Shown here piece by piece: positions 1 to 64,000 of a stretch of 64,000 nt of DNA. Source of the DNA: Candidatus Poribacteria bacterium (GTDB lineage: Bacteria; Poribacteria; WGA-4E; WGA-3G). The notes beneath the pieces are model-generated. The model was not told where the DNA came from. It was given only the letters and a program-made list of their open reading frames with translations, and ran no database searches. Numbering within the stretch: the stretch's first letter is position 1; each line of letters opens with the position of its first letter. The translations under genes and the position numbers were made by a program. The stretch is taken from the NCBI GenBank assembly GCA_958295945.1, contig OY282386.1:620001-684000 (forward strand), read 5' to 3'.

Positions 1-608
1 TGTAGGTAATCTCCTGTGTTAAGAATAGCATCAGCTTGGTTCTTTTCTTCAATGTTCATGTGGAATGTGTCTAGATGAACTTTGAAATATGGACTATCTA
101 CCGCTTTACAGAGTTTAACAGCATCTTCTGCGATGTTGACGAAATAAGTTTCAAACCGGTTGAGAGGTTCACTTGCGAGTGTGACTCCATGTTTACCACC
201 GAATTCTGCGACTTCCTGTAGTCCTTCAACACACCATTCCCATTCTTGATCGTTTCTACCGCGTCCAACAAGGTTACCAACGGCACTATACATTGGTCCT
301 ACGAGGGTATCTGCCCCTAATTCTGCGATGACCTCAATTGTGCGTTTGAGATATTCTCTTCCGTTTTTTCGAATAGCAGGATCTTCGTCAATAGGATTCC
401 TATCCCCTGCCATGATGTTGCATCCGATTGTTTCGATTCTAGTATCTTTGAGTAGTGCTTGTGTGTATGGAATGTCCACGGTTTCAGGGTCAAAGACAGG
501 TATTTCAACACCATCAAATCCCATTTCAGCGACCTTCGGTATTAGGTCTGCGGTTTCTTTGTCAAACTTATCTGCCCATAGTAATAAATTCACACCAAAT
601 TTTGGCAT
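1..608 (-). CDS. Sugar phosphate isomerase/epimerase, TIM barrel (3' end cut by window edge)
   Basis: The frame is open from the ATG at 608 to the window edge, giving about 202 residues. It starts MPKFGVNLLLWADKF and contains EPLNRFETYFVN and HLDTFHMNIEE. These match the xylose-isomerase-like TIM barrels of the D-tagatose/D-psicose 3-epimerase group, where Glu and Asp/His in these strands bind the metal. The likely role is epimerising a ketose or acting on a related sugar; the substrate cannot be read from sequence. The C-terminal metal ligands lie beyond the window. The upstream gap (609-994) holds only repeats, so it starts its own transcript on the minus strand. Confidence 0.85.
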   Translation of the reverse strand, partial: MPKFGVNLLLWADKFDKETADLIPKVAEMGFDGVEIPVFDPETVDIPYTQALLKDTRIETIGCNIMAGDRNPIDEDPAIRKNGREYLKRTIEVIAELGADTLVGPMYSAVGNLVGRGRNDQEWEWCVEGLQEVAEFGGKHGVTLASEPLNRFETYFVNIAEDAVKLCKAVDSPYFKVHLDTFHMNIEEKNQADAILNTGDYL

Positions 609-794
609 AATCTGTTGTTCTCCTTATGTTCAATTTGCTTTTAATTTAGCACAATTATGTCTCGATTTCAAGATGTTTGTGGTGTATGTGCGGGGATATT
701 TAGTTTTAAGAAATACCAACTGAACGGCGTTACTGAAAGTTTATATTTTGAGTCGCGTTAAGATACACTCTACCTTTCTTCATAAATGTTAATG

Positions 795-865
795 GTAGTA
801 GACACACTCCGTGTGCCGTCTATCCTGTACTCTAAGGTATACGGCACACGGAGTGTGCCTACTAC
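795..865. repeat. REPIN-like inverted repeat, GTAG/CTAC ends
   Basis: The left arm begins GTAGTAGACACACTCCGTG and the right arm ends CACGGAGTGTGCCTACTAC. The arms can fold into a long hairpin with an AT-rich centre. GTAG at one end and CTAC at the other is the layout of two REP hairpins in inverted orientation. Confidence 0.75.
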
Positions 866-949
866 TATGCATTGCTTTATATGAACGGATTCCTGAAAAT
901 CTTCAATCTCTTATTAACCGTGTGCCTACTACTATGCATTGCTTTATAT
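853..949. repeat. 30-bp direct repeat, two copies
   Basis: The 30-bp sequence starting GTGTGCCTACTACTATGC is identical at 853-882 and 920-949. The first copy includes the right arm of the REPIN at 795-865, so a local tandem duplication copied the REPIN edge. Confidence 0.8.
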
Positions 950-996
950 TGATATGCGAAAAAATGTATCAGAATTACCGAAAACTATGATAAATA

Positions 997-1728
997 CTAT
1001 TTCAATGTATCTAACAGAAAACCTATGATTGTTTTCATGTTTTCAATAATGTGTGTAATTTGTTCGTGGTAGATTACAGGTTTTTCAACGGGTAGGTCAG
1101 GTAGGTGGATTGTGCATCCGAAGGCAGGGGTTTCTTTGATCTTAACCTCTTTTCCACTCAAAACTGCGACTAATGCATCTTTCAAATAATTGTGTCTCAC
1201 GCGGGTTACGTAGCGATTGTCGTCAATCGGACCTCGGTAGCGTAAAACTGCAGTAGTATCAATAAGGTGTGCTTGAGGTGTCATCGTGGCATCGAGATGA
1301 CGCGCTAAACTACCATCTATGTCTTTTACAATTGGAAACAGATATTCTGCTTTTTTCAAATATGCCTGAACATCTTCTGCAGAGTCGTTTTCGTTTGAAT
1401 AGACCCCTACGATAGTTACGTGTTTGTCTTTAAATTCTTTGTGCATCCTCTTTAGTCGCATTGCATATCTTTGTGCGACTGGACATTCGGCAGAAAGGAA
1501 CACAAAAATGACTGGTCCCTGTTGTGTGAGTGATAATATGGTATGTGTGTTTCCATTCAATGATGTGAATCTAATATCTGAGAACTTTGTTCCTATTGAT
1601 ACATTTTGTGATTGTATCGTTTTTTCTTGAATGACGCGATGTTTTTTGGGAATAGTATATTCTGACTGAGTAAGTGCTACTATCGGCAGGTTGAATATGA
1701 GGAGGACTGAGAGAATTATATGTTTCAT
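997..1728 (-). CDS. Secreted thioredoxin-fold redoxin family protein
   Basis: 243 residues with an N-terminal signal peptide (hydrophobic stretch about 4-19). The central domain shows the redoxin pattern FVFLSAECPVAQRYAMRL, with Cys82 followed by Pro. The second Cys of a CxxC pair is absent. It also has VGVYSNEND and MTPQAHLID, the cis-Pro loop of thioredoxin-like folds. A further Cys lies near residue 205 in FGCTIHLP, so redox chemistry may use this pair. Such proteins act in the periplasm on thiols or peroxides; the partner is unknown. It is a single gene flanked by repeat-filled gaps. Confidence 0.8.
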   Translation of the reverse strand: MKHIILSVLLIFNLPIVALTQSEYTIPKKHRVIQEKTIQSQNVSIGTKFSDIRFTSLNGNTHTILSLTQQGPVIFVFLSAECPVAQRYAMRLKRMHKEFKDKHVTIVGVYSNENDSAEDVQAYLKKAEYLFPIVKDIDGSLARHLDATMTPQAHLIDTTAVLRYRGPIDDNRYVTRVRHNYLKDALVAVLSGKEVKIKETPAFGCTIHLPDLPVEKPVIYHEQITHIIENMKTIIGFLLDTLK

Positions 1729-1923
1729 CTTCAGATGTTATAGAACACTGTTATGGATTACTTGTTTAAAATAGTATAAGGTTTAGTCTTCAGAATGTCA
1801 ACTGAATTTTAGGTGGATTGGGTTATTTTGTGGTATCTGTCGTAGTTAGGTCTCAGATTCTAATGTTAAGTCTCATGAAATGGGGTAGTTCCTACTCCAA
1901 CAATCGTGGTTAGAGGGCAATTT

Positions 1924-2026
1924 TATGGTAAATTATTGAATTTATTCTACACATTGCTGAGGCGAGGTTAGTAGACCTCGCCTACCGTTGATAGAAAGTG
2001 TAGAAATAATTCTATGCTTCACCATA
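1924..2026. mobile_element. 103-bp TA-flanked MITE, copy 1
   Basis: Starts TATGGTAAATTATTGAA and ends CTTCACCATA. The terminal TATGGT/ACCATA inverted repeats include a TA that may be the target duplication. Internally it carries the hairpin GGCGAGG..CCTCGCC followed by CTAC (1961-1985). A second copy of exactly the same length is at 40393-40495. Autonomous transposases of the IS630/Tc1 type make TA duplications, but none is visible here. Confidence 0.8.
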
Positions 2027-2058
2027 AGTATAATGGATGTAAAAAGTATAGGCGCGCT

Positions 2059-2196
2059 TTATAGTGAAATCTAAAAATATGTGCAAACTCCCAGCAGGTT
2101 CGGTCACCTAACTGCATCTATGCGACTGAATAAACACCGGTTCGGTTAGGAAACCGAACCTACCGTAGTGTGTAAATAATTATGGTTTTGCTATAA
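2059..2196. mobile_element. Probable MITE-like element with imperfect TIRs
   Basis: Begins TTATAGTGAAAT and ends TTTTGCTATAA, an imperfect terminal inverted repeat. Inside, 2139-2163 is a hairpin GGTTCGGTT/AACCGAACC followed by CTAC. The ends resemble those of the TA-flanked elements elsewhere in the window. Confidence 0.5.
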
Positions 2197-2224
2197 AGTA
2201 CGTCTACCAGCATCGTTTCATCAA

Positions 2225-3547
2225 TCAATATCGACTGAACAGATGTTTTGGTGCTATGCATGTCAATGCCACGCCTCGTATCACTAATAGGAACGTCAAT
2301 GCACCCCAAAGTCCATGGTTGCCATAAGGTAGCAACAGATATACTGCGCTGATAAATAGTAGCATAGAAACAATCATAGTGTTCCGCAAAGGTTTTGTAG
2401 CAGTTGCACCAAGGTATATTCCATCCCAAATATATGCAGCTACGTTTACAACCGGTGCGATGATGATCCATACAAGATACGGTTTTGCATATTCTATTAG
2501 ATTGCGTTTATCTGTGAATAGGTGTAGTAGCTGGTTCCCAAATAGAAGAAAGATAAGCATTACAATCCCGCCGAACAGGAAAGACCATAGAAAAATCTGA
2601 CCGGTTGTTCTCTTTAGATTTTGTATATCCCGTGCGCCAATATACTTGCCAATCATACTCTCTGCAGCAAATGCGAAACCATCAACTGCATAAGACATTA
2701 GGTTGATATATTGAAGGAGAATAGTATTGATTGCTAAGATTGTATCGCTTATTCCAGCTGACATAGCGGTGAAGAAGGAAAAACTAAAAACAAGACAGAG
2801 CGTGCGGATAAATATGTCTCCACTTATGCTGAGGAAACGTCTGAGTTTTGAGAAGGAGAGTATTATTTTGAGATTCCAAGTGGTGAATAGATTTCGGTAG
2901 CGATAGCAAAAGAATGCGATAGCAAGAATCAGACCACTATATTGTGCGATGACGGTTGCTAATGCTACACCTTCCACCTTCATTCCAAGTTGGTTTACAA
3001 AAACAATATTCAACACGATATTGATGATATTGACGAGAATTGTCAATATCATCGGATATTTAGCATTTTGTAATCCAAGGAAAACTCCGTGGAATGCATG
3101 TAGGCAGAGCGTTGCTGGTGCTGCATAAATACGGATATGGAAATAGGATCGGGCAAGTTTTTCTACTTCTGGACTTGTTTTGATGAGGAGAAAACTAATA
3201 TCTGCCAGCACCCACTGAAAGATTATTAACAAGATGCTGCAGATGACACCAATTGAAATGCACCGTTGCAGGAGAAGACCACATTCTTCGTCATCATTTT
3301 CCCCATAAGCTTGTGCGGTCAAACCTGTGGATGCCATTCTGATGAAACCGAAACCCCAGTAGATAAAACTAAAAATCATTCCTCCTATGCCAACTGCCCC
3401 AAGATAATGATCGGTCTCCATACGTCCCATTAAAGCTGTATCTACTGCACCGAGAAGTGGAATGGAGAAGTTGCTAATGATATTGGGGATGGCGAGTTGG
3501 AATATTTGTTTGTTGATGTGGTCGGGTTTTGGCATAATGGTATCCAT
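2225..3547 (-). CDS. MATE family multidrug/metabolite efflux transporter
   Basis: About 440 residues with twelve hydrophobic segments. The N-terminal pattern LAIPNIISNFSIPLLGAVDTALMGR is characteristic of the MATE (DinF/NorM-like) family, as is the later AESMIGKYIGARD. It would export organic cations or other small molecules using a Na+ or H+ gradient. I placed the start at the ATG at 3547 (MDTIMPKP); 3535 is also possible. An upstream GTG/ATG extension to 3661 would add a non-family hydrophobic leader and overlap the start region of the divergent acyltransferase gene. No clear ribosome-binding site decides between starts. Confidence 0.9.
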   Translation of the reverse strand: MDTIMPKPDHINKQIFQLAIPNIISNFSIPLLGAVDTALMGRMETDHYLGAVGIGGMIFSFIYWGFGFIRMASTGLTAQAYGENDDEECGLLLQRCISIGVICSILLIIFQWVLADISFLLIKTSPEVEKLARSYFHIRIYAAPATLCLHAFHGVFLGLQNAKYPMILTILVNIINIVLNIVFVNQLGMKVEGVALATVIAQYSGLILAIAFFCYRYRNLFTTWNLKIILSFSKLRRFLSISGDIFIRTLCLVFSFSFFTAMSAGISDTILAINTILLQYINLMSYAVDGFAFAAESMIGKYIGARDIQNLKRTTGQIFLWSFLFGGIVMLIFLLFGNQLLHLFTDKRNLIEYAKPYLVWIIIAPVVNVAAYIWDGIYLGATATKPLRNTMIVSMLLFISAVYLLLPYGNHGLWGALTFLLVIRGVALTCIAPKHLFSRY

Positions 3548-3672
3548 TCTATTTAGAGTATATCTGATAACTACACTTAAAATCAAATAATACAAAGAAA
3601 TAGATGAAAACATAACACAAAGTAATGTAGTGAAATAAAATGGATCCGAATTATTGAACAATGCAAATTCTT

Positions 3673-3701
3673 TTGTAATTTTGCATAAATTTTGGTATAC
3701 T
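3673..3701 (+). promoter_or_regulatory. Sigma-70-like promoter for the LpxL-like gene
   Basis: TTGTAA (3673-3678), 17-bp spacer, TATACT (3696-3701). Transcription would begin only a few bases before the ATG at 3711, which implies a very short or absent leader. Confidence 0.5.
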
Positions 3702-3710
3702 ATTTTTCTA

Positions 3711-4586
3711 ATGAAAGATTGGTTTTATGGTTTTACTGCCAAACTAATCGGATACAGTATCTGTCTGCTTCCGCGATCGTTAGCGTTAGTTATCGGTGGA
3801 TGGTTGGGGATGCTCGCGTATCGGTTAGCAACTCAACAGCGAAGGTTGGCATGTGAACACATACAGCAAGCATTGGATATTTCAGACGAAGACGCTATCA
3901 AAACTATTGTAAAGCAATGTTTTTCAAATTTAGGGAAAAATGTGGTGGAGTTCATGCTGTTTCGCCGCATGAATCCGAAACAGATCCAGCAATCTGTAAG
4001 TTTTGAAGGTGTTCAGCATGTGGAGAATGCATTAGCGTTAGGAAAGGGCGCGATTATCTTAACAGGACATTTCGGTAACTGGGAACTGTTGGCTGCAAGT
4101 ATCAGTACAAAAGTTTCTCCCCTGACTCCGATTGTTCGTGAGTTGCGTTCACCGCGCTTAAATGCCTTGGTCTCCAAATATAGAGAAAAGGCAGGCTATT
4201 CTACCATTGATCGGAATACTGGTGTTAGACAAGCATTGCGATGCCTGAGAAATAATAATCTCTTAGGAATAGTTGTTGATGTGGATACATCGGTGAATGG
4301 CGTGTTTGTTGACTTTTTTGGGAAACCTGCTTATACACCTTACAGTCCGATTGCATTTGCTCTTAAGACTGGTGCCTCTATATTACCGGCTTTTATTATA
4401 AGACAACCTGATGGGACTCATCGGGCGATAATTGAACCGCCGTTAACATTAGAACGGTGTGATGATAAAGAGAACGAACTTGTTATTAATACACAGAAGT
4501 ATACAAAAGTCATTGAATCCTATATTCGGAAAAATCCTGAACAGTGGATTTGGATGCATCAGCGATGGAAAACACGTCCTGAATAA
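3711..4586 (+). CDS. LpxL/HtrB-type lysophospholipid (lipid A) acyltransferase
   Basis: 291 residues. An N-terminal hydrophobic anchor (about 12-37) is followed by ILTGHFGNWE, the HX4(D/E) catalytic motif of the LpxL/HtrB/WaaM family, and later by GIVVDVD and MHQRWKTRP, as in that family. It would transfer an acyl chain to a lipid A precursor at the inner membrane. The ATG at 3711 was chosen because it begins the family-like N-terminus MKDWFYGFTAKLIGY. The lpt genes follow, so it probably belongs to an envelope operon. Acyl-chain specificity cannot be inferred. Confidence 0.9.
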   Translation: MKDWFYGFTAKLIGYSICLLPRSLALVIGGWLGMLAYRLATQQRRLACEHIQQALDISDEDAIKTIVKQCFSNLGKNVVEFMLFRRMNPKQIQQSVSFEGVQHVENALALGKGAIILTGHFGNWELLAASISTKVSPLTPIVRELRSPRLNALVSKYREKAGYSTIDRNTGVRQALRCLRNNNLLGIVVDVDTSVNGVFVDFFGKPAYTPYSPIAFALKTGASILPAFIIRQPDGTHRAIIEPPLTLERCDDKENELVINTQKYTKVIESYIRKNPEQWIWMHQRWKTRPE

Positions 4587-4614
4587 CGTAAACACACTAC
4601 TTGGACATGCATTT

Positions 4615-5169
4615 TTGAGAAACAAGAATCTTGTCGTATTTTTCTGTATATCTCTTTTATTTGTTTTGGGTTGTGAGCGCGAGGAGGAAAATCTACCTGC
4701 AGAACCGGCACCGCTTCAACAACTTGAAACATTTACGACACAACACACGGAAGAGGGTGTTGTGAAGTGGACACTTGTTGGTGACTCCTCTGAGATGCAA
4801 GTAAACAAGGCACTTGGAAATAAAATCATTGTCCAAAATCCCAAAGTTCAGATATATGAAGAAGGTTCGGTATCCATTACATTGACGAGTCTGACAGGTG
4901 AACTTTACAGCACAGGTAGAAAGCGAAATAACGTATATCTTCAAGGTAGTGTCGTCGGTGTCAATGAAAACGGCACATTAAATACAGAACTTCTGAAATG
5001 GCAAAACAAAGATGGCACACTTTATGCCCCAAACGAAGTAAAGATTATCCGTGGAGACTCCACTTGGTATGGCACAGAAATGGTAGCTAATCCAAACCTT
5101 GAAACCGTAACGATGAAAAACAACAGGTTTAGACTTTATCCTAAAGACGAGGAAATAAATGAAGAATAA
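4615..5169 (+). CDS. lptC: LptC-like LPS export lipoprotein
   Basis: About 184 residues. The N-terminus MRNKNLVVFFCISLLFVLGC is a lipoprotein signal with the lipobox V-L-G-C. The rest is beta-rich with DSSEMQVNKALG and WYGTEMVANPNLETV, consistent with the LptC fold that passes LPS from LptB2FG to LptA. I chose TTG at 4615 as start because it gives a compact signal peptide and sits 28 nt after the acyltransferase stop. An upstream CTG or an ATG at 4459 inside the acyltransferase gene are alternatives. Its 3' end overlaps the next gene by 11 bp. The assignment rests on fold-like features and context. Confidence 0.75.
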   Translation: MRNKNLVVFFCISLLFVLGCEREEENLPAEPAPLQQLETFTTQHTEEGVVKWTLVGDSSEMQVNKALGNKIIVQNPKVQIYEEGSVSITLTSLTGELYSTGRKRNNVYLQGSVVGVNENGTLNTELLKWQNKDGTLYAPNEVKIIRGDSTWYGTEMVANPNLETVTMKNNRFRLYPKDEEINEE

Positions 5170-6133
5170 GAGAATCAACACGAAATTAGAAACAGATACA
5201 TCTCAGAAACTTCCGAATTTCGTGGGGGAATTGTTAGTATTCTTGGCGTTACTACTTTGTTTGACGACATTGCATGTTACGGCTGCAGAAGCACCAGAAG
5301 CTGAAAATGTGCAGGAAACTGAACAAGCTCCTGATACGTCGCCTGAGAACACTGAAGACAATTCATCTAACACATTGGATAAACAAGTAGATGAGACAGA
5401 GAAGGAAGAAGTTGAGGTCACGAAAGAGGTAATTACAGGCACCTCTGATAGAATGGAAAGCGATGAGAAAGTCGGAATTACAATCCTTATTGGTAATGTC
5501 AAAACAAAAAGACATACTGAGGATGGAGTTGAGATTGGTTTTCTAAACGCAGATACAGTCACATTAATAAGTGATCCTGAAACAGGAGAAACAGTTGAAA
5601 TCGTTGCTGTTGGTAACGTGGAAATCAGAGATGATAAAATCTTTGCAACCTGTGACCATGCAACATTGGACAATCTTACAAGTATCATTACATTAAAAGA
5701 TAATGTAATTGTTTTAAAAAAGAATGATAGACTTGAAACGAAACTCTTCACTTTCAACAGAGTTACAGGGAAACAGACTGGGGTTGGTGACGTTAAATTC
5801 AAGGTTACCGTTACACAAGCAGCACCAACTGAATCTGAGGAATCAGAAGATACTGATTCTGATGAAACTGAATCCTCAATAGAACCTGATTCAAGCGAGA
5901 ATAAGGTAGACACTCCAGAAACAGAAAAAAAGGATGAGAAAAAAGCTGAAACCGATTCTGACAAAACAGAAAGCAAAGTAGATGCAGCAAAAAAAGAAAA
6001 TGATAGTGTGAAGGAAGAAACTGAATCTGTAGATGATAGTGATACTGAAAACACTGAATCTGAAGAGAACGAACAACCTGAATCTGACGATACTGCAACT
6101 GAAGATACAGATGAAGAAGAAACGCAAGATTGA
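5159..6133 (+). CDS. lptA: LptA/OstA-domain periplasmic LPS-transport protein with acidic tail
   Basis: 324 residues with GAGG just upstream of the ATG. A signal peptide is followed by an acidic linker. The OstA/LptA domain (about 90-220) includes ITGTSDRMESDE and a DHATLDNLTSIITLKDNV stretch, typical of the beta-jellyroll that bridges LPS across the periplasm. Residues after about 225 are a long low-complexity Ser/Asp/Glu/Thr tail that ordinary LptA proteins lack. It lies between lptC and lptB and overlaps lptC, as in classical lpt operons. Confidence 0.85.
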   Translation: MKNKRINTKLETDTSQKLPNFVGELLVFLALLLCLTTLHVTAAEAPEAENVQETEQAPDTSPENTEDNSSNTLDKQVDETEKEEVEVTKEVITGTSDRMESDEKVGITILIGNVKTKRHTEDGVEIGFLNADTVTLISDPETGETVEIVAVGNVEIRDDKIFATCDHATLDNLTSIITLKDNVIVLKKNDRLETKLFTFNRVTGKQTGVGDVKFKVTVTQAAPTESEESEDTDSDETESSIEPDSSENKVDTPETEKKDEKKAETDSDKTESKVDAAKKENDSVKEETESVDDSDTENTESEENEQPESDDTATEDTDEEETQD

Positions 6134-6208
6134 TTAAATAGCAAGTCATACAGTTTCTAAAGTGAATGATTAATAACCCAGTTATAGGAGATAATAGGTA
6201 GTAACTAC

Positions 6209-6961
6209 GTGTCAATAGAATTACAAACACATAATCTTGTAAAAAGGTATATCCGTCGGGGTCCGATTGTCGTAAATGAAGTTAGTATATCGGTACAACA
6301 AGGTGAAATAGTAGGATTGTTGGGACCGAACGGTGCTGGAAAATCTACCACATTTTACATGGTCGTTGGCCTAATCCGACCTAATGCAGGTCGGATCACC
6401 TACGGAGATAGAGATATTACATTTCTACCGATGTATAAACGTGCCCGACTCGGCATAGGGTATCTTTCTCAAGAGACATCAATATTTCGAAAATTGACGG
6501 TAAAACAGAACATAGAATCGATTTTGGAAGCACGTGGCATGTCAAAGACTGACCGTGAAGATCGCATAATTGAATTCACGGATGAACTTGGTATAACAAA
6601 TCTTTTAGACCGGAAAGCATATACACTTTCCGGTGGCGAATGTCGTCGTGCAGAAATTGCACGAGCATTAGCAGCACAACCTGACTTCATCCTTCTGGAT
6701 GAACCACTTTCTGGAATTGATCCGATTGCTGTTGCGGATATAAAACAACTGATATTACATTTGCGTAACCGTAACCTTGGAATTCTAATTACAGATCACA
6801 ATGCAGTTGAAACGCTCAATATTGTTGATCGCGCATATCTAATCGCCGATGGCAAAATAACACTGTCTGGAACACCAGATGAACTTCTAAGTAGCGAAGT
6901 TGCCAGAGAACTCTATTTTGGCAAGAATTTTCAATATTCACTACAAGACAATAGTTTGTAG
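6209..6961 (+). CDS. lptB: LPS export ABC transporter ATPase LptB
   Basis: 250 residues starting at GTG. Complete ABC ATPase: Walker A GPNGAGKST (39-47), Q-loop in GYLSQE, signature LSGGE, Walker B FILLDEP, and H-loop ITDHN. VGLIRPNAGRI and the C-terminal DELLSSEVARELYFGKNF agree closely with LptB, the cytoplasmic motor of LptB2FGC. Position between lptA and rpoN is the conserved order in many diderms. LptF/G are not in the window. Confidence 0.95.
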   Translation: MSIELQTHNLVKRYIRRGPIVVNEVSISVQQGEIVGLLGPNGAGKSTTFYMVVGLIRPNAGRITYGDRDITFLPMYKRARLGIGYLSQETSIFRKLTVKQNIESILEARGMSKTDREDRIIEFTDELGITNLLDRKAYTLSGGECRRAEIARALAAQPDFILLDEPLSGIDPIAVADIKQLILHLRNRNLGILITDHNAVETLNIVDRAYLIADGKITLSGTPDELLSSEVARELYFGKNFQYSLQDNSL

Positions 6962-7058
6962 TCTATTTATAGAATTGTTTTGTTGCAATTAAACTATTTT
7001 CAAACACAGTCTCAAGAATATCTTTAATGTCTGATTTGGAATTTTGGGGAACCGTGTG

Positions 7059-8831
7059 ATGAAATTTCAACCAAAACTCACACATAGTCAGACTCAGCAG
7101 CAAAAAATCGTCATGACACCCAAATTGCAACAAGCGATTAAAGTGTTGATGATGCCGCAACTTGAGTTGAAGCAATACATAGATCAGGAATTGATTCAGA
7201 ATCCGCTATTAGAGATTGAGGAAGAACTCGATTCAGCATTGAATTTGGAAGACTACGATCCTGATATTGAATGGAATAAACCTGAAGAAAACATTGATAA
7301 GGAGGATATTTCCGTTGATATTGACTGGCATTCAGTTTTTGACGACATGCGGATGCCCGTTTCAAATGGGAATGTCCAATATGAGAACAGTGATGCCCCT
7401 GAACCGGACATCGCTGAAGTGGTCTCTCTACATAATTATCTTCTGCAGCAACTTCAATTAGCACCTTTCACGGAGGAAGAATGTAAAATTGGAGAGTTGA
7501 TTATAGGCAATTTAAACGATGATGGTCAACTCCTACTCAAGTTATTTTCACTTCCTAAAGAGTATCTTGTAGATTTTGAAAATGGTGTTTTATCTGATGA
7601 ACTACAAAATACATTATCAAAAGAACTTAGTGATAATACTTCAAAAGAGAACATTGAAAATAAGCAGTATGAAATCAGATTGATTAATACAACACTTGAA
7701 AGTAATTCAAGAAAATGGCATCTTGTAGATACCGTAGACAATAAGACATATACTGTTATCTATGAAGGAGAAGAACTCAACCTATATGAACTTACTTTAG
7801 AGGATATTGCAATAGAAGTAAAATGTCCAGTAGCAAAAGTTGAGTCTGTCTTACATACAATACAAGACACATTTGAACCGATTGGAATTGCGTATAGGGA
7901 CCTTGAAGAATCACTGAGTATACAAATTCGACATTATGAAATGCAACATCATAAACAAAACGGAAACACACCGTATGAAACAGATGTCCCCTTTCAACTT
8001 GCACAATTAATAGTAGAGAATCACTTACAGGATCTATTAGAAAATCGTATCACAACGATATCGGAAGAGTTGAAGGTAGATAAAACAGACATAATGCAAG
8101 TATCTTCATGGATTGGCACTCTGTCTCCGTATCCTGGTAGATACTATTCAGATCCATCTGTAAAAGACTTTGTTAAGTCACCTGAATCAGTACAAGGTAT
8201 AACACCAGATGTGAAGTTAGTAGAAATAGATGGAGACCATTTTATCTTACAGAATGATAATTACATTCCTCGTCTCCGTATGAATCCATATTATGTAAGT
8301 CTGATGCGGGACAAAAAAAACTCATTGGATGCAGAAGCGAGAAAATGGATACAGAAAAAATATAATGACGCAATAGATATTCTTAGTAGTATATCACAAA
8401 GAGGACGCACAATTGAACGTGTTACAGAAGCGATTTTTCAGGTGCAATCCGATTTCTTGACACACGGTCCGCCGAGCCTTAAACCTTTGACATTGAAAAC
8501 TGTAGCTGAAATGGCAGGTGTTCATGAATCAACTGTCAGTCGTGTCACAAGCAATAAATATGTTGAAACACCTATCGGCACCTACCCGTTGAAGTTCTTT
8601 TTTAGGAATCAATTGGCTACGACACATGGAAGTTCAGTGTCACCTGAACATGTCAAAGCTGCAATAAAAGAACTTATAAAAAATGAGGACACTACTAAAC
8701 CATTGAGTGATCAAACTATAAGTAATATGTTGAAGAAACAAGGCATGGTGGTCGCAAGACGGACTGTACAAAAATATCGTGAAGAACTTGGTATACTATC
8801 TTCCCGTCAGAGAAAAAACAGTGAAAAGTAA
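7059..8831 (+). CDS. rpoN: RNA polymerase sigma-54 factor with an extra internal segment
   Basis: 590 residues from the ATG at 7059, which is preceded by GGGGA. Region I is clear (QQQKIVMTPKLQQAIKVL, NPLLEIEEE). The helix-turn-helix VAEMAGVHESTVSRV and the C-terminal RpoN box ARRTVQKYREELGI are intact, so -24/-12 promoter recognition should be preserved. The protein is about 100 residues longer than usual. Much of the excess is a roughly 70-residue polar stretch (nt 7550-7780) between NDDGQLLL and LTLEDIAIEV in the core-binding region. It follows lptB and precedes hpf, the classical order. Confidence 0.95.
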   Translation: MKFQPKLTHSQTQQQKIVMTPKLQQAIKVLMMPQLELKQYIDQELIQNPLLEIEEELDSALNLEDYDPDIEWNKPEENIDKEDISVDIDWHSVFDDMRMPVSNGNVQYENSDAPEPDIAEVVSLHNYLLQQLQLAPFTEEECKIGELIIGNLNDDGQLLLKLFSLPKEYLVDFENGVLSDELQNTLSKELSDNTSKENIENKQYEIRLINTTLESNSRKWHLVDTVDNKTYTVIYEGEELNLYELTLEDIAIEVKCPVAKVESVLHTIQDTFEPIGIAYRDLEESLSIQIRHYEMQHHKQNGNTPYETDVPFQLAQLIVENHLQDLLENRITTISEELKVDKTDIMQVSSWIGTLSPYPGRYYSDPSVKDFVKSPESVQGITPDVKLVEIDGDHFILQNDNYIPRLRMNPYYVSLMRDKKNSLDAEARKWIQKKYNDAIDILSSISQRGRTIERVTEAIFQVQSDFLTHGPPSLKPLTLKTVAEMAGVHESTVSRVTSNKYVETPIGTYPLKFFFRNQLATTHGSSVSPEHVKAAIKELIKNEDTTKPLSDQTISNMLKKQGMVVARRTVQKYREELGILSSRQRKNSEK

Positions 8832-8851
8832 TTATCAATTGTAGGTATATT

Positions 8852-8863
8852 ATTCCGCGGAAT
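8852..8863. promoter_or_regulatory. Perfect 12-bp palindrome upstream of hpf
   Basis: ATTCCGCGGAAT is a perfect dyad about 50 bp before the hpf start codon. It could be an operator or processing site; nothing further supports a function. Confidence 0.3.
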
Positions 8864-8913
8864 TACACAAACTAAATATATTCAAATACATTAAATCATG
8901 GGGAGATATTGTT

Positions 8914-9471
8914 ATGAAAATCACTTATTCCGGCCATAATCTCAAAATTACTGACGACTTACATGATTATATCATCAAACGTGCAGAGAGAATTGAATCC
9001 CGTTTCGGTGAGATGCATGAGTTTAATGTAATACTCAAAGCGGAAAAGCATCGATTTGAAGCTGAAGTCAAAGTTACGGCACCGAGAGTCTCATTCTTTG
9101 CGAATAACGAGACACATGATTTGATGACCGCATTAGACGGTGCTTCAGACAAAGTCCTCAAACAGATCCGTAAATACAAAGAAAAAGTAAAGGATAAACG
9201 CCATAATGTTCCCCATCGTGAGGTTGTTGAACAGTTGAATCCAGACAAATCTGATATTCCTGTAGATATAGATTTAGCTGATTCTCCTGTAATTGTTCCT
9301 GCAGGTGATAAGTTTGCTACAAAGCCGCTTACTGTAAATGAAGCAGCAACAGAACTTCACTCTTCGGGTGAAACTCTGTTGATGTTCTTAAATTCTGAAA
9401 CGCGTCAGGTGAACTTACTCTATCAATCTGATAATGGTGCGTATGGTTGGGTAGAACCGTCCTTTACGTAG
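8914..9471 (+). CDS. hpf: Long-form ribosome hibernation promoting factor
   Basis: 185 residues with GGGGAG ahead of the ATG. The N-terminal domain (1-95, MKITYSGHNLKITDDLHDYI) matches the YfiA/HPF fold that binds the 30S decoding site. After a linker, the C-terminal domain (about 138-185, KPLTVNEAATELHSSGETLL to GWVEP) is the dimerisation module of long HPF that pairs ribosomes into 100S particles. It lies 82 bp after rpoN, and coexpression with rpoN is common. Confidence 0.95.
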   Translation: MKITYSGHNLKITDDLHDYIIKRAERIESRFGEMHEFNVILKAEKHRFEAEVKVTAPRVSFFANNETHDLMTALDGASDKVLKQIRKYKEKVKDKRHNVPHREVVEQLNPDKSDIPVDIDLADSPVIVPAGDKFATKPLTVNEAATELHSSGETLLMFLNSETRQVNLLYQSDNGAYGWVEPSFT

Positions 9472-9590
9472 GCATATTGTATTTGGTTATTGAAATAGAT
9501 AGAAATAAATCTTGTTTAGCGCGCTCGGTGGGTGCACTATAACAACAGAATCTGGCAACTTGGTTTAGAAGAAATCCTTCAGGTATAAAT

Positions 9591-12248
9591 ATGACGAGTC
9601 TCCCAAAGATTTACGACCCTCATGAAATTGAGGGTAAATGGTACAAATATTGGCTAAGTCGCAATTTTTTCCATGCCGAAGCTACCTCCGACAAATCTCC
9701 TTACGCAATAGTGATCCCGCCTCCTAACATAACTGGTAGTCTACATATCGGACACGCCCTTGATAACACGCTTCAGGATTGCCTTATCCGTTGGCAACGT
9801 ATGCAAGGTCTAAACACATTATGGATGCCAGGAACAGATCATGCTGGTATTGTCACTGAACTGATCATGGAGCGAAAGTTGGCAGAAGAAGGATTGAGTC
9901 GAAACGAAATCGGACGTGAGAAATTTATTGAACGAATGTGGCTATGGAAAGTGGAATCTGCTGGTTATATCGTTTCACAACTACAACAACTCGGATGTTC
10001 ATGCGATTGGGAACGTGAACGGTTTACACTTGATGAAGGTCTGTCTAAAGCAGTTCGCACTGCATTTGTAAAACTCTTCAACCAAGGACTCATCTATCGG
10101 GACACCTATATGGTGAATTGGTGTCCACAATGTCATACTGCTGTGAGTAACCTTGAGGTAGAACCTATTGAGATTGATGGCAACTTCTATCACATTCGTT
10201 ATCCAGTAATAGACACTGAAATTGAGCTTGAAATTGCAACAACGCGACCTGAAACGATGTTAGGTGATACAGCAGTAGCTGTCCATCCTAATGATGAACG
10301 TTACCAACACCTCATCGGCAAAATGGTCCTCCTCCCTTTGTGTGATAGAGAGATTCCGATTATAGCGGATGAATATGTTGATACTGAATTTGGTACTGGT
10401 GCGTTGAAAGTAACACCTGCCCACGATGTCAATGACTATGAAATCGGACTCAGACACGATCTTGAACAACGAAATATCTTCACCACTGATGGACATATGA
10501 ATGAAGACGCAGGTGAGAGATACATTGGTCTATCTCGTTGGGATTGCCGGAAACAGGTTATTGAGGATTTGAAGAAAGATGACTACCTTGTCAAAATAGT
10601 TCCACATCGGCATGCAGTTGGACACCATGATAGGTGCAACACAATAGTTGAACCTGCCATATCATTACAATGGTTTATGAATGTACGTCCACTCGCTGAT
10701 CGTGCGATAGAGGCAACTAAAAACGGAGACATCACATTTATTCCTGAGCGTGAGACCTCAAGGTTTTATCACTGGATGGAGAATATCGAACCGTGGCCAA
10801 TTTCACGACAAAGATGGTGGGGACATCGACTCCCAATATGGTATTGCAATTCGTGTGAAGAAGTTACTGCTGTAATGGATATACCTGAAAAGTGCCCATG
10901 TGGTTCAACAGATTTTCACCAGGATGAAGATGTGTTAGACACCTGGTTCAGTTCAGGATTGTGGCCATTCTCAACTATGGGGTGGCCAGAAGAAACCGAT
11001 GAGTTGAATACTTTTTATCCGACATCAGTGCTTGTCAGTGGGTGGGATATTCTGTTCTTTTGGGTAGCTCGGATGATAATGTTAGGACTTGGGTGTATGG
11101 ATGAAGTTCCGTTCCGAACTGTCTACCTTCATGGACTTGTTGCGGATGAGAAGGGACAGAAGATGAGTAAATCTAAAGGAAACAGCATCGATCCTATAGA
11201 GACTATTGAGAAATATGGAACAGATGCATTTCGCTTTGCTCTTGCTAATGCAAGTACACCTATTCCTTATGTTGCATTACCAGAATCTCAGATTGAATCA
11301 GGCAGAAGGTTCGCGAATAAAATATGGAATGCAGCACGGTTCCTATTGATGAATATGGAAAAATATCCATTCCCTGCAGATGGTGTTGATGACGATGAGC
11401 AACTCCCATTAGAAGTATTATGGATACAAAGCAGACTAAATTATACAATAAAAACAACGACAGATGCATTGGAGAACTTTCGATTTCATGAAGTTGCACA
11501 GACTCTTTATGCTTTTCTGTGGCATGAATTCTGTGATTGGTATCTTGAATTTGCTAAACAGCGACTATCAAACGATGAGCCTCAGGCATTATGGGTTGCG
11601 GCTGATGTCTTAGAACAGATTATGCGTTTACTCCACCCATTGATGCCATTTATCACAGAAGAAATATGGCAGCAACTCCCCCATAGCAGTCAGGGAGATT
11701 CTCCTGATGAGAATGCATCTGTTACTGTTGCACCATGGCCTAAACCTTCAACTCAAAATCAATCAGTAGAAGACACGATGGATGCACTTATGAAGGTAAT
11801 AGATAATATTAGAAGCATTCGTGGTGAGTTGAATGTGCCAATAGGCGCAGGTGTGGAAGTCCACATACAATCACCAAATGCTGAAATTCGGGAACGACTT
11901 GAAGCCTATCTTGAACACTATCTACCGGCTTTCACGCGTGTGGAATCCATTACAATTGCAGAAACTCTACCAAAACCTCCCTCATCTGCAGAGGCAGTCA
12001 TAGGAGAAATGGCAATCTATATACCTTTGGCAGGAGTGATTGATCTTGAGGCAGAAAAAGCGCGGCTTACCAAACGGCATCAACAGACTGCAAAAGATGT
12101 TGTGGCAGCACAGAAAACCTTAGAAAATCCGAACTTTATTGAACGTGCACCAGAAAATGTTGTTGCGCAAAAACGTGACCTTCTTGAGAGGTTGTTGATT
12201 GAACAAGAAAAATTAGAACGAAGTTTGTCATCAATCGCCTCTTCATAA
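9591..12248 (+). CDS. valS: Valyl-tRNA synthetase
   Basis: 885 residues, normal for ValRS. HIGH motif at about 52-55 (SLHIGHALDNTLQD), KMSKSKGN at 524-531, and an editing (CP1) domain with TTRPETMLGDTAVAVHP. The zinc-binding-like cysteines NSCEE and CPCGS lie around 420-440. The C-terminal coiled coil typical of ValRS is present (about 815-885, KARLTKRHQQTAKDVV). It charges tRNA-Val in the cytoplasm. Only a weak AGG precedes the ATG. Confidence 0.97.
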   Translation: MTSLPKIYDPHEIEGKWYKYWLSRNFFHAEATSDKSPYAIVIPPPNITGSLHIGHALDNTLQDCLIRWQRMQGLNTLWMPGTDHAGIVTELIMERKLAEEGLSRNEIGREKFIERMWLWKVESAGYIVSQLQQLGCSCDWERERFTLDEGLSKAVRTAFVKLFNQGLIYRDTYMVNWCPQCHTAVSNLEVEPIEIDGNFYHIRYPVIDTEIELEIATTRPETMLGDTAVAVHPNDERYQHLIGKMVLLPLCDREIPIIADEYVDTEFGTGALKVTPAHDVNDYEIGLRHDLEQRNIFTTDGHMNEDAGERYIGLSRWDCRKQVIEDLKKDDYLVKIVPHRHAVGHHDRCNTIVEPAISLQWFMNVRPLADRAIEATKNGDITFIPERETSRFYHWMENIEPWPISRQRWWGHRLPIWYCNSCEEVTAVMDIPEKCPCGSTDFHQDEDVLDTWFSSGLWPFSTMGWPEETDELNTFYPTSVLVSGWDILFFWVARMIMLGLGCMDEVPFRTVYLHGLVADEKGQKMSKSKGNSIDPIETIEKYGTDAFRFALANASTPIPYVALPESQIESGRRFANKIWNAARFLLMNMEKYPFPADGVDDDEQLPLEVLWIQSRLNYTIKTTTDALENFRFHEVAQTLYAFLWHEFCDWYLEFAKQRLSNDEPQALWVAADVLEQIMRLLHPLMPFITEEIWQQLPHSSQGDSPDENASVTVAPWPKPSTQNQSVEDTMDALMKVIDNIRSIRGELNVPIGAGVEVHIQSPNAEIRERLEAYLEHYLPAFTRVESITIAETLPKPPSSAEAVIGEMAIYIPLAGVIDLEAEKARLTKRHQQTAKDVVAAQKTLENPNFIERAPENVVAQKRDLLERLLIEQEKLERSLSSIASS

Positions 12249-12280
12249 ACAAAGTGTATAGCAATTCAATTATAGATAAT

Positions 12281-12697
12281 ATGGCAATTGAAAATAACAA
12301 CCGATGTTTTGTATGCGGAATGAAAAATCCGTATGGCTTACAAGTCAATCCTGAAGTTATAGATTCGGGTGCTGCTGTTCACATAGAATGCACACCACCC
12401 GAACATTTACAGGGATGGGCGAACATCCTTCACGGTGGTATAATAAGTACGCTATTAGATGAGGCTATCACACACATCGGTATAGGAACATACAATGGTC
12501 CGGCAGTTACAGCACAACTTGAAGTGCGTTTTCGGAAACCAGCACCGACTGGTGTGAAACTCTATGTATCCGCAGAAAGAATTAAAGTATCACGACATCT
12601 GATTGAGGCAAAGGCAGAAATAAAACTGAGTGATGACACCTTAATTGCGACGGGAATTGGCAAGGTCATGCCAGTTGACGAAAGTTTTGCCATATAA
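12281..12697 (+). CDS. PaaI-like hotdog-fold acyl-CoA thioesterase
   Basis: 138 residues from the ATG at 12281. CFVCGMKNPYGLQV, then LQGWANILHGGIISTLLDEA (the HGG active-site helix of the PaaI/YigI thioesterases), then VTAQLEVRFRKPAP. This pattern marks the hotdog thioesterase family hydrolysing acyl-CoA; the substrate is unknown. An upstream GTG at 12254 would add nine non-family residues. It lies 33 bp after valS and may share its transcript. Confidence 0.85.
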   Translation: MAIENNNRCFVCGMKNPYGLQVNPEVIDSGAAVHIECTPPEHLQGWANILHGGIISTLLDEAITHIGIGTYNGPAVTAQLEVRFRKPAPTGVKLYVSAERIKVSRHLIEAKAEIKLSDDTLIATGIGKVMPVDESFAI

Positions 12698-12789
12698 ATT
12701 TCTATTGTTGAAGTGTTTTCAACCTTGATTTATTGCCGCAATCACACATTGTTCAATAATCGTGATTACCGAAAGGCTTGCAGGTTAAT

Positions 12790-14463
12790 ATGGATAATGA
12801 ATCAGATATTCCTGTCCTGAATTCAACAGTGTCTTCGGATTGGTGGACTGATGTTCTCATCATCGGAAGTGGTGCAGCAGGACTACGTGCGGCACTTGCA
12901 GCAAGTGAGAGTGCTACTGTTACGCTCATCACGAAGGCCACCCTCAAAGAGAGTAATACCCTTTACGCACAAGGCGGAATCGCCGTCGCAATGAATATTG
13001 ATGACACTGTTGACCTGCATGTTGAAGATACATGCAGTGCTGGGTGTGGCCTTTGCGATGTTGATGTTGTGGAAACAATGGTTTCTGAAGGAATTCCGCG
13101 AGTCAAGGAACTGTTAGGCTGGGGGGCAAATTTTGATTGGGAGGGTGCTCTGCCCCGTTTTACACAGGAAGCAGCACATAGCCGTAAGAGAATTGTACAC
13201 AAAGGAGATGCAACTGGCAGGGAAACAACCGATGTTCTTGTCCAACGTGTGCTAAACACAGACCGCATACGCGTCATATCAGATGCTTTTGCTGTTGATC
13301 TCCTTACCGATACATCATCAGTATCAAAAGACGATAAAGTTACATGCTATGGAGTTTCCGCTATCGTAGCGGGTGAGTTGATATGTCTGTATGCAAAAGC
13401 GACAATCCTTGCGACCGGAGGATTAGGTCGTCTTTATCCGTGCACCTCAAATCCAGAAGTCGCAACAGGTGATGGTTTCGCAGCCGCTTGGCGTGCTGGC
13501 TGTGAGATGATTGATATGGAGTTCGTACAGTTTCATCCAACTACGCTTTTCCTTGACGGTGCCCCCAATTTTCTCATTTCTGAAGCAGTACGTGGGGAAG
13601 GTGGTCGACTTATCAACATTCGTGGGGAACGTTTCATGGACAAATACCATGAAAGAGGCGAACTTGCACCGCGTGATGTCGTCAGTCGTGCCATTCAAAA
13701 TGAAATGTTCCTGACTGACTTCCCTTGTGTTTATCTTGATATCACACATAAACCTGCAGATTTTATCCTTGAGAGATTTCCAACTATATCATCTACGACA
13801 GAACGTTATGGATTGGATATTAGTATAGACTTAATCCCAGTTAGACCGGGTGCACATTTTATGATGGGTGGTGTGCGAACTAATTCCGATACGGAAACAA
13901 ACATTGCTGGTCTCTATGCGTGTGGTGAAGTTGCATGCACTGGGGTGCATGGGGCAAACCGTTTAGCAAGTAATTCTCTGTTAGAGTGTCTGGTCTTTGG
14001 TGTTCGTGCAGGAAACAACGCTGCAGCATACGCAAAATCACAGACAACTCTGTCTCCACCATCAATACCGATACCTGACTGCCAATCAACTACTTTGATT
14101 GATGGAATAAACGATGATACAATAGTCGCCATTAAAGATGCAATTAGAGAAACACTATGGGAAAACGTTGCGATTGAACGTGATGGTGAGGGATTAGACC
14201 TTACACTTTCTGATTTGGATGAAATTGGGACAGAAATAGGGGTTCTTCCATCTTCATCCATGCCGCTTCACACAACTGATGTAGGATTATGTGAGTCAAT
14301 CAATATGCTCAATGTAGCGTGGTTAATAACACATGCAGCGTGGTTACGAACTGAAAGCCGTGGTGCTCATTATCGCGCGGATTTCCCCGATCAAGATGAT
14401 AATGAGTGGAATAGTCGTATCATCCTAACCGGGGAAAATGTTCCTGAAATTGTTAAACTGTAA
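12790..14463 (+). CDS. nadB: L-aspartate oxidase
   Basis: 557 residues. The FAD dinucleotide-binding motif DVLIIGSGAAGLRAALAA is near the N-terminus, followed by the flavoprotein pattern TLYAQGGIAVA, EFVQFHPTTL, and GVHGANRLASNSLLECLVFG near 400. NadB converts L-aspartate to iminoaspartate for NAD synthesis. NadB and SdhA/FrdA are related, but there is no SdhB/C/D neighbour and the ASNSLLE stretch favours NadB. The partners nadA and nadC are not nearby. ATG at 12790 is used because AGG lies just upstream. Confidence 0.93.
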   Translation: MDNESDIPVLNSTVSSDWWTDVLIIGSGAAGLRAALAASESATVTLITKATLKESNTLYAQGGIAVAMNIDDTVDLHVEDTCSAGCGLCDVDVVETMVSEGIPRVKELLGWGANFDWEGALPRFTQEAAHSRKRIVHKGDATGRETTDVLVQRVLNTDRIRVISDAFAVDLLTDTSSVSKDDKVTCYGVSAIVAGELICLYAKATILATGGLGRLYPCTSNPEVATGDGFAAAWRAGCEMIDMEFVQFHPTTLFLDGAPNFLISEAVRGEGGRLINIRGERFMDKYHERGELAPRDVVSRAIQNEMFLTDFPCVYLDITHKPADFILERFPTISSTTERYGLDISIDLIPVRPGAHFMMGGVRTNSDTETNIAGLYACGEVACTGVHGANRLASNSLLECLVFGVRAGNNAAAYAKSQTTLSPPSIPIPDCQSTTLIDGINDDTIVAIKDAIRETLWENVAIERDGEGLDLTLSDLDEIGTEIGVLPSSSMPLHTTDVGLCESINMLNVAWLITHAAWLRTESRGAHYRADFPDQDDNEWNSRIILTGENVPEIVKL

Positions 14464-14477
14464 TTTGTGTATCTATT

Positions 14478-16724
14478 CTATTGATCGAGTTGCCCAAGAA
14501 TAGGTGTGTCTCCATTCTTTTTGTTCAAGTCAAATGCAGAATTAACTGCTGGCACTTCAGGTTGACCGTAGATCTCAACGTAATTGTCATAACTGTTGAT
14601 GACTTTTTTGATGTGAAGACGAGTCTCTCTAATGGTTATCTTTTCAACGAACTCATCAAGGTCTTTGATCTTTTTCGTTTCCAACCATCGCTTCATTCTA
14701 CCAGGTCCACCATTGTAAGCACCAGAAACCAACATGGCATTCCCATCAAACATATCGTTGAGATCATCTATATATTTTGTTCCCAACCGAATGTTTATAT
14801 CAGGTATCTTCAGCATAGATGAACTGAAACGACTTATTTTGAGTTTCCGTGCGATCTCTCTACCGGTTGCCGGCATTATCTGCATCAATCCAATCGCACC
14901 TGCCCAACTGATCGCATCTGTCCTATATCTGCTTTCTTCTAAGATCATAGCATAGATTAAAGCCTTATCAACCTTATACGCTTTAGCGTACTTCTCAACC
15001 GATGATTCATAATGTAAAGGATAGAGTTTCTTACGAAATTTTACCAATTCATCAGTTGCTTGAAATTTAAAGGATGTGCTGAGCAGTGCCTTATCCGCAA
15101 TTTCACGCGCCTTGTCATATAATGAAAGTTTCTCATAGGACTGAATCAATGCGTAGTAACATTCCTGTGCTGCATCCGGTGTTTCATTGATAAAACGTGA
15201 TAACAGATAAACAACATCTTCGTAAAGTCTAAGTTTCATCAATGTAGTAAGTTGCTCAGGACATTTCTTTTCATCAGGTAGTTCTGCATCCGGTATTGCT
15301 TTCAGTTCTAATTCAGATGTTGTGATATTCAAGAGTGCTTTTGCCCTTGCACTGTAATACCAATATCGCGCTTTGGCAACATCTTGATAAATTTCTTTTG
15401 CCAGTTCGGGTTTATTCTGTCGTTCCCGAATTTTTGCCATCCAAAAATGTGCACCCATTGCGTATCGATTGCCAGGGAAGTTCTTTTTTAGTCCTTCAAA
15501 AGCCTTGTAACTCTCTTCATACTTTTTTTCGTCAAACCTTTGCCATCCAATACGCCAGGCTGCCCAATCGGCAAAATCACTACTGGGTTTAACCTCAATT
15601 AACCTTGAAAACGCATTTAGCATCAACTCTGATTTTTCTCTTTGTTGGTGAATCGTAGCGATATCGTAGAGAGCGTCATCGACTAGTTCACTCCACTGAT
15701 ATGTCTTTACAAAATTTTCAAGACGAATTACAGCAGTTGTTAGGCTTCCCTTATTCCTATAGACTTGCGCTATTTGGTAATGTGCGCGTGTTAAATAATC
15801 TGATTTAGAACCGAGTGACACAACTGCGTTATAGTTCTTAATTGCAGTATTATGCCACTTTCGTCCCTGATTGCTCAGACCGAGATGGTAGAGAGCACGA
15901 CCTTTCTGTTTCAAATCATTACTGTTCGCGAGCTTTGTAAACTCATTGACAGCTGTTCTATAGTTTCTCTGGTAATATTCAACTAAACCGCAATTAAATC
16001 TATCATTGACAGTCAATTTTAGCGATTGACGTGAACGTGCCAGCATTTTCAACTTACCGACAGCGTCATCAGCGACTGAATCTGATTGTTTCTCATTGAT
16101 GAGTTGTTGATGTATTTTAAATGCTTCAGAATAATTACCCAAACCCTCTTCACACCGACCTAATGCATAAGTCGCCTCACGAGCGAAAGTAGGATGATCG
16201 GTTATATCTACTAATACAACCTTTGCTTCTTTATATTGCCTATATTTTATATGGAGTTGAGCTACGTTCCATTTTGCTTCATTCAAATAAATACTCTCTG
16301 GGTAATTGTTGATAAGTTGCATGTACCATTTTATGGCTTTTGTATTGTTCTTCATACCAACATACAACTTTGCTAACCGATAGGCTGCACTGTCAGCAAG
16401 TGGATAGTCGTCTGTAACTACTCTTACATAGTATCCAACAGCTTTAGGCCGATTCTTCATTTTTTCATAGTAGAAACCGAGTGCATGATATATTTCAAGT
16501 TTTTCTATCCTTGACAAATCAGTTTGTAATAAACTTTCTAATTTTGGTACTGCTCGTTTGAAATCATTCTTATCTACCAATGCAAACGCAGCATCACGAA
16601 TGGGATTGTAATCTTCTTCAGCAGAAATGGGAACACCAACACTTAAGCAAATAATTGCAAGTACTAATGAGCCAAGAAGATATTGCAGATATTTTGTGAT
16701 ATGTTTCTTGACAATTGAGTACAT
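14478..16724 (-). CDS. Periplasmic soluble lytic murein transglycosylase with TPR-like repeats
   Basis: 748 residues with a signal peptide (about 13-36). The middle is a long array of TPR-like helices (for example CEEGLGNYSEAFKIHQQLI). The C-terminal SLT domain has ILEESRYRTDAISWAGAIGL followed by MQIMPATG, with catalytic Glu near residue 595, and AYNGGPGRMKRWL. It would cleave MurNAc-GlcNAc bonds to 1,6-anhydro products. The Slt70 layout (alpha-solenoid then SLT) fits. It converges tail-to-tail with nadB, leaving 14 bp. Confidence 0.93.
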   Translation of the reverse strand: MYSIVKKHITKYLQYLLGSLVLAIICLSVGVPISAEEDYNPIRDAAFALVDKNDFKRAVPKLESLLQTDLSRIEKLEIYHALGFYYEKMKNRPKAVGYYVRVVTDDYPLADSAAYRLAKLYVGMKNNTKAIKWYMQLINNYPESIYLNEAKWNVAQLHIKYRQYKEAKVVLVDITDHPTFAREATYALGRCEEGLGNYSEAFKIHQQLINEKQSDSVADDAVGKLKMLARSRQSLKLTVNDRFNCGLVEYYQRNYRTAVNEFTKLANSNDLKQKGRALYHLGLSNQGRKWHNTAIKNYNAVVSLGSKSDYLTRAHYQIAQVYRNKGSLTTAVIRLENFVKTYQWSELVDDALYDIATIHQQREKSELMLNAFSRLIEVKPSSDFADWAAWRIGWQRFDEKKYEESYKAFEGLKKNFPGNRYAMGAHFWMAKIRERQNKPELAKEIYQDVAKARYWYYSARAKALLNITTSELELKAIPDAELPDEKKCPEQLTTLMKLRLYEDVVYLLSRFINETPDAAQECYYALIQSYEKLSLYDKAREIADKALLSTSFKFQATDELVKFRKKLYPLHYESSVEKYAKAYKVDKALIYAMILEESRYRTDAISWAGAIGLMQIMPATGREIARKLKISRFSSSMLKIPDINIRLGTKYIDDLNDMFDGNAMLVSGAYNGGPGRMKRWLETKKIKDLDEFVEKITIRETRLHIKKVINSYDNYVEIYGQPEVPAVNSAFDLNKKNGDTPILGQLDQ

Positions 16725-17129
16725 CTATTTAAAAAAAAACGGTTTTCTTCCGCTTTTTCCTCCTAATTTGAATTTTCATCAAATTTCTATTTGTGATCTG
16801 TATCACTTTAACGTTGTAAAGTTCTATTTTATTACACTAAAATAGTAATTATAACGTTACATGGTGGTGAATGGCAACAAAAAATGAAATTGATGTATTG
16901 CTACAAGTTGTCAAACCATCATTGTTAGACAGGATTCCAACCCGTTTTGCCTACTCATCATTCGTAAATTCATAGAACCAAATAAACCCAATAATCTTAC
17001 CATTTAGTCTTGACTTTATCCTTAAAAATAGTTTAACATGAAGGAAGAAAATTGTTAATTTCTCACACTTAATCTTAAAGTATGTGAGAAAATAGATATA
17101 TACGAACTACATCATATAAAGGTTATTGA
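16725..17129. other. Gap between divergent transglycosylase and EutN operons
   Basis: This intergenic stretch should hold promoters for both divergent transcripts. A 9-bp inverted repeat TTTCTCACA/TGTGAGAAA is at 17059-17091. A 34-codon frame at 16871-16975 is not convincing. Nothing else was recognised. Confidence 0.5.
17059..17091. promoter_or_regulatory. Inverted repeat in the leader of the EutN-kinase-regulator operon
   Basis: TTTCTCACA (17059-17067) and TGTGAGAAA (17083-17091) are perfect 9-bp arms with a 15-nt loop, 39 bp before the EutN start. It could be an operator, perhaps for the operon's own response regulator, or an RNA hairpin. Confidence 0.4.
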
Positions 17130-17417
17130 ATGATTCTTGGAAAGGTTACGGGGACAGTCGTTGCTACACAGAAAGATGAGAAACTTGTCGGTAGTAAATT
17201 GTTGATTGTCCAAGATGTCAATTTAGATGGAGAATTAGAACGGAAGTATACTGTTGCTGTGGACGCTGTCGGTGCTGGCATCGGAGAAATCGTGTTGATT
17301 GCTACAGGTAGTTCAGCGCGTCAGACCAGTGTGACCAGTAACAAACCGGTTGATGGTGTTGTCATGGCGATCGTTGATACCATTGAAATCTCTGGCGAAA
17401 TCCGTTACATGAAATAG
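17130..17417 (+). CDS. EutN/CcmL-family microcompartment vertex protein (stand-alone)
   Basis: 95 residues, the normal length of the pentameric shell vertex proteins. MILGKVTGTVVATQKDEKLVG and VDAVGAGIGEIVLIATGSSAR match the EutN/CcmL fold, whose pentamers cap microcompartment vertices. No hexameric BMC shell gene or encapsulated enzyme is in the window. Instead it overlaps a histidine kinase gene by one base (TAGTG). A regulatory or orphan role, or a shell encoded elsewhere, are both possible. Confidence 0.9.
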   Translation: MILGKVTGTVVATQKDEKLVGSKLLIVQDVNLDGELERKYTVAVDAVGAGIGEIVLIATGSSARQTSVTSNKPVDGVVMAIVDTIEISGEIRYMK

Positions 17418-18784
17418 TGAGAACGACTGATATGGAACAGACACAATTGTTCCAGGAAAAAGCAGTCGATGATGAACTGCCGTTAAAACTGGAGTTAATC
17501 AAGCAAATCGGGTGGTTAGTACGATTGCGTTGGATCGCAATTGCCGGTGTGTTTTTCACCGTTACTGTGGTTAATTTAGCACAGAACATGATAGTACGTC
17601 CCGTTCCACTCTATATCATTGCCGCGTTAATGGTGCTCTATAACTTTGAGCCACGGATGTATCGCAAGGCACCAGAGCAGCAACGACTCAAATCTATAAA
17701 ACGCCAAGCCTGCATCCACATTATCCTTGACCTGCTGTCATTGACTGCACTCATACACTTCAGCGGCGGTGTTGAAAATCCCTTCATATTTTATTTTATC
17801 TTTCATCTGGTTATTGCAAGTATCATCTTGTCAAAACGAGTCAGTTATGTTTTAGCGGGTCTGAATACACTCCTGTTGAGTTCCCTCATTTGTCTTGAAT
17901 ATTTTGAAATTATTCCACACAATCCTCTGAATAATTTTATAACTGAGGAACTCTACCGAAACCGGTTTTATATATTCGGAGTTCTATTTGTCTTCACAAG
18001 CACGCTCTTCTTTTCTGTTTATTTGGCGACTACTATCACACAAACAGCAAGAGAACGGGAAGCAGATAGAAAAAGGATGGAGCACCAACTCATTGCTTCT
18101 GAAAAAATGGCAGCTATCGGTGAACTTGCAGCAGGAGTTGCGCATGAAATAAACAACCCGCTGGATGGTTTGCTGAACTGCATTTTGCGTATACAACGAA
18201 ATCCTAATAATATCCCGCAAACCCAAGAATATCTTGATTTAATGGAGGAGGCAATTCATAGAATAGAAGCCACAATCGGAAAGTTGCTTGATTTCTCACG
18301 TCCCCATGAATTATCGCTTTCTGCTATAAATCTCAATGATGTCGTAAATGAAACAATTGGTCTGATTGAATACGGTGCCTCTGAAAAAGGAATACAAATT
18401 GAAAAAGACTTTCAAGAGAGTATATCACTCATCCACGGTGATAAACATCTTTTGGAGCAAGTCATTCTCAACTTATCCTTAAATGCAATCACAGCAATGC
18501 CTGATGGTGGGAAATTAGAGTATGGTACTGGTGAATTACAATTGGATCCGTTATTGTCAAAACCCGGTGTTTATGTAAGTGTAATTGATACAGGTGTCGG
18601 TATAGCAGAATCAGTGAAAGAGAGAATCTTTGAACCGTTTTATACATCACACATTACTGAAAAAGGCACGGGACTCGGTCTTACTGTTTCTGATCGTATA
18701 ATCAGACAACATAAAGGAATCATTGAGGTAGAGAGTGAACAAGGACAGGGCACAACATTCACAGTAAAATTGCCCATTGCATAG
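17417..18784 (+). CDS. Membrane histidine kinase
   Basis: 455 residues from GTG at 17417; an ATG at 17432 is an alternative. About six membrane segments lie between residues 38 and 205, with no recognised extracytoplasmic sensor domain. The HisKA domain has GELAAGVAHEINNPL with phospho-acceptor His243. The HATPase_c domain has the N-box NLSLNAITAMPDGG, then DTGVGI, and ends with GTGLGLTVSDRI. This is the NtrB-like kinase class. It is coupled to the EutN gene upstream and to an NtrC-like regulator 22 bp downstream, its presumed partner. Confidence 0.93.
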   Translation: MRTTDMEQTQLFQEKAVDDELPLKLELIKQIGWLVRLRWIAIAGVFFTVTVVNLAQNMIVRPVPLYIIAALMVLYNFEPRMYRKAPEQQRLKSIKRQACIHIILDLLSLTALIHFSGGVENPFIFYFIFHLVIASIILSKRVSYVLAGLNTLLLSSLICLEYFEIIPHNPLNNFITEELYRNRFYIFGVLFVFTSTLFFSVYLATTITQTAREREADRKRMEHQLIASEKMAAIGELAAGVAHEINNPLDGLLNCILRIQRNPNNIPQTQEYLDLMEEAIHRIEATIGKLLDFSRPHELSLSAINLNDVVNETIGLIEYGASEKGIQIEKDFQESISLIHGDKHLLEQVILNLSLNAITAMPDGGKLEYGTGELQLDPLLSKPGVYVSVIDTGVGIAESVKERIFEPFYTSHITEKGTGLGLTVSDRIIRQHKGIIEVESEQGQGTTFTVKLPIA

Positions 18785-18806
18785 ATACACATTTATGAGG
18801 AAAGAA

Positions 18807-20150
18807 ATGAAAATACTTGTAGTTGACGACGAAAAGATAAAAAGAGTAACACTACGTGATGATTTGCGCGAATCAAATTACGATACTATCGCGGTGGATT
18901 CGCCTCTGATTGGACTTCAACTCTTACAACAGGAGGCATTTGATGTCTTAGTCACAGATTTACGTATGCCTCAGATGCATGGTATTGATTTTCTCAAAAG
19001 AGTCAAGAAGGATCATCCACATATCACTGTTATTGTAATGACGGCTTATGCAAGTGTTGAAACAGCTGTTGAAGCATTAAGATTTGGTGCATACAATTAT
19101 ATTAAGAAACCTTTTTCAAGTGAAGAGTTAATTCTGATGTTGGAAAAATTAAAGGCATTGCGAAGTAAATCACCGGAAAATACTCAAGCTTCTTCCAAAG
19201 TTGATGATACGAATCAAGAACCGTCTCTCTATCAGACTCTTATCGGCAAGAGTCAACAGATACAAGAAATCTTCAACTTGATACCCAAAGTTGCATCTGC
19301 TGATAGCAACATAATGATCTATGGTGAAGAAGGCACTGGGAAATCGTTATTAGGGAAAACCATTCACCTTAAAAGTTCACGGCAACATCAACCTTATGTA
19401 AGTCTCAATTCTTACGGTCTTGCTGCAGATACTATTGAATTGGAACTATTTGGCGAAGATTCCAAACAAGGAAAACTACATTTAGCAAACAACGGAACGT
19501 TTTTCATCGCGAATGTGGATTCCATTCCATTAGACTTACAGGCAAAATTTTTGGCAGTATTGGAGAATAGGAAACTTACAGAAACTCAAGATACGGATGC
19601 TATTGAAATGGATATACGTATCATCTCTACTTCTCGTGATAATCTGAAAGATAAAACGAAACGTGGCGAGTTTCTTGAAGATTTATATTACCAGTTAAAT
19701 GTCATACCTTTGTTCCTACCACCTTTGCGTGAACGAAAAGTAGACATTCCGATGTTAATTAACCATTTCTTAGATATTTATTCACCACATCAATCTATCA
19801 AAATAACTCCTGAGGCAGTCAATGTACTCACTGATTATCCGTGGTCTGGTAACATTAGCGAACTTGAGAATATCATTGAACGTCTTGTTGCTGTTAATAG
19901 CGGACAAGATATTACTCCTGAAGACATCCCGATTGAAATAAAACTTCCGACGTCTCAAAAACTTGACACCACGCCAAGTTTAACCTCTTTCCATGAAATC
20001 ATCAAATCTACTGAACGCGAACTGATTGCTTGGGCAATGCGAAAGACAAAGGGTAACAAAACACAAGCTGCTCGGTTACTCTCTATGAAACCGTCTACTT
20101 TCCGAGATGCGCTTGCAAAACATATTAATCATATTGAGTGGGAAGAGTAA
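18807..20150 (+). CDS. NtrC-layout response regulator with a degenerate AAA+ domain
   Basis: 447 residues; ATG at 18807 is preceded by AGGAAAG. The receiver domain has DD near the N-terminus, phospho-acceptor Asp51 (VTDLRMP), TAY and KKPF. The central domain aligns with sigma-54 activators and keeps a Walker A (YGEEGTGKS, 172-180). However, the GAFTGA loop is absent, the Walker B LFLDE is replaced by FFIAN (232-236), both arginine fingers are lost (GEFLEDLYYQLN) and the sensor II Arg is Ser (GNISELEN). The Fis-type HTH (GNKTQAARLLSMKPSTFRDAL) is intact. It probably binds DNA under control of the upstream kinase but is unlikely to open sigma-54 promoters. Confidence 0.9.
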   Translation: MKILVVDDEKIKRVTLRDDLRESNYDTIAVDSPLIGLQLLQQEAFDVLVTDLRMPQMHGIDFLKRVKKDHPHITVIVMTAYASVETAVEALRFGAYNYIKKPFSSEELILMLEKLKALRSKSPENTQASSKVDDTNQEPSLYQTLIGKSQQIQEIFNLIPKVASADSNIMIYGEEGTGKSLLGKTIHLKSSRQHQPYVSLNSYGLAADTIELELFGEDSKQGKLHLANNGTFFIANVDSIPLDLQAKFLAVLENRKLTETQDTDAIEMDIRIISTSRDNLKDKTKRGEFLEDLYYQLNVIPLFLPPLRERKVDIPMLINHFLDIYSPHQSIKITPEAVNVLTDYPWSGNISELENIIERLVAVNSGQDITPEDIPIEIKLPTSQKLDTTPSLTSFHEIIKSTERELIAWAMRKTKGNKTQAARLLSMKPSTFRDALAKHINHIEWEE

Positions 20151-20160
20151 GATAATATAG

Positions 20161-20760
20161 ATGAACATTACGAAAAATCGGAGTTCCATTCGGTCAGAAA
20201 TATTGCGAAAACGTGATAATATCACTCCTGTTGAACGCACTATGCTGAGCAAACGGGTTACGGCACATCTATTTGAGTGGATTCAGAGGATAGAAAAAAG
20301 TGACCAAGGATGGACTTTTGATGCAATCATGGTATACCTAAGCATGAATAGTGAAGTGGATACCTGGCAGCTGGTTGAACTCCTTCATGAACAAGATAGA
20401 AAGATTATTGCTCCCGTAGTTGACACAAAAAGCGGAGACTTGATTCCAAAACAGATTCAGAATTTGGATGAAGACATAGTTTTACACAGATATGGCATGT
20501 ATGAACCAAAAGAAAGTTGTCCTGTTTTCCCCACGCATCAACTTCAACTCATACTTGTGCCGGGAATCGCTTTTGACAGAAACGGTCATCGTCTTGGATA
20601 TGGTAAAGGGTTTTATGATCGTTTTCTACCAACCTGTCCGAATGCAGTAACAGTAGGGTTGGCATATCAATTACAAATCGTTGAGGATACATACCCGCAA
20701 CCGTGGGATGTTCCAGTGCAACATATTTTCACAGAAGAAGGTTTGGTATCACTAGGATAA
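20161..20760 (+). CDS. 5-formyltetrahydrofolate cyclo-ligase
   Basis: 199 residues, usual length. The family signature LVPGIAFDRNGHRLGYGKGFYDRFL is present, as is the N-terminal helix SEILRKRDNITPVER. The enzyme converts 5-formyl-THF to 5,10-methenyl-THF using ATP, returning folate to the one-carbon pool. It starts 10 bp after the regulator and is probably the last gene of the EutN operon. A 138-bp MITE-like element follows its stop codon directly. Confidence 0.93.
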   Translation: MNITKNRSSIRSEILRKRDNITPVERTMLSKRVTAHLFEWIQRIEKSDQGWTFDAIMVYLSMNSEVDTWQLVELLHEQDRKIIAPVVDTKSGDLIPKQIQNLDEDIVLHRYGMYEPKESCPVFPTHQLQLILVPGIAFDRNGHRLGYGKGFYDRFLPTCPNAVTVGLAYQLQIVEDTYPQPWDVPVQHIFTEEGLVSLG

Positions 20761-20761
20761 T

Positions 20762-20899
20762 CTAAGTTGCTACCTACTGAATATTAATCATCAACTTGCT
20801 GAATCAAACGAAGAAACAAAGGAAATCTGCATATTCAAGTGCCACTTCTTATAAATCGGGGTTACAAACCCCTCCAACAAATGATAGGTGGCAACTTAG
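20762..20899. mobile_element. 138-bp MITE-like element, copy A
   Basis: Begins CTAAGTTGCTACCTA and ends TAGGTGGCAACTTAG: 15-bp terminal inverted repeats with one mismatch. A second copy with the same length and about 90 percent similar sequence is at 24771-24908. The centre carries ATCGGGGTTACAAACCCCTCC, a small hairpin. It begins directly after the cyclo-ligase stop codon. Confidence 0.85.
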
Positions 20900-20913
20900 G
20901 TTAGGATAATTTG

Positions 20914-21327
20914 TCATTCCGCTGTGATATAAGGTATTACTTTCTCCAACGTCTTTTCACCAATACCCTTAACCTCTGTCAACACCTCAACAGAAGAAAA
21001 ATCACCTTGTTCTTCACGAAACTGAATTATTTTTCTCGCTGTCTGAGGACCAATACTTGGTAGCGTTTGTAATTCTTCCACCGTTGCTGTGTTAATATTG
21101 AGTAATCGAGGTTTTTCTTCTACAGATTCAGTTGATATATTGTTAGGCAATTCTTCAGTAGGTGCTGCAATAAAGTCAGGTTTACCAAGGAATAGTGCGG
21201 GATTATAATGACGTAGACACCAGAATCCCGTACCAGCAAGAATGAGAATAATCAGAAACGCAACCCCACGCCAATAATGTTTCTCAACAACACTCTCAAG
21301 ATTCGTGGACGACTGTTTCTTGGTCAT
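20914..21327 (-). CDS. comEA: ComEA-like helix-hairpin-helix DNA-binding protein
   Basis: 137 residues. One membrane anchor (about 18-36), a short linker, then a C-terminal tandem helix-hairpin-helix domain (about 74-135): LNINTATVEELQTLPSIGPQ and VKGIGEKTLEKVIPYI. This is the ComEA layout, where the domain binds incoming DNA outside the inner membrane during transformation. No other competence gene is in the window. It follows the adenosyltransferase gene by 12 bp on the same strand. Confidence 0.88.
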   Translation of the reverse strand: MTKKQSSTNLESVVEKHYWRGVAFLIILILAGTGFWCLRHYNPALFLGKPDFIAAPTEELPNNISTESVEEKPRLLNINTATVEELQTLPSIGPQTARKIIQFREEQGDFSSVEVLTEVKGIGEKTLEKVIPYITAE

Positions 21328-21339
21328 TGATGAAATACC

Positions 21340-21882
21340 CTATGATTCCCAGATTGGTTCTTCCGTTTGAGCTCGGAGATTGACGACGCGTGCCAAGACA
21401 AATAATAGATCTGATAGTCGATTGAGACTTCGGATGATTTCTGGGTTAACATCTGCTTCTCGAGAAAGACGAACTACGCACCGTTCACTTCTTCGACAGA
21501 CTGCACGCGCCACATGTATAATTGAGCCTGCCTGACAACCCCCCGGTAGAATAAAGTTTGTAAGTGGCGGTAACTCATCTGAGAGTGTATCAATTATGGT
21601 TTCCATCTCGGTTGTAAAATCCGATGAGATACGTATCTCTGCCGACTTTGTATGTGTTTCTGGTGTTGCTAAGTCTGCCCCGAGAGAAAACAGATGGTTC
21701 TGAATACGATAGATCATTTCAGATAGGTCTGCATCATCAATCAATGTCCGTGCATAACCGATATAAGCGTTCAGTTCGTCAACAGACCCTAATGCCTCAA
21801 TCTGCAGTGCATCTTTAGAAACACGTGCTCCACCGAAGAGTGCTGTTTCACCAGAATCGCCAAATTTTGTATAGATTTTCAT
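21340..21882 (-). CDS. PduO-type cob(I)yrinic acid a,c-diamide adenosyltransferase
   Basis: 180 residues, usual for the PduO/MMAB family. MKIYTKFGDSGETALFGGARVSKD is the N-terminal ATP-binding segment, followed by VDELNAYIG. VARAVCRRSERCV and SLNRLSDLLFVLARVVN are the conserved helices of the trimeric enzyme. It adds the adenosyl group to cobalamin. PduO enzymes are often tied to B12-dependent microcompartments, which is suggestive given the EutN gene 4 kb away, but no direct link is visible. No cobalamin riboswitch was seen upstream. Confidence 0.93.
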   Translation of the reverse strand: MKIYTKFGDSGETALFGGARVSKDALQIEALGSVDELNAYIGYARTLIDDADLSEMIYRIQNHLFSLGADLATPETHTKSAEIRISSDFTTEMETIIDTLSDELPPLTNFILPGGCQAGSIIHVARAVCRRSERCVVRLSREADVNPEIIRSLNRLSDLLFVLARVVNLRAQTEEPIWES

Positions 21883-21985
21883 GTAGTCTAATTTTATACT
21901 GTGTCGCGTAAGAAGTCAAGTGTATATGGGTGTGTCGTATAGTTGCATATAGGCATTCAATTATGTGATAATATGACATTATTTT

Positions 21986-22063
21986 GTAGGTCGGGTAGAA
22001 TCCATAGCGAAATCCGACTTCTTATAATGTCGTGTTGGGTTTCGTAAACTCTGCCCGACCTAC
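21986..22063. repeat. REPIN-like inverted repeat, GTAG/CTAC ends
   Basis: Starts GTAGGTCGGGTAGA and ends CTGCCCGACCTAC. Internal partial repeats (GCGAAATCC and GGGTTTCG) pair as well, so the unit folds into two nested hairpins. Confidence 0.7.
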
Positions 22064-22090
22064 AATCGAATATGACGATTGTTTAATTAT

Positions 22091-22366
22091 ACTGTAGTTT
22101 GGACAGTTTTTTATAGACTTGAATAATAGTCTGGACAAGGAGAATCACAGTCATCATTCCTATTTCTTCAATGGGACACCTGTCGCCCCGCTGGGGCTAT
22201 AAATGGTATGTTCACGATGTGCTGGACACATTTCGCCCCGCTAGGGCTGCTCATTTTGATATTCTAACACATTTTCGTCAAGTTATTATCCTATTGGAAA
22301 CTCACGTTATTTAGTAAATGCTTGAAATCTCAGTATGTAACCAAAAGAAATTGTCCAAACTACAGT
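22091..22366. mobile_element. 276-bp MITE with perfect TIRs and a 6-bp target duplication
   Basis: Perfect 15-bp terminal inverted repeats ACTGTAGTTTGGACA (22091-22105) and TGTCCAAACTACAGT (22352-22366). The flanking sequence AATTAT is duplicated at 22085-22090 and 22367-22372. Inside are two small hairpins of the form CGCCCCGCTGGGGCT and CGCCCCGCTAGGGCT. There is no coding capacity. Confidence 0.88.
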
Positions 22367-22388
22367 AATTATAGTGAAATACAAAGAT

Positions 22389-22967
22389 TTATTCACACTT
22401 TTGGTACGTGAGACCTAAACTAATGGACTGTGCCGTAGGACAAACTGCCAGTTTGTGCAGTAGTGTACGCAAACTGAAAGTTTGCGCTACAATTGTGTGC
22501 AAGTAATTATAGATTTCGATGGCTGAAATGGTCATGAATCTTGCGAAACATTTAACAGCGAATTCTTTATGTCTTTCTTCAAATATCATTGTAATTTTTC
22601 TCCACAACGACGTACAATTGACGTACAATAGTATGTACAACTGTACGTTATTTAAGTTGTTGATAGCATTGTCTACATAAGGGTTAAGAAAGGTTTTTTC
22701 AAAAATAAATTTTTTTTGAAATTGTACGTCATCCACATTCAGTTTCGGTGTGTAAGAAATCGGAGATGGAAACCTTCCCCGCATAATCTGGTATGATAAT
22801 TCAATAGTTAAGAATATCATTTCCAAAATGTCATGAGGTGCACTTAATTGCGCGTCTATGACCGGTTTTGTTTCTGATCTGCCACAATATTGAGCTGTCA
22901 CTCTATGGAATGACGTGAACATTTGCTGGATATTTGCTGTGACATGTTTAACCTGATCTGTATACAT
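22389..22967 (-). CDS. Uncharacterised protein with an EFAVKC motif, tail formed by a REPIN
   Basis: 192 residues, not recognised. A strong sigma-70 promoter lies upstream (23008-23037) and the ATG at 22967 follows an AGG, so it is probably expressed. A segment near residue 140 (ERHKEFAVKCFARFM) matches the 39-residue protein at 62500-62619 (DKHNEFAVKCYAKYM), which defines a small family. After this motif the last 40 or so residues are encoded by the inverted repeat at 22435-22490, so the original C-terminus was likely replaced by repeat insertion. It may be decaying. No function is assigned. Confidence 0.6.
   Translation of the reverse strand: MYTDQVKHVTANIQQMFTSFHRVTAQYCGRSETKPVIDAQLSAPHDILEMIFLTIELSYQIMRGRFPSPISYTPKLNVDDVQFQKKFIFEKTFLNPYVDNAINNLNNVQLYILLYVNCTSLWRKITMIFEERHKEFAVKCFARFMTISAIEIYNYLHTIVAQTFSLRTLLHKLAVCPTAQSISLGLTYQKCE
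22435..22490. repeat. REPIN-like pair of hairpins inside the 3' end of a gene
   Basis: GTAGGACAAACTGCCAGTTT and GCAAACTGAAAGTTTGCGC then CTAC: two different short hairpins bounded by GTAG and CTAC. The repeat is translated as the C-terminus of the minus-strand gene at 22389-22967. Confidence 0.8.
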
Positions 22968-23007
22968 ATTTGATAACCTACATTTCAAAACTATTTATGT
23001 GACACAT

Positions 23008-23037
23008 ATTATAACGTAAGTAACTAACATAAGTCAA
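23008..23037 (-). promoter_or_regulatory. Near-consensus sigma-70 promoter
   Basis: On the minus strand TTGACT (23037-23032), 18-bp spacer, TATAAT (23013-23008). It points at the uncharacterised gene whose ATG is at 22967. Confidence 0.7.
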
Positions 23038-23184
23038 GTAAAAAAGGAATATATTTGGCATATTTTCATTCTTTTGTGTATTTTCTTAGAACAATTGTAT
23101 ATATTTCTCTGGATGTTGCGTTTTTGAGCATTTTGTTATCCTGAATTGATGTGTTTTTGTTGTTTCAGAGTCCTGTAATGCAAC

Positions 23185-23210
23185 GGGCGGACACAGAGAC
23201 CCGCCCCTAC
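23185..23210. repeat. REP-like hairpin with CTAC end
   Basis: GGGCGG (23185-23190), 10-nt loop, CCGCCC (23201-23206), then CTAC (23207-23210). Confidence 0.6.
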
Positions 23211-23304
23211 AATTCATGGTGAGAAGTTAGTGACAAAATCTTTACACACCCGCTCTTAGCGTTACAGATTATTGTTTGACCTTTTGAAACCGAGATTACC
23301 ATTC

Positions 23305-23383
23305 GTAGGCGAGCTTTGTAAGCGCGCTTCTTCCATTGTTGGAAACGCAGGCTTCTAAGAGCGCGCTTACAAAGCTCGCCTAC
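23305..23383. repeat. REPIN-like inverted repeat
   Basis: GTAGGCGAGCTTTGTAAGCG at the left end and CGCTTACAAAGCTCGCCTAC at the right end: perfect 20-bp arms with GTAG/CTAC ends and a 39-nt centre. Confidence 0.8.
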
Positions 23384-23690
23384 GGTGGGATGGTGGAAAG
23401 CGCGCCTACGGGGTGTTGGTGGTGGGTAATCGCGGTTTTAAACCACTCCAACATGATGCTTTGTTTTTGATTTTCTGGACAATAGCACTGATACAGGGTA
23501 TAATACGTCTTACTCCTCAGAGAAATTCCATTAAAATCATGTGAGGATTTCGGTAAAGGTTATTAAATGTATGTTACATGATCTAAAGATTTATCATTAT
23601 TGATAAAGTCTTCTGCATGTTGATTTACTATAAAGAAAAAGAGAAATCTCCGAATATTAAAACTCAACAGATTAAGATCCAATATTTCTT

Positions 23691-24731
23691 ATGTTAACGA
23701 TTGGCAAGGTAATTATCCCTGAATTTCCACTTCTACTGGCACCAATGGAAGATGTCAGTGATCCGCCTTTTCGTGCCGTTTGTAAAGAGAGTGGTGCGGA
23801 CATCATGTATACTGAATTTATATCTTCAGAAGCACTTATCCGTGATGCTGCACAGAGTGTTGCTAAGTTAGACATATTCAAGTATGAGAAACCTATAGGC
23901 ATACAAATATTTGGACACGATATTGATGTGATGCGAGAATCAGTAGAAATCACAGAACGTGTTGAACCGGACATAATTGATATAAATTATGGATGTCCAG
24001 TGAAAAAGGTTACATGTAAAGGTGGTGGAGCCGGTATTCTCCAAGACATTCCGAAGATGGTAAAAATGACTTCAGAAATGGTCAAGACGACCACTTTGCC
24101 AGTTACTGTGAAAACACGATTAGGGTGGGATGACAACACGAAATATATCGTTGAAGTTGCAGAACGTCTACAAGATGTGGGTATCCGCGCAATATCAATC
24201 CACGGAAGAACACGTCGTCAGATGTATAAGGGTGAAGCCGATTGGACGCTCATAGGTAAAATCAAAGACAATCCACGCATGACTATTCCTGTATTCGGTA
24301 ACGGAGATGTTGATAGTCCACAAAAGGCAGCTCATAAGCGACAGAAATACGGTGTTGACGGTATCATGATTGGTCGTGCTGCTATAGGTTATCCGTGGAT
24401 ATTCAACGAAATTAAACACTACTTTGCTACTGGTGAAGTACTTGCTCCTCCACCGATAGATGAGCGTATTGCAGTATTCAGGAAACATCTTGATTTTTCA
24501 ATAAAATGGAAAGGATTGAAACTTGGTCTGATAGAGATGCGAAGACACTACAGCAACTATTTTAAAGGGATTCCACACGTAAAGCCTTTTCGGACTCGCT
24601 TGGTAACATGCGATAGTTATGATGGAGTACTATCCATAATTGAGGAACTCAGAAGACATGCATACCGATCACAAGTAGACACATACCAATTACCTTTAAA
24701 CCAGATGCAGTATCAAAATGTCTTGACGTAA
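23691..24731 (+). CDS. dusB: tRNA-dihydrouridine synthase, DusB-like
   Basis: 346 residues. LLAPMEDVSDPPFRAVCKE is the FMN-binding start of the Dus barrel. The catalytic Cys102 lies in INYGCPVKKVTCKGGGAG. ISIHGRTRRQMYKG, PVFGNGDV and GIMIGRAAIGYPWIF complete the family pattern. It reduces uridines in tRNA D-loops with FMN and NADPH. Subfamily DusB is the best fit, though exact target position is inference. Transcribed alone, with the second 138-bp element just downstream. Confidence 0.93.
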   Translation: MLTIGKVIIPEFPLLLAPMEDVSDPPFRAVCKESGADIMYTEFISSEALIRDAAQSVAKLDIFKYEKPIGIQIFGHDIDVMRESVEITERVEPDIIDINYGCPVKKVTCKGGGAGILQDIPKMVKMTSEMVKTTTLPVTVKTRLGWDDNTKYIVEVAERLQDVGIRAISIHGRTRRQMYKGEADWTLIGKIKDNPRMTIPVFGNGDVDSPQKAAHKRQKYGVDGIMIGRAAIGYPWIFNEIKHYFATGEVLAPPPIDERIAVFRKHLDFSIKWKGLKLGLIEMRRHYSNYFKGIPHVKPFRTRLVTCDSYDGVLSIIEELRRHAYRSQVDTYQLPLNQMQYQNVLT

Positions 24732-24770
24732 TCGTACATTAATTTTATGATGTTAGGAAAGGAAAATAAC

Positions 24771-24908
24771 CTAAGTTGCTACCTACTGAATATTAATCAT
24801 CAAATTACTTTGTCAAACGAAGAAACAAGAGAATTCTGCATATTTTAGTGCCACTTCTTATACATCGGGGTTACAAACCCTTCCAACAAATGATAGGTGG
24901 CAACTTAG
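24771..24908. mobile_element. 138-bp MITE-like element, copy B
   Basis: CTAAGTTGCTACCTA at the left and TAGGTGGCAACTTAG at the right; counting flanking bases the ends form an 11-bp perfect pair AACCTAAGTTG/CAACTTAGGTT (24768-24911). The sequence is closely similar to 20762-20899. It lies 20 bp upstream of dapF, so it may affect dapF expression. Confidence 0.85.
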
Positions 24909-24927
24909 GTTAAAATAGGAAATAGTG

Positions 24928-25761
24928 ATGAATAAAATACCTTTTATGAAACTTAGTGGTGCGGGGAACGACTTCGTCATCATCAACAATCTCAACAATA
25001 TCGTTGATAGTGCTGATACCCAATTCAAGAATTTTGTATCAAAAGTGTGTCAGCGAAGAATGTCAGTTGGGGCAGATGGCGTGTTGCTTGTAGAAGATTC
25101 AGATGATGTTGATTTCCGGATGCGATACTTTAACGCCGATGGTGGTGAGGTTGAAACCTGTGGAAACGGTGCACGATGTATTTCTAAATTTGCCTTTCTT
25201 CATGGAATCGTCTCTGAAAAGATGCGATTTTTGACGAATGCGGGAATTTATGAAGCAGAAGTAGTTGGTGATAACGTTAAAGTAGGTATGAGTGATCCAA
25301 CGGACATACGTATTAATGTTCCACTGAAACTTGATGATGGTAAGCACACAGTTGGATTCGCAAATACTGGCGTTCCTCATGTCGTTTTTTTTGTTGAAGA
25401 CTTGAAAGACACTGACGTATTTGATATGGGTCAACAAACTCGTTATCATAACGATTTCAAGCCTGAGGGGACAAATGCGAATTTTATCCATATCCATTCA
25501 GAAGAACTACTTGAAATACGGACTTATGAACGTGGTGTAGAAAATGAGACACTCGCTTGTGGGACAGGATCTATTGCTTCTGCCATTGTCTCAGCGTCTT
25601 TAGGAAAGGTCCAATCCCCGGTTTCTGTCAAGACTGCAAGTGGTGTGATCTTGATAATTCATTTTGATTTAATGAATGATGAGCCGAAAAACGTCTATCT
25701 TGAAGGTGATGCGCGCGTTATTTTTGCGGGTGAACTTGCATCGGATGCATGGAATTATTAA
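24928..25761 (+). CDS. dapF: Diaminopimelate epimerase
   Basis: 277 residues. MKLSGAGNDFVIINN is the usual N-terminus. The two catalytic cysteines lie in ETCGNGARC and ETLACGTGSIASA. DapF converts LL- to meso-diaminopimelate for lysine and peptidoglycan. The ATG at 24928 was chosen because AGGA lies 7 nt upstream; a GTG three bases earlier is also in frame. The pathway gene dapA follows after a 198-bp gap now filled by a MITE-like insertion. Confidence 0.95.
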   Translation: MNKIPFMKLSGAGNDFVIINNLNNIVDSADTQFKNFVSKVCQRRMSVGADGVLLVEDSDDVDFRMRYFNADGGEVETCGNGARCISKFAFLHGIVSEKMRFLTNAGIYEAEVVGDNVKVGMSDPTDIRINVPLKLDDGKHTVGFANTGVPHVVFFVEDLKDTDVFDMGQQTRYHNDFKPEGTNANFIHIHSEELLEIRTYERGVENETLACGTGSIASAIVSASLGKVQSPVSVKTASGVILIIHFDLMNDEPKNVYLEGDARVIFAGELASDAWNY

Positions 25762-25786
25762 GATGAACAAGTCACTTTTTGGTGTT

Positions 25787-25940
25787 TATGGTAGTTTTTA
25801 TATTTAACTCTACATGTCAGAACTGTAGGATGTCAGAACTGTAGGAGGGAACTCCGATTCCCGACTGTTCGTCCGGTCTATCGCGATTCGGAGATCGCTC
25901 CTACATGTGAAATGTCTAATTAATTCAGGACTTCACCATA
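25787..25940. mobile_element. TA-flanked MITE-like element between dapF and dapA
   Basis: Begins TATGGTAG and ends CTTCACCATA, the same kind of ends as the 103-bp elements, and contains a REPIN-like pair GTAGGAGGGAACTCCG and CGGAGATCGCTCCTAC (25841-25904). Its right edge is 19 bp before the dapA start codon. Confidence 0.65.
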
Positions 25941-25959
25941 GTGATTAAGGAGGATTTAC

Positions 25960-26835
25960 ATGTTTGAGGGGTCTTTTGTTGCACTCGTTACACCCTTTAA
26001 GGACGATGAATCGTTAGATGAAGCGAAACTCAAGGAACTAATAGAGTTTCAGATTGAAGGCGGAACACACGGCATCGTCCCGTGTGGAACAACCGGTGAA
26101 TCTCCTGCCCTTTCTGATTCAGAACATGCCCGAGTCGTAGATATCACTATCGAAACGGTGAATGGAAGAGTCCCTGTGATTGCTGGCACCGGTTCAAACT
26201 CAACGACTCGCACACTTCGTGCGACAGAACACGCAAAAGCTGCTGGGGCTGATGCTGCCCTGATTGTTACACCTTACTATAACAAACCGAACCAAGAGGG
26301 ACTATATGCCCACTACATGAAAATTGCTGATGCAGTTGATATTCCCATTGTCGTCTACAATGTTCCTGGTAGGTGTGGCACAGACATCCTATCACCAACT
26401 ATTGCACGCCTTGCGGATCATCCAAATATCGTTGCACTCAAAGAGGCAACAGGTGAACTCAAACGCGCAAGCGAGGTCGTCAGTTTATGTCCGGATGATT
26501 TCGTTGTGTTATCAGGTGATGATGTCAACACATTGCCGATTATGGCGGTTGGTGGAAAGGGTGTTATTTCTGTCGTGGCAAACATTGCCCCCTCGGATAT
26601 AGCTGACATGTGTAATGCATTTCATGCAGGTAATCTTGAACTTGCCCGTAAACTTCATTACAAAACATATCCTTTAGCAGTTAATCTGTTCATTGAAACA
26701 AATCCTATTCCTGCAAAAACATCCTTGAAGTTGATGGGCAAACTCAATGGAAAAGTCAGATTGCCACTTGCCCCGCTCTCTCCAAAGAATCTTGAAGCAC
26801 TCCGCAATACACTTGTGGAATCAGGATTGATTTAA
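25960..26835 (+). CDS. dapA: 4-hydroxy-tetrahydrodipicolinate synthase
   Basis: 291 residues with a strong GGAGG ahead of the ATG. GIVPCGTTGESPAL and VTPYYNKPNQEGL contain the catalytic Thr and Tyr, and the Schiff-base lysine is in IVALKEATGE (about residue 161). It condenses pyruvate with aspartate semialdehyde to start the DAP branch. A clear terminator follows at 26886. dapF is upstream on the same strand. Confidence 0.95.
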   Translation: MFEGSFVALVTPFKDDESLDEAKLKELIEFQIEGGTHGIVPCGTTGESPALSDSEHARVVDITIETVNGRVPVIAGTGSNSTTRTLRATEHAKAAGADAALIVTPYYNKPNQEGLYAHYMKIADAVDIPIVVYNVPGRCGTDILSPTIARLADHPNIVALKEATGELKRASEVVSLCPDDFVVLSGDDVNTLPIMAVGGKGVISVVANIAPSDIADMCNAFHAGNLELARKLHYKTYPLAVNLFIETNPIPAKTSLKLMGKLNGKVRLPLAPLSPKNLEALRNTLVESGLI

Positions 26836-26885
26836 CGGTGGAAGTTTCATCCAAAATATAAACGAAGCATATACACCCATTGTTG

Positions 26886-26908
26886 CCCGATTGCTATCGG
26901 GTTTTTCT
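26886..26908 (+). terminator. Rho-independent terminator after dapA
   Basis: CCCGAT TGCT ATCGGG stem-loop followed by five T residues, 50 bp after the dapA stop. Confidence 0.85.
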
Positions 26909-26920
26909 TATATGTGAGAA

Positions 26921-26926
26921 TATAAT
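26921..26926 (+). promoter_or_regulatory. -10-like TATAAT just before the hydrolase start
   Basis: A perfect TATAAT ends 4 bp before the ATG at 26931. No good -35 at 16-18 bp is present. If used, the transcript would be leaderless. Confidence 0.35.
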
Positions 26927-26930
26927 ACTC

Positions 26931-28019
26931 ATGAAAAAAATTGTAAAAAGAATACTGATAGGTGTTGGAATCATTGCCGTTGTGATTGCAATTGCAGCTG
27001 GCTATATGTTTTGGAAGATGGGACAACCTATATATACTTTCGGTTCAGTAAGTAGTACTGAAAACCTACGCAGTCCGTTAGAACCCCCAGAGCAGTTGGA
27101 TCCTACATCTTGGCGCGTGGAGTCTGATATCACACTTCATTATGATGTCTATGGAAAGGGCAGACCCGTCATCATCGTTCACGGAGGTCCGGGAATACCA
27201 TATGCAAAGGCTTGGAAAGGATTAGAATCGTTAGAAGAACAATACGCATTCTACTATTATCATCAAAGAGGAGCAGGTGACTCTAGCCGTCCAATTGATA
27301 GATTTGAATCAAAAAACTATCCTAAAAATGTTACTAAGCTTGAACAGACACTTGGTATAGGCGCACAAATTGCAGATATTGAACGTATTCGTCGTATACT
27401 TAGTGAAGATAAACTACTGCTGATTGGACATTCGTTTGGTGGATTTATTGCCGCACTTTATGCAGCAGAATTTCCCATGAGGGTTGAGAAATTAGTACTT
27501 GTTGCACCTGCAGGAGTGTTAACACCACCACAGAAAGGTAACAATTTCTTTGATGCAGTACGTGCAAAACTACCGGTAGATGATCATGCAAAATATGATA
27601 CTCTCATGAAGGAATACTTCAATTTTGGGAACATCTTTTCAAAAACGGAAAGCGATCTTGCAGATTTACATACACAAGTCGGACACTACCTCTTGAAGGG
27701 AATGGGATATGATATGACACAGATGGATACACCACCAACACCAGGCGGATGGAGCACATTTGCTGTCTACTTCAGCACGGGTAGATCGCCGGACTATCGT
27801 GATGCAGTAGGACATATCACTGCACCGACCCTAATAATCCACGGTGAAGACGACGATATTGCACTGAACGGAAGTCAACAATACGAAGAATTCATTCCAA
27901 ATTCAAAGTTTGTCTTCATCGGTTGTTCTAACAAATCAACTATATCTGGACACTTTATATTTGATGATTGTCCAGATCAGTTCGCTGCAGCCGTCATGAG
28001 TTTCTTGACTGACCAATAA
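26931..28019 (+). CDS. Membrane-anchored alpha/beta hydrolase (proline iminopeptidase-like)
   Basis: 362 residues. An N-terminal anchor (about 7-30) precedes an alpha/beta hydrolase domain. The oxyanion region is VIIVHGGPGIPY, then DQRGAGDS-like YYHQRGAGDSSRP, and the nucleophile elbow GHSFGG. The acid lies in HGEDDDI and the His near the end in ISGHFIF. Similar enzymes cleave N-terminal proline or small esters; the substrate is unknown. The start at 26931 begins the hydrophobic anchor and follows the dapA terminator. Its 3' end overlaps the convergent patatin gene by 26 bp. Confidence 0.85.
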   Translation: MKKIVKRILIGVGIIAVVIAIAAGYMFWKMGQPIYTFGSVSSTENLRSPLEPPEQLDPTSWRVESDITLHYDVYGKGRPVIIVHGGPGIPYAKAWKGLESLEEQYAFYYYHQRGAGDSSRPIDRFESKNYPKNVTKLEQTLGIGAQIADIERIRRILSEDKLLLIGHSFGGFIAALYAAEFPMRVEKLVLVAPAGVLTPPQKGNNFFDAVRAKLPVDDHAKYDTLMKEYFNFGNIFSKTESDLADLHTQVGHYLLKGMGYDMTQMDTPPTPGGWSTFAVYFSTGRSPDYRDAVGHITAPTLIIHGEDDDIALNGSQQYEEFIPNSKFVFIGCSNKSTISGHFIFDDCPDQFAAAVMSFLTDQ

Positions 28020-28914
28020 ACTCAGCAATATCTGATTTATGTGTTTTAAAATCTCTTTCTGCTAAAGACTTCAGATTATCTGACTGGAGAACGGTGTCAA
28101 TATCCCAATAGGTTATTTTCGGGTCAATACGTAAGTAATTCTCATTGAGTAATTGACCAACCAATTTTGCCGATGCTTGAGATTGTAATGTCATTACGAA
28201 AGAAACTAACTTTGTTCCACCCCATCCTGAAACGAAACCCCATCCACGTTTCTTTCTGTACATTGAAATTGAATGTCCTGCTCCTATTGACAATATCTTA
28301 ATCTGTGTTGGTTCTTTCTCAAATAATGTGATTGCTTCCGTATATGCAGCAATAGAAGGATTATTTGCCCACAAACCTCCATCAGATAACATAAGATTAT
28401 TTATGTTTTTTGGAGCAAAAAAAGTAGGTGCGGCACACGAAGCCACAATCGCATCAAGCAGACATACCTCACCATCTGAATATTCAGTTTCACACAGTTT
28501 CTCACAGTATCTTGATCTGAAAATGTGGGACTCACTTGTTGTTATCTCAGAACAAGTGATCATAAGTGGTGTTGTAATATCTGATAATGGTGTTGCGGGG
28601 ATATGGTGTGCGATTATCTCTGCAAGTTTTTCATTTGAATACTTGCTGAAAAATATAGGATTGCGATACCACTTTTTACGGAAAATATCTGGTGCCTCAG
28701 ATTCAAAGAGTTCAACAATTTCGGTCATTGGAATATCAGAAACGGCAGCACCAGCAATGATTGACCCAGTACTTGTTCCTGCGATGAGATCAAAGCAGTC
28801 TTTGATACGCACATTGTATGTTTCTTCAACTTTTGCAAGGAGTTGTGCAGAATATATACCGCGTGTGCCGCCGCCATCTAAGGCAAGGATGTGTAGGGTG
28901 TCTTGATTTTCCAT
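27994..28914 (-). CDS. Patatin-like phospholipase
   Basis: 306 residues. Glycine-rich oxyanion loop DGGGTRGI (13-20), nucleophile elbow GTSTG with Ser48, and catalytic Asp178 in SDGGLWANN. All catalytic elements of the patatin family are present, so it should hydrolyse membrane phospholipids or acyl esters. No signal peptide, hence cytoplasmic. It begins 5 bp after the stop of the DUF4268 gene and is probably translated from the same transcript. Cytoplasmic patatins serve as membrane-damaging effectors in CBASS (CapV), but no nucleotide cyclase is nearby. Confidence 0.93.
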   Translation of the reverse strand: MENQDTLHILALDGGGTRGIYSAQLLAKVEETYNVRIKDCFDLIAGTSTGSIIAGAAVSDIPMTEIVELFESEAPDIFRKKWYRNPIFFSKYSNEKLAEIIAHHIPATPLSDITTPLMITCSEITTSESHIFRSRYCEKLCETEYSDGEVCLLDAIVASCAAPTFFAPKNINNLMLSDGGLWANNPSIAAYTEAITLFEKEPTQIKILSIGAGHSISMYRKKRGWGFVSGWGGTKLVSFVMTLQSQASAKLVGQLLNENYLRIDPKITYWDIDTVLQSDNLKSLAERDFKTHKSDIAEFIGQSRNS

Positions 28915-28919
28915 TGAGA

Positions 28920-29927
28920 TTATTCGTCATATTCGTTTTCTGGTGGTTCCCAGTCTTCGGCAATGAGTTCTTTGATTCGAGGACGGAAGACTTTATCAAA
29001 CAATTCTAATTTCAATGCTAACCATTCATGCTGGTTGTTCCAATCTGTTTCATTCGTTGGGTCAGTGTTACTCTTGTGTATAGAGACCCGACTACTTTTT
29101 TTTTCAGGGAGTTCATGCCATTCAAGTGGTTCGTCAAATGCATTCTCAATTTCATTTTGTTGTTGCTTTAACAAGTTGAAGTGTTCTTTAGCATTATCAC
29201 CTTTTATATAAAGTCGAATCCCAATTTCTTGCTTTTGTCTACCTAACCACGGATCCATGGTGAAGCCAGCCCTTCCAATTGAAAAAATCAAGAAACTTTC
29301 CGGACTTGGACTTGGAAATTGCAATTGAATATTTTTGTCTTTCATATAATCCCGCAGCTCTGTCCAGTATATAATATTAAGCTTTTTTCTTTCGGGTAGA
29401 TCTTTGACTATTTCCCGTTGAGTATCCTTACTCACTTCGCGCTGCCAATTATTTGGGCTAGAAACAACTTCAAATTGTGGTGCTCGATCAGAATTGCCGA
29501 TTTGATAAACTTTAATTTCTATTCCAAAAAAGCGTATGCCTTTATCTGCTGCAATCTCATTCAGACGGTCAAGCGCAGCACGATGCTCATCACGGAACTT
29601 CCGCGCGATCCAGATAATTGTGTAAGCATTCAATCCCACTGCGTATGTAAGTATCTGACCTAGATGTTTATGGTCCGTTTCCTCTAATTGATTTTCGATC
29701 AAAACTCGCATTTCATTTTCTGGATTTTCAGGGTCCCTACACAGGATATCTGCTTGGAAATCTCCAACGCGTATTTCTTTTGCTTCAAATTCAAGATTTA
29801 TTCCCAGGGTTTCACTGAGAACGGATAGATTCTCCTCCTTAGCCAACCACGGTGTGAAATCTTGTGCCTCGTCGGTCCATACTTTACGGAGTTCAACTGC
29901 TTCAAGTCTCGAAAGTTCTATACTCAT
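28920..29927 (-). CDS. DUF4268 protein with PD-(D/E)XK nuclease-like N-terminal domain
   Basis: 335 residues with AGGAGA ahead of the ATG. The N-terminal part reads VGDFQADILCRDP, then MRVLIENQLEETDHKHLGQILTYA: Asp60 followed by Glu78-x-Gln80 fits a PD-(D/E)XK core with an E-x-Q variant. The rest matches the DUF4268 type (about 215-320). Related proteins are often found among defence genes; biochemical function is not established to my knowledge. It is the first gene of a two-gene unit with the patatin. Confidence 0.85.
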   Translation of the reverse strand: MSIELSRLEAVELRKVWTDEAQDFTPWLAKEENLSVLSETLGINLEFEAKEIRVGDFQADILCRDPENPENEMRVLIENQLEETDHKHLGQILTYAVGLNAYTIIWIARKFRDEHRAALDRLNEIAADKGIRFFGIEIKVYQIGNSDRAPQFEVVSSPNNWQREVSKDTQREIVKDLPERKKLNIIYWTELRDYMKDKNIQLQFPSPSPESFLIFSIGRAGFTMDPWLGRQKQEIGIRLYIKGDNAKEHFNLLKQQQNEIENAFDEPLEWHELPEKKSSRVSIHKSNTDPTNETDWNNQHEWLALKLELFDKVFRPRIKELIAEDWEPPENEYDE

Positions 29928-30318
29928 TAATTTTCTCCTTATTTTTTCCTTGTTTTTATGTTCTAATCAAGATACCACATCACTTCAGCCAAATCAACTG
30001 AATTCCTTAATGAGACCGTATGTTTGAACATACATGTTAGACACACTCCCCATGCTAAAGCGTGGGATTCTGGTATCGCAAGAAACAACCTATTTGCATA
30101 AGTCTTACATCTCCTCCTCCATAGATGAATACCCACCTAATGCATGTAATGGTAACATAGGATTAGCGATTGTCAAATATTTTGGATTGGTGTTTTGACT
30201 TTTAAACTTGCATTATTTAATAAAATACTTATACTGATATACAGTCCTAAAACCAAATGTTAAAGTTTAATTTCTGTTGATTTCCATTGAGTTCTAATTG
30301 AATTTTAGTTGTTTCTAA
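29928..30318. other. Gap upstream of the membrane protein
   Basis: Contains a GCTAAAGC hairpin (30050-30067), a small GTATGTT/AACATAC hairpin near 30029, and a second candidate promoter TTGCAT-N16-TATACT (30208-30235). No gene is supported. Confidence 0.5.
30050..30067. repeat. Hairpin with GCTAAAGC loop
   Basis: CCCATGC TAAA GCGTGGG stem-loop. Hairpins built around GCTAAAGC recur at 33144-33163 and 36706-36726 and resemble the subterminal hairpins of IS200/IS605-type elements; no transposase gene is next to it. Confidence 0.5.
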
Positions 30319-30347
30319 TTGACTTCAACTATCCAAATTTGTATAAT
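30319..30347 (+). promoter_or_regulatory. Consensus-like sigma-70 promoter
   Basis: TTGACT (30319-30324), 17-bp spacer, TATAAT (30342-30347). It leads into an ATG at 30383 that has AGGAA upstream. Confidence 0.7.
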
Positions 30348-30426
30348 AAATATATAGAATTAAGTTAGAAATGAGGAATTCGATGGAATCTAACCAAAAT
30401 ATATAAGTGGAATTTCAGATACATCG

Positions 30427-31002
30427 TTGCCTAAACCTGAAATTCCGCAGAATCGCCAAAGTATCGCTGAGGTGACTTTTGAAACTTTAAGAGTTGCATT
30501 AGTATTAACAATTATATATTGCTATATAGACATTAAATACTTTAAAACTCATTTAAAAGAAGTTTTTATACGCTTAGGATCATTAGAACCATTATGTCTA
30601 TTAATATCATTTATATTAATAGAATTAAAAGATAGATCCCTAATAGTCTTAAAATCATTAGGAATCAAAGTAAGGAGATATTGGAGTATGTTAGGTAGAA
30701 TTTTGCGTAGACAGAAAGAAGTAGAACTGAAACGAGAACTCAGGTTGATGAAAATAAGAGAAAAAGAATGGGAGATGATAATAGAAAGTCTAAACATTCT
30801 TCCATCTGACACTGCATTAGATATAGATAAAGCTGATATAGATGAAAATACTGATATAGATGAAAATACTGATATAGATGAAAATACTGATATAGATGAA
30901 AATACTGATATAGATGAAAATACTGATATAGATGAAAATACTGATATAGATGAAAATACTGATATAGATGAAAATACTGAAAAAAACAGTAACAGTGAAT
31001 AA
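30427..31002 (+). CDS. Small membrane protein with eight DIDENT repeats; 5' end frameshifted
   Basis: At least 191 residues; no family recognised. Two hydrophobic segments (about 22-40 and 52-68), a charged amphipathic stretch, then eight exact copies of Asp-Ile-Asp-Glu-Asn-Thr and a short Ser/Asn tail. The frame opens at TTG 30427, but a consensus promoter and a Shine-Dalgarno point to ATG 30383, whose frame stops after seven codons at TAA. Removing one TA from the TATATA at 30400-30405 would join them as MESNQNISGISD. This looks like a switched-off or damaged 5' end. The gene ends next to an IS insertion. Confidence 0.6.
   Translation: MPKPEIPQNRQSIAEVTFETLRVALVLTIIYCYIDIKYFKTHLKEVFIRLGSLEPLCLLISFILIELKDRSLIVLKSLGIKVRRYWSMLGRILRRQKEVELKRELRLMKIREKEWEMIIESLNILPSDTALDIDKADIDENTDIDENTDIDENTDIDENTDIDENTDIDENTDIDENTDIDENTEKNSNSE
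30835..30978 (+). repeat. Eight perfect 18-bp tandem repeats (coding)
   Basis: GATATAGATGAAAATACT repeated eight times without a mismatch inside the membrane protein gene. Each unit encodes DIDENT, so copy-number change keeps the frame. Confidence 0.97.
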
Positions 31003-31013
31003 TTTATTTATTT

Positions 31014-32145
31014 GAGGGGTGTGCATAAATATTGATAACAAAATAGTCCTTTTCACTCCGTTTATTGAAATAATGTTTTCATTCTTGATACCTCTCTGTG
31101 AGGTCTGTTCCATATTGAGTTGACCAACATTGCTATTTGTAGCAAGACGATTGCCAACATCAGAAAGGTTCTCACATTTTCAAGACGAGATATTGGCAGT
31201 TGTTTCTGATTGTTCTTTGTTCCTGTCAGATCGGTCAACAGATTGAAAACCGGTTCAATCGCAGTTTTGCGTTGTTTTTGATAAGTTTCAAGCTGCGGTG
31301 ATGTTTCAATCGCTTTTAGATAAGCTACCTTTTCAGTAGCTTTAGCACCTGTTATTGGTGTCAAAAGGAAAAGTCCATCTTTTGCAAGTGTCTGAGTGCG
31401 AGTAAAGTCGGTATAGCCAGCATCCGCAACGACATATTGGATATTTCTCGATAGCAGTGCGTCAGTCCTTTGATCAAGTCCTGTTTTTTCGCTTACAGAA
31501 GCGGTCCAAACATTTGCGAACATCGGAAAACCTTTCGCTGTTGTTGTCAGATGCAGTCCATACCCATAAACCCATCCACGATACTTGCTTGTTGACCAAC
31601 TTGCATCGGTATCAAGGTTGCGCAAACCTTCGGGAATGTGATTTTCTTTTCGGTCTTTTTGATGCCACACACTGCCTTCTGCTTTATAGAGGCTTTTGTC
31701 AACAAAGACAACATCTCGAGGCGTATCGGTGTCTAATGCGGCACCTAAGTCACCGAGATAGTCAACGAACTGCTCAATCCTGGGTGCAAGTTGTTTATAG
31801 CGACGGGATAAAGTTGTCCGATCCGGAATGCTTTTGAACTTGAGTTTTTTTACCCAGGCTGGATGTTCACAAAGAAAAGCGTGCTGTGCTTTAAACCGAT
31901 TTATGCCTCTCATCAGCATAATCGCAAAAAAGATAATCAGTGAACTATCAGGATGCACTTTAGGTCTTCCTTTCGGTTTGGATTGATTGGCGTTGATAGA
32001 CTTTTCAAAATCTTTGTAGCGTTTAGAGAAAAATGTGATATAATATCTTTGGTCAGGATAACTCATGGTTAATACTCCTTTTAGATTATTCTTTTAATAA
32101 GAGTTTAACCTATATCCTGACTAAATTCAATTATGCACACCCCTC
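31014..32145. mobile_element. Complete insertion sequence with TIRs and 8-bp target duplication
   Basis: Ends are GAGGGGTGTGCATAA (31014-31028) and TTATGCACACCCCTC (32131-32145). ATTTATTT flanks both sides (31006-31013 and 32146-32153). It contains one DDE transposase gene on the minus strand. It landed at the junction between two convergent genes and supplies part of the stop codon of the GIY-YIG gene. The element at 54536-54730 has the same ends. Confidence 0.93.
31062..32066 (-). CDS. DDE transposase (IS4/IS5-like)
   Basis: 334 residues. GRPKVHPDSSLIIFFAIML near the N-terminus, then VFVDKSLYK (first Asp), VVADAGYTDF (second Asp) and EPVFNLLTDL (Glu): the DDE catalytic set of IS4/IS5-type transposases. 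The N-terminal helices would bind the TIR. Length and intact motifs suggest the element is functional. The 8-10-bp target duplications at its family members fit IS4-like better than classical IS5, but the group is not certain. Confidence 0.88.
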   Translation of the reverse strand: MSYPDQRYYITFFSKRYKDFEKSINANQSKPKGRPKVHPDSSLIIFFAIMLMRGINRFKAQHAFLCEHPAWVKKLKFKSIPDRTTLSRRYKQLAPRIEQFVDYLGDLGAALDTDTPRDVVFVDKSLYKAEGSVWHQKDRKENHIPEGLRNLDTDASWSTSKYRGWVYGYGLHLTTTAKGFPMFANVWTASVSEKTGLDQRTDALLSRNIQYVVADAGYTDFTRTQTLAKDGLFLLTPITGAKATEKVAYLKAIETSPQLETYQKQRKTAIEPVFNLLTDLTGTKNNQKQLPISRLENVRTFLMLAIVLLQIAMLVNSIWNRPHREVSRMKTLFQ

Positions 32146-32491
32146 ATTTATTTAGTGGTGGATGAAATCTATCTATTAAATCATTTTCGATTACAGATAT
32201 TATCGACTCATTTGCTGGCGACTCATTTGCTGGATATACGGAAATCGCATTCATGCCCATTTGAATAGCAAATTTCCATTTTTCATGTGTATCTTTCACT
32301 CTACCACTAATAGATGTGGCTTTACCAACATATAATACTTTATGACTTCCTGATCCATCATTTTTCTTTGTCCGATTGGAAAGTATATATACTCCTGCAG
32401 TCCTGGGAAGTTTACTTCCAACAGAATATACATCAAATGTGTACTCACGATTAGAGTATCCTTTAATATTCCATTCGGCTATTATATCCAT
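32144..32491 (-). CDS. Small GIY-YIG nuclease-like protein
   Basis: 115 residues; ATG at 32491 follows GAGGG. TAGVYILSNR (GIY at 33-35), KVLYVGKATS (YIG at 54-56), Arg64, Glu102 in IENDLID and Asn114 in PPLNK cover the catalytic set of the GIY-YIG fold. Gly is Val-Tyr here (GVY), acceptable for the family. A duplicated PANES pair sits near 88-96. The stop codon TGA uses two bases of the adjacent IS; before insertion the target would have read TAA at the same place, so the protein is unchanged. It starts one base after the upstream 140-codon gene, so the two are coupled. Confidence 0.8.
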   Translation of the reverse strand: MDIIAEWNIKGYSNREYTFDVYSVGSKLPRTAGVYILSNRTKKNDGSGSHKVLYVGKATSISGRVKDTHEKWKFAIQMGMNAISVYPANESPANESIISVIENDLIDRFHPPLNK

Positions 32492-32492
32492 T

Positions 32493-32915
32493 TCAACCCT
32501 CTTTATTATTTTGTATTTTATCATATATTTCTGAAGCTTCTTCAATGTTGAAATATGTTTTAACATTTTCCAAGTCGAAAAGTTTAGATCCATACATAAT
32601 TGCCTCACTAATTTCATCAAGCAGTGGAATGAGTGCCCCATCAACTATTTGATTATCTGACTCCGATCGAGCTAAAATAGTAAAACTATCCCAATATGAT
32701 TGTGGAATTTCTGCATGATCCTTAATTGTGTTAATTTCTGAAATATCAATTATATTGCAAGGCGGATTTGAAATATCATGAATTAATACAAGTGCAACTG
32801 TAAAAAATCTTGTATTCTGCTGACTTGGCACTTGCGGTAGTCTTATTATATCTAAAGCTTTTCCATGCAAACTCACAATACGGTTAGATTCACCACGTTT
32901 AAGTCTTATGAACAT
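32493..32915 (-). CDS. Uncharacterised protein coupled to a GIY-YIG nuclease
   Basis: 140 residues, not recognised. Good signals surround it: GGGAGA before the ATG, a near-perfect promoter and a 32-bp palindrome over the -10. The protein is soluble, mixed alpha/beta, begins MFIRLKRGESNRIVSL and ends with a helical segment. Being first in an autoregulated-looking two-gene operon with a nuclease, it could be an inhibitor, specificity or repressor subunit; that is inference from context only. Confidence 0.7.
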   Translation of the reverse strand: MFIRLKRGESNRIVSLHGKALDIIRLPQVPSQQNTRFFTVALVLIHDISNPPCNIIDISEINTIKDHAEIPQSYWDSFTILARSESDNQIVDGALIPLLDEISEAIMYGSKLFDLENVKTYFNIEEASEIYDKIQNNKEG

Positions 32916-32929
32916 TTCAATCTCCCTCG

Positions 32930-32961
32930 TATGATATAATCAATGAATTGATTATATCATA
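32930..32961. promoter_or_regulatory. Perfect 32-bp palindromic operator
   Basis: TATGATATAATCAAT and ATTGATTATATCATA form perfect 15-bp arms around a 2-bp centre. The dyad covers the -10 box and start site of the minus-strand promoter, the usual place for an autorepressor. Confidence 0.8.
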
Positions 32962-32979
32962 GCAAACATTTTTAGTCAA
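32951..32979 (-). promoter_or_regulatory. Consensus sigma-70 promoter for the GIY-YIG operon
   Basis: Minus strand TTGACT (32979-32974), 17-bp spacer, TATAAT (32956-32951). Confidence 0.8.
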
Positions 32980-33307
32980 GAATCTTTTTTGACTAATATT
33001 ACCCCTGCAAAAAACGGATCGTCTACACCATTTCACCGCTTGACTTTTTCCAAAGAAAGCAGGAACATTAAGAAATGGGATTTTGGCGGGATGTGTAATC
33101 ATATGCCAACTTGCTCTGTCCAAAGCCTGCGGGGCAACTACATCGTGATGCTAAAGCATCCCGTTTTGTTGCTCAAGAAAGATAAAACGAGGATTCCAAA
33201 AATGCTATAGTAAAACAGTACTTTTTGCTTTTCTGCTTTTCATAGCAGCACAGAATTCCTTGACATAATTTTACTATCTGAATATAATCTATTTAGATAG
33301 TAACAGA
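32980..33307. other. Gap between the GIY-YIG operon and the second IS
   Basis: No gene is supported. A GATGC TAAA GCATC hairpin (33144-33163) of the GCTAAAGC class is present. The last seven bases (TAACAGA, 33301-33307) are the left target duplication of the IS. Confidence 0.5.
33144..33163. repeat. Hairpin with GCTAAAGC loop
   Basis: GATGC TAAA GCATC with short flanking CG pairs. Same core as 30050-30067 and 36706-36726. Confidence 0.45.
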
Positions 33308-34762
33308 CAATACCTTCGCCAAAAAAATTGTTGAATAAATTGGGCAAATGTCCTAAAGTTATGCAAATATATTAATAAAATAACTTTGAAAGGACAATTG
33401 CCCATGCAAGTAATTATAGCACTTTTTGCAGTTTTTGCACCACATATATCTGCAACGACAGGACGCCAATTATCATGTGTTGTCCTCGCAGTGCTTGCGA
33501 TGACAGGACGGGTCACCATGTTAAATATCTCTCGTTGGACATCAAAAGGCGGTAGCTACCGCACACTTCAACGCTTTTTCAACACGGTGCTGCCTTGGCC
33601 GACCCTCTTCTGGGTGTTTTTTCGCACACACCTGCTTGATCGTGAAAGCGAATATATCATCGTAGGAGACGAAACAATCAAGCCCAAAACGGGTTCAAAG
33701 ACTTTTGGTTTAGACCGTTTCTTTTCTTCAACACATGGCAAAACGATCCCAAGTTTGTCATTCTTAGCCGTGTCCTTAGTGAGTGTCAATGAACGGCGTT
33801 CTTATCCAATGGCTATAGAACAAATCGTCCGAGATGACACATCATCGACTTCAGCTGCCAAACAAGATGCTACCCCAAAGGACCCCTTGAAACGCCCGCG
33901 TGGACGCCCAAAAGGGAGCAAAAACCGAGATAAAACCGATGTCGTGATTATCGGTGTTTTGAAACAACTTCAAATTATGATCAAAACGCTACTGTCAAAA
34001 GTCGGCGGTGCGATCCAACTCCGGTATTTAGTGCTTGATGGATATTTTGGACATAATAACGGAGGACAAATGACAAGACAATGTGATCTCCATCTCATCT
34101 CAAAACTTCGCTCGGATGCCGCACTGTTTTGGCAACCGACAGACGAAAAAGAAGGCCCCGGACACCCACGGCTCTACGGGGAAAGGTTCAACCCACAACA
34201 GATTGATCCGAAATATCGCATCTCTATCCAAACCGATGGAAATATCAGAACCGACATATATCAAGGACACCTGCGAAACCAAAAGTTCCCAGAACTTCTA
34301 AACGTCGTTTGCCTCCTCAAGACAAACTTGAAAACAAAAAAGCAATCACACATCCTATTGTTTAGTTCTGATTTAGCATTAGACGCAGAAAAGATGATTG
34401 ACTATTATTCCCTTCGTTTCCAAATCGAGTTCAACTTCCGGGATGCGAAACAATATTGGGGATTGCAAGATGCTATGAATGTCAACAAAGAACCCGTGAA
34501 CACTGCAGCAAATCTATCAATGTTTATGATCCATGTCAGTGCGAAACTCATGGAAAAGGACAGATGTCAGAATCCCGAATATAGTGTATTAGATCTCAAA
34601 TCGCGCTACCGAGGGCTGAAATATGTGCATGAAACATTAAAAATGCTTCCGCAAAAACCTGAACCAATTGTTATTCAGAAAATCACTGAACATCTGGGTT
34701 CAATCGGTGCTATTCATCACACACAACCCAATCTTAACCCAGGATAATTGGCGAAGGTATTG
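33308..34762. mobile_element. Complete insertion sequence, 1455 bp, 7-bp target duplication
   Basis: Perfect 15-bp ends CAATACCTTCGCCAA (33308-33322) and TTGGCGAAGGTATTG (34748-34762), flanked by TAACAGA on both sides (33301-33307 and 34763-34769). One transposase gene fills it. It is unrelated in ends and transposase to the IS at 31014. Confidence 0.95.
33404..34747 (+). CDS. DDE superfamily transposase
   Basis: About 447 residues from the ATG at 33404 with AAAGGA upstream; a TTG at 33386 is in frame. YIIVGDETIKPKTGSKTFGLDRFFSSTHGK carries the first catalytic Asp, YLVLDGYFGHNNG the second, and YYSLRFQIEFNFRDAKQYWGL the Glu of a transposase_11-like DDE domain. A basic RGRPKGSKNRDK segment lies in the middle. 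The stop codon lies directly before the right TIR. It appears intact. Confidence 0.9.
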   Translation: MQVIIALFAVFAPHISATTGRQLSCVVLAVLAMTGRVTMLNISRWTSKGGSYRTLQRFFNTVLPWPTLFWVFFRTHLLDRESEYIIVGDETIKPKTGSKTFGLDRFFSSTHGKTIPSLSFLAVSLVSVNERRSYPMAIEQIVRDDTSSTSAAKQDATPKDPLKRPRGRPKGSKNRDKTDVVIIGVLKQLQIMIKTLLSKVGGAIQLRYLVLDGYFGHNNGGQMTRQCDLHLISKLRSDAALFWQPTDEKEGPGHPRLYGERFNPQQIDPKYRISIQTDGNIRTDIYQGHLRNQKFPELLNVVCLLKTNLKTKKQSHILLFSSDLALDAEKMIDYYSLRFQIEFNFRDAKQYWGLQDAMNVNKEPVNTAANLSMFMIHVSAKLMEKDRCQNPEYSVLDLKSRYRGLKYVHETLKMLPQKPEPIVIQKITEHLGSIGAIHHTQPNLNPG

Positions 34763-34843
34763 TAACAGATTGATGAATTTTCTATTCACCTATATCATTT
34801 GAATACTTGCAAAACGCAGAAAAACCCTAACAACGAGGCAAAA

Positions 34844-34996
34844 ATGTTAATTACAGTTGAGTCTACAATTGATGAACAGGGAAATGTGAAATTGCTTGAA
34901 CCAATTCAGTTGTCAAAACCTGAACGTGCATTTGTGATTATTTTCAACGAGGAACATACAATTTCCGAAACAGCCTTATTAAGCGAAACGGTATAA
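34844..34996 (+). CDS. Short antitoxin-like protein, probably truncated
   Basis: 50 residues from the ATG at 34844 with GAGG upstream. MLITVESTIDEQGNVKLLEPIQL resembles the beta-stranded N-terminus of small antitoxins paired with PIN or RelE toxins, which usually continue past the ALLSE segment with a toxin-binding tail. Here the frame stops right after ETALLSETV and no toxin follows; a sulfatase begins two bases later. The nearby IS insertion may have accompanied loss of the rest. Confidence 0.5.
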   Translation: MLITVESTIDEQGNVKLLEPIQLSKPERAFVIIFNEEHTISETALLSETV

Positions 34997-34997
34997 T

Positions 34998-36326
34998 ATG
35001 AACAAACCAAATATAATCTATATTCATTCTCACGATACGGGGCGGTATGTGCAACCTTACGGTCATGCAATACCGACACCAAATATCCAAAAGTTAGCAG
35101 AAGACGGTGCCCTATTCCGTAATGCATTCTGTGCGAATCCAACATGTTCACCTTCTCGTGCCGCACTACTCACAGGACAGTATGCCCACAGTTGTGGTAT
35201 GGGAGGATTGGCAAACCGTGGTTGGAGTCTACCTGTCCCCAAACATCTCCTACCTTGGACGCTGAATGAAGCGGGATATATGACTGCATTAGCAGGTTTT
35301 CAACATGTTGTGCGTAATGTCAAAGACACTGGTTACCAACGACTGTTAGCACAGGAAAACGGCAACGGTGGTGCTGAACAGCGCGCATGTGCGTTCCTTG
35401 AAGAAGAACATAATCAACCATTCTTCTTAGACATCGGATTTAGTGAAACACACCGCAAAGCAAAAGGGTTTGATCCACCGCCAGAAGATGAACCGAAAAC
35501 CGATCCACGCTACGTGAAACCACCTGCTCCATTTCCAGATAATCCTGTAACAAGACAGGATATGGCTGAATATATTGATGCAGCACGTAAACTTGATTGG
35601 AAAATGGGAAAAGTCTTTGACTCACTTGAAAAGAACGGACTCGTTGAAAACACTCTTGTCATCTGCACAACAGACCACGGTCTTGCATTTCCACGTATGA
35701 AATGTCACGTTAGTGATCACGGCATTGGTGTGATGTTGATTGTCCGAGGTCCTGGTGGTTTTGATGGTGGCAAAGTCATTGATGGATTAGTAAGTCAAAT
35801 TGACCTTTTTCCAACTATCTGTGATTTAGCAGAGATTGATCCTCCTGAGTGGTTGCAAGGACACTCCGTTTTGCCATTGGTTCGTGGTGAAACTGATGAT
35901 ATAAGAGATTCCGTTTTTGCTGAAGTGAATTATCACTGTTGCTATGAACCGCAGCGTGCTATCCGCACTAAACGGTGGAAGTACATACGACGGTATGATG
36001 ATGCGAAACAGTGGGCATTGCCAAACTGCGACGATAGCATCAGTAAATCATATATGTTGGCAAATGGTTGGGCAGACCAACCTGTTGAATCAGAACGTTT
36101 ATATGATATCGTATTTGATCCGTCTGAAGCACATAACCTTGCGGAAAACCCAGATTATGCAGATGTTTTGACAGATATGCGCGGTCGTTTAGAACAATGG
36201 AGAAGAGATACAGATGACCCTGTGAATGAAAACCAAATTATGGAACCGCCTGAAACGGCTGTCTTAAACGTTCCGACCGATGTATCCCCTGGAGACAAAC
36301 GTTATCCTGCTGCAGAGATTCTTTGA
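34998..36326 (+). CDS. Sulfatase (formylglycine type)
   Basis: 442 residues. Metal-binding start NIIYIHSHDTGRYVQPYG, then the signature C50-S-P-S-R54 followed by AALLTGQ, where the Cys is oxidised to formylglycine. DHGLAFP supplies the second metal pair. No signal peptide, so cytoplasmic unless exported otherwise. It would hydrolyse a sulfate ester or N-sulfate, perhaps from sulfated polysaccharides; the substrate is not defined. Its 3' end overlaps the convergent antitoxin gene by 25 bp. Confidence 0.93.
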   Translation: MNKPNIIYIHSHDTGRYVQPYGHAIPTPNIQKLAEDGALFRNAFCANPTCSPSRAALLTGQYAHSCGMGGLANRGWSLPVPKHLLPWTLNEAGYMTALAGFQHVVRNVKDTGYQRLLAQENGNGGAEQRACAFLEEEHNQPFFLDIGFSETHRKAKGFDPPPEDEPKTDPRYVKPPAPFPDNPVTRQDMAEYIDAARKLDWKMGKVFDSLEKNGLVENTLVICTTDHGLAFPRMKCHVSDHGIGVMLIVRGPGGFDGGKVIDGLVSQIDLFPTICDLAEIDPPEWLQGHSVLPLVRGETDDIRDSVFAEVNYHCCYEPQRAIRTKRWKYIRRYDDAKQWALPNCDDSISKSYMLANGWADQPVESERLYDIVFDPSEAHNLAENPDYADVLTDMRGRLEQWRRDTDDPVNENQIMEPPETAVLNVPTDVSPGDKRYPAAEIL

Positions 36327-36667
36327 TCTTCAGATGAAGTTTCCATTTCCATTTTTCCATCTTCCAATGGGACAACTGAAAGTCTACAACCGAGTGCATT
36401 GAGAATAGTACAGAGCGTGTCAAGGTGTGGTGCTTTGTCACTTGATAGGACCTTATGCAAGGCATCTGGTGACATGTGTACACGTTTTGCTAACTCTGTT
36501 ATACCCGCTTGGGCTTCTACAAAGGTGTGCAATGATAACAAGAGGACATCAACGTCTGCATCAACTTGATATTCTTCTAAAGCAACTTGGATATAGTCAA
36601 TAGCTTCTTCTCGATTTGTAGACAGTTTTTCTAATAAATATTGTCGCCATGTTCTATGTTTGCTCAT
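36302..36667 (-). CDS. HTH antitoxin, third tandem paralogue
   Basis: 121 residues. AQAGITELAKRVHMSPDALHKVLSSDKAPHLDTL is the helix-turn-helix of the putative addiction-module antidote family (HigA/XRE-like), and LNALGCRLSVVPL follows as in its paralogues. Two more copies lie at 36807-37163 and 37160-37513. Its own toxin gene has been lost: only short toxin-like pieces remain on both sides of a 68-bp palindrome just upstream (36682-36749). Confidence 0.85.
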   Translation of the reverse strand: MSKHRTWRQYLLEKLSTNREEAIDYIQVALEEYQVDADVDVLLLSLHTFVEAQAGITELAKRVHMSPDALHKVLSSDKAPHLDTLCTILNALGCRLSVVPLEDGKMEMETSSEDQRISAAG

Positions 36668-36681
36668 TGTTGTCTTTCCTT

Positions 36682-36749
36682 ATCCATTTCATTCGGTGTC
36701 TACATCCCCGAGCTAAAGCAACGGGGTTTTGACACCGAATGAAATGGAT
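36682..36749. repeat. 68-bp palindromic element
   Basis: Perfect 19-bp arms ATCCATTTCATTCGGTGTC (36682-36700) and GACACCGAATGAAATGGAT (36731-36749) enclose an inner CCCCG/CGGGG hairpin with GCTAAAGC in its loop. It sits where a toxin gene is expected, between the second and third antitoxins. Confidence 0.85.
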
Positions 36750-36752
36750 AAA

Positions 36753-36800
36753 ATTCTATTTCTCTGGGTTATGCATTATTATGTTAATTTATGCGATTAT
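36753..36800 (-). pseudogene. Remnant of a toxin gene 5' region
   Basis: AAATTCTATTTCTCTGGGTT at 36753-36772 is repeated at 37817-37836, the start region of the intact toxin gene. It marks the lost toxin partner of the third antitoxin. The remnant has ATG where the intact gene has ATA. Confidence 0.55.
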
Positions 36801-36806
36801 CTCCAA

Positions 36807-37163
36807 TCAAGTATTCTGTTGTTCTGAAATAATTTTAGAACCGGTGTTTTCGGATGCTAAAGGTTCAATAGAAAGTCTACATCCGAGAGCATTGAGAATA
36901 GGACAGAGTGTGTCAAGATGCAGTGCTTTGTCACTTGATAGGATCTTTTGTAATGCATCAGGTGACATGTGTGTCCGCTTTGCTAATTCGGTTATGCCTC
37001 CTTGTGCTTCAACAACATAGGCGATACCATTTAGAAGGAAGGGCATATCACCGTCTTGTTGATATTCTTCAAATGCTACATCAAGATAGCCAATTGCTTC
37101 TTCCTTATCAGAGGCAAGGCGTTTAATCAGATAATCACGCCATTTGGGATATTGTTTCATCAA
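36807..37163 (-). CDS. HTH antitoxin, second tandem paralogue
   Basis: 118 residues. AQGGITELAKRTHMSPDALQKILSSDK and LDTLCPILNALGCRLSIEPLA are nearly identical to the gene at 37160, so this is a recent duplication. The family normally represses its operon and neutralises a RelE/HigB-like toxin. It overlaps the first antitoxin by four bases (ATGA), giving translational coupling. The N-terminal third has diverged most, which could change toxin specificity. Confidence 0.88.
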   Translation of the reverse strand: MMKQYPKWRDYLIKRLASDKEEAIGYLDVAFEEYQQDGDMPFLLNGIAYVVEAQGGITELAKRTHMSPDALQKILSSDKALHLDTLCPILNALGCRLSIEPLASENTGSKIISEQQNT

Positions 37164-37513
37164 TCAATATTCTGTTGTTCTGAAATAATTTTAGAACCGG
37201 TGTTATCGGATGCTGTAGGTTCAATAGAAAGTCTACATCCGAGAGCATTGAGAATAGGACAGAGTGTGTCAAGATGCAGTGCTTTGTCACTTGATAGGAT
37301 CTTTTGTAATGCATCAGGTGACATGTGTGTCCGCTTCGCTAATTCGGTTATGCCTCCTTGTGCTTCAACAAAGGTTTTTATACCCTTCAAAAAGAAAAGT
37401 GTATCACCATCATCTTGATATTCCTCAAATGTCAACTTGAGATAGTCGATTGCTTCTTCCCGTTTAGCAAGACCTTTCATCAGAAACTCATGCAAAGTTT
37501 CAAATTTTCTCAT
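37160..37513 (-). CDS. HTH antitoxin, first tandem paralogue
   Basis: 117 residues with the same HTH core (ELAKRTHMSPDALQKIL). It overlaps the toxin gene by four bases at its start and the second antitoxin by four at its end, so toxin and two antitoxins form one coupled unit. Toxin-first order is typical for this killer/antidote family (PF05973-type toxin with XRE antidote). Confidence 0.9.
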   Translation of the reverse strand: MRKFETLHEFLMKGLAKREEAIDYLKLTFEEYQDDGDTLFFLKGIKTFVEAQGGITELAKRTHMSPDALQKILSSDKALHLDTLCPILNALGCRLSIEPTASDNTGSKIISEQQNID

Positions 37514-37905
37514 GTTTGCGTTTCCTTATATTCTAACCAATAAGTTCGTGCACGATTAATGTCACGTTGCTGAGACGATTTGTCTCCACCACATAAGATG
37601 ATAACAATCCGGTTCGAATCAATACCAAAATAAACGCGTATTCCAGGACCGAAGTGAAGCCGTAATTCATAAACACCGTCTCCAACGGAACTGCAGTCAC
37701 CAAGATTTCCATCCTCAAATCGTTGAAGTCTTTTCCGAATTCTGGTTCGTGTTTTTTGATCGCGTAGTGTTTCAAACCATTCAGTGAAAGGCGTTCTCCC
37801 GTTCTGTGTTGTATAAAATTCTATTTCTCTGGGTTGTAGGTTATGTATTATTAAATATTTATGTTTATTTACTTTCAGGGATATATTTAATATAACAGAT
37901 TTCAC
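37510..37905 (-). CDS. RelE/HigB-type addiction module toxin, start uncertain
   Basis: 131 codons if read from GTG 37905. The conserved protein begins about PREIEFYTTQNGRTPFTEWF and continues RIRKRLQRFEDGNLGDC, VYELRLHFGPGIRVYFG and IILCGGDKSSQQRDI, the complete PF05973 toxin pattern (ribosome-dependent mRNA cleavage in relatives). GTG 37905 overlaps the promoter and cannot be the real start. The natural position, an ATG in the duplicated remnant at 36753-36800, is ATA here (37848-37846), so translation may be weak or lost. A CTG at 37878 is another option. Confidence 0.85.
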   Translation of the reverse strand: MKSVILNISLKVNKHKYLIIHNLQPREIEFYTTQNGRTPFTEWFETLRDQKTRTRIRKRLQRFEDGNLGDCSSVGDGVYELRLHFGPGIRVYFGIDSNRIVIILCGGDKSSQQRDINRARTYWLEYKETQT

Positions 37906-37918
37906 CTACTTGCGTCAA
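37890..37918 (-). promoter_or_regulatory. Promoter of the toxin-antitoxin operon
   Basis: Minus strand TTGACG (37918-37913), 17-bp spacer, TTATAT (37895-37890). Confidence 0.6.
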
Positions 37919-38090
37919 TTGGAAATAGGCAATGAACATAAACTTAGGAATGCTCTTCGTAAAGACAGCACCTAAAATTTCCCTTGTCTATTAACCTATT
38001 ACATGATAGGATAGTTGAGTAATCAAATTCAGATTTTAGATGAAACAACAGAGCAATATTGCCTGAATTTTTTGGGAGGAGAACAAGTAG

Positions 38091-38897
38091 ATGCGGCACG
38101 AACTCACCGCTGAACAAATTGAATTTTATCAGAATAACGGATATCTTGTTATTGAAAATTTCCTTGATTTAGATGAACTGACTGAATGGCGTAGATGTAC
38201 TGATGAGTCAGTAACTGAACGCCTTGGGAATTCTGTTGAGTTTTTCACAAATCAATTGGATCCATCAAATTTTTATGCACGCGTCTTTACACAATGTCTA
38301 CGCTTGTCAGATTCACACCCCGGCATGCGAAAGTTGGTGCATGACCCTAAAATTGGCAAGATGGCGACACAATTAGCTGGAACGAACGGCATGCGTATTT
38401 GGCACGACCAAGCACTGATTAAACCTCCCAACGGCAATCCCACCGCTTGGCACCTTGATGTCCCATACTGGTCATTTGACTCACGAGATGCTGTCTCATT
38501 TTGGGTAGCATTAGATGATGCCACGCTTGGAAACGGTTGTATGTGGTATCTACCCGGAACACATAAAACTGCCCGTTTTGATAATGTTGGTATCGGTGAA
38601 AACATAGGCGCACTATTTGATGTCTATTCTGAATGGAAGGAACTTGAGCCACAATCTGCCCCGTGTCCTGCAGGTTCTATGGTGTGGCATAACGGTCTGA
38701 CTGCTCACGGTGCAGGTGCCAACATGACATTTTCACACCGTCGTGCAATGACTTGCGGCTTCATGCCAGATGGTTGCACATTTAACGGAAAAAGAAATAT
38801 CCTGCCAGAGGACTACTTCAATTCACTCAAAATAGGTGATGTGCTTGACGACGATGTACAGAATACACTTGTTTGGCATAACGATTGGGAAACATAG
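38091..38897 (+). CDS. Phytanoyl-CoA dioxygenase family (PhyH) oxygenase
   Basis: 268 residues with GGGAGGAG upstream. Begins LTAEQIEFYQNNGYLVIENFL as in the family. The iron-binding H121-x-D123 lies in TAWHLDVPYWS, and a distal His in TAHGAG with Arg in SHRRAM binds 2-oxoglutarate. It would hydroxylate an unknown small molecule. It is followed 61 bp later by a sulfatase on the same strand, a pairing that suggests catabolism of modified substrates. Confidence 0.92.
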   Translation: MRHELTAEQIEFYQNNGYLVIENFLDLDELTEWRRCTDESVTERLGNSVEFFTNQLDPSNFYARVFTQCLRLSDSHPGMRKLVHDPKIGKMATQLAGTNGMRIWHDQALIKPPNGNPTAWHLDVPYWSFDSRDAVSFWVALDDATLGNGCMWYLPGTHKTARFDNVGIGENIGALFDVYSEWKELEPQSAPCPAGSMVWHNGLTAHGAGANMTFSHRRAMTCGFMPDGCTFNGKRNILPEDYFNSLKIGDVLDDDVQNTLVWHNDWET

Positions 38898-38958
38898 GAC
38901 ACTTACCTTAAAGGCTTAACCCATACTATAAATTGATTTGTAAAGGAGAATATGGAAC

Positions 38959-40353
38959 ATGGCAAAACATCCAAATATCGTTCTGATGGGTGTGGACTCA
39001 CTTCTGGCAACTCACATGAGTTGCTACGGTTATCACCGACAGACTACACCACATATTGATAAGTTTGCAGAAGGTGGCACTCTTTTTGAAAAGACCTACA
39101 GTGCTCACATTCCGACTACAAGTGCCTATGCATCTATGCTAACAGGAATGGACACATTTGGCACACAGGTCGTAGCACTTCGTCACAAAGGACCTTTACG
39201 TGAAGAAGTGAAAACCTTAGCTGAAATATTAAAAGAAGTTGGCTATGATACGACTTGTGTTGGCTTCGGTGGTCCAAGTGCACGGGGATTTGACACCTAT
39301 TTTGATTATTCCAATTGGGGACCGGATGATACTGGACGCAGTCCAAAGGCAGAAAACCTTAACAAAACCACACTGCCTGAGTTGAATAGACTAATTGATC
39401 AGAGTGAAGAGAACCCTTTTTTCTTATTTCTACGACACATGGATCCACATTCTCCCTATTTACCACCTGCCCCTTATGAGCGGATGTTCTATCACGGTGA
39501 TGAATGTGATCCGAACAACAAATCTATAGAACCTGTGATGTCATTCAAGCCGTTTTGCGATTACTTTGCATCATGGATGCCTGCGGGGATTACAGACAAG
39601 GATTATGTAATCGCACAGTACGATGGTGCAGTTGCATATATGGATGCTTGTATACAGACGCTATTTAACGCGCTTGAAACGCGGGGAGTTATTGACGGGA
39701 CAATTGTAATCATAAATGGCGATCATGGTGAAACTTTGTATGACCATGAATGTTGGTTTGATCACCACGGACTTTATGATGTTACGCTCCATGTTCCTCT
39801 CATAATCCGATATCCTGGTCGTGTTCCAGCCGGAAAACGTGTGTCAGGATACAATCAACACAAGGACCTTGTGCCAACGCTACTTGAATTAGCAGACATA
39901 GAATCTGACATCGCTTTTGATGGTGACAGTCTCACCCCATTAATCAGTGGTGAAATTGCTTCCTATGACAGCGAATTTTATATCACCGAATGCACTTGGA
40001 TGCGTAAACATGGATGGCGTACACCTGAATGGAAACTCATTGTCGCTCTTGAGCCAGATTTCCATTACAAACCACCCGTTGAACTTTACAATCTCATTGC
40101 AGATCCTGATGAAAATGATAATCTTGTAGACAAACACCCAGATATTGTGCATGTCTTGGAAACTCGCATGAAGAATTGGGTACTTCAACGTGAGAAGGAG
40201 ACAGGATTGTCGAACCCAATAATGAACCAAGGAGATTGGCACGGACATAAAGGTGTGGGTCCCTTCAAATCATCAGATCAAGCTTATAACACAATGCATA
40301 TCGGGAATCCAGGTGAGGCGGCACGTTTACAAGCAAAATCACGGGATGAATAG
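38959..40353 (+). CDS. Sulfatase-family protein lacking the formylglycine cysteine
   Basis: 464 residues of sulfatase/alkaline phosphatase fold: NIVLMGVDSLLATHMSCYGY (metal Asp13), HMDPHSPYLPP, NGDHGETL with the second Asp-His pair. Where typical sulfatases have C-x-P-S-R, aligned on the shared LTG, this protein reads T53-T-S-A-Y57. Thr is the nucleophile in some alkaline phosphatase superfamily members such as nucleotide pyrophosphatases. It may therefore be a phosphodiesterase/phosphatase-like enzyme or inactive on sulfate esters. No signal peptide. Confidence 0.85.
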   Translation: MAKHPNIVLMGVDSLLATHMSCYGYHRQTTPHIDKFAEGGTLFEKTYSAHIPTTSAYASMLTGMDTFGTQVVALRHKGPLREEVKTLAEILKEVGYDTTCVGFGGPSARGFDTYFDYSNWGPDDTGRSPKAENLNKTTLPELNRLIDQSEENPFFLFLRHMDPHSPYLPPAPYERMFYHGDECDPNNKSIEPVMSFKPFCDYFASWMPAGITDKDYVIAQYDGAVAYMDACIQTLFNALETRGVIDGTIVIINGDHGETLYDHECWFDHHGLYDVTLHVPLIIRYPGRVPAGKRVSGYNQHKDLVPTLLELADIESDIAFDGDSLTPLISGEIASYDSEFYITECTWMRKHGWRTPEWKLIVALEPDFHYKPPVELYNLIADPDENDNLVDKHPDIVHVLETRMKNWVLQREKETGLSNPIMNQGDWHGHKGVGPFKSSDQAYNTMHIGNPGEAARLQAKSRDE

Positions 40354-40354
40354 A

Positions 40355-40600
40355 GATCAGTTTTCAGTGGTCAGATGTCAGCAGTCAGTAATTATGGTAA
40401 ATTATTGAAGCAATTGGACACATTCCTTAGGCGAGGTTAGGAAACCTCGCCTACCGTAGATAGAAAGTGTAGATATATTTTTATACTTCACCATAGTTAT
40501 CAGTATTCAGTGGTCAGTGGTCAAATAGAGGATAATGATTAATCCAGTCTTCACATTTCTGACTGTCGTTTACTGATGACTGACAACTGAAAACTATAAA
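40355..40600. repeat. Composite inverted repeat interrupted by a MITE
   Basis: The left part (AGTTTTCAGTGGTCAG and on) and the right part (CTGACAACTGAAAACT) are inverted repeats. The 103-bp MITE copy 2 (40393-40495) lies inside, so the older repeat was split by insertion. Confidence 0.6.
40393..40495. mobile_element. 103-bp TA-flanked MITE, copy 2
   Basis: Same length, ends (TATGGTAA.../...CACCATA) and internal GGCGAGGTT hairpin as 1924-2026, with scattered substitutions. TA on both sides may be the target duplication. Confidence 0.85.
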
Positions 40601-40614
40601 GAAAGGAAAACTCA

Positions 40615-41436
40615 ATGCCAGACTATACACGAGAACAGGTATTAGGACGACTCAATGCGGAGTTAGATAAAGGCAATTCACTTCTTGCTGTTGGAGCAGG
40701 AACAGGTATTACTGCAAAATTTGCTGAAAAAGGCGGCGCGGATCTCATTGTCATCTACAATTCAGGACGGTATAGAATGTCCGGTTTTGGATCATGTGCT
40801 GGGCTTTTGGCGTACGGCGATGCAAATGCTATCGTCATGGAAATGGGTGAACGTGAAGTTTTACCTGTTGTCCAAGAAACACCTGTTATCGCTGGTGTCA
40901 ACGGCACAGACCCAACACGCCGGATGAGCAACTTCTTAAAACAGGTGCGCGATGTCGGTTTTGACGGTGTCAATAACTTCCCTACCGTCGGCGTGATTGA
41001 CGGCACTTTTCGGGTGACCCTTGAAGAAACAGGTATGGGTTTCTACAAGGAGGTAGAGACGATTGGGATTGCTCATGAAATGGATCTGTTCACCATCGTC
41101 TATGTCTTTAACCCCGAAGAATCTGAGAATATGGCAAAAGTCGGTGCAGACGTTATTATCGCACACATGAACACGACTATTGGTGGTACTATCGGTGCGG
41201 AAACTGCATTCACACTTGAAGATGCAGCAGTCAAAGTTCAGGAGATTTGTGATGCCGCAAAGTTACAGAATCCTAATGTAATCTGTTTGTCACATGGTGG
41301 TCCAATCGCAAAGGCACCAGATGCTGCGTTCATCAATGAGCACACTGATACTGTTGGCTTTGTGGGGGCATCAAGTATTGAACGGTTCGCTTGTGAGGAG
41401 AGTATTCCGCGGGTCACGTCTTCGTTTAAGGACTAA
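40615..41436 (+). CDS. Phosphoenolpyruvate hydrolase-family TIM-barrel protein
   Basis: 273 residues; AAAGGAAAA precedes the ATG. LLAVGAGTGITAKFAEKGGADLIVIYNSG, VNNFPTVGVIDG, GADVIIAHMNTTIGG and FVGASSIERFACE match the PEP-hydrolase-like family (PF09370), a PEP mutase/isocitrate lyase-related barrel. The reaction in this organism is not known. A decayed duplicate of its last 39 codons lies at 44327-44446, on the far side of the next gene. Confidence 0.88.
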   Translation: MPDYTREQVLGRLNAELDKGNSLLAVGAGTGITAKFAEKGGADLIVIYNSGRYRMSGFGSCAGLLAYGDANAIVMEMGEREVLPVVQETPVIAGVNGTDPTRRMSNFLKQVRDVGFDGVNNFPTVGVIDGTFRVTLEETGMGFYKEVETIGIAHEMDLFTIVYVFNPEESENMAKVGADVIIAHMNTTIGGTIGAETAFTLEDAAVKVQEICDAAKLQNPNVICLSHGGPIAKAPDAAFINEHTDTVGFVGASSIERFACEESIPRVTSSFKD

Positions 41437-41451
41437 AAAAGGAGTTTGCCC

Positions 41452-44307
41452 ATGCATTTCAAGTTTTTATGTGTTACAGTCGGATTCTTAATAAATTTTT
41501 GTATCTCTGGTTTTTCACAACAACCCACTGAGTTTAAACATGGTGGTTCTATTCAAGCGATCGAATTCTCCCCTGTAGATGCCTCGCTTGTTGCAAGTGC
41601 CAGTGATGATCCTGCAATCAAACTATGGGATTTGCAAAGTAGCACCGCAACAACCCTTATAGGACATACAGGTAAAGTCAATTCTGTATCCTTTTCACCG
41701 GATGGAAAATTGCTCGTGAGTGGCGGCAATGATCGCGTCTTGAAACTTTGGGATGTCCATCTGAAACAAAATATCGCCACATTAAAACATATTCCAGCAG
41801 GAGCAGGGCCTTCACAAATCAATTCTGTAGTCTTTTCACCCGATGGAAAGATGTTTGCAAGCGCAGGGTATCAAAGTGTCAAATTATGGGATGTTGCTAA
41901 CCGTAGAGAGATCAGAACACTTAAATATGACGACTGGGTTCACGCGATAGCTTTTTCACCTAATGGACACCTCCTCGCTGCTGTAGACGGAAAACGTATG
42001 AAGATATGGGATGTAAAGAAACAACAAATTATTGCACGGCTGGAAGGTGATATAAACTGGATCGGTGCCATCGCCTTTTCGCCAGATAATCAAACCTTTG
42101 CGAGTGGTGGGTCCGAAGGGAATATTAAATTATGGTCGGTGTCGAATTGGAAGGAAATCGGAAATATTAAAGATGTTTCGTCGGTATCGGACCTTGCCTT
42201 TTCACCGGACGGCAAGTACCTTGCAAGTGCGGGGCATGCAGTAAACTTATGGTCTGTTCAAAACGGGAAAAGGGTTACTTCATTTACAGGACACACCGGT
42301 TGGGTTATGGAAGCCGCTTTTTCACCGGAAGGAACTACCATTGTAAGCGGATGTCTTGATGATGGAACACTTCGGGTACAGGAGTTCACCAAACATGAGA
42401 TCACGAAACATAAAATATCACAGGGCACACCGAATACCGTCCGATTGATCTACTTCCTTCCAAGCGATCGTCCATCACAACCGGACATAGACGCAAAGTT
42501 AGATCAGTTGATTAAGAACGTCCAGCAAATTTACGCCTCACAGATGGAATACCACGGGTTCGGTAGAAAAACTTTTAAGTTTGAAACTGACGCTACTGAG
42601 AAAGCGATGGTCCATCATGTGAAAGGTAAGTTTAAAGATGAATATTATCAAAAAAAGTCTGGGAATATCTGGTACGAAATTGATAAGCAGTTTGACACAT
42701 ACAACAACATCTATCTCGCTGCTTTAGATAGTAGCGTAGAACTCTTGGACGGTTTTGCCTGTGGGTTTGGTGGAACACGTGGTGATTTTGGTGGAACAGT
42801 ACTCATTCCTGCTTCAGGGCAATGTTTTAATGATATTGCTGTGACCGTGCATGAACTCGGTCATGCTTTCGGATTAACACATGATTATCGCAACAATTTA
42901 AAGCAGTGGGTGGATTTATATACGAGTGAACCGATGACGACATCTTTCTGTGCTGCACAGTGGTTGGATGTCCACCGCTACTTCAATACTTATGAGACCG
43001 ACTCTAACCAGTCCACAACAATTCAGATGGCAACCCCAACCCGTGTAACCGCAACTCATAGTGTACGTCTCCGATTTAACGTAACTGATTCTGATGGACT
43101 TCATCAGGCACAATTTCTTATTCCTGAATCTCATAAATCTCCTTTCTCAAAATTGCATGATTTTAAAGCCTTGGATGGAAAAAAAGATACTGTTGACTTT
43201 GTTACAACACAATTGACCTCAAAGACGACTTCTATACGGTTACGTGTAATAGATAAACGGGGATATTTCACGGAGCAGGCGTTTCCGATCACGATGACTT
43301 CTCTGCTTCCACTCCCTAAAGATGTGTCAATACCGGATGCTAACTTAGCGGCTGCGATACGCAAAGCAGTCGGGCTGTCACCACAAGATTCTATCACACA
43401 ATTGGATATGCTTAACTTATTCGGGCTTAATCCGCACGGAAATTTTGATGTCAGCAACCAAGGGATAACTGACCTTACCGGCATTGAATATGCAATAAAT
43501 TTAACGAGTTTAAATCTCGGTAGGAATCAGATCCGTGACATTGGGCCGCTTGCAAAAATGAAAAATTTGCGTATTTTAAGAGTTAATGGAAATCAAATTA
43601 CAGATGTTAAACCGCTTACGGACCTGACAAACTTAAGAGAATTATCGGTAACAAACAATCCGGTTGAAGATATGTCGCCTATCCGCGTGCTGCTTGAAAA
43701 GACACCTGATGTTCGCCTTGATGTGTGGCATCTTATCTATCCAAGAGCAGACAAAATTACCGGTCCGTGGCTATGGATGATCGCACCAACAAAACCCGGT
43801 CAAAGTAGTGCAAATTCCATTGATATCGATTCACTTGCTACCTTTAGTAAGGGCAGTGTAACTGAAGACACCATTGCAAAAAAAGGTGCGAAAAAACATG
43901 ATGTCATTGGCGATTATGTTTGGACACCTGCAAATATTTCTGGCATCAGTTATAACAATGTCAATGAACTTGTCAATAGTATCGATTTCATACGCGGTAG
44001 GAATACAAAAACTAAGACAGAAGATGTTTATATGAAGGACCATTCCACTTACGCACTCATAACCCTTAATTCTGAGACAGAGCAACCTGATGTGAGAATG
44101 TTTGTTAGTAGTGATGATGCCATCAAGGTGTGGCTCAACGGTAAAGTGGTTTTTAGAAAAGCTATCAACCGAGGTGCTGAAAATTTTTACAATAGTTTCA
44201 AGGTTGATTTAAAAGCGGCAGATAATCTTTTACTGGTTAAAGTTTGTCAGAGTGGTGATAATAGGAGCATTTTTGTTGGCATTGATGCGGATATAACTAC
44301 GAAATAA
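41452..44307 (+). CDS. Secreted WD40 - zinc metalloprotease - LRR multidomain protein
   Basis: 951 residues; ATG at 41452 with GGAG 7 nt upstream. Signal peptide (1-22). Residues 25-320 form about seven WD40 blades (for example FSPDGKLLVSGGNDRVLKLWD). Next is a metzincin-like domain with HELGHAFGLTH (467-477), the HExxHxxGxxH zinc motif. About 665-745 are leucine-rich repeats of the internalin type (LTSLNLGRNQIRDIGPLAKM). The C-terminus has a beta-rich domain with SDDAIKVWLNGKVV, resembling ligand-binding jelly rolls. This combination suggests an extracellular protease guided by binding modules; the target is unknown. Confidence 0.88.
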   Translation: MHFKFLCVTVGFLINFCISGFSQQPTEFKHGGSIQAIEFSPVDASLVASASDDPAIKLWDLQSSTATTLIGHTGKVNSVSFSPDGKLLVSGGNDRVLKLWDVHLKQNIATLKHIPAGAGPSQINSVVFSPDGKMFASAGYQSVKLWDVANRREIRTLKYDDWVHAIAFSPNGHLLAAVDGKRMKIWDVKKQQIIARLEGDINWIGAIAFSPDNQTFASGGSEGNIKLWSVSNWKEIGNIKDVSSVSDLAFSPDGKYLASAGHAVNLWSVQNGKRVTSFTGHTGWVMEAAFSPEGTTIVSGCLDDGTLRVQEFTKHEITKHKISQGTPNTVRLIYFLPSDRPSQPDIDAKLDQLIKNVQQIYASQMEYHGFGRKTFKFETDATEKAMVHHVKGKFKDEYYQKKSGNIWYEIDKQFDTYNNIYLAALDSSVELLDGFACGFGGTRGDFGGTVLIPASGQCFNDIAVTVHELGHAFGLTHDYRNNLKQWVDLYTSEPMTTSFCAAQWLDVHRYFNTYETDSNQSTTIQMATPTRVTATHSVRLRFNVTDSDGLHQAQFLIPESHKSPFSKLHDFKALDGKKDTVDFVTTQLTSKTTSIRLRVIDKRGYFTEQAFPITMTSLLPLPKDVSIPDANLAAAIRKAVGLSPQDSITQLDMLNLFGLNPHGNFDVSNQGITDLTGIEYAINLTSLNLGRNQIRDIGPLAKMKNLRILRVNGNQITDVKPLTDLTNLRELSVTNNPVEDMSPIRVLLEKTPDVRLDVWHLIYPRADKITGPWLWMIAPTKPGQSSANSIDIDSLATFSKGSVTEDTIAKKGAKKHDVIGDYVWTPANISGISYNNVNELVNSIDFIRGRNTKTKTEDVYMKDHSTYALITLNSETEQPDVRMFVSSDDAIKVWLNGKVVFRKAINRGAENFYNSFKVDLKAADNLLLVKVCQSGDNRSIFVGIDADITTK

Positions 44308-44326
44308 CGGAGATATATTTCCTAAA

Positions 44327-44446
44327 ATGGTTGCTGCTTATGTCAATGAGAATACAGATGCCGGCGGGTTCGTAGGCACATCCAGCATTGAACGGTTTGC
44401 TTGTGAGGTGAGTATTCCACAGGTTACGGCTTCGTTTAAGGAATGA
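44327..44446 (+). pseudogene. Duplicated 3' fragment of the PEP-hydrolase gene
   Basis: Reads VNENTDAGGFVGTSSIERFA and on, against INEHTDTVGFVGASSIERFA in the intact gene at 40615-41436, and ends SFKE like SFKD. Only about 39 codons remain, opening MVAAY. It lies just after the WD40-protease gene, so that gene is bracketed by the intact 3' end and this copy. Confidence 0.85.
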
Positions 44447-44508
44447 AAATCGGCCAATGTAATCTGAAAAGCTATGTGCCCTGGGATATTGAAAGGAGAA
44501 CGCTCATC

Positions 44509-44658
44509 ATGGATTGGGATAGCGGCATTGTCAATGACCCAAACGGTTGGTTTGCTGACCCTCGGGATTTGGTTGCGGCAATTAAGCGTATTGTTTATGT
44601 GAGTGTGGAATCTGCTCGGATTGTTGATGGACTGCCTGGGGAGATTACAACAAAGTAA
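44509..44658 (+). CDS. Short uncharacterised protein
   Basis: 49 residues; ATG at 44509 with AAAGGAG 10 nt upstream. It has no recognised family. The WFADPRDLVAAIKRIVYVSVESARIVDGLPG stretch looks like a piece of a folded helix-rich domain, so it may be the C-terminus of a lost gene rather than a full protein. It lies between the duplicated fragment and the next operon. Confidence 0.4.
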   Translation: MDWDSGIVNDPNGWFADPRDLVAAIKRIVYVSVESARIVDGLPGEITTK

Positions 44659-44706
44659 TTGCCTAAAAAACTTACTACAACATTTATATCTTAGAAAGGA
44701 AGAATT

Positions 44707-45288
44707 ATGTTACCCGATTTTCTCAAAACAAAAGAAAAACTTGGAAAAATGCTCAAATTTGAAATGAAAAAAGCCCACTCCCGACATTTGGGTCCGTTTG
44801 CTGATTCCCCCAAGACGATTATTCATGAAGGAAAAAAAGTAATTATGATTCGAGCTGATGGTTCAACCGATGAAATGAATATGAAAAAAGCGGAGACAGA
44901 AATAGAGATTAAAATAGAAGAAATAGAAGAAATGACTCACATGAAAGTGCTTGACAAAATTGATACTATGGCAAGAGAATTGGCTAAACAAATGGCAAAA
45001 ATAGGCTATAAAGTTATAGAAAGAGCAACTGAAGAAGTTGGGAATGTCGTTTCTGTTGATGGCACTATTTCATTGAATGATTTTTGGGAGTTATACGAAA
45101 AAATGCACATAGATTTTAATGAAGAAGGACAACCGAGCGGATTGAGGCTTGTTGCACACCCAAGTATGTCCTCAGAACTTGAAGAGATTTATTCACAAAT
45201 TGAGTCTCACCCCCGTTATCAAGAGATTATGGAACGAAAAAGGGAGGAATCGCGTGTTAGAGAAAATAATAGAGCACTGGTTGGATAA
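44707..45288 (+). CDS. Uncharacterised helical protein, first gene of a nuclease operon
   Basis: 193 residues with AAAGGA before the ATG. No family recognised. It is charged, with a coiled-coil-like stretch (about 60-120, KKAETEIEIKIEEIEEMTHM) and a C-terminal helix. The 3' end overlaps the next gene by 35 bp, indicating coupled translation. Genes in order: this protein, a PD-(D/E)XK-like nuclease, an AlbA/Schlafen-type protein. Role unknown. Confidence 0.7.
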   Translation: MLPDFLKTKEKLGKMLKFEMKKAHSRHLGPFADSPKTIIHEGKKVIMIRADGSTDEMNMKKAETEIEIKIEEIEEMTHMKVLDKIDTMARELAKQMAKIGYKVIERATEEVGNVVSVDGTISLNDFWELYEKMHIDFNEEGQPSGLRLVAHPSMSSELEEIYSQIESHPRYQEIMERKREESRVRENNRALVG

Positions 45289-46882
45289 AGCAACCGAACT
45301 ATCATATCAACAACCTTTCTGTTATATGCTTTCTGTTGAAGGGTATACTATAATTCATTCAACAAGACATGCTGCTATGGAACTCGGGGTGGACATTATA
45401 GCCATAGCACCCGATGAAACGCCTTGTGCCTTTCAGTTGAAAACAGGCAACATCTCCTTGAAGAAATGGAGAGATGAGGTTGGTCCACAAATAGATGATT
45501 TGGTATGTGGTCAACTTAATCACCCATCAATTGATACCTCAAAATATCATAGATCATATTTTGTGACAAATGGAAGAATTGAGGAAGAAGTCAGCCGTGC
45601 AATAGATGATAGAAATCGAGCATGGAAGAACCAAAACCAATCCTACCGACGTTTAGAAACTATCGTTCGCGGAGAACTTTTTGAGAAAGCTAAGAGATTA
45701 GAAACTGATCTGTGGCCATCGGAATTAACTGATGTTAAGACACTACTCGAAATGTTCCTTGAAAATGGCGAAGGCACCCTTCCAAAGCAAAAACTTGCAT
45801 CTCTTTTTGATTCTACTTTTCCATTAAAGCACCTTAAGAATGGAAAAAAACCTACCAAAAAACACTGTGAACGTGTTATAGCAAGTGCCGGACTTTTATG
45901 TGCAATTGCAGCTTCAAGTTATTCTAATAAGAATAACCACGTAGCCGAAATAGAGGCTTGGATGCTCTATATCGCTTATATATTTGCACTTGTTGAAAGA
46001 TGGGATCTTTCCGTTAAAACATACGAAAATGGACTCAACATAGCGAAACAATCCATCTACGACTCTTTGACAAATCTCTATAATGAAGTGAAAGAACGAA
46101 AAAACCTTATTGAAGGTGACCTATTCGCTGATTTCTATGTTTATAGAGTACGCATGACATGGTTGTTAGGACTGATGAGTATCTATGCATTGTGGCGGCA
46201 CAGCAATGAAGAACCTAAAGATGAAGTAGACGATTTTCTTCAAGACTTTTGTAAGGAAAAACAGCACCTATTAGAGTTATGGGGAGAAGCAGCAATTCCT
46301 CAATTTCTCGCCTTTCTCTGGTATTTTCGCAGAATTAATGCGACGATGGGACCGAACGTTTTTCTTTGCCATCTGATTTCAACGATATGCCAACGAAATG
46401 GACCAAACTCAAGATCCTTTTTAGCGAACCCTTACTATGAAGCAGATGATATTCTTCCTCATACTCTTGGACTCAGTGAGGATCCTTTAGAGGATACTTT
46501 CAAAGGCAGCTCTTACACCTTGGAAGGACTTGTACATCTATTTGTTCGTAGAAACTGGAAGCAAACCATGAAAGATCTTTGGCCTGGGGTTACAAAATTA
46601 GCATCCATAACCTATAAGCCCGATAACTCATGGGATTTTTATAGATGGATGAATAAAAATGAAGGTGAAAGATATGATGTGTATCCTAAACCAATGCAGG
46701 AATGGGATGATTTAAAAAAGTTATCTTTTGAGTCTGAGGGTGCATGCATACCGCCAACTATTAAGGATCATCCTATTCTTCTATTACTTTTCTTATGTGT
46801 ATATCCACACAGAATGAATGCAGAAATTATGAGATGGTTGGATACACAAATGAAAGATATATCAAGACCATCTATTTCCTAA
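45254..46882 (+). CDS. Restriction endonuclease-like (PD-(D/E)XK) protein
   Basis: 542 residues from the GTG at 45254, which follows a strong GGGAGG. Near the N-terminus EGYTIIHSTRHAAMELGVDIIAI and CAFQLKTGNI give the D...QxK core of Mrr-like nucleases. The remaining 450 residues are mostly helical with no family I recognise, possibly a sensor or target-binding part. No membrane segments. It starts within the preceding gene and ends 10 bp before the AlbA-domain gene. Confidence 0.7.
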   Translation: MLEKIIEHWLDKATELSYQQPFCYMLSVEGYTIIHSTRHAAMELGVDIIAIAPDETPCAFQLKTGNISLKKWRDEVGPQIDDLVCGQLNHPSIDTSKYHRSYFVTNGRIEEEVSRAIDDRNRAWKNQNQSYRRLETIVRGELFEKAKRLETDLWPSELTDVKTLLEMFLENGEGTLPKQKLASLFDSTFPLKHLKNGKKPTKKHCERVIASAGLLCAIAASSYSNKNNHVAEIEAWMLYIAYIFALVERWDLSVKTYENGLNIAKQSIYDSLTNLYNEVKERKNLIEGDLFADFYVYRVRMTWLLGLMSIYALWRHSNEEPKDEVDDFLQDFCKEKQHLLELWGEAAIPQFLAFLWYFRRINATMGPNVFLCHLISTICQRNGPNSRSFLANPYYEADDILPHTLGLSEDPLEDTFKGSSYTLEGLVHLFVRRNWKQTMKDLWPGVTKLASITYKPDNSWDFYRWMNKNEGERYDVYPKPMQEWDDLKKLSFESEGACIPPTIKDHPILLLLFLCVYPHRMNAEIMRWLDTQMKDISRPSIS

Positions 46883-46892
46883 GGGTAGATCA

Positions 46893-47288
46893 ATGTATAC
46901 TAACCGAACCGAACTGATTGAAAAGATTATGCTTGGTGAAGACACAACAATTGAATTCAAAAGAGAGATGCCTCACAGAAACAGTTTGGCAGACGAGATC
47001 GCTGCTTTTGCAAACGCCCAAGGCGGTGTCCTACTTATCGGCGTTGACGACTATAGGGAAATTGTTGGAATTGAACTGCAAAAATTGGATGGTGTAGAGA
47101 AAACGGTTGTTGAAATATGCGATGACTGGATTGAACCCGCTGTTGACTTTTTCACAGAAAAAATGCGGATTGATGGTAAAAACCTACTAAAAATAGAGAT
47201 CCCGCAAAGCTTTTTTGTTCACAAGACTCATAACGGGTATTACACGCGTCAAGAAAAACCAAAAAAGAGATGTCAACACAACAGTTAG
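46893..47288 (+). CDS. AlbA_2 (Schlafen-type) domain protein, 5' part of a frameshifted gene
   Basis: 131 residues. TTIEFKREMPHRNSLADEIAAFANAQGGVLLIGVDD is the AlbA_2/Schlafen signature, found in putative transcriptional regulators of COG2865. In relatives a GYY-R segment continues directly into the downstream domain. Here the zero frame ends shortly after, at 47288, and the next gene overlaps in the -1 frame. The A AAA AAG heptamer at 47261-47267 is in the phase needed for -1 slippage. Confidence 0.85.
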   Translation: MYTNRTELIEKIMLGEDTTIEFKREMPHRNSLADEIAAFANAQGGVLLIGVDDYREIVGIELQKLDGVEKTVVEICDDWIEPAVDFFTEKMRIDGKNLLKIEIPQSFFVHKTHNGYYTRQEKPKKRCQHNS

Positions 47289-47298
47289 CCCAACTGTT
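47261..47298 (+). promoter_or_regulatory. Candidate -1 ribosomal frameshift site
   Basis: A AAA AAG (47261-47267) is in the correct zero-frame phase. Twelve bases later AACAGTT AGCCC AACTGTT (47280-47298) can form a 7-bp hairpin. A shift here yields KKEMSTQQLAQLFQ, matching the family junction. A single-base assembly error or mutation in the A run would give the same appearance. Confidence 0.45.
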
Positions 47299-48106
47299 TC
47301 AAATCCGTTCACAACCGCGCAAAACTCATTTTGACGCACTACCCGTACCTAATACGTATAGAAGAACATTAAGGCAATCGCTATACCGTAGATTTATCAC
47401 AGAAGGTGCCCTTGAAGATGTGATAGAAGACCTACTTTTGAAAAGAAGTTTACTTGTTCAAGAAGGTCAAGAGATTCGCGCTTCTGTAGCTGGGGTTTTG
47501 ATGTGTCATGACACACCCGATAATTATCTCTATAACAGTTTTATTCAAGCCGTTTATTATAGGAGTACAGAAAAAGATGCTAACTACCAAATTGATGCCA
47601 AAGATTTTAAGGGCCCCCTTGACCAACAGATTATAGATGCCTTTAAATTTGTCCAAAAACACAATGAGGTATCAGCGCGTAAGGACATTGGTAGGATAGA
47701 CCAACCTCAATACAGCATGCGCGCCGTTTTTGAGGCAATCGTTAACGCAGTTGTACATAGAGATTATTCAAAAAGCGTTTCCAAAATTCGACTGTTCATG
47801 TTTACGGATCGACTTGAGTTGTATTCTCCAGGTGCCTTAGCAAATACTGTGACAATTGATAAGTTACGTTATAGTCAAGCCACGCGTAATGAACTCTTAT
47901 CTCGTTTACTTTCGGAAATTACTTTAGATGATATAGGAAAACAGGTGAAGCGGCACCACTTTTTAGAACGACGGGGCGAAGGCGTGGGAATCATTCTAAA
48001 CGAAAGCGAACAATTGAGTGGGAAAACACCTGTCTATGAACTTTTTAACGAAGAATTACGCTTGACAATATTTGCAGCAAAATCTCTTCAAAAAGACAAC
48101 GAGTAA
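47270..48106 (+). CDS. C-terminal ATPase-like part of the AlbA/Schlafen-type regulator
   Basis: 278 residues from ATG 47270. STQQLAQLFQIRSQ is the normal continuation of AlbA_2 proteins. MRAVFEAIVNAVVHRDYSK followed by IRLFMFTDRLELYSPG is the divergent HATPase_c_4 domain found in this family, which is described as putative ATP-dependent DNA-binding or RecG-like. With the upstream part it forms a full-length ~400-residue protein. It ends 15 bp before purL. Confidence 0.85.
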   Translation: MSTQQLAQLFQIRSQPRKTHFDALPVPNTYRRTLRQSLYRRFITEGALEDVIEDLLLKRSLLVQEGQEIRASVAGVLMCHDTPDNYLYNSFIQAVYYRSTEKDANYQIDAKDFKGPLDQQIIDAFKFVQKHNEVSARKDIGRIDQPQYSMRAVFEAIVNAVVHRDYSKSVSKIRLFMFTDRLELYSPGALANTVTIDKLRYSQATRNELLSRLLSEITLDDIGKQVKRHHFLERRGEGVGIILNESEQLSGKTPVYELFNEELRLTIFAAKSLQKDNE

Positions 48107-48121
48107 ATACCGGAGAAAGTA

Positions 48122-50518
48122 ATGTCCAATAAGGTAAATAAGTTTCAAATTCTGAATGCAGATGATGACGAATTGATGCGAATCAGTCAAGAAGGGACAC
48201 TGTCACTCAATTTGGATGAAATGCATGCAATACAGAAACATTTTTCTGAACTCCAACGTAATCCTACCGATGTAGAACTTGAAACCATCGCCCAAACCTG
48301 GTCTGAACATTGTGTTCACAAGACATTCAAGAGCCTTATTCTCTACTCTGAAGAAGGTAAGGAAACAGAAGAAATTGATGGTCTGTTCCCAACTTACATT
48401 CAACGTGCAACGGAAGTGATAGACAAACCTTGGTGTGTCTCGGTCTTTTCTGATAATGCAGGAATTATAGAATTTGATGATAAATACAATCTTGTTTTCA
48501 AAGTGGAAACACATAATCACCCTTCCGCAATAGAGCCTTATGGCGGTGCAGGTACCGGCATTGGTGGCGTTATCAGAGATTCTCTCGGAACAGGACTGGG
48601 AGCAAAACCCATCTTAAACACAGATGTATTCTGTTTCGGCTTACCAGATACACCCTACAATAAATTACCCAAAGGAACTCTCCATCCGAAACGCGTATTT
48701 AATGGCGTTGTTTCTGGTGTTCGTGATTATGGCAACCGAATGGGTATTCCAACGGCAAACGGTGCAATCTTATTTGATTCTCGTTATACTGCTAACCCTC
48801 TTGTCTTTTGTGGTAATGTTGGACTTATTCCCAGAGATAGATGTGATAAATCCGTTGAACCCGGTGATTTAATCGTTGCATTAGGTGGCCGGACAGGACG
48901 CGATGGGATCCACGGTGCGACCTTTTCCTCAGCAGAACTGGATGATACATCTGAAAACCTCGGAAGTGTCGTTCAAATTGGCAATCCAATTATGGAAAAG
49001 AAGATTGTCGATGCCTTGTTACAAGCACGAGATCAAAACCTGTTCCGCTCCATAACAGATTGTGGAGCTGGCGGATTCTCATCTGCTGTTGGAGAGATGG
49101 GAGAGGGGACAGGAGCAGAAGTACATCTGGAACGTGTCCCTTTGAAATATGAAGGTCTTGCCCCTTGGGAAATTTGGTTGTCAGAGGCACAAGAAAGAAT
49201 GGTTATTGCTGTGCCTCCTGATAATTTAGATAGACTCCAGGAGATTTGTGATGCTGAGATGGTTGATGCTACTGTTCTCGGTAGTTTTACAGATTCTCAT
49301 AGATTGCAGGTCTTATATGAAGGTGAGACGGTCGCCGATTTAGACATGAAATTTCTTCACAAAGGACTACCGCAACATGTTAAGAAGGCAACGTGGCAAA
49401 TACCTCAGCATAAAGAGATGCAGTCGCGTGATAAGGAAACCGAGGACTATGCCGATGACCTTTGCCAACTCCTCGCAAGTCCAAATATAGCCAGCAAAGA
49501 ATCTGTCATCAGACAATACGACCACGAAGTACAAGGTGGAATAGTAATCAAACCACTGGTCGGTGTCAACAATGATGGTCCAAGTGATGCATGTATTGCC
49601 ACCCCAATTATTGGGAGTGAGAAGGCAGTCATTGTCTCAAATGGTATCAACCCCAAATATAGTGATGTTGACCCTTATATCAGTGCTGCATCTGCAATAG
49701 ATGAAGCACTACGGAACATCATCGCTGTCGGTGGAACACTTGAAAAGACAGCACTACTTGATAATTTCTGTTGGGGTAATCCTGATAAACCGGACCGGCT
49801 TGGTGCGTTAGTTCGTGCTGCAAAGGCATGCTATGACATTGCAACCGCTTATGGTACCCCCTACATATCGGGTAAAGATAGTCTCTACAATGAATATCGT
49901 GACACAACAACAGGTGAACAGCGCGCCATTCCATCGACGCTTCTCATATCCGCAATTTGCGTCATGCCAGACATTCGGAAAGCAGTGACAATGGATGTGA
50001 AATCACCGGAAAATCTTATCTATGTTGTTGGAAATACATACTCAGAATTGGGTGGTTCTCACTACTTTGATATACACGATTATATTGGCAACACCGCGCC
50101 TATTGTCCGCACAAATGAAGGCAAATTGACAATGGAAACGCTCAGTTCAGCAATCAACAAAGGTTTAGTCCGTTCTTGTCATGACTGTTCTGAAGGTGGT
50201 TTAGGTGTTGCTGCAGCTGAAATGGCATTTGCTGGCGGATATGGAATGTCGTTGAGTCTGACGAATGTGCCTACTGGTGAGGATATATCCTGTGATGATT
50301 TTCTGCTCTTTTCTGAGTCAAATAGTCGTTTCCTCGTTGAAATTGAACCTAAAAATCAGACAACATTTGAACATCACATGGAAGGTGTTCCAATCGGTTG
50401 TTTAGGTCAAGTTAAAGATTCACAAGCGTTTATTGTCCACGGGATAAATCAAAAACGTGTCATCAATTCATCAATTGAGACTCTCAAATCTGCCTGGCAA
50501 ACTCCATTGGTTCCGTAA
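48122..50518 (+). CDS. purL: Phosphoribosylformylglycinamidine synthase subunit PurL
   Basis: 798 residues, small (PurQ-dependent) PurL type. Begins with TWSEHCVHKTFKS, then KVETHNHPSAIEPYGGAGTGIGGVIRD and ITDCGAGGFSSAVGEMG, the standard active-site motifs. Makes FGAM in purine synthesis using ammonia from PurQ. GGAGAAAG lies ahead of the ATG. It is followed by purQ; purS was not found nearby. It is slightly longer than many PurL proteins because of the N-terminal extension. Confidence 0.96.
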   Translation: MSNKVNKFQILNADDDELMRISQEGTLSLNLDEMHAIQKHFSELQRNPTDVELETIAQTWSEHCVHKTFKSLILYSEEGKETEEIDGLFPTYIQRATEVIDKPWCVSVFSDNAGIIEFDDKYNLVFKVETHNHPSAIEPYGGAGTGIGGVIRDSLGTGLGAKPILNTDVFCFGLPDTPYNKLPKGTLHPKRVFNGVVSGVRDYGNRMGIPTANGAILFDSRYTANPLVFCGNVGLIPRDRCDKSVEPGDLIVALGGRTGRDGIHGATFSSAELDDTSENLGSVVQIGNPIMEKKIVDALLQARDQNLFRSITDCGAGGFSSAVGEMGEGTGAEVHLERVPLKYEGLAPWEIWLSEAQERMVIAVPPDNLDRLQEICDAEMVDATVLGSFTDSHRLQVLYEGETVADLDMKFLHKGLPQHVKKATWQIPQHKEMQSRDKETEDYADDLCQLLASPNIASKESVIRQYDHEVQGGIVIKPLVGVNNDGPSDACIATPIIGSEKAVIVSNGINPKYSDVDPYISAASAIDEALRNIIAVGGTLEKTALLDNFCWGNPDKPDRLGALVRAAKACYDIATAYGTPYISGKDSLYNEYRDTTTGEQRAIPSTLLISAICVMPDIRKAVTMDVKSPENLIYVVGNTYSELGGSHYFDIHDYIGNTAPIVRTNEGKLTMETLSSAINKGLVRSCHDCSEGGLGVAAAEMAFAGGYGMSLSLTNVPTGEDISCDDFLLFSESNSRFLVEIEPKNQTTFEHHMEGVPIGCLGQVKDSQAFIVHGINQKRVINSSIETLKSAWQTPLVP

Positions 50519-50561
50519 CTTAAGCGAAACACCTGTGTTTAATCTATAAAGGGAGAAAGAT

Positions 50562-51368
50562 GTGAAACCGAAAGTGCTTGTCCTACGAACAGCAGGAACA
50601 AACTGCGATGTTGAAACTGATGTTGCCTTTCAACTTGCTGGTGCAAAAACCGATTTAGTTCATATTCAGAACCTAATCTCTGGCAATACAGACTTATCCG
50701 ATTACCAGATACTTGCTATCCCTGGCGGGTTCTCTTATGGTGATGATATTGCTGCGGGAATACTTCTCGCAGTTGAAATGAAGCATAAGTTGAGAGATGC
50801 ACTACATCAATTTGTAGAGAAAAATAAACTGATTATTGGTATCTGCAACGGTTTCCAGGTTCTTGTGAGGACAGGATTATTACCAGGAATAGAAGGCATT
50901 AAAGAAAAAACAGAATTATCGCAATCGGCAACATTAGCTATGAATACATCAGCAAAGTTTGAATGTCGATGGGTGGAATTAGATACACAGCAGAGTCAGT
51001 GTGTTTTTACTAAAGGTATCAAGCCGCAACTCTATCTCCCAGTCGCACATGCTGAAGGTAGGTTTAACGCACCTAATGAAGTTTTGGCAGAATTGGCATC
51101 TAACAAACAGGTGGTATTCCGTTACAGCAATGGTAAACAATCTTCATCAAACAATATTGACTATCCGGACAATCCCAACGGTTCCGATGCTGATATTGCT
51201 GGTATCTGTGATAAAACAGGCAGGATATTTGGTTTGATGCCTCATCCTGAACGGTTTCTGACAAGATACAACCATCCACGGTGGACCCGGGAAGACCTTC
51301 CTGAAGAAGGAGATGGTCTTGCCATATTCAAAAACGCTGTTGAATATGTAAAAGCAACTTTTTCATGA
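50562..51368 (+). CDS. purQ: Phosphoribosylformylglycinamidine synthase subunit PurQ
   Basis: 268 residues from GTG 50562 with GGGAGAAAG upstream. Class I glutamine amidotransferase: GGFSYGDDIAAG, nucleophile Cys in GICNGFQVL (about 95), His in VAHAEGRF and GLMPHPER. It supplies ammonia to PurL, encoded directly upstream. Longer than the common ~230 residues owing to insertions between the conserved blocks. Confidence 0.95.
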   Translation: MKPKVLVLRTAGTNCDVETDVAFQLAGAKTDLVHIQNLISGNTDLSDYQILAIPGGFSYGDDIAAGILLAVEMKHKLRDALHQFVEKNKLIIGICNGFQVLVRTGLLPGIEGIKEKTELSQSATLAMNTSAKFECRWVELDTQQSQCVFTKGIKPQLYLPVAHAEGRFNAPNEVLAELASNKQVVFRYSNGKQSSSNNIDYPDNPNGSDADIAGICDKTGRIFGLMPHPERFLTRYNHPRWTREDLPEEGDGLAIFKNAVEYVKATFS

Positions 51369-51799
51369 GTAATAAATTATCGCGTAAATTACTCCCATTC
51401 TACATGAAAATGCCTATCTTTTGGGCATTCATTATCATAACAATTATTGGACAGGTAATGTGGGTCGCAGCAATATCAAAAGACCCTCGTATTGATTTAA
51501 GATGGTCAACTTTTGGATATGCATTTGGAATAGTGCTCGGATTTATGCAGGGGAAATGGACTGCACGACTTTGGGAAAATTCATACCTACAAGTATTAAG
51601 ACGAGAGATAACTTTCTGGCAAGCAAAAGGGGCAAAGAGCTTAACATATTTCACCTCTTTCGCACTCGGATTACCGGTAGTCGGTATAATCTTGATTGAA
51701 TCGACAGCAGAATTAGCAGGTATACAATCATACATCTTTGGGTTTGTTGGTGGTATGAACATCGCTTTGTTATTATGGGTAAGACGTATTCCGAAGTGA
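51365..51799 (+). CDS. Uncharacterised membrane protein coupled to purQ
   Basis: 144 residues with four hydrophobic segments (about 18-36, 48-60, 93-110, 120-138). Not recognised. Its ATG overlaps the purQ stop (ATGA), so it should be translated together with purQ. Confidence 0.75.
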   Translation: MSNKLSRKLLPFYMKMPIFWAFIIITIIGQVMWVAAISKDPRIDLRWSTFGYAFGIVLGFMQGKWTARLWENSYLQVLRREITFWQAKGAKSLTYFTSFALGLPVVGIILIESTAELAGIQSYIFGFVGGMNIALLLWVRRIPK

Positions 51800-51818
51800 T
51801 CTTTCCTATAGAATACAC

Positions 51819-51848
51819 TTGATTTTTCTATACACAACAAGTTATAAT
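51819..51848 (+). promoter_or_regulatory. Promoter for the MazEF-like pair
   Basis: TTGATT (51819-51824), 18-bp spacer, TATAAT (51843-51848). The start would be about 15 nt before the ATG at 51870. Confidence 0.65.
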
Positions 51849-51869
51849 TGATGAATTGGAGGAATGTGT

Positions 51870-52277
51870 ATGTCTGATGTAAAAATTACTACGCAGGAAT
51901 GTGTCATATTCTTTGCCTTTCTAAATTATATTAAAACACCAAAAGTGCATCGTGTTTCTATAGAAAAATCTGGTTGCAACGAAGTAATGAAGTCCGCAGT
52001 ATGCAATAAACCACATCGTCCTGAACCAGTGCGGAACCGATCGAAAAAACCAGAATATACCTTGGATGACCTTCTTTCACAGATGCCTGAATATAAAGAT
52101 TTTTTTGAAGCGGTCAAATCCGGTAAACTGAAACCTCATCGTCCAGAACCAGTACGTACCCGTTCAAATAATCCAAAATATAGCTTGGATGAACTCTTAT
52201 CGCAATTGAATGATGACAATAGGCATGAGGAAGTTGAGACAGGTAGTGCAGTAGGCAACGAGGTATGGTGGGAATAA
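51870..52277 (+). CDS. MazE-like antitoxin with duplicated toxin-binding tail
   Basis: 135 residues; ATG at 51870 follows GGAGG at 7 nt. The C-terminal part contains two copies of a PHRPEPVR-x-RS-xx-P-x-Y-x-LD-x-LLSQ unit (about 50-73 and 91-114), ending HEEVETGSAVGNEVWWE, which resembles the toxin-wrapping tail of PemI/MazE antitoxins. The N-terminal DNA-binding domain is not clearly the usual AbrB fold. It overlaps the mazF start by 13 bp. Confidence 0.7.
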   Translation: MSDVKITTQECVIFFAFLNYIKTPKVHRVSIEKSGCNEVMKSAVCNKPHRPEPVRNRSKKPEYTLDDLLSQMPEYKDFFEAVKSGKLKPHRPEPVRTRSNNPKYSLDELLSQLNDDNRHEEVETGSAVGNEVWWE

Positions 52278-52615
52278 TTGAATACATACCAGTCCCGGGT
52301 GATGTTGTCTGGATTGATTTTGATCCGCAAGCTGGACATGAACAAGCAGGTCGTCGTCCTGCAGTTACACTCTCACCATGGTCATATAATAGCGGCACTC
52401 AGAATTTAGGAGTGTTCTGTCCCATTACTACTAAGATCCGAAATAATCCTTTTGAAGTAGCAATTCCAGATGATTTACCAGTAACTGGTGTGATTCTTGC
52501 TGACCAATTCAAAAGTATGGATTGGCGAGTACGAAATGCTGAGTTCTCTTGTTTGTTGCCAGACCAGACCATTAATGAAGTTTTGGATTTAATAGGAATG
52601 TTGCTGCAAATTTAA
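52265..52615 (+). CDS. mazF: MazF/PemK mRNA endoribonuclease toxin
   Basis: 116 residues. PVPGDVVWIDFDPQAGHEQAGRRPAVTLSP is the MazF N-terminus with the catalytic Arg, and GVILADQFKSMDWRVRNAE contains the conserved DQ...D segment. It would cleave cellular mRNA at a short motif. Its ATG overlaps the antitoxin stop region, so expression is coupled. Confidence 0.95.
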   Translation: MVGIIEYIPVPGDVVWIDFDPQAGHEQAGRRPAVTLSPWSYNSGTQNLGVFCPITTKIRNNPFEVAIPDDLPVTGVILADQFKSMDWRVRNAEFSCLLPDQTINEVLDLIGMLLQI

Positions 52616-52624
52616 CGATTCAAT

Positions 52625-52663
52625 TTGACTGATTAATTTATACCACTCAAATCCATCAGTCAA
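52625..52663. repeat. Inverted repeat after mazF
   Basis: TTGACTGAT (52625-52633) and ATCAGTCAA (52655-52663), perfect 9-bp arms with 21-nt loop. Confidence 0.5.
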
Positions 52664-52683
52664 TTCCTCCTAAATGTTACAAT

Positions 52684-52712
52684 CCCGAATGTTCGGGGTT
52701 AACACCTTTTAG
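52684..52712 (+). terminator. Terminator-like hairpin before the helicase genes
   Basis: CCCGAATGTTCGGG stem-loop followed by a T-rich stretch ending TTTT; the T run is displaced from the stem by about ten bases, so it may be weak. Confidence 0.45.
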
Positions 52713-52727
52713 TTAGTTTTAATCCAC

Positions 52728-54443
52728 ATGCAACTTGACAAAAATCAGCAGAAAGTCATCAACCATCTGACCGGTCCGGCGATTGTGGTTGCTGGACCGG
52801 GAAGTGGAAAAACCACCGTCGTAACATCCCGAATTTTAAATCTGATCCAGAACCACAATATCCCTCCAACTAATATCCTTGCTATTGCATTCAATAGAAT
52901 AGCCGTTGAAGAGATGGAAAACCGATTTTTACAACAGCAACCATCTAAGAACGGGTTACCAACAATCCGCACTCTCCACGCATTCGGTAAAGATATAGTC
53001 TACGCTAATTTCAAACAAGCAGGATTCAGTCGTCCACCCGAAATTTGGTCAAGTGAGATAGACCGAATCATCGCACAAGAAAGACGAGAAATAGACTATG
53101 CGGCATCTTCAACCAATGTGTCAATCTATAAAATAGAACATATTGAGACAGGGAAATGTTACATTGGACAGTCGACTAATCCTGAACGTCGTCATAGAGA
53201 ACATTTCACACATTCATCAAATGACCGGCTGCGGCAAGCAATCCGTTCAGAAGGTGAAAACCACTTTACTTTTGAAGTCTTAGAACAGGTGCATGGCATA
53301 GATGCAAACTCTCGTGAAGCAGATTGGATTCGGGAGCACAGAAACCGTGGCGGTGTTTTCAACCGTGCTGATCCGATGAGATCAAAGTATAGCAATCAAC
53401 TCATGCTTGAGATGTTCTGTCGTCATTTTGGGCTTGAATATACGGATCATCTTGATAGGGATCCTGAGTTTGAAGACTTAGTAGACAGATTCAACGACAT
53501 TAAAGAAACGGTCATGCGCGAAAAGCGACGGGTAAATACAGGTCTATTTGATGCTAATAGTATTTCGAATATCGTCACTCGTGAATTTGCGAAGAAATAT
53601 GAGGATCAGAAATCTGCAGCAAACGCTGTTGATTTTGAGGATATGATTATCTATGCTGCTCATCTGTTAGAAACCAATCCTGAAATAAGACAACATTATA
53701 AGGATAAATATCAATATGTACTCGTTGATGAATTCCAAGACATTGCTCCAATTGACTATCGCTTAATATCTCAGTTGTCAAATAATCTGTTTGCTGTCGG
53801 TGATGATGACCAAGCGATTTACAGTTTCCGTGGTGGTGATTCTCATATAATGCAGAACTTCTCAAATCGAGATGATGTTGTACAGTATGAGATTACACGC
53901 AACTTTCGTTCCAATTCAACTATCGTAGAGCATGCAAGAGCTTTGATTGAACGAAACAATCCCAGAATACGAAAGAATCTGCGTTCATATAATCCGTTGA
54001 AATCCACAGTTGAAATCATTGAAACTACCCCCGACACAATAAACAAAATCCTTTTGCAGCAAGTTGCGGAACCTGTGGAAACAGCAATCCTCGTCAGAAC
54101 AAACTATGAAGGTGGACGAATAGAGGAGATGTTGCCCGATTTAAACGCTCCGCAGGAGATTGAAGTTACGACAATACATAAAGCAAAAGGTCGGGAGTGG
54201 GAAAAGGTCATCCTAATCCACAACACGTTGGACAGACGGTTTCCTCGCAAAGATAATATCATCGCTGAAGAACGTCGTGTGTTCTATGTAGCGATGACAC
54301 GTGCGAAGGAGAAGTTGGTCATTCTCGGTGGCAATTGCCTGTTTGTTCCTGAGTTTGAGAAGATTCCGAAGAATGTCAGTTATTATTTTCGGCAGTTGTC
54401 ATATTGGCATGCAAGAAGAAAACTGAAAAAAGTTAAGACATGA
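52728..54443 (+). CDS. UvrD/Rep-type superfamily 1 helicase with an embedded GIY-YIG nuclease domain
   Basis: 571 residues. All SF1A motifs are present: Walker A GPGSGKTT (23-30), motif Ia AFNRIAVEEM, Ic TLHAFG, motif II VDEFQD (333-338), III VGDDDQAIYSFRGGD, IV RNFRS, V TTIHKAKGREW and VI RRVFYVAMTRAKEKL. Inserted between Ic and II (131-215) is a GIY-YIG domain: VSIYKIEH, CYIGQS, NPERRHREHF, then READWI and GVFN, with catalytic Tyr, Arg, His, Glu197 and Asn212 all present. A helicase carrying its own nuclease could unwind and cut DNA. The paralogue at 54746 follows directly. Confidence 0.92.
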   Translation: MQLDKNQQKVINHLTGPAIVVAGPGSGKTTVVTSRILNLIQNHNIPPTNILAIAFNRIAVEEMENRFLQQQPSKNGLPTIRTLHAFGKDIVYANFKQAGFSRPPEIWSSEIDRIIAQERREIDYAASSTNVSIYKIEHIETGKCYIGQSTNPERRHREHFTHSSNDRLRQAIRSEGENHFTFEVLEQVHGIDANSREADWIREHRNRGGVFNRADPMRSKYSNQLMLEMFCRHFGLEYTDHLDRDPEFEDLVDRFNDIKETVMREKRRVNTGLFDANSISNIVTREFAKKYEDQKSAANAVDFEDMIIYAAHLLETNPEIRQHYKDKYQYVLVDEFQDIAPIDYRLISQLSNNLFAVGDDDQAIYSFRGGDSHIMQNFSNRDDVVQYEITRNFRSNSTIVEHARALIERNNPRIRKNLRSYNPLKSTVEIIETTPDTINKILLQQVAEPVETAILVRTNYEGGRIEEMLPDLNAPQEIEVTTIHKAKGREWEKVILIHNTLDRRFPRKDNIIAEERRVFYVAMTRAKEKLVILGGNCLFVPEFEKIPKNVSYYFRQLSYWHARRKLKKVKT

Positions 54444-54745
54444 AATAGAGAATATGCTAAAATCGTTTGACAGTGGTCTGTTATGAATTTCACTAATTAA
54501 TCGAACAGTTATTTTTTATTGGTCCAATTAAGAATGAGGGGTGTGCATAAAGAATTCCGATATAAAATATGCTCTTAGAAAGTAGTAGGCACACTCCGTG
54601 GGTACTCCGTTCACAAGTTCAAAGACGCACAATGAATTGTGGAACTACAAACGGCATTTCTGTAAATCAAGCGGGCTCTGAAGTCTGTTCGGACCTGTGT
54701 TGATGAACCAAATATTTATGCACACCCCTCAATTAAGAATTTACT
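54444..54745. other. Gap between the two helicase genes
   Basis: Mostly occupied by the 195-bp IS-derived MITE (54536-54730). No gene is supported. Confidence 0.6.
54536..54730. mobile_element. 195-bp MITE sharing ends with the IS at 31014
   Basis: GAGGGGTGTGCATAA (54536-54550) and TTATGCACACCCCTC (54716-54730), identical to the ends of the complete IS, with 20 bases shared at one end. AATTAAGAAT is duplicated exactly at 54526-54535 and 54731-54740, a 10-bp target site. It has no transposase. Internally it carries GTAGTAGGCACACTCC and a closing GAACTAC, a REPIN-like pair. Confidence 0.93.
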
Positions 54746-57700
54746 ATGTCAATACAATTAGACGAACATCAACTGAAAGCAGTAAAACACTTAGATGGAC
54801 CGGCACTTGTGGTTGCTGGACCTGGTAGTGGAAAAACCGCTGTTATCACAGAACGAATTGTGAATTTGATTCGCGAGTACGGTATTAATGCGAATAAGAT
54901 TCTGGCACTTGCTTTTAATAAAGAAGCTGCTAAAGAAATGGAACAACGTGTGTTACCTGAAATCAGGAAGACAAATTCACCCTATGGAACACCAAAAATT
55001 CAGACTCTACATGCATTTGGTCTAGAAATTATTAACCGGTTCTATACACGATTAGATTTAGAAACTGAACCGACAAGATGGACTGGAGACCCTGAAAAGA
55101 CCATTAGACAGGAAATAATGCAGCTTAAAAGAGAAACTGCAGATGTTCCTGTGACCGTCTATATTTATAGAATTGGTAATAGGTTGACAGACAAATGCTA
55201 TATTGGTCAGACTACAAATTGGAAGCGTAGGAAAGAAGAACACTTGAATGATTCTTCAAATCCAGAACTTCGTCAAGCAATTTTGAACGAAGGAGTGGAA
55301 CAATTTACATTTGAAATCAAAGAAACAGTAAGCGGAAGGATTGCGGACTCCTGTGAAACCAAATGGATTGAATATTACAAGAGCCAAGCTGTATTTAATC
55401 TAGAAAATGAAAATGTATACTTTCAAACAGAATTCGATGATAATCAGGTAACTGTATATAAAATTGAAAGTCAAAAATCGAGGGTGTGTTATTTTGGATA
55501 CTCAAATTCCCCGGAATTGATTCATGAGAAGATGACACTTGTACCAAACGATGCATTACAACAAGCAATCATAGATGAAGGGATCGATCAATTTAAATTT
55601 GATATATTATATGAAGATATCCCTGTCATAAAGGCAAGTGAACTAGTATCACGCGAAATTAATATACGTAAAAACATGGTAGTTTATAATAGAAGTAATC
55701 CGCTCAGTCAACGTTATAGTAATAGACTCATGGTTGAATTGTTTTGTGAACATTTTAATCTCACGTATGAAGAAGTCCTTAAGCATCCTGCAGATATAAA
55801 GAATCTCTCTGATAAATTTGAAAACTATGAAAAGATAGTACGTGATGTTAAAAAAGCTAAGCGAGAAGTTGTTGAGGATTTTTCGAATTACAACTCTATT
55901 GAAGATATTATTAATTTTATCCTTGGTTCCATTAATGATATAGTTGTAAAAACATTTGCAGAAAGATATGAAAAGAAGAAGAAAGAAGCCAATGCTATTG
56001 ATTTTCAGGATATGATTCTCTATGCAGTTTATCTGTTTGAACGCTATCCAGATATCCACGCCAAGTATTGTGAAAAATATGACTACGTCCTTGTTGATGA
56101 ATTTCAAGATTTATCACCTATCGATTATCGACTGATAAAAACTTTATCGAATAATCTTTTTACTGTGGGAGACGACGATCAGGCAATATATAGTTTTCGT
56201 GGTGGTGATTCTGCAATTATGCATAACTTTTACAAACAGAAAGATGTGAAAAAATATAAAATTACGAAAAATTACCGCTCTACTATGACAATTGTTAACC
56301 ACTCAAAGGCATTAATAGATCACAACTCAAAGGCATTAATAGATCACAACTCAAAGGCATTAATAGATCACAACTCAAAGGCATTAATAGATCACAACTC
56401 AAAGGCATTAATAGATCACAACCAATCTCGAATTCCAAAAAATCTCCATGCTAATAGTACAACACGACTTCCGATTAGAGTTTTTGAAACGACAAACGAA
56501 ACTGAAACTCCAAAAACCGATCTTGCTCTCTTTCCTCTCACTGAAAGTAATCAGATAGTTATCAATCAGTCTTCGCAGCAGGTTACAATAGTAGAAAACA
56601 TGCTGATGAGAGAATTGACTAATTCCGTTAGTGAAAAAACTGCAATCCTTGTTCGATATCGGAGTGAAGTAGACCGAGTTAGGGAAATTCTCAAACGTAA
56701 AGGTTTTGCGGAAGAAGTAAGAGATGAACAGTCTCATAAAAAAGGAGGCCCCTTTAATTTCACCGGGGAAGGTAACGAACAAATTAGGGTGAGCACTATT
56801 CACAGTGTGAAAGGTAAAGAATACGATAAGGTTATACTGATTCACAATGCTTTAGGTGAAGAATTTCCCTTTCACGATTGTGATAATCTGCCAGAAGAAC
56901 GAAGGGTATTCTACACAGCAATGACACGAGCTAAGCATGATTTAGTTATAATTGGAGGAGAATGCCCATTCGTTTGGGAATTGCGAAAGGCACACATTCC
57001 TGAATTAGAAAGATTATCTGATAGTTTAAAGTCTGCAATTAATCACAGAATCGATAATATCAGAAGACAATTGGAAAATGTCTCAGATGTTCTACCATCC
57101 AAAATCAACAAACGGTTTTATATTGCCCAAGAACAAGTAGATAAAGTTGATGTTGCATTACCACAAGCGTTAGAATCTCAACTTGCAAGACAGAAAGATG
57201 CAGTTAAGAGAATTATTCGTAAGCAACACGCACCAGAACTTGAAAGTTTGCGTTGTGATATTATTGAAACCGATAACATAACGAAAGAGATTAAAACAGC
57301 ACTCCCTCAACAAGTAAAGATTGCTCAGAAGACCTTCCTTCTAAAGTTGATCCCGATATTAGATAATTTGGAGTCAATTGCTGTCACATCTGAAAAACTC
57401 AAGTTAAATGATGATTTACCTGAATTAGCAACCTTCTGTGAAGATATTCAATCTGCACAAAAACAGTTCCTTAATTTTCTCAATAACCACGGAATCGTTC
57501 CAATTGAAACCATTGGTCAATCACTTAATCTATCTCTGCACGAAGAGTTACAACCTGGGATTTTTACTGATGAAGTATCCAAAGAGGGTTGCGGAAAGGT
57601 GACGGTCCCACGCAAGATAGCAGAGATTTTTACAGATGAAGTATCCAAAGATGGCATAGTAAGAGAATTGAGAAGGGGGTATGTACTAAATGATCAAGTT

Positions 57701-58198
57701 ATCCGCAAAGCACAAGTTATTGTTTCAAAGGGACAGTGGCATGCTTATAGAATCTTTATGGATTTTGAAAAACCGGTGTGTATTGTGACAGATCAAGAAA
57801 ACTATTTTGTTGATAAAGTCTTGACGCTTCCAGAATTCATAAAGGGTGTTGATATACGAGGATTGACAGTTAGATTACATAAGCATGATGTATTGTTTGC
57901 TTTCCCAAAAACAGAGAAGGAGGCGATAACACTTCAACGCCAACCTATAGAAAACATCCCTGATAGTAAATCTATCTCTGAAGACTTTCTCAATTCTGTT
58001 ATTGTTAGAGGAGAACTAACCGATGTAAAAAAACAAAGATTCTATCTTAATGTTATCACATGGTCAGGTTATGTGCTTAAAGGTTATCTAAGGGCATTTG
58101 ACGAAGATGCTTTATGTATGTGGATTGATGAGCAATTTGTAGTTGTCTACCGACATGCCTTACTTAAAATTGAGCGTATTGAATATCTGCCTATGTAA
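54746..58198 (+). CDS. Large SF1 helicase with two GIY-YIG domains, GrpE-like and Sm/Hfq-like C-terminal domains
   Basis: 1150 residues. Helicase motifs: GPGSGKTA (25-32), TLHAFG (88-93), VDEFQD (450-455), VGDDDQAIYSFRGGD, NYRS, STIHSVKGKEY and RRVFYTAMTRAK. Between Ic and II lie an intact-looking GIY-YIG domain (135-218, VTVYIYRI, CYIGQTTNWKRRKEEH, KWIEYY, AVFN) and a decayed copy (235-315, CYFGYSNSPELIHEK, lacking the Arg). Residues 520-559 are five SKALIDHN repeats. The C-terminal part has a GrpE-like domain (about 811-995, LIPILDNLESI, GIVPIETIG, VRELRRGYVLND) and Sm/Hfq-like segments near the end (FLNSVIVRGE...YRHALLKI, 1080-1146). Its codons look more AT-rich than its neighbours'. Confidence 0.88.
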   Translation: MSIQLDEHQLKAVKHLDGPALVVAGPGSGKTAVITERIVNLIREYGINANKILALAFNKEAAKEMEQRVLPEIRKTNSPYGTPKIQTLHAFGLEIINRFYTRLDLETEPTRWTGDPEKTIRQEIMQLKRETADVPVTVYIYRIGNRLTDKCYIGQTTNWKRRKEEHLNDSSNPELRQAILNEGVEQFTFEIKETVSGRIADSCETKWIEYYKSQAVFNLENENVYFQTEFDDNQVTVYKIESQKSRVCYFGYSNSPELIHEKMTLVPNDALQQAIIDEGIDQFKFDILYEDIPVIKASELVSREINIRKNMVVYNRSNPLSQRYSNRLMVELFCEHFNLTYEEVLKHPADIKNLSDKFENYEKIVRDVKKAKREVVEDFSNYNSIEDIINFILGSINDIVVKTFAERYEKKKKEANAIDFQDMILYAVYLFERYPDIHAKYCEKYDYVLVDEFQDLSPIDYRLIKTLSNNLFTVGDDDQAIYSFRGGDSAIMHNFYKQKDVKKYKITKNYRSTMTIVNHSKALIDHNSKALIDHNSKALIDHNSKALIDHNSKALIDHNQSRIPKNLHANSTTRLPIRVFETTNETETPKTDLALFPLTESNQIVINQSSQQVTIVENMLMRELTNSVSEKTAILVRYRSEVDRVREILKRKGFAEEVRDEQSHKKGGPFNFTGEGNEQIRVSTIHSVKGKEYDKVILIHNALGEEFPFHDCDNLPEERRVFYTAMTRAKHDLVIIGGECPFVWELRKAHIPELERLSDSLKSAINHRIDNIRRQLENVSDVLPSKINKRFYIAQEQVDKVDVALPQALESQLARQKDAVKRIIRKQHAPELESLRCDIIETDNITKEIKTALPQQVKIAQKTFLLKLIPILDNLESIAVTSEKLKLNDDLPELATFCEDIQSAQKQFLNFLNNHGIVPIETIGQSLNLSLHEELQPGIFTDEVSKEGCGKVTVPRKIAEIFTDEVSKDGIVRELRRGYVLNDQVIRKAQVIVSKGQWHAYRIFMDFEKPVCIVTDQENYFVDKVLTLPEFIKGVDIRGLTVRLHKHDVLFAFPKTEKEAITLQRQPIENIPDSKSISEDFLNSVIVRGELTDVKKQRFYLNVITWSGYVLKGYLRAFDEDALCMWIDEQFVVVYRHALLKIERIEYLPM
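56303..56422 (+). repeat. Five perfect 24-bp tandem repeats (coding)
   Basis: A 24-bp unit beginning TCAAAGGCATTAATAGATCA occurs five times without change. Each unit encodes SKALIDHN and keeps the frame. The corresponding helix in the neighbouring helicase (EHARALIERNN) is a single copy. Confidence 0.97.
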
Positions 58199-58264
58199 AT
58201 AGAATTTTGGAGATTTTTCTTACATTCAGAGATTTTGTCAGGATATATTTCAACAGTAAATAAA

Positions 58265-59494
58265 ATGCAAAAGAAACAACAACCATCGAATCCACCAGCA
58301 CGTAACCAATTCATCTTTCTCACATTCACACATAGCATCCTTGACTCTTACGCTACACTATTTCCACATATACTTCCATCTATACTGGATAGGTTTGCTT
58401 CCGAAGCTACTCGGAATAGTTTTGCTGGCGTGCTTATTTCACTTTATAGTATATTCAGTTCGCTCGGACAGATATTGTTCGGTTGGCTATCCGATAGATT
58501 TCGTTCAGTTCATTTCATAACATTCGGTGTTGCATTCACTGCAATAGGCTTAAGTCTTGTGGGGATTGCCCCATCAGTTTGGATTGTCTTTATTTTATTA
58601 GCTATTGGTGGATTAGGCGTTGCAGCATTCCATCCACAAGCGACAACCTATGCGGGGGCACTCGCAGCGGAAACACGAGGCATGGGAATCGCAATTTTCC
58701 TCACAGGTGGGAATATTGGTCGTGCTCTGGGACCTCTGCTACTATTATTCCTACCATATTTTTATGATGATTTAAACTACCTTGCATGGGAAATGCAAAT
58801 CGGGATACTTGTGGCTATACTGGTACCTATAGTATTGGATTTTCAAGATGAACTTGACCTGACAGCATCAGCACGGGTGCTATCAGACGAAGAAAAAACG
58901 GGTCGTCAATCATTTTGGCGAGTTGCAGATCCACACCTTCTTCCACTCATTGTCCTATTTATTATCGCTTCCCTTAGAACTGTCACAATTGCTGGTTTAG
59001 AGAACTTTCTTTCTATCTATCTTAAAGATGATCTTAACTATTCTAATTGGAATCGCTCGTTAGTAATCGGAGTGTTTATCTTTGCAGGGTCTATGGGTAT
59101 CATGGGAAGTGGTTGGCTATTGTCTAAAATCAACACTTTGGTATTATTGCTGTTATCGCTTGTTTTAGCACCACCACTACTCTTGGCATCGCTTCGGACA
59201 GATGGTATCATCTTCCTTGTCTTGCTCTTTTTAGGTAATATGGTTCTTACAAGTTCAGTTACAATCAACATTATATTGGCACAAATGATGTTACGGGGTC
59301 ATGAAAGTATCGCAGCAAGTTTTATGATGGGAGCATCCTGGGGTGTAGGTGGTTTGTTGAATTTAATTGTTGGTGCATTGGGTGATAAATATGGATTACC
59401 TATTGTGCTTGATGGTTTGGTCATGGTCCCTCTGCTCATCTCTCCGCTTATGTTATTGTTACGACAGCAACCGGATTTATCAAAAACAGAATGA
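58265..59494 (+). CDS. MFS efflux transporter (Fsr-like)
   Basis: About 409 residues from the ATG at 58265 with twelve predicted membrane segments. FGWLSDRF is the MFS loop 2-3 motif, and the N-terminal half (FTHSILDSYATLFPHILPSI) is like the fosmidomycin-resistance Fsr family. ATTYAGALAAETRGMGIAIFLTGGNIGRALGP is also characteristic. Exports a small compound; substrate unknown. TTG 58235 is an upstream alternative. It ends 2 bp from the convergent PorV-like gene. Confidence 0.88.
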   Translation: MQKKQQPSNPPARNQFIFLTFTHSILDSYATLFPHILPSILDRFASEATRNSFAGVLISLYSIFSSLGQILFGWLSDRFRSVHFITFGVAFTAIGLSLVGIAPSVWIVFILLAIGGLGVAAFHPQATTYAGALAAETRGMGIAIFLTGGNIGRALGPLLLLFLPYFYDDLNYLAWEMQIGILVAILVPIVLDFQDELDLTASARVLSDEEKTGRQSFWRVADPHLLPLIVLFIIASLRTVTIAGLENFLSIYLKDDLNYSNWNRSLVIGVFIFAGSMGIMGSGWLLSKINTLVLLLLSLVLAPPLLLASLRTDGIIFLVLLFLGNMVLTSSVTINIILAQMMLRGHESIAASFMMGASWGVGGLLNLIVGALGDKYGLPIVLDGLVMVPLLISPLMLLLRQQPDLSKTE

Positions 59495-59496
59495 GA

Positions 59497-60576
59497 TTAG
59501 AATGTCCATAGGACACTCAAGAAATGTGTGTTAATAAGATCACCGATGAGAAGTGCGTAATCAAGACTGAACTGATTGAGTTGTAATCCTATCCCGCTTG
59601 TCAACCGACTGTCACGAACACCAATTCGTATCGCTAACGGTTGTGTAAGTTCATATTCTATTCCGACATGTGATTGTCCACCATAACGTTCCTGCCATTG
59701 ATAAGAAATGACACATTCTCGATTGAAAATGAGCTTAGTAAAGTATGCAATCCCGATATTCAGATTTGCTGGGATTGATTCTTTATCAGCAGTAGCGGTA
59801 TTCCAGGTTAGAGTGGTCTGAGATATGTCTTGCATATTCACACCGAGGGCAAATCCGCCTGCATTTGCGAGACCGAATAGTGCATTCATATCGGGAAGAC
59901 GGATAAGCATTCCTGCATCAAATCCGTATCCTGTACTACCATAGTTATGGAATAGAGACGTAACATCGTCAAGTTCACCAACCCCACTGAATCTTTGATA
60001 GATTCCTTTTACATTTATACCGAACAGGAATTCTGGAGGGATTGAATCTCTTCCGAAATTGTCCCACCAAGATTGACTGACAGCAATGCGCGTTGCCAGT
60101 GAAAGCACAAAAGCATTTTCGCTGTCATTTAGATACCCTGAAGGAGTGAAATCTTGTTCTGTTGGGCGGTATCGCGGGAATCTTTTGCGTTGGTCAGCAC
60201 TGATTTCTGGATCAAAAGCAGGCACATCGTAGTATATTGGAATATCATCAATCCCTGCTCTAATCCACGACAATCCAACTGTTACGTAGGGTAAAAGCTT
60301 CCCTACTCCACTGATGTAACTAAATGCCCCTAAACCTGATCGTCTTGCGGCATGCATCAAACAGACTTGATAATTGTGAGTTCCACCTGCAATTCCCGCA
60401 GGATTCCAATAGGTTGCTGTTGCATCGTCAGCAATGCTAACATAGGCACCGCCAAGTCCAAGTGCGCGTGCACCGATGCCGTTAGTCAGAAAATCACCCG
60501 TGTAATTCTCAGAATAAGATGGTAATGCGATAACTATGCTACATGCAATAATGAGAAAGAGTTTTAGTTTAGACAA
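59497..60576 (-). CDS. PorV/UPF0164-like outer membrane beta-barrel protein
   Basis: 359 residues with signal peptide (about 1-22). GIGARALGLGGAYVSIADDATATYWNPAGIAG is the signature of the PorV/PorQ (UPF0164) barrel family. Alternating polar/aromatic strands continue to the C-terminal Phe typical of outer membrane insertion. In Bacteroidetes PorV takes part in type IX secretion; whether that applies here is unknown. Confidence 0.88.
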   Translation of the reverse strand: MSKLKLFLIIACSIVIALPSYSENYTGDFLTNGIGARALGLGGAYVSIADDATATYWNPAGIAGGTHNYQVCLMHAARRSGLGAFSYISGVGKLLPYVTVGLSWIRAGIDDIPIYYDVPAFDPEISADQRKRFPRYRPTEQDFTPSGYLNDSENAFVLSLATRIAVSQSWWDNFGRDSIPPEFLFGINVKGIYQRFSGVGELDDVTSLFHNYGSTGYGFDAGMLIRLPDMNALFGLANAGGFALGVNMQDISQTTLTWNTATADKESIPANLNIGIAYFTKLIFNRECVISYQWQERYGGQSHVGIEYELTQPLAIRIGVRDSRLTSGIGLQLNQFSLDYALLIGDLINTHFLSVLWTF

Positions 60577-60876
60577 GGGTCGTTGTTCCTTGATTTATTT
60601 TGTTTTTTTGCTTATGTTCAAACAGTACATAAAATGAAAGGTGTAATGAATGAATATTATACTAATTCTAAATGATGATGTTGCATTTCTGTGATTTATT
60701 GTAGACTTTAGAATTAATCGGACACTATGCTCCGGCGAGGTTAGTAAACCTCGTTTACCTGTGAATGTCCGAGGAGCAATGAATTGCGCGACTACGAATA
60801 CCGTAATTCTTAAGCAAATGTTGACTTGATTTTATAATTCACTATAACTAAGAAAAGAATACAATAGATGAACACA
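60577..60876. other. Gap upstream of the barrel protein
   Basis: Contains a degenerate GGCGAGGTTAGTAAACCTCG hairpin (60733-60752) and the palindrome GCAATGAATTGC (60779-60790) followed by a CTAC end, both REP-like. No gene is supported. TTCACTATAA near 60838 resembles the TA-flanked MITE ends. Confidence 0.5.
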
Positions 60877-61308
60877 TCACCCCACACTAAATGTCTCAGT
60901 GTATCCGTTCACATCTATCGTATATTCCCCTGGTTTACAGTATCCAAGAAAAATCATATCTATATAATATGGACTTGCAATATCACATGCAACGCTACCT
61001 ACCGTTATTGTCTGTTTAATCTCAATAGAAATTGTTTCTCCATCCGAATAAATTGGATACCTATCAAACACATGAGGCATAATACCATGATCTATCTCGT
61101 AGTTTTCTATGCAGTTATCCAATGATAATGTTCCAGTAACCAAAAGAGAAATGGCAAAAACATCCGGCACATCCGGTAGGTCTATTGCTGTTGCGATTAT
61201 TTCAACGTCTTTAATGGGCATCAATTCAACTATCTCTCGGTTGCATCCCATAAGATTTGCTGCGATCAAGATAGTTAAACCTATAAATGAAAGTATAGTA
61301 TTTTGCAT
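60877..61308 (-). CDS. Putative lipoprotein
   Basis: 143 residues with a lipoprotein signal, lipobox L-M-G-C (LIAANLMGC), mature Cys at 22. The mature part is beta-rich with the pattern DGETISIEIKQTITVGS; no family recognised. Confidence 0.7.
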   Translation of the reverse strand: MQNTILSFIGLTILIAANLMGCNREIVELMPIKDVEIIATAIDLPDVPDVFAISLLVTGTLSLDNCIENYEIDHGIMPHVFDRYPIYSDGETISIEIKQTITVGSVACDIASPYYIDMIFLGYCKPGEYTIDVNGYTETFSVG

Positions 61309-61386
61309 AATTTGGAACTTTTGCCTGTGTCTGTTGGTAATAATCTTTACCCATTAGTAGCAATATCCGCGCATTTTCATCAATTC

Positions 61387-62250
61387 TTATACACGATTTA
61401 GTTCAAAATCGTACCAATAATATTGATATTCTTTTGATTTCCATCCTTTATAGATTTCATCCCAAGACATTCGGTTAAAATGTGGTAAGAGTGACCCTTC
61501 CGTAACAGGTTGTGAACTTCCTTGATATCGATAATCAACAGATAGTCGAATCTTGGCAGATGTTTGATTCGGCAAAGCTTTGTGTACAGTGTGGCTGTGA
61601 AAGAACATTGCATCTCCAATTTCATAATCACCAGAAACCCAATGTAACCCATCAGCTTCTAAAGGTTCGGTGTCAATGCCGAGTCCTCCTGCCCCGAATG
61701 CTGGTTTGACAGGATAGATTCCAGACCGATGCGAACCGACTAATACAGTCAATCCTCCAAAATGTGTCGGACAATCACCAAGGGGTATCCAACCCGTATA
61801 TGTTTCTTCTGTTCCACGGATATGGATAAAATCTTGGTGTGCAGGTGTTGTATATTTAGTGTTTTCTGGGAACATAATTCTTCCAATATTTCGTGGATGG
61901 ACCAATGTTTTTTCTCCAAACAACGTGTCACACATATCTATAATTGCAGGGTGATGTGCAAAAGCATGGAACGATTCCAGCGATTGAAATTCGTCTAACA
62001 CTGGCCAATATCCATCGTCGCCTTCCATATATGGACCTCCTGTGCGGATTCCATCCATGAGTGAATCTCCACCTTGTGCCCATCCATGTTGGTGACATAT
62101 CTCTAAAAAATCTCGTCGTAAATTCAGAATTGAATCTGAATCTATCAACCCCTTAAAGTATAAATACCCATCTTGCTGTGCCCGTTTTTGAAGTTGATCG
62201 GGTTGATTTATTAGTTCGTTAGATATTGTAAAAGGTTCTATTCTTGTCAT
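61387..62250 (-). CDS. Phytanoyl-CoA dioxygenase family (PhyH) oxygenase
   Basis: 287 residues. Iron ligands H138-x-D140 in TPAHQDFIHI, then WIPLGDCPTHFGGLTVLVGSH. A distal His in MFFHSHTVHKALPN and Arg in RLSVDYRY complete the family active site. It probably hydroxylates a small molecule using 2-oxoglutarate. Only distantly similar to the PhyH at 38091, so substrates likely differ. Confidence 0.92.
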   Translation of the reverse strand: MTRIEPFTISNELINQPDQLQKRAQQDGYLYFKGLIDSDSILNLRRDFLEICHQHGWAQGGDSLMDGIRTGGPYMEGDDGYWPVLDEFQSLESFHAFAHHPAIIDMCDTLFGEKTLVHPRNIGRIMFPENTKYTTPAHQDFIHIRGTEETYTGWIPLGDCPTHFGGLTVLVGSHRSGIYPVKPAFGAGGLGIDTEPLEADGLHWVSGDYEIGDAMFFHSHTVHKALPNQTSAKIRLSVDYRYQGSSQPVTEGSLLPHFNRMSWDEIYKGWKSKEYQYYWYDFELNRV

Positions 62251-62499
62251 ATTCTACTCCAATAGTTTAGGAGGTTTCTATTGTAGATGTTATATGTAAT
62301 TATAGCAATTAAACATCAGGAGTGCAAATCATATCAAATGTGTTGGGTTGCTTAAAGTTTTGTGATTTTTTGAAAAATTGTGGATTTTTTGTCAGGATTA
62401 GGAATTTCGATTTTGAAAGAAATGTAAGAGGCGCAATGAATTGCGCGACTACAACCTCGTTTTTCTAAATGTAAAGTGCATTGTTAATTTCAGATTTTA

Positions 62500-62619
62500 C
62501 TATAGTCTTCGGAGTTCGTCAGCGAATGCTTCAATTAACGCTTGGACGACATCGTTGGTTTTCATGTATTTTGCGTAGCATTTGACAGCAAATTCATTGT
62601 GTTTATCTTGTAATTTCAT
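62500..62619 (-). CDS. 39-residue protein with an EFAVKC motif
   Basis: MKLQDKHNEFAVKCYAKYMK is followed by TNDVVQALIEAFADELRRL. The ATG at 62619 has a perfect AGAAGGAG 6-7 nt upstream, so translation is well supported although the protein is very small. HNEFAVKCYAKYM matches HKEFAVKCFARFM in the gene at 22389. The layout of helices resembles a small HTH, but this is only a guess. A 18-bp dyad lies upstream (62651-62668). Confidence 0.65.
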   Translation of the reverse strand: MKLQDKHNEFAVKCYAKYMKTNDVVQALIEAFADELRRL

Positions 62620-62650
62620 TGTTTGTCTCCTTCTAAAAAAGTTACGAAAC

Positions 62651-62668
62651 TGTAAGAAATCTCTTACA
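62651..62668. promoter_or_regulatory. Dyad upstream of the small protein
   Basis: TGTAAGA AATC TCTTACA, perfect 7-bp arms, 32 bp upstream of the start codon. A partial second copy ACTGTAAGATTCTTCTGAGA is at 62759-62778. Could be an operator. Confidence 0.5.
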
Positions 62669-63123
62669 TGCTGTATAACAGCCAAACTGCCTGTCCCGCC
62701 AGTGTCTGTCTGGGTTTATAGCACATAATTTGATGGTAGCAAAATTTGAATTTTGAAAACTGTAAGATTCTTCTGAGATGCTGAGATTTGTCCGTTATTT
62801 TTCAATAGAAATGTGTGATGAATTGTCTGAATATTGTGTTCTATATTCGTCATAGTATCCATTTTCTCACTCTTATAAATTTCTCAATAGTGTTAAATAA
62901 TATGTCACATACATAATTTAATTCGTATTGTATATATTAACATATAAATCTGCTTATGTCAAATTATTTTTTACGATTTTTCATATTTTTCATTTTTTTG
63001 TTTATTTTTGGATAAATTTCTCACGAAAGTTGCGTGTATAAGTGAATATTAACGACAGAGGTTTGGAGACCTCACCATAAACATCAATTTAAGGAGATCA
63101 ATCCATTTTATTAGTCCCTTCAG

Positions 63124-63250
63124 TCCCAAATGAAGGTTAAGAAATAAATAAGGTAATTTCCTTGAGAAGTCCGGAGCGGTTAGGAAACCGCTCCTACCGG
63201 GTTTGAGAAAATGAGAATTACCCGTTTAATAAATTAATCTTCATTAGGGA
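63124..63250. mobile_element. 127-bp MITE-like element
   Basis: TCCCAAATGAAGGTTAA at the left and TTAATCTTCATTAGGGA at the right form terminal inverted repeats. Inside is a GGAGCGGTTAGGAAACCGCTCC hairpin with CTAC (REP-like). Confidence 0.6.
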
Positions 63251-63413
63251 CTATATGTTTATTCTTATATGCCGTTCCTACGGAACTCAAGAAGGGTGGG
63301 ATAACGTCTTTCTATAAACATAGCGTCCCTACGGGACTGAAGACATCTATATCAGACAACTATGAACCACTAAATTTCACTTATGCCAGCATACGCGTAT
63401 GGTATTCTGCATT

Positions 63414-63480
63414 GGTTAGGAAACCGCTCCTGCCGGGTTTGAGAAAATGAGAATTACCCGTTTAATAAATTAATCTTCAT
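63414..63480. repeat. Truncated copy of the 63124-63250 element
   Basis: 67 bp match 63178-63244 with one mismatch (CTCCTA versus CTCCTG). The left half of the element is missing. Confidence 0.85.
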
Positions 63481-63611
63481 AATTGAGCGACTACAAACCA
63501 TCTATTTCTTTATGGTATGTTCTCAATTGGAAATGGTATTATGATTATTCTTCACCATAATTTTCAGAATGTGCTACAATTCCTAACAATCCATTGATGA
63601 GGAGGAATGAT

Positions 63612-64000
63612 ATGCTTAGTATAAAACATATTGAAACATTGACATTGAATGTGCCGTTTTATTGTGATCGTGTCAGTCGGCACATGCACCGTGCTTTAAC
63701 ACACGGTGAACGCGTTTGTGTCTACCGAGTGGAACTTAGTAATTCAGAGATTGGATATGGTGAAAACTTATCTGATGAGTCGGGTAATATTGAACGTCTG
63801 ATTGGACAAAATCCGTTCGCTTGTATGAATGATGATGGTGTTGGCTTCGGTATTCAGATGGCATTGTATGATGCTGTTGGTAAAAGTGTTGGCGTGTCAG
63901 TGTCAGATTTGATCGGACCAAAAGCGCGGGATCGTAGTCCGATTTCATGGTGGGATATTGATATGCCACCTGAGGACTGGGTCGCTGAGGTGCAGGAATC
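63612..64000 (+). CDS. Enolase-superfamily (mandelate racemase/muconate lactonizing-like) protein, N-terminal part
   Basis: Open to the window edge; 129 codons are visible. ATG 63612 with GGAGG upstream. MLSIKHIETLTLNVPF is the capping-domain start. RVELSNSEIGYGENL, GFGIQMALYDAVGK and VSDLIGPKARDRSPIS follow as in MR/MLE enzymes, where the metal and catalytic Lys lie further downstream (outside the window). Probably a sugar-acid dehydratase or racemase; the exact reaction cannot be told. Confidence 0.88.
   Translation, partial: MLSIKHIETLTLNVPFYCDRVSRHMHRALTHGERVCVYRVELSNSEIGYGENLSDESGNIERLIGQNPFACMNDDGVGFGIQMALYDAVGKSVGVSVSDLIGPKARDRSPISWWDIDMPPEDWVAEVQE

Follow-up and report, generated by a model that had tools for sequence, protein, structure and literature searches.

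In UvrD, Rep and PcrA, the 2B subdomain is an autoinhibitory domain, and the 1B subdomain flanks the duplex in the UvrD and PcrA complexes. To our knowledge, bacterial helicase-nucleases have the nuclease either appended to the motor or supplied by a partner. The Rep monomer is activated by deletion of 2B, which is regarded as autoinhibitory (PMC13238157). GajB of Gabija, a related UvrD-like protein, has a 2B-like subdomain that also differs from that of UvrD, and it displays no helicase activity in vitro (PMC10681800). GIY-YIG domains have been reported together with ATP-driven motors. In Tlr8p of the Tetrahymena Tlr elements, a GIY-YIG domain is fused to the C-terminus of a putative SF1 helicase, and another is inserted in the HsdR of Methylococcus, although its relevance was doubted by the paper that described it (PMC1564403).

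The present locus lies in a window of 64,000 nucleotides, the whole stretch of DNA analysed, from a Candidatus Poribacteria bacterium (contig OY282386.1, positions 620,001 to 684,000). It encodes a small helicase-nuclease, HEL, and a large paralogue, BIG. All features of the window described below are on the forward strand.

The motor of HEL

HEL (52728..54443) is a protein of 571 residues with an SF1A, UvrD/PcrA-like motor that lacks 2B and carries a GIY-YIG domain in 1B. Its Pfam matches are UvrD-helicase (5.2e-62) and UvrD_C (1.9e-20). Motifs I, Ia, Ib, II, III, IV, V and VI follow one another in order and are almost invariant in an alignment of 31 orthologues, which bears out the complete UvrD-type motor of the preliminary description. 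Motif I, the Walker A sequence AGPGSGKT (residues 22–29, 52791..52814), and motif II, LVDEFQD (residues 332–338, 53721..53741), are identical in all 31 proteins. Motif III, GDDDQAIYSFRG, was located by the orthologue alignment at residues 358–369 (53799..53834). Motifs V and VI (residues 481–527, 54168..54308) come just after motif IVa because 2B is missing.

The profile of the HEL orthologues was aligned with PcrA (1pjr). Residues 2–107 correspond to PcrA 11–116, residues 278–475 to 167–377, and residues 475–535 to 556–620. The first two blocks show that the insert falls within subdomain 1B, of which the first part comprises residues 91–127 (52998..53108) and the second part residues 216–285 (53373..53582). 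PcrA residues 378–555, which form subdomain 2B, have no counterpart in HEL, since residue 475 skips from PcrA 377 to 556. Thus 2B is absent, a loss not mentioned in the preliminary description. The alignment itself is computed; for the naming of the HEL residue ranges as 1B and 2B we assume the generally known subdomain boundaries of PcrA and UvrD.

The AlphaFold model of HEL, built with 48 sequences, has a mean pLDDT of 89. Its best fold matches in the PDB are UvrD, PcrA and Rep (Foldseek, E about 1e-25), with long gaps in both proteins, as expected from one insertion and one deletion. The ordered motifs and the 1A-1B-2A fold predicted by the model place HEL in SF1A. It is not an orthologue of PcrA, UvrD or Rep, as 2B is absent and the PcrA equivalog model gives 211 bits against a cut-off of 911.

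The genome harbors a separate PcrA (934 bits, above the equivalog cut-off), and PcrA is present in nearly all genomes examined. HEL as a replacement for PcrA was therefore rejected; the retention of PcrA indicates that HEL is an added function and not a substitute. The same genome encodes an AddA-like helicase with a PD-(D/E)XK domain and has two further GIY-YIG loci, one of which we take, from our reading of its sequence, to be a UvrC/Cho-like protein of 265 residues.

Other helicases of the phylum also carry inserts. One UvrD-like helicase of the same genome contains a DEDD exonuclease (RNase_T, residues 656–813) inside UvrD_C (L281 1400–4546, minus strand, about 4669399–4672545), and frames of 1050–1090 residues resembling it occur across the Poribacteria. 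In this phylum, UvrD motors may have received a nuclease insert on more than one occasion. In another Poribacteria family, the pcrA genes of G048 (L291 134–3382, minus strand) and G044 (L292 218–2980, plus strand) have an intein-like insert of about 350 residues at motif III, where VGDDDQ is followed by CLPAG...VHN and then by SIYSWRG. The pcrA genes of G043 and G046 look alike, judged from long open frames.

The GIY-YIG domain in subdomain 1B

The GIY-YIG domain of HEL occupies residues 128–215 (about 130–212; 53109..53372), as delimited by Pfam, the I-TevI alignment and the model. It was said in the preliminary description to be inserted within the motor and not fused at a terminus, which holds; the insert lies between motif Ib (residues 82–87) and motif II (residues 332–338), inside 1B. 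Pfam matches residues 132–206 to GIY-YIG at 7.5e-10 (39.4 bits; the gathering score is 22.6). Y134, Y145, R155, H159, E197 and N212 are invariant in 31 of 31 orthologues, so that the Tyr, Arg, His, Glu197 and Asn212 noted earlier as retained are conserved in every member aligned. A profile of the domain aligns end to end with residues 4–93 of I-TevI (1mk0/1ln0) at E=2.6e-5, with the catalytic residues in register. The structure model agrees. The pLDDT is 91–97 over most of the insert, and strands at 130–138, 144–149 and 180–189 and helices at 152–162, 166–175 and 190–205 appear in the order expected of a GIY-YIG fold. The residue set Y, Y, R, (H), E, N together with the modelled fold assigns the domain to the GIY-YIG superfamily, and cleavage is predicted.

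Among the 25 closest usable HEL pairs, dN/dS is 0.107 for the insert and 0.097 for the main motor block; for the flanking 1B it is 0.17 in the first part and 0.08 in the second. The nuclease is thus as constrained as the motor, and a dN/dS of about 0.1 across orthologues shows that the insertion is not a chance event. This constraint, together with an inheritance like that of purL (see below), is the strongest argument that the domain does something.

Among outside sequences, the domain comes closest to homing endonucleases of phages and introns (TIGR01453, 47.9 bits). Scans with Pfam, NCBIfam and PHROGs revealed no NUMOD or other DNA-recognition module in HEL, which has neither such a module nor the intron or intein setting of an I-TevI-type homing endonuclease.

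Distribution and inheritance

A scan of 84,980 species identified 46 confirmed loci of the HEL type, all of them in Candidatus Poribacteria. The architecture was not found beyond this phylum within the reach of the scan, which rested on two short family motifs, so that distant similar insertions elsewhere may have escaped. HEL is present in 54 of the 59 genomes of the window's Poribacteria family and in 0 of 26 from the rest of the phylum. From isolate names we infer that this family is the sponge-associated Entoporibacteria of the literature (PMC8546597). Among the five family genomes without a HEL match, G010 has a HEL fragment at a contig end, and G063 and G065 are incomplete genomes. In G024, a complete genome, and in G069, purL, purQ and the following gene are kept and HEL is missing; the deletion in G024 is clean and leaves part of the neighbouring HNH-gene region. 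HEL is thus dispensable. HEL is also absent at the purQ region in the sister families, of which G036, G041 and G044 were examined.

The order purL–purQ–small membrane protein–HEL recurs in several genera. In the window, the purL homologue (48122..50518), which serves as the syntenic anchor, and the purQ homologue (50562..51368) are the conserved upstream neighbours, both annotated from their sequence. Pairwise divergence in HEL follows that in purL with r=0.83, a value that 0 of 2000 permutations reached; between purL and purQ the correlation is 0.81. HEL is chromosomal, located in a single-contig genome of 5.3 Mb. It is a near-core, syntenic, vertically inherited gene of one Poribacteria family. 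The congruence with purL and the constraint argue that HEL is a resident, and not a passing defence or plasmid gene; a mobile or plasmid-borne gene would be patchy and discordant with the host genes, whereas HEL occurs in 54 of 59 genomes and follows purL. The family-wide tree, the purL congruence and dN/dS likewise rule out a recent insertion or contamination.

In the plasmid and phage collections, no single region of any record matches 80% of HEL, or 80% of the insert plus the adjoining helicase segments. Of 160 viral loci (the best 80 for the helicase and the best 80 for GIY-YIG), none combines the two in one frame. A plasmid or phage origin of HEL was therefore rejected. The phage helicase family phrog_1967 matches HEL at 290 bits, above PcrA, and its profile coordinates first suggested that it shares the insert. 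However, its genome-wide match positions, 150–283 and then 273–509, run through the insertion point, which shows that phrog_1967 is without the insert, and this candidate was discarded.

The large paralogue and the optional neighbours

BIG (54746..58198, 1150 residues) is the second, larger relative that the preliminary description saw next to HEL. Its first GIY-YIG domain (55154..55399) keeps the catalytic Y, Y, R, H and E. A degenerate copy follows (55445..55693), with no Pfam match of its own; in all such second copies examined, the arginine is lost and the last glutamate and the asparagine are kept. The C-terminal part contains a GrpE domain (residues 835–995, 57248..57730; PF01025, 2.2e-17) and an Hfq-like domain (residues 1091–1142, 58016..58171; PF17209, 6.6e-5, 22.9 bits, under the cut-off of 27). 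A helicase-nuclease with GrpE and Hfq-like domains (57248–58171) is an odd combination. The C-termini of its relatives have either GrpE with two to four S1 domains or S1 but no GrpE. The structure model of BIG, built with nine sequences, reaches a pLDDT of 52, and its domains are for this reason assigned by Pfam only. A perfect 24-bp repeat of 5.1 copies (56301–56422) runs in frame within BIG (SKALIDHN) and is missing from the aligned relatives; it is a recent slippage in the motor.

In a tree with viral UvrD helicases as outgroup, the small forms fall in one clade with a support of 100, which excludes the large forms. The tree, which leaves the monophyly of the large forms unsettled, points to an early duplication behind the split of HEL and BIG. 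Fewer than half of the genomes have BIG, and several of its copies are truncated, some of them at contig ends.

Other neighbours vary. The optional inserts near HEL are a MazEF-like pair, present at 3 of the 21 loci compared, and, each in some genomes, an HNH nuclease and the large paralogue. In several genomes of a sister genus, the HNH nuclease ORF lies between purQ and the helicase-nuclease (e.g. L047 15554–15958, minus strand). The MazEF pair reported ahead of HEL is clear for the MazF/PemK toxin (52265..52615; PF02452, 1.3e-21), while the antitoxin-like ORF (51864..52277) resembles MazE weakly (NCBIfam, 0.0047). The pair was rejected as part of the HEL system because it is optional. Between HEL and BIG lies a MITE-like element with 22-nt inverted ends (54534..54735), which is not part of the system either. 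A copy with 99% identity lies at 4247544 in this genome, where more than 20 other places match parts of the element, mostly its end sequence.

Possible functions

The preliminary description proposed an unwinding-and-cutting machine, possibly for defence or plasmid control. The intact motor, the intact nuclease site and the purifying selection predict the machine; the defence part lacks support, and plasmid control fares no better. The reading that we favour, at about an even chance, is that HEL is a chromosomal helicase-nuclease acting most likely in DNA repair, recombination or fork processing. HEL would load on single-stranded DNA and translocate in the 3′-to-5′ direction. Lacking 2B, it may unwind in monomeric form, like Rep after deletion of 2B. 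Positioned at the junction of single- and double-stranded DNA, the GIY-YIG domain would nick one strand of branched or damaged DNA, so that one polypeptide would combine cutting with strand displacement. HEL would work alongside the cell's own PcrA, the AddA-like helicase and the GIY-YIG proteins of the UvrC/Cho type. Several observations speak against the repair reading: at the loci compared, no DNA-repair gene is a conserved neighbour of HEL, HEL is dispensable, the best match in the defence library is GajB, which displays no helicase activity in vitro, and the patchy BIG with its variable C-termini resembles conflict genes.

HEL could instead be an antiphage or anti-plasmid enzyme whose motor tracks invading DNA for the GIY-YIG domain to cut, akin to Gabija or to helicase-nuclease restriction systems but made of one protein. 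PADLOC gives GajB as its best match (216 bits), the nuclease of HEL resembles phage homing endonucleases, BIG is patchy, fast-changing and often truncated, and in some genomes HEL adjoins a toxin-antitoxin pair or an ORF for an HNH nuclease. The GajB score, however, reflects generic SF1 similarity, because PcrA gives nearly as much and the phage helicase family more. Neither GajA nor a defence-island partner occurs in the 20 neighbourhoods examined. ORFs were clustered across the window locus and the loci of 20 relatives, and among the recurring ones, most of which were examined, there is no ATPase/TOPRIM gene. Membership of Gabija was rejected, as the GajA partner (the OLD-TOPRIM nuclease) is missing and the helicase score is generic. 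No other defence gene recurs at the HEL loci, and no protein with the fusion came from the plasmid or phage collections. A near-core, syntenic and vertical gene also differs from defence genes, which are usually patchy and mobile, and we consider a role in defence rather unlikely.

The RNA-binding modules of the large forms raise another reading, in which HEL removes R-loops or stalled transcription complexes and cleaves the strand left exposed, with BIG adding RNA-binding and chaperone modules. The GrpE, Hfq-like or S1 domains of the BIG-type C-termini would fit this, and the fold search with HEL also returns the RNA-polymerase-recycling HelD. These modules belong to BIG and not to HEL, GIY-YIG domains of the HEL type cut DNA, and no transcription gene is among the conserved neighbours, which makes this reading improbable. 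The kinship of the domain with homing endonucleases might mean that one took up residence in a helicase gene and is maintained chiefly for its own sake, cutting a specific site to spread. Yet no DNA-binding module is attached to it, the family is inherited with purL instead of spreading, the empty site of G024 is a deletion retaining part of the HNH-gene region and not an uninvaded site, and every orthologue of the helicase that was found carries the insert; such an origin of its persistence is very unlikely. We give equally little credence to a structural or DNA-holding module that does not cleave. The second copy in BIG shows that an inactive domain can persist after losing its catalytic arginine, but in HEL no catalytic position varies, and the rate at which the domain evolves is as low as that of the motor.

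The GIY-YIG domain may have taken over the place and the regulatory job of the lost 2B, its contact with the duplex gating the motor, so that unwinding and nicking would be allosterically coupled in one monomer. We hold this proposal as tentative and doubtful. If it is right, HEL would be a helicase-nuclease of a new class that arose a single time, in the ancestor of the sponge-dwelling Poribacteria, and was later duplicated into a paralogue that keeps gaining RNA-binding and chaperone modules. The architecture of HEL in itself provides a small natural test of whether 2B is dispensable for a cellular UvrD-family helicase and of how cutting couples to unwinding. As a near-core gene, HEL marks a genome-maintenance or conflict trait peculiar to the sponge-symbiont lineage and absent from the other Poribacteria examined.

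Comparison with known systems

Helicase-nucleases are already known, but a GIY-YIG domain in 1B of a 2B-less, UvrD-type, near-core motor was not found described. The literature searched holds no family with the architecture of HEL, in line with the preliminary description, whose author knew of no such insertion; Tlr8p and HsdR come closest. Both Tlr8p and HEL join an SF1 helicase to GIY-YIG, yet Tlr8p is a C-terminal fusion in a eukaryotic mobile element. In HsdR, as in HEL, GIY-YIG is inserted in an ATP-driven motor, but that motor is of SF2 and the insertion is single and recent.

HEL shares with UvrD, PcrA and Rep the motor motifs and the 1A-1B-2A order, and these are its best structure matches in the PDB and its best sequence matches. 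It differs from them in the loss of 2B, in the GIY-YIG domain in 1B and in scores far under their equivalog cut-offs. The full-length domain alignment and all catalytic residues are common to HEL and the GIY-YIG homing endonucleases of the I-TevI and group I intron kind; unlike I-TevI, HEL has no NUMOD or specificity domain, is embedded in a helicase and is vertically inherited. GajB is likewise a small UvrD-like protein and the top match in the defence library, whereas HEL has no GajA partner, carries its own nuclease, and has 2B absent rather than altered. AddAB/RecBCD, AdnAB and Bad/Dna2 resemble HEL in uniting helicase and nuclease in one protein or complex, and they process DNA ends. Their nuclease is a PD-(D/E)XK domain appended to the motor; in HEL it is a GIY-YIG domain within the duplex-facing accessory subdomain of a single protein that has lost the autoinhibitory one.
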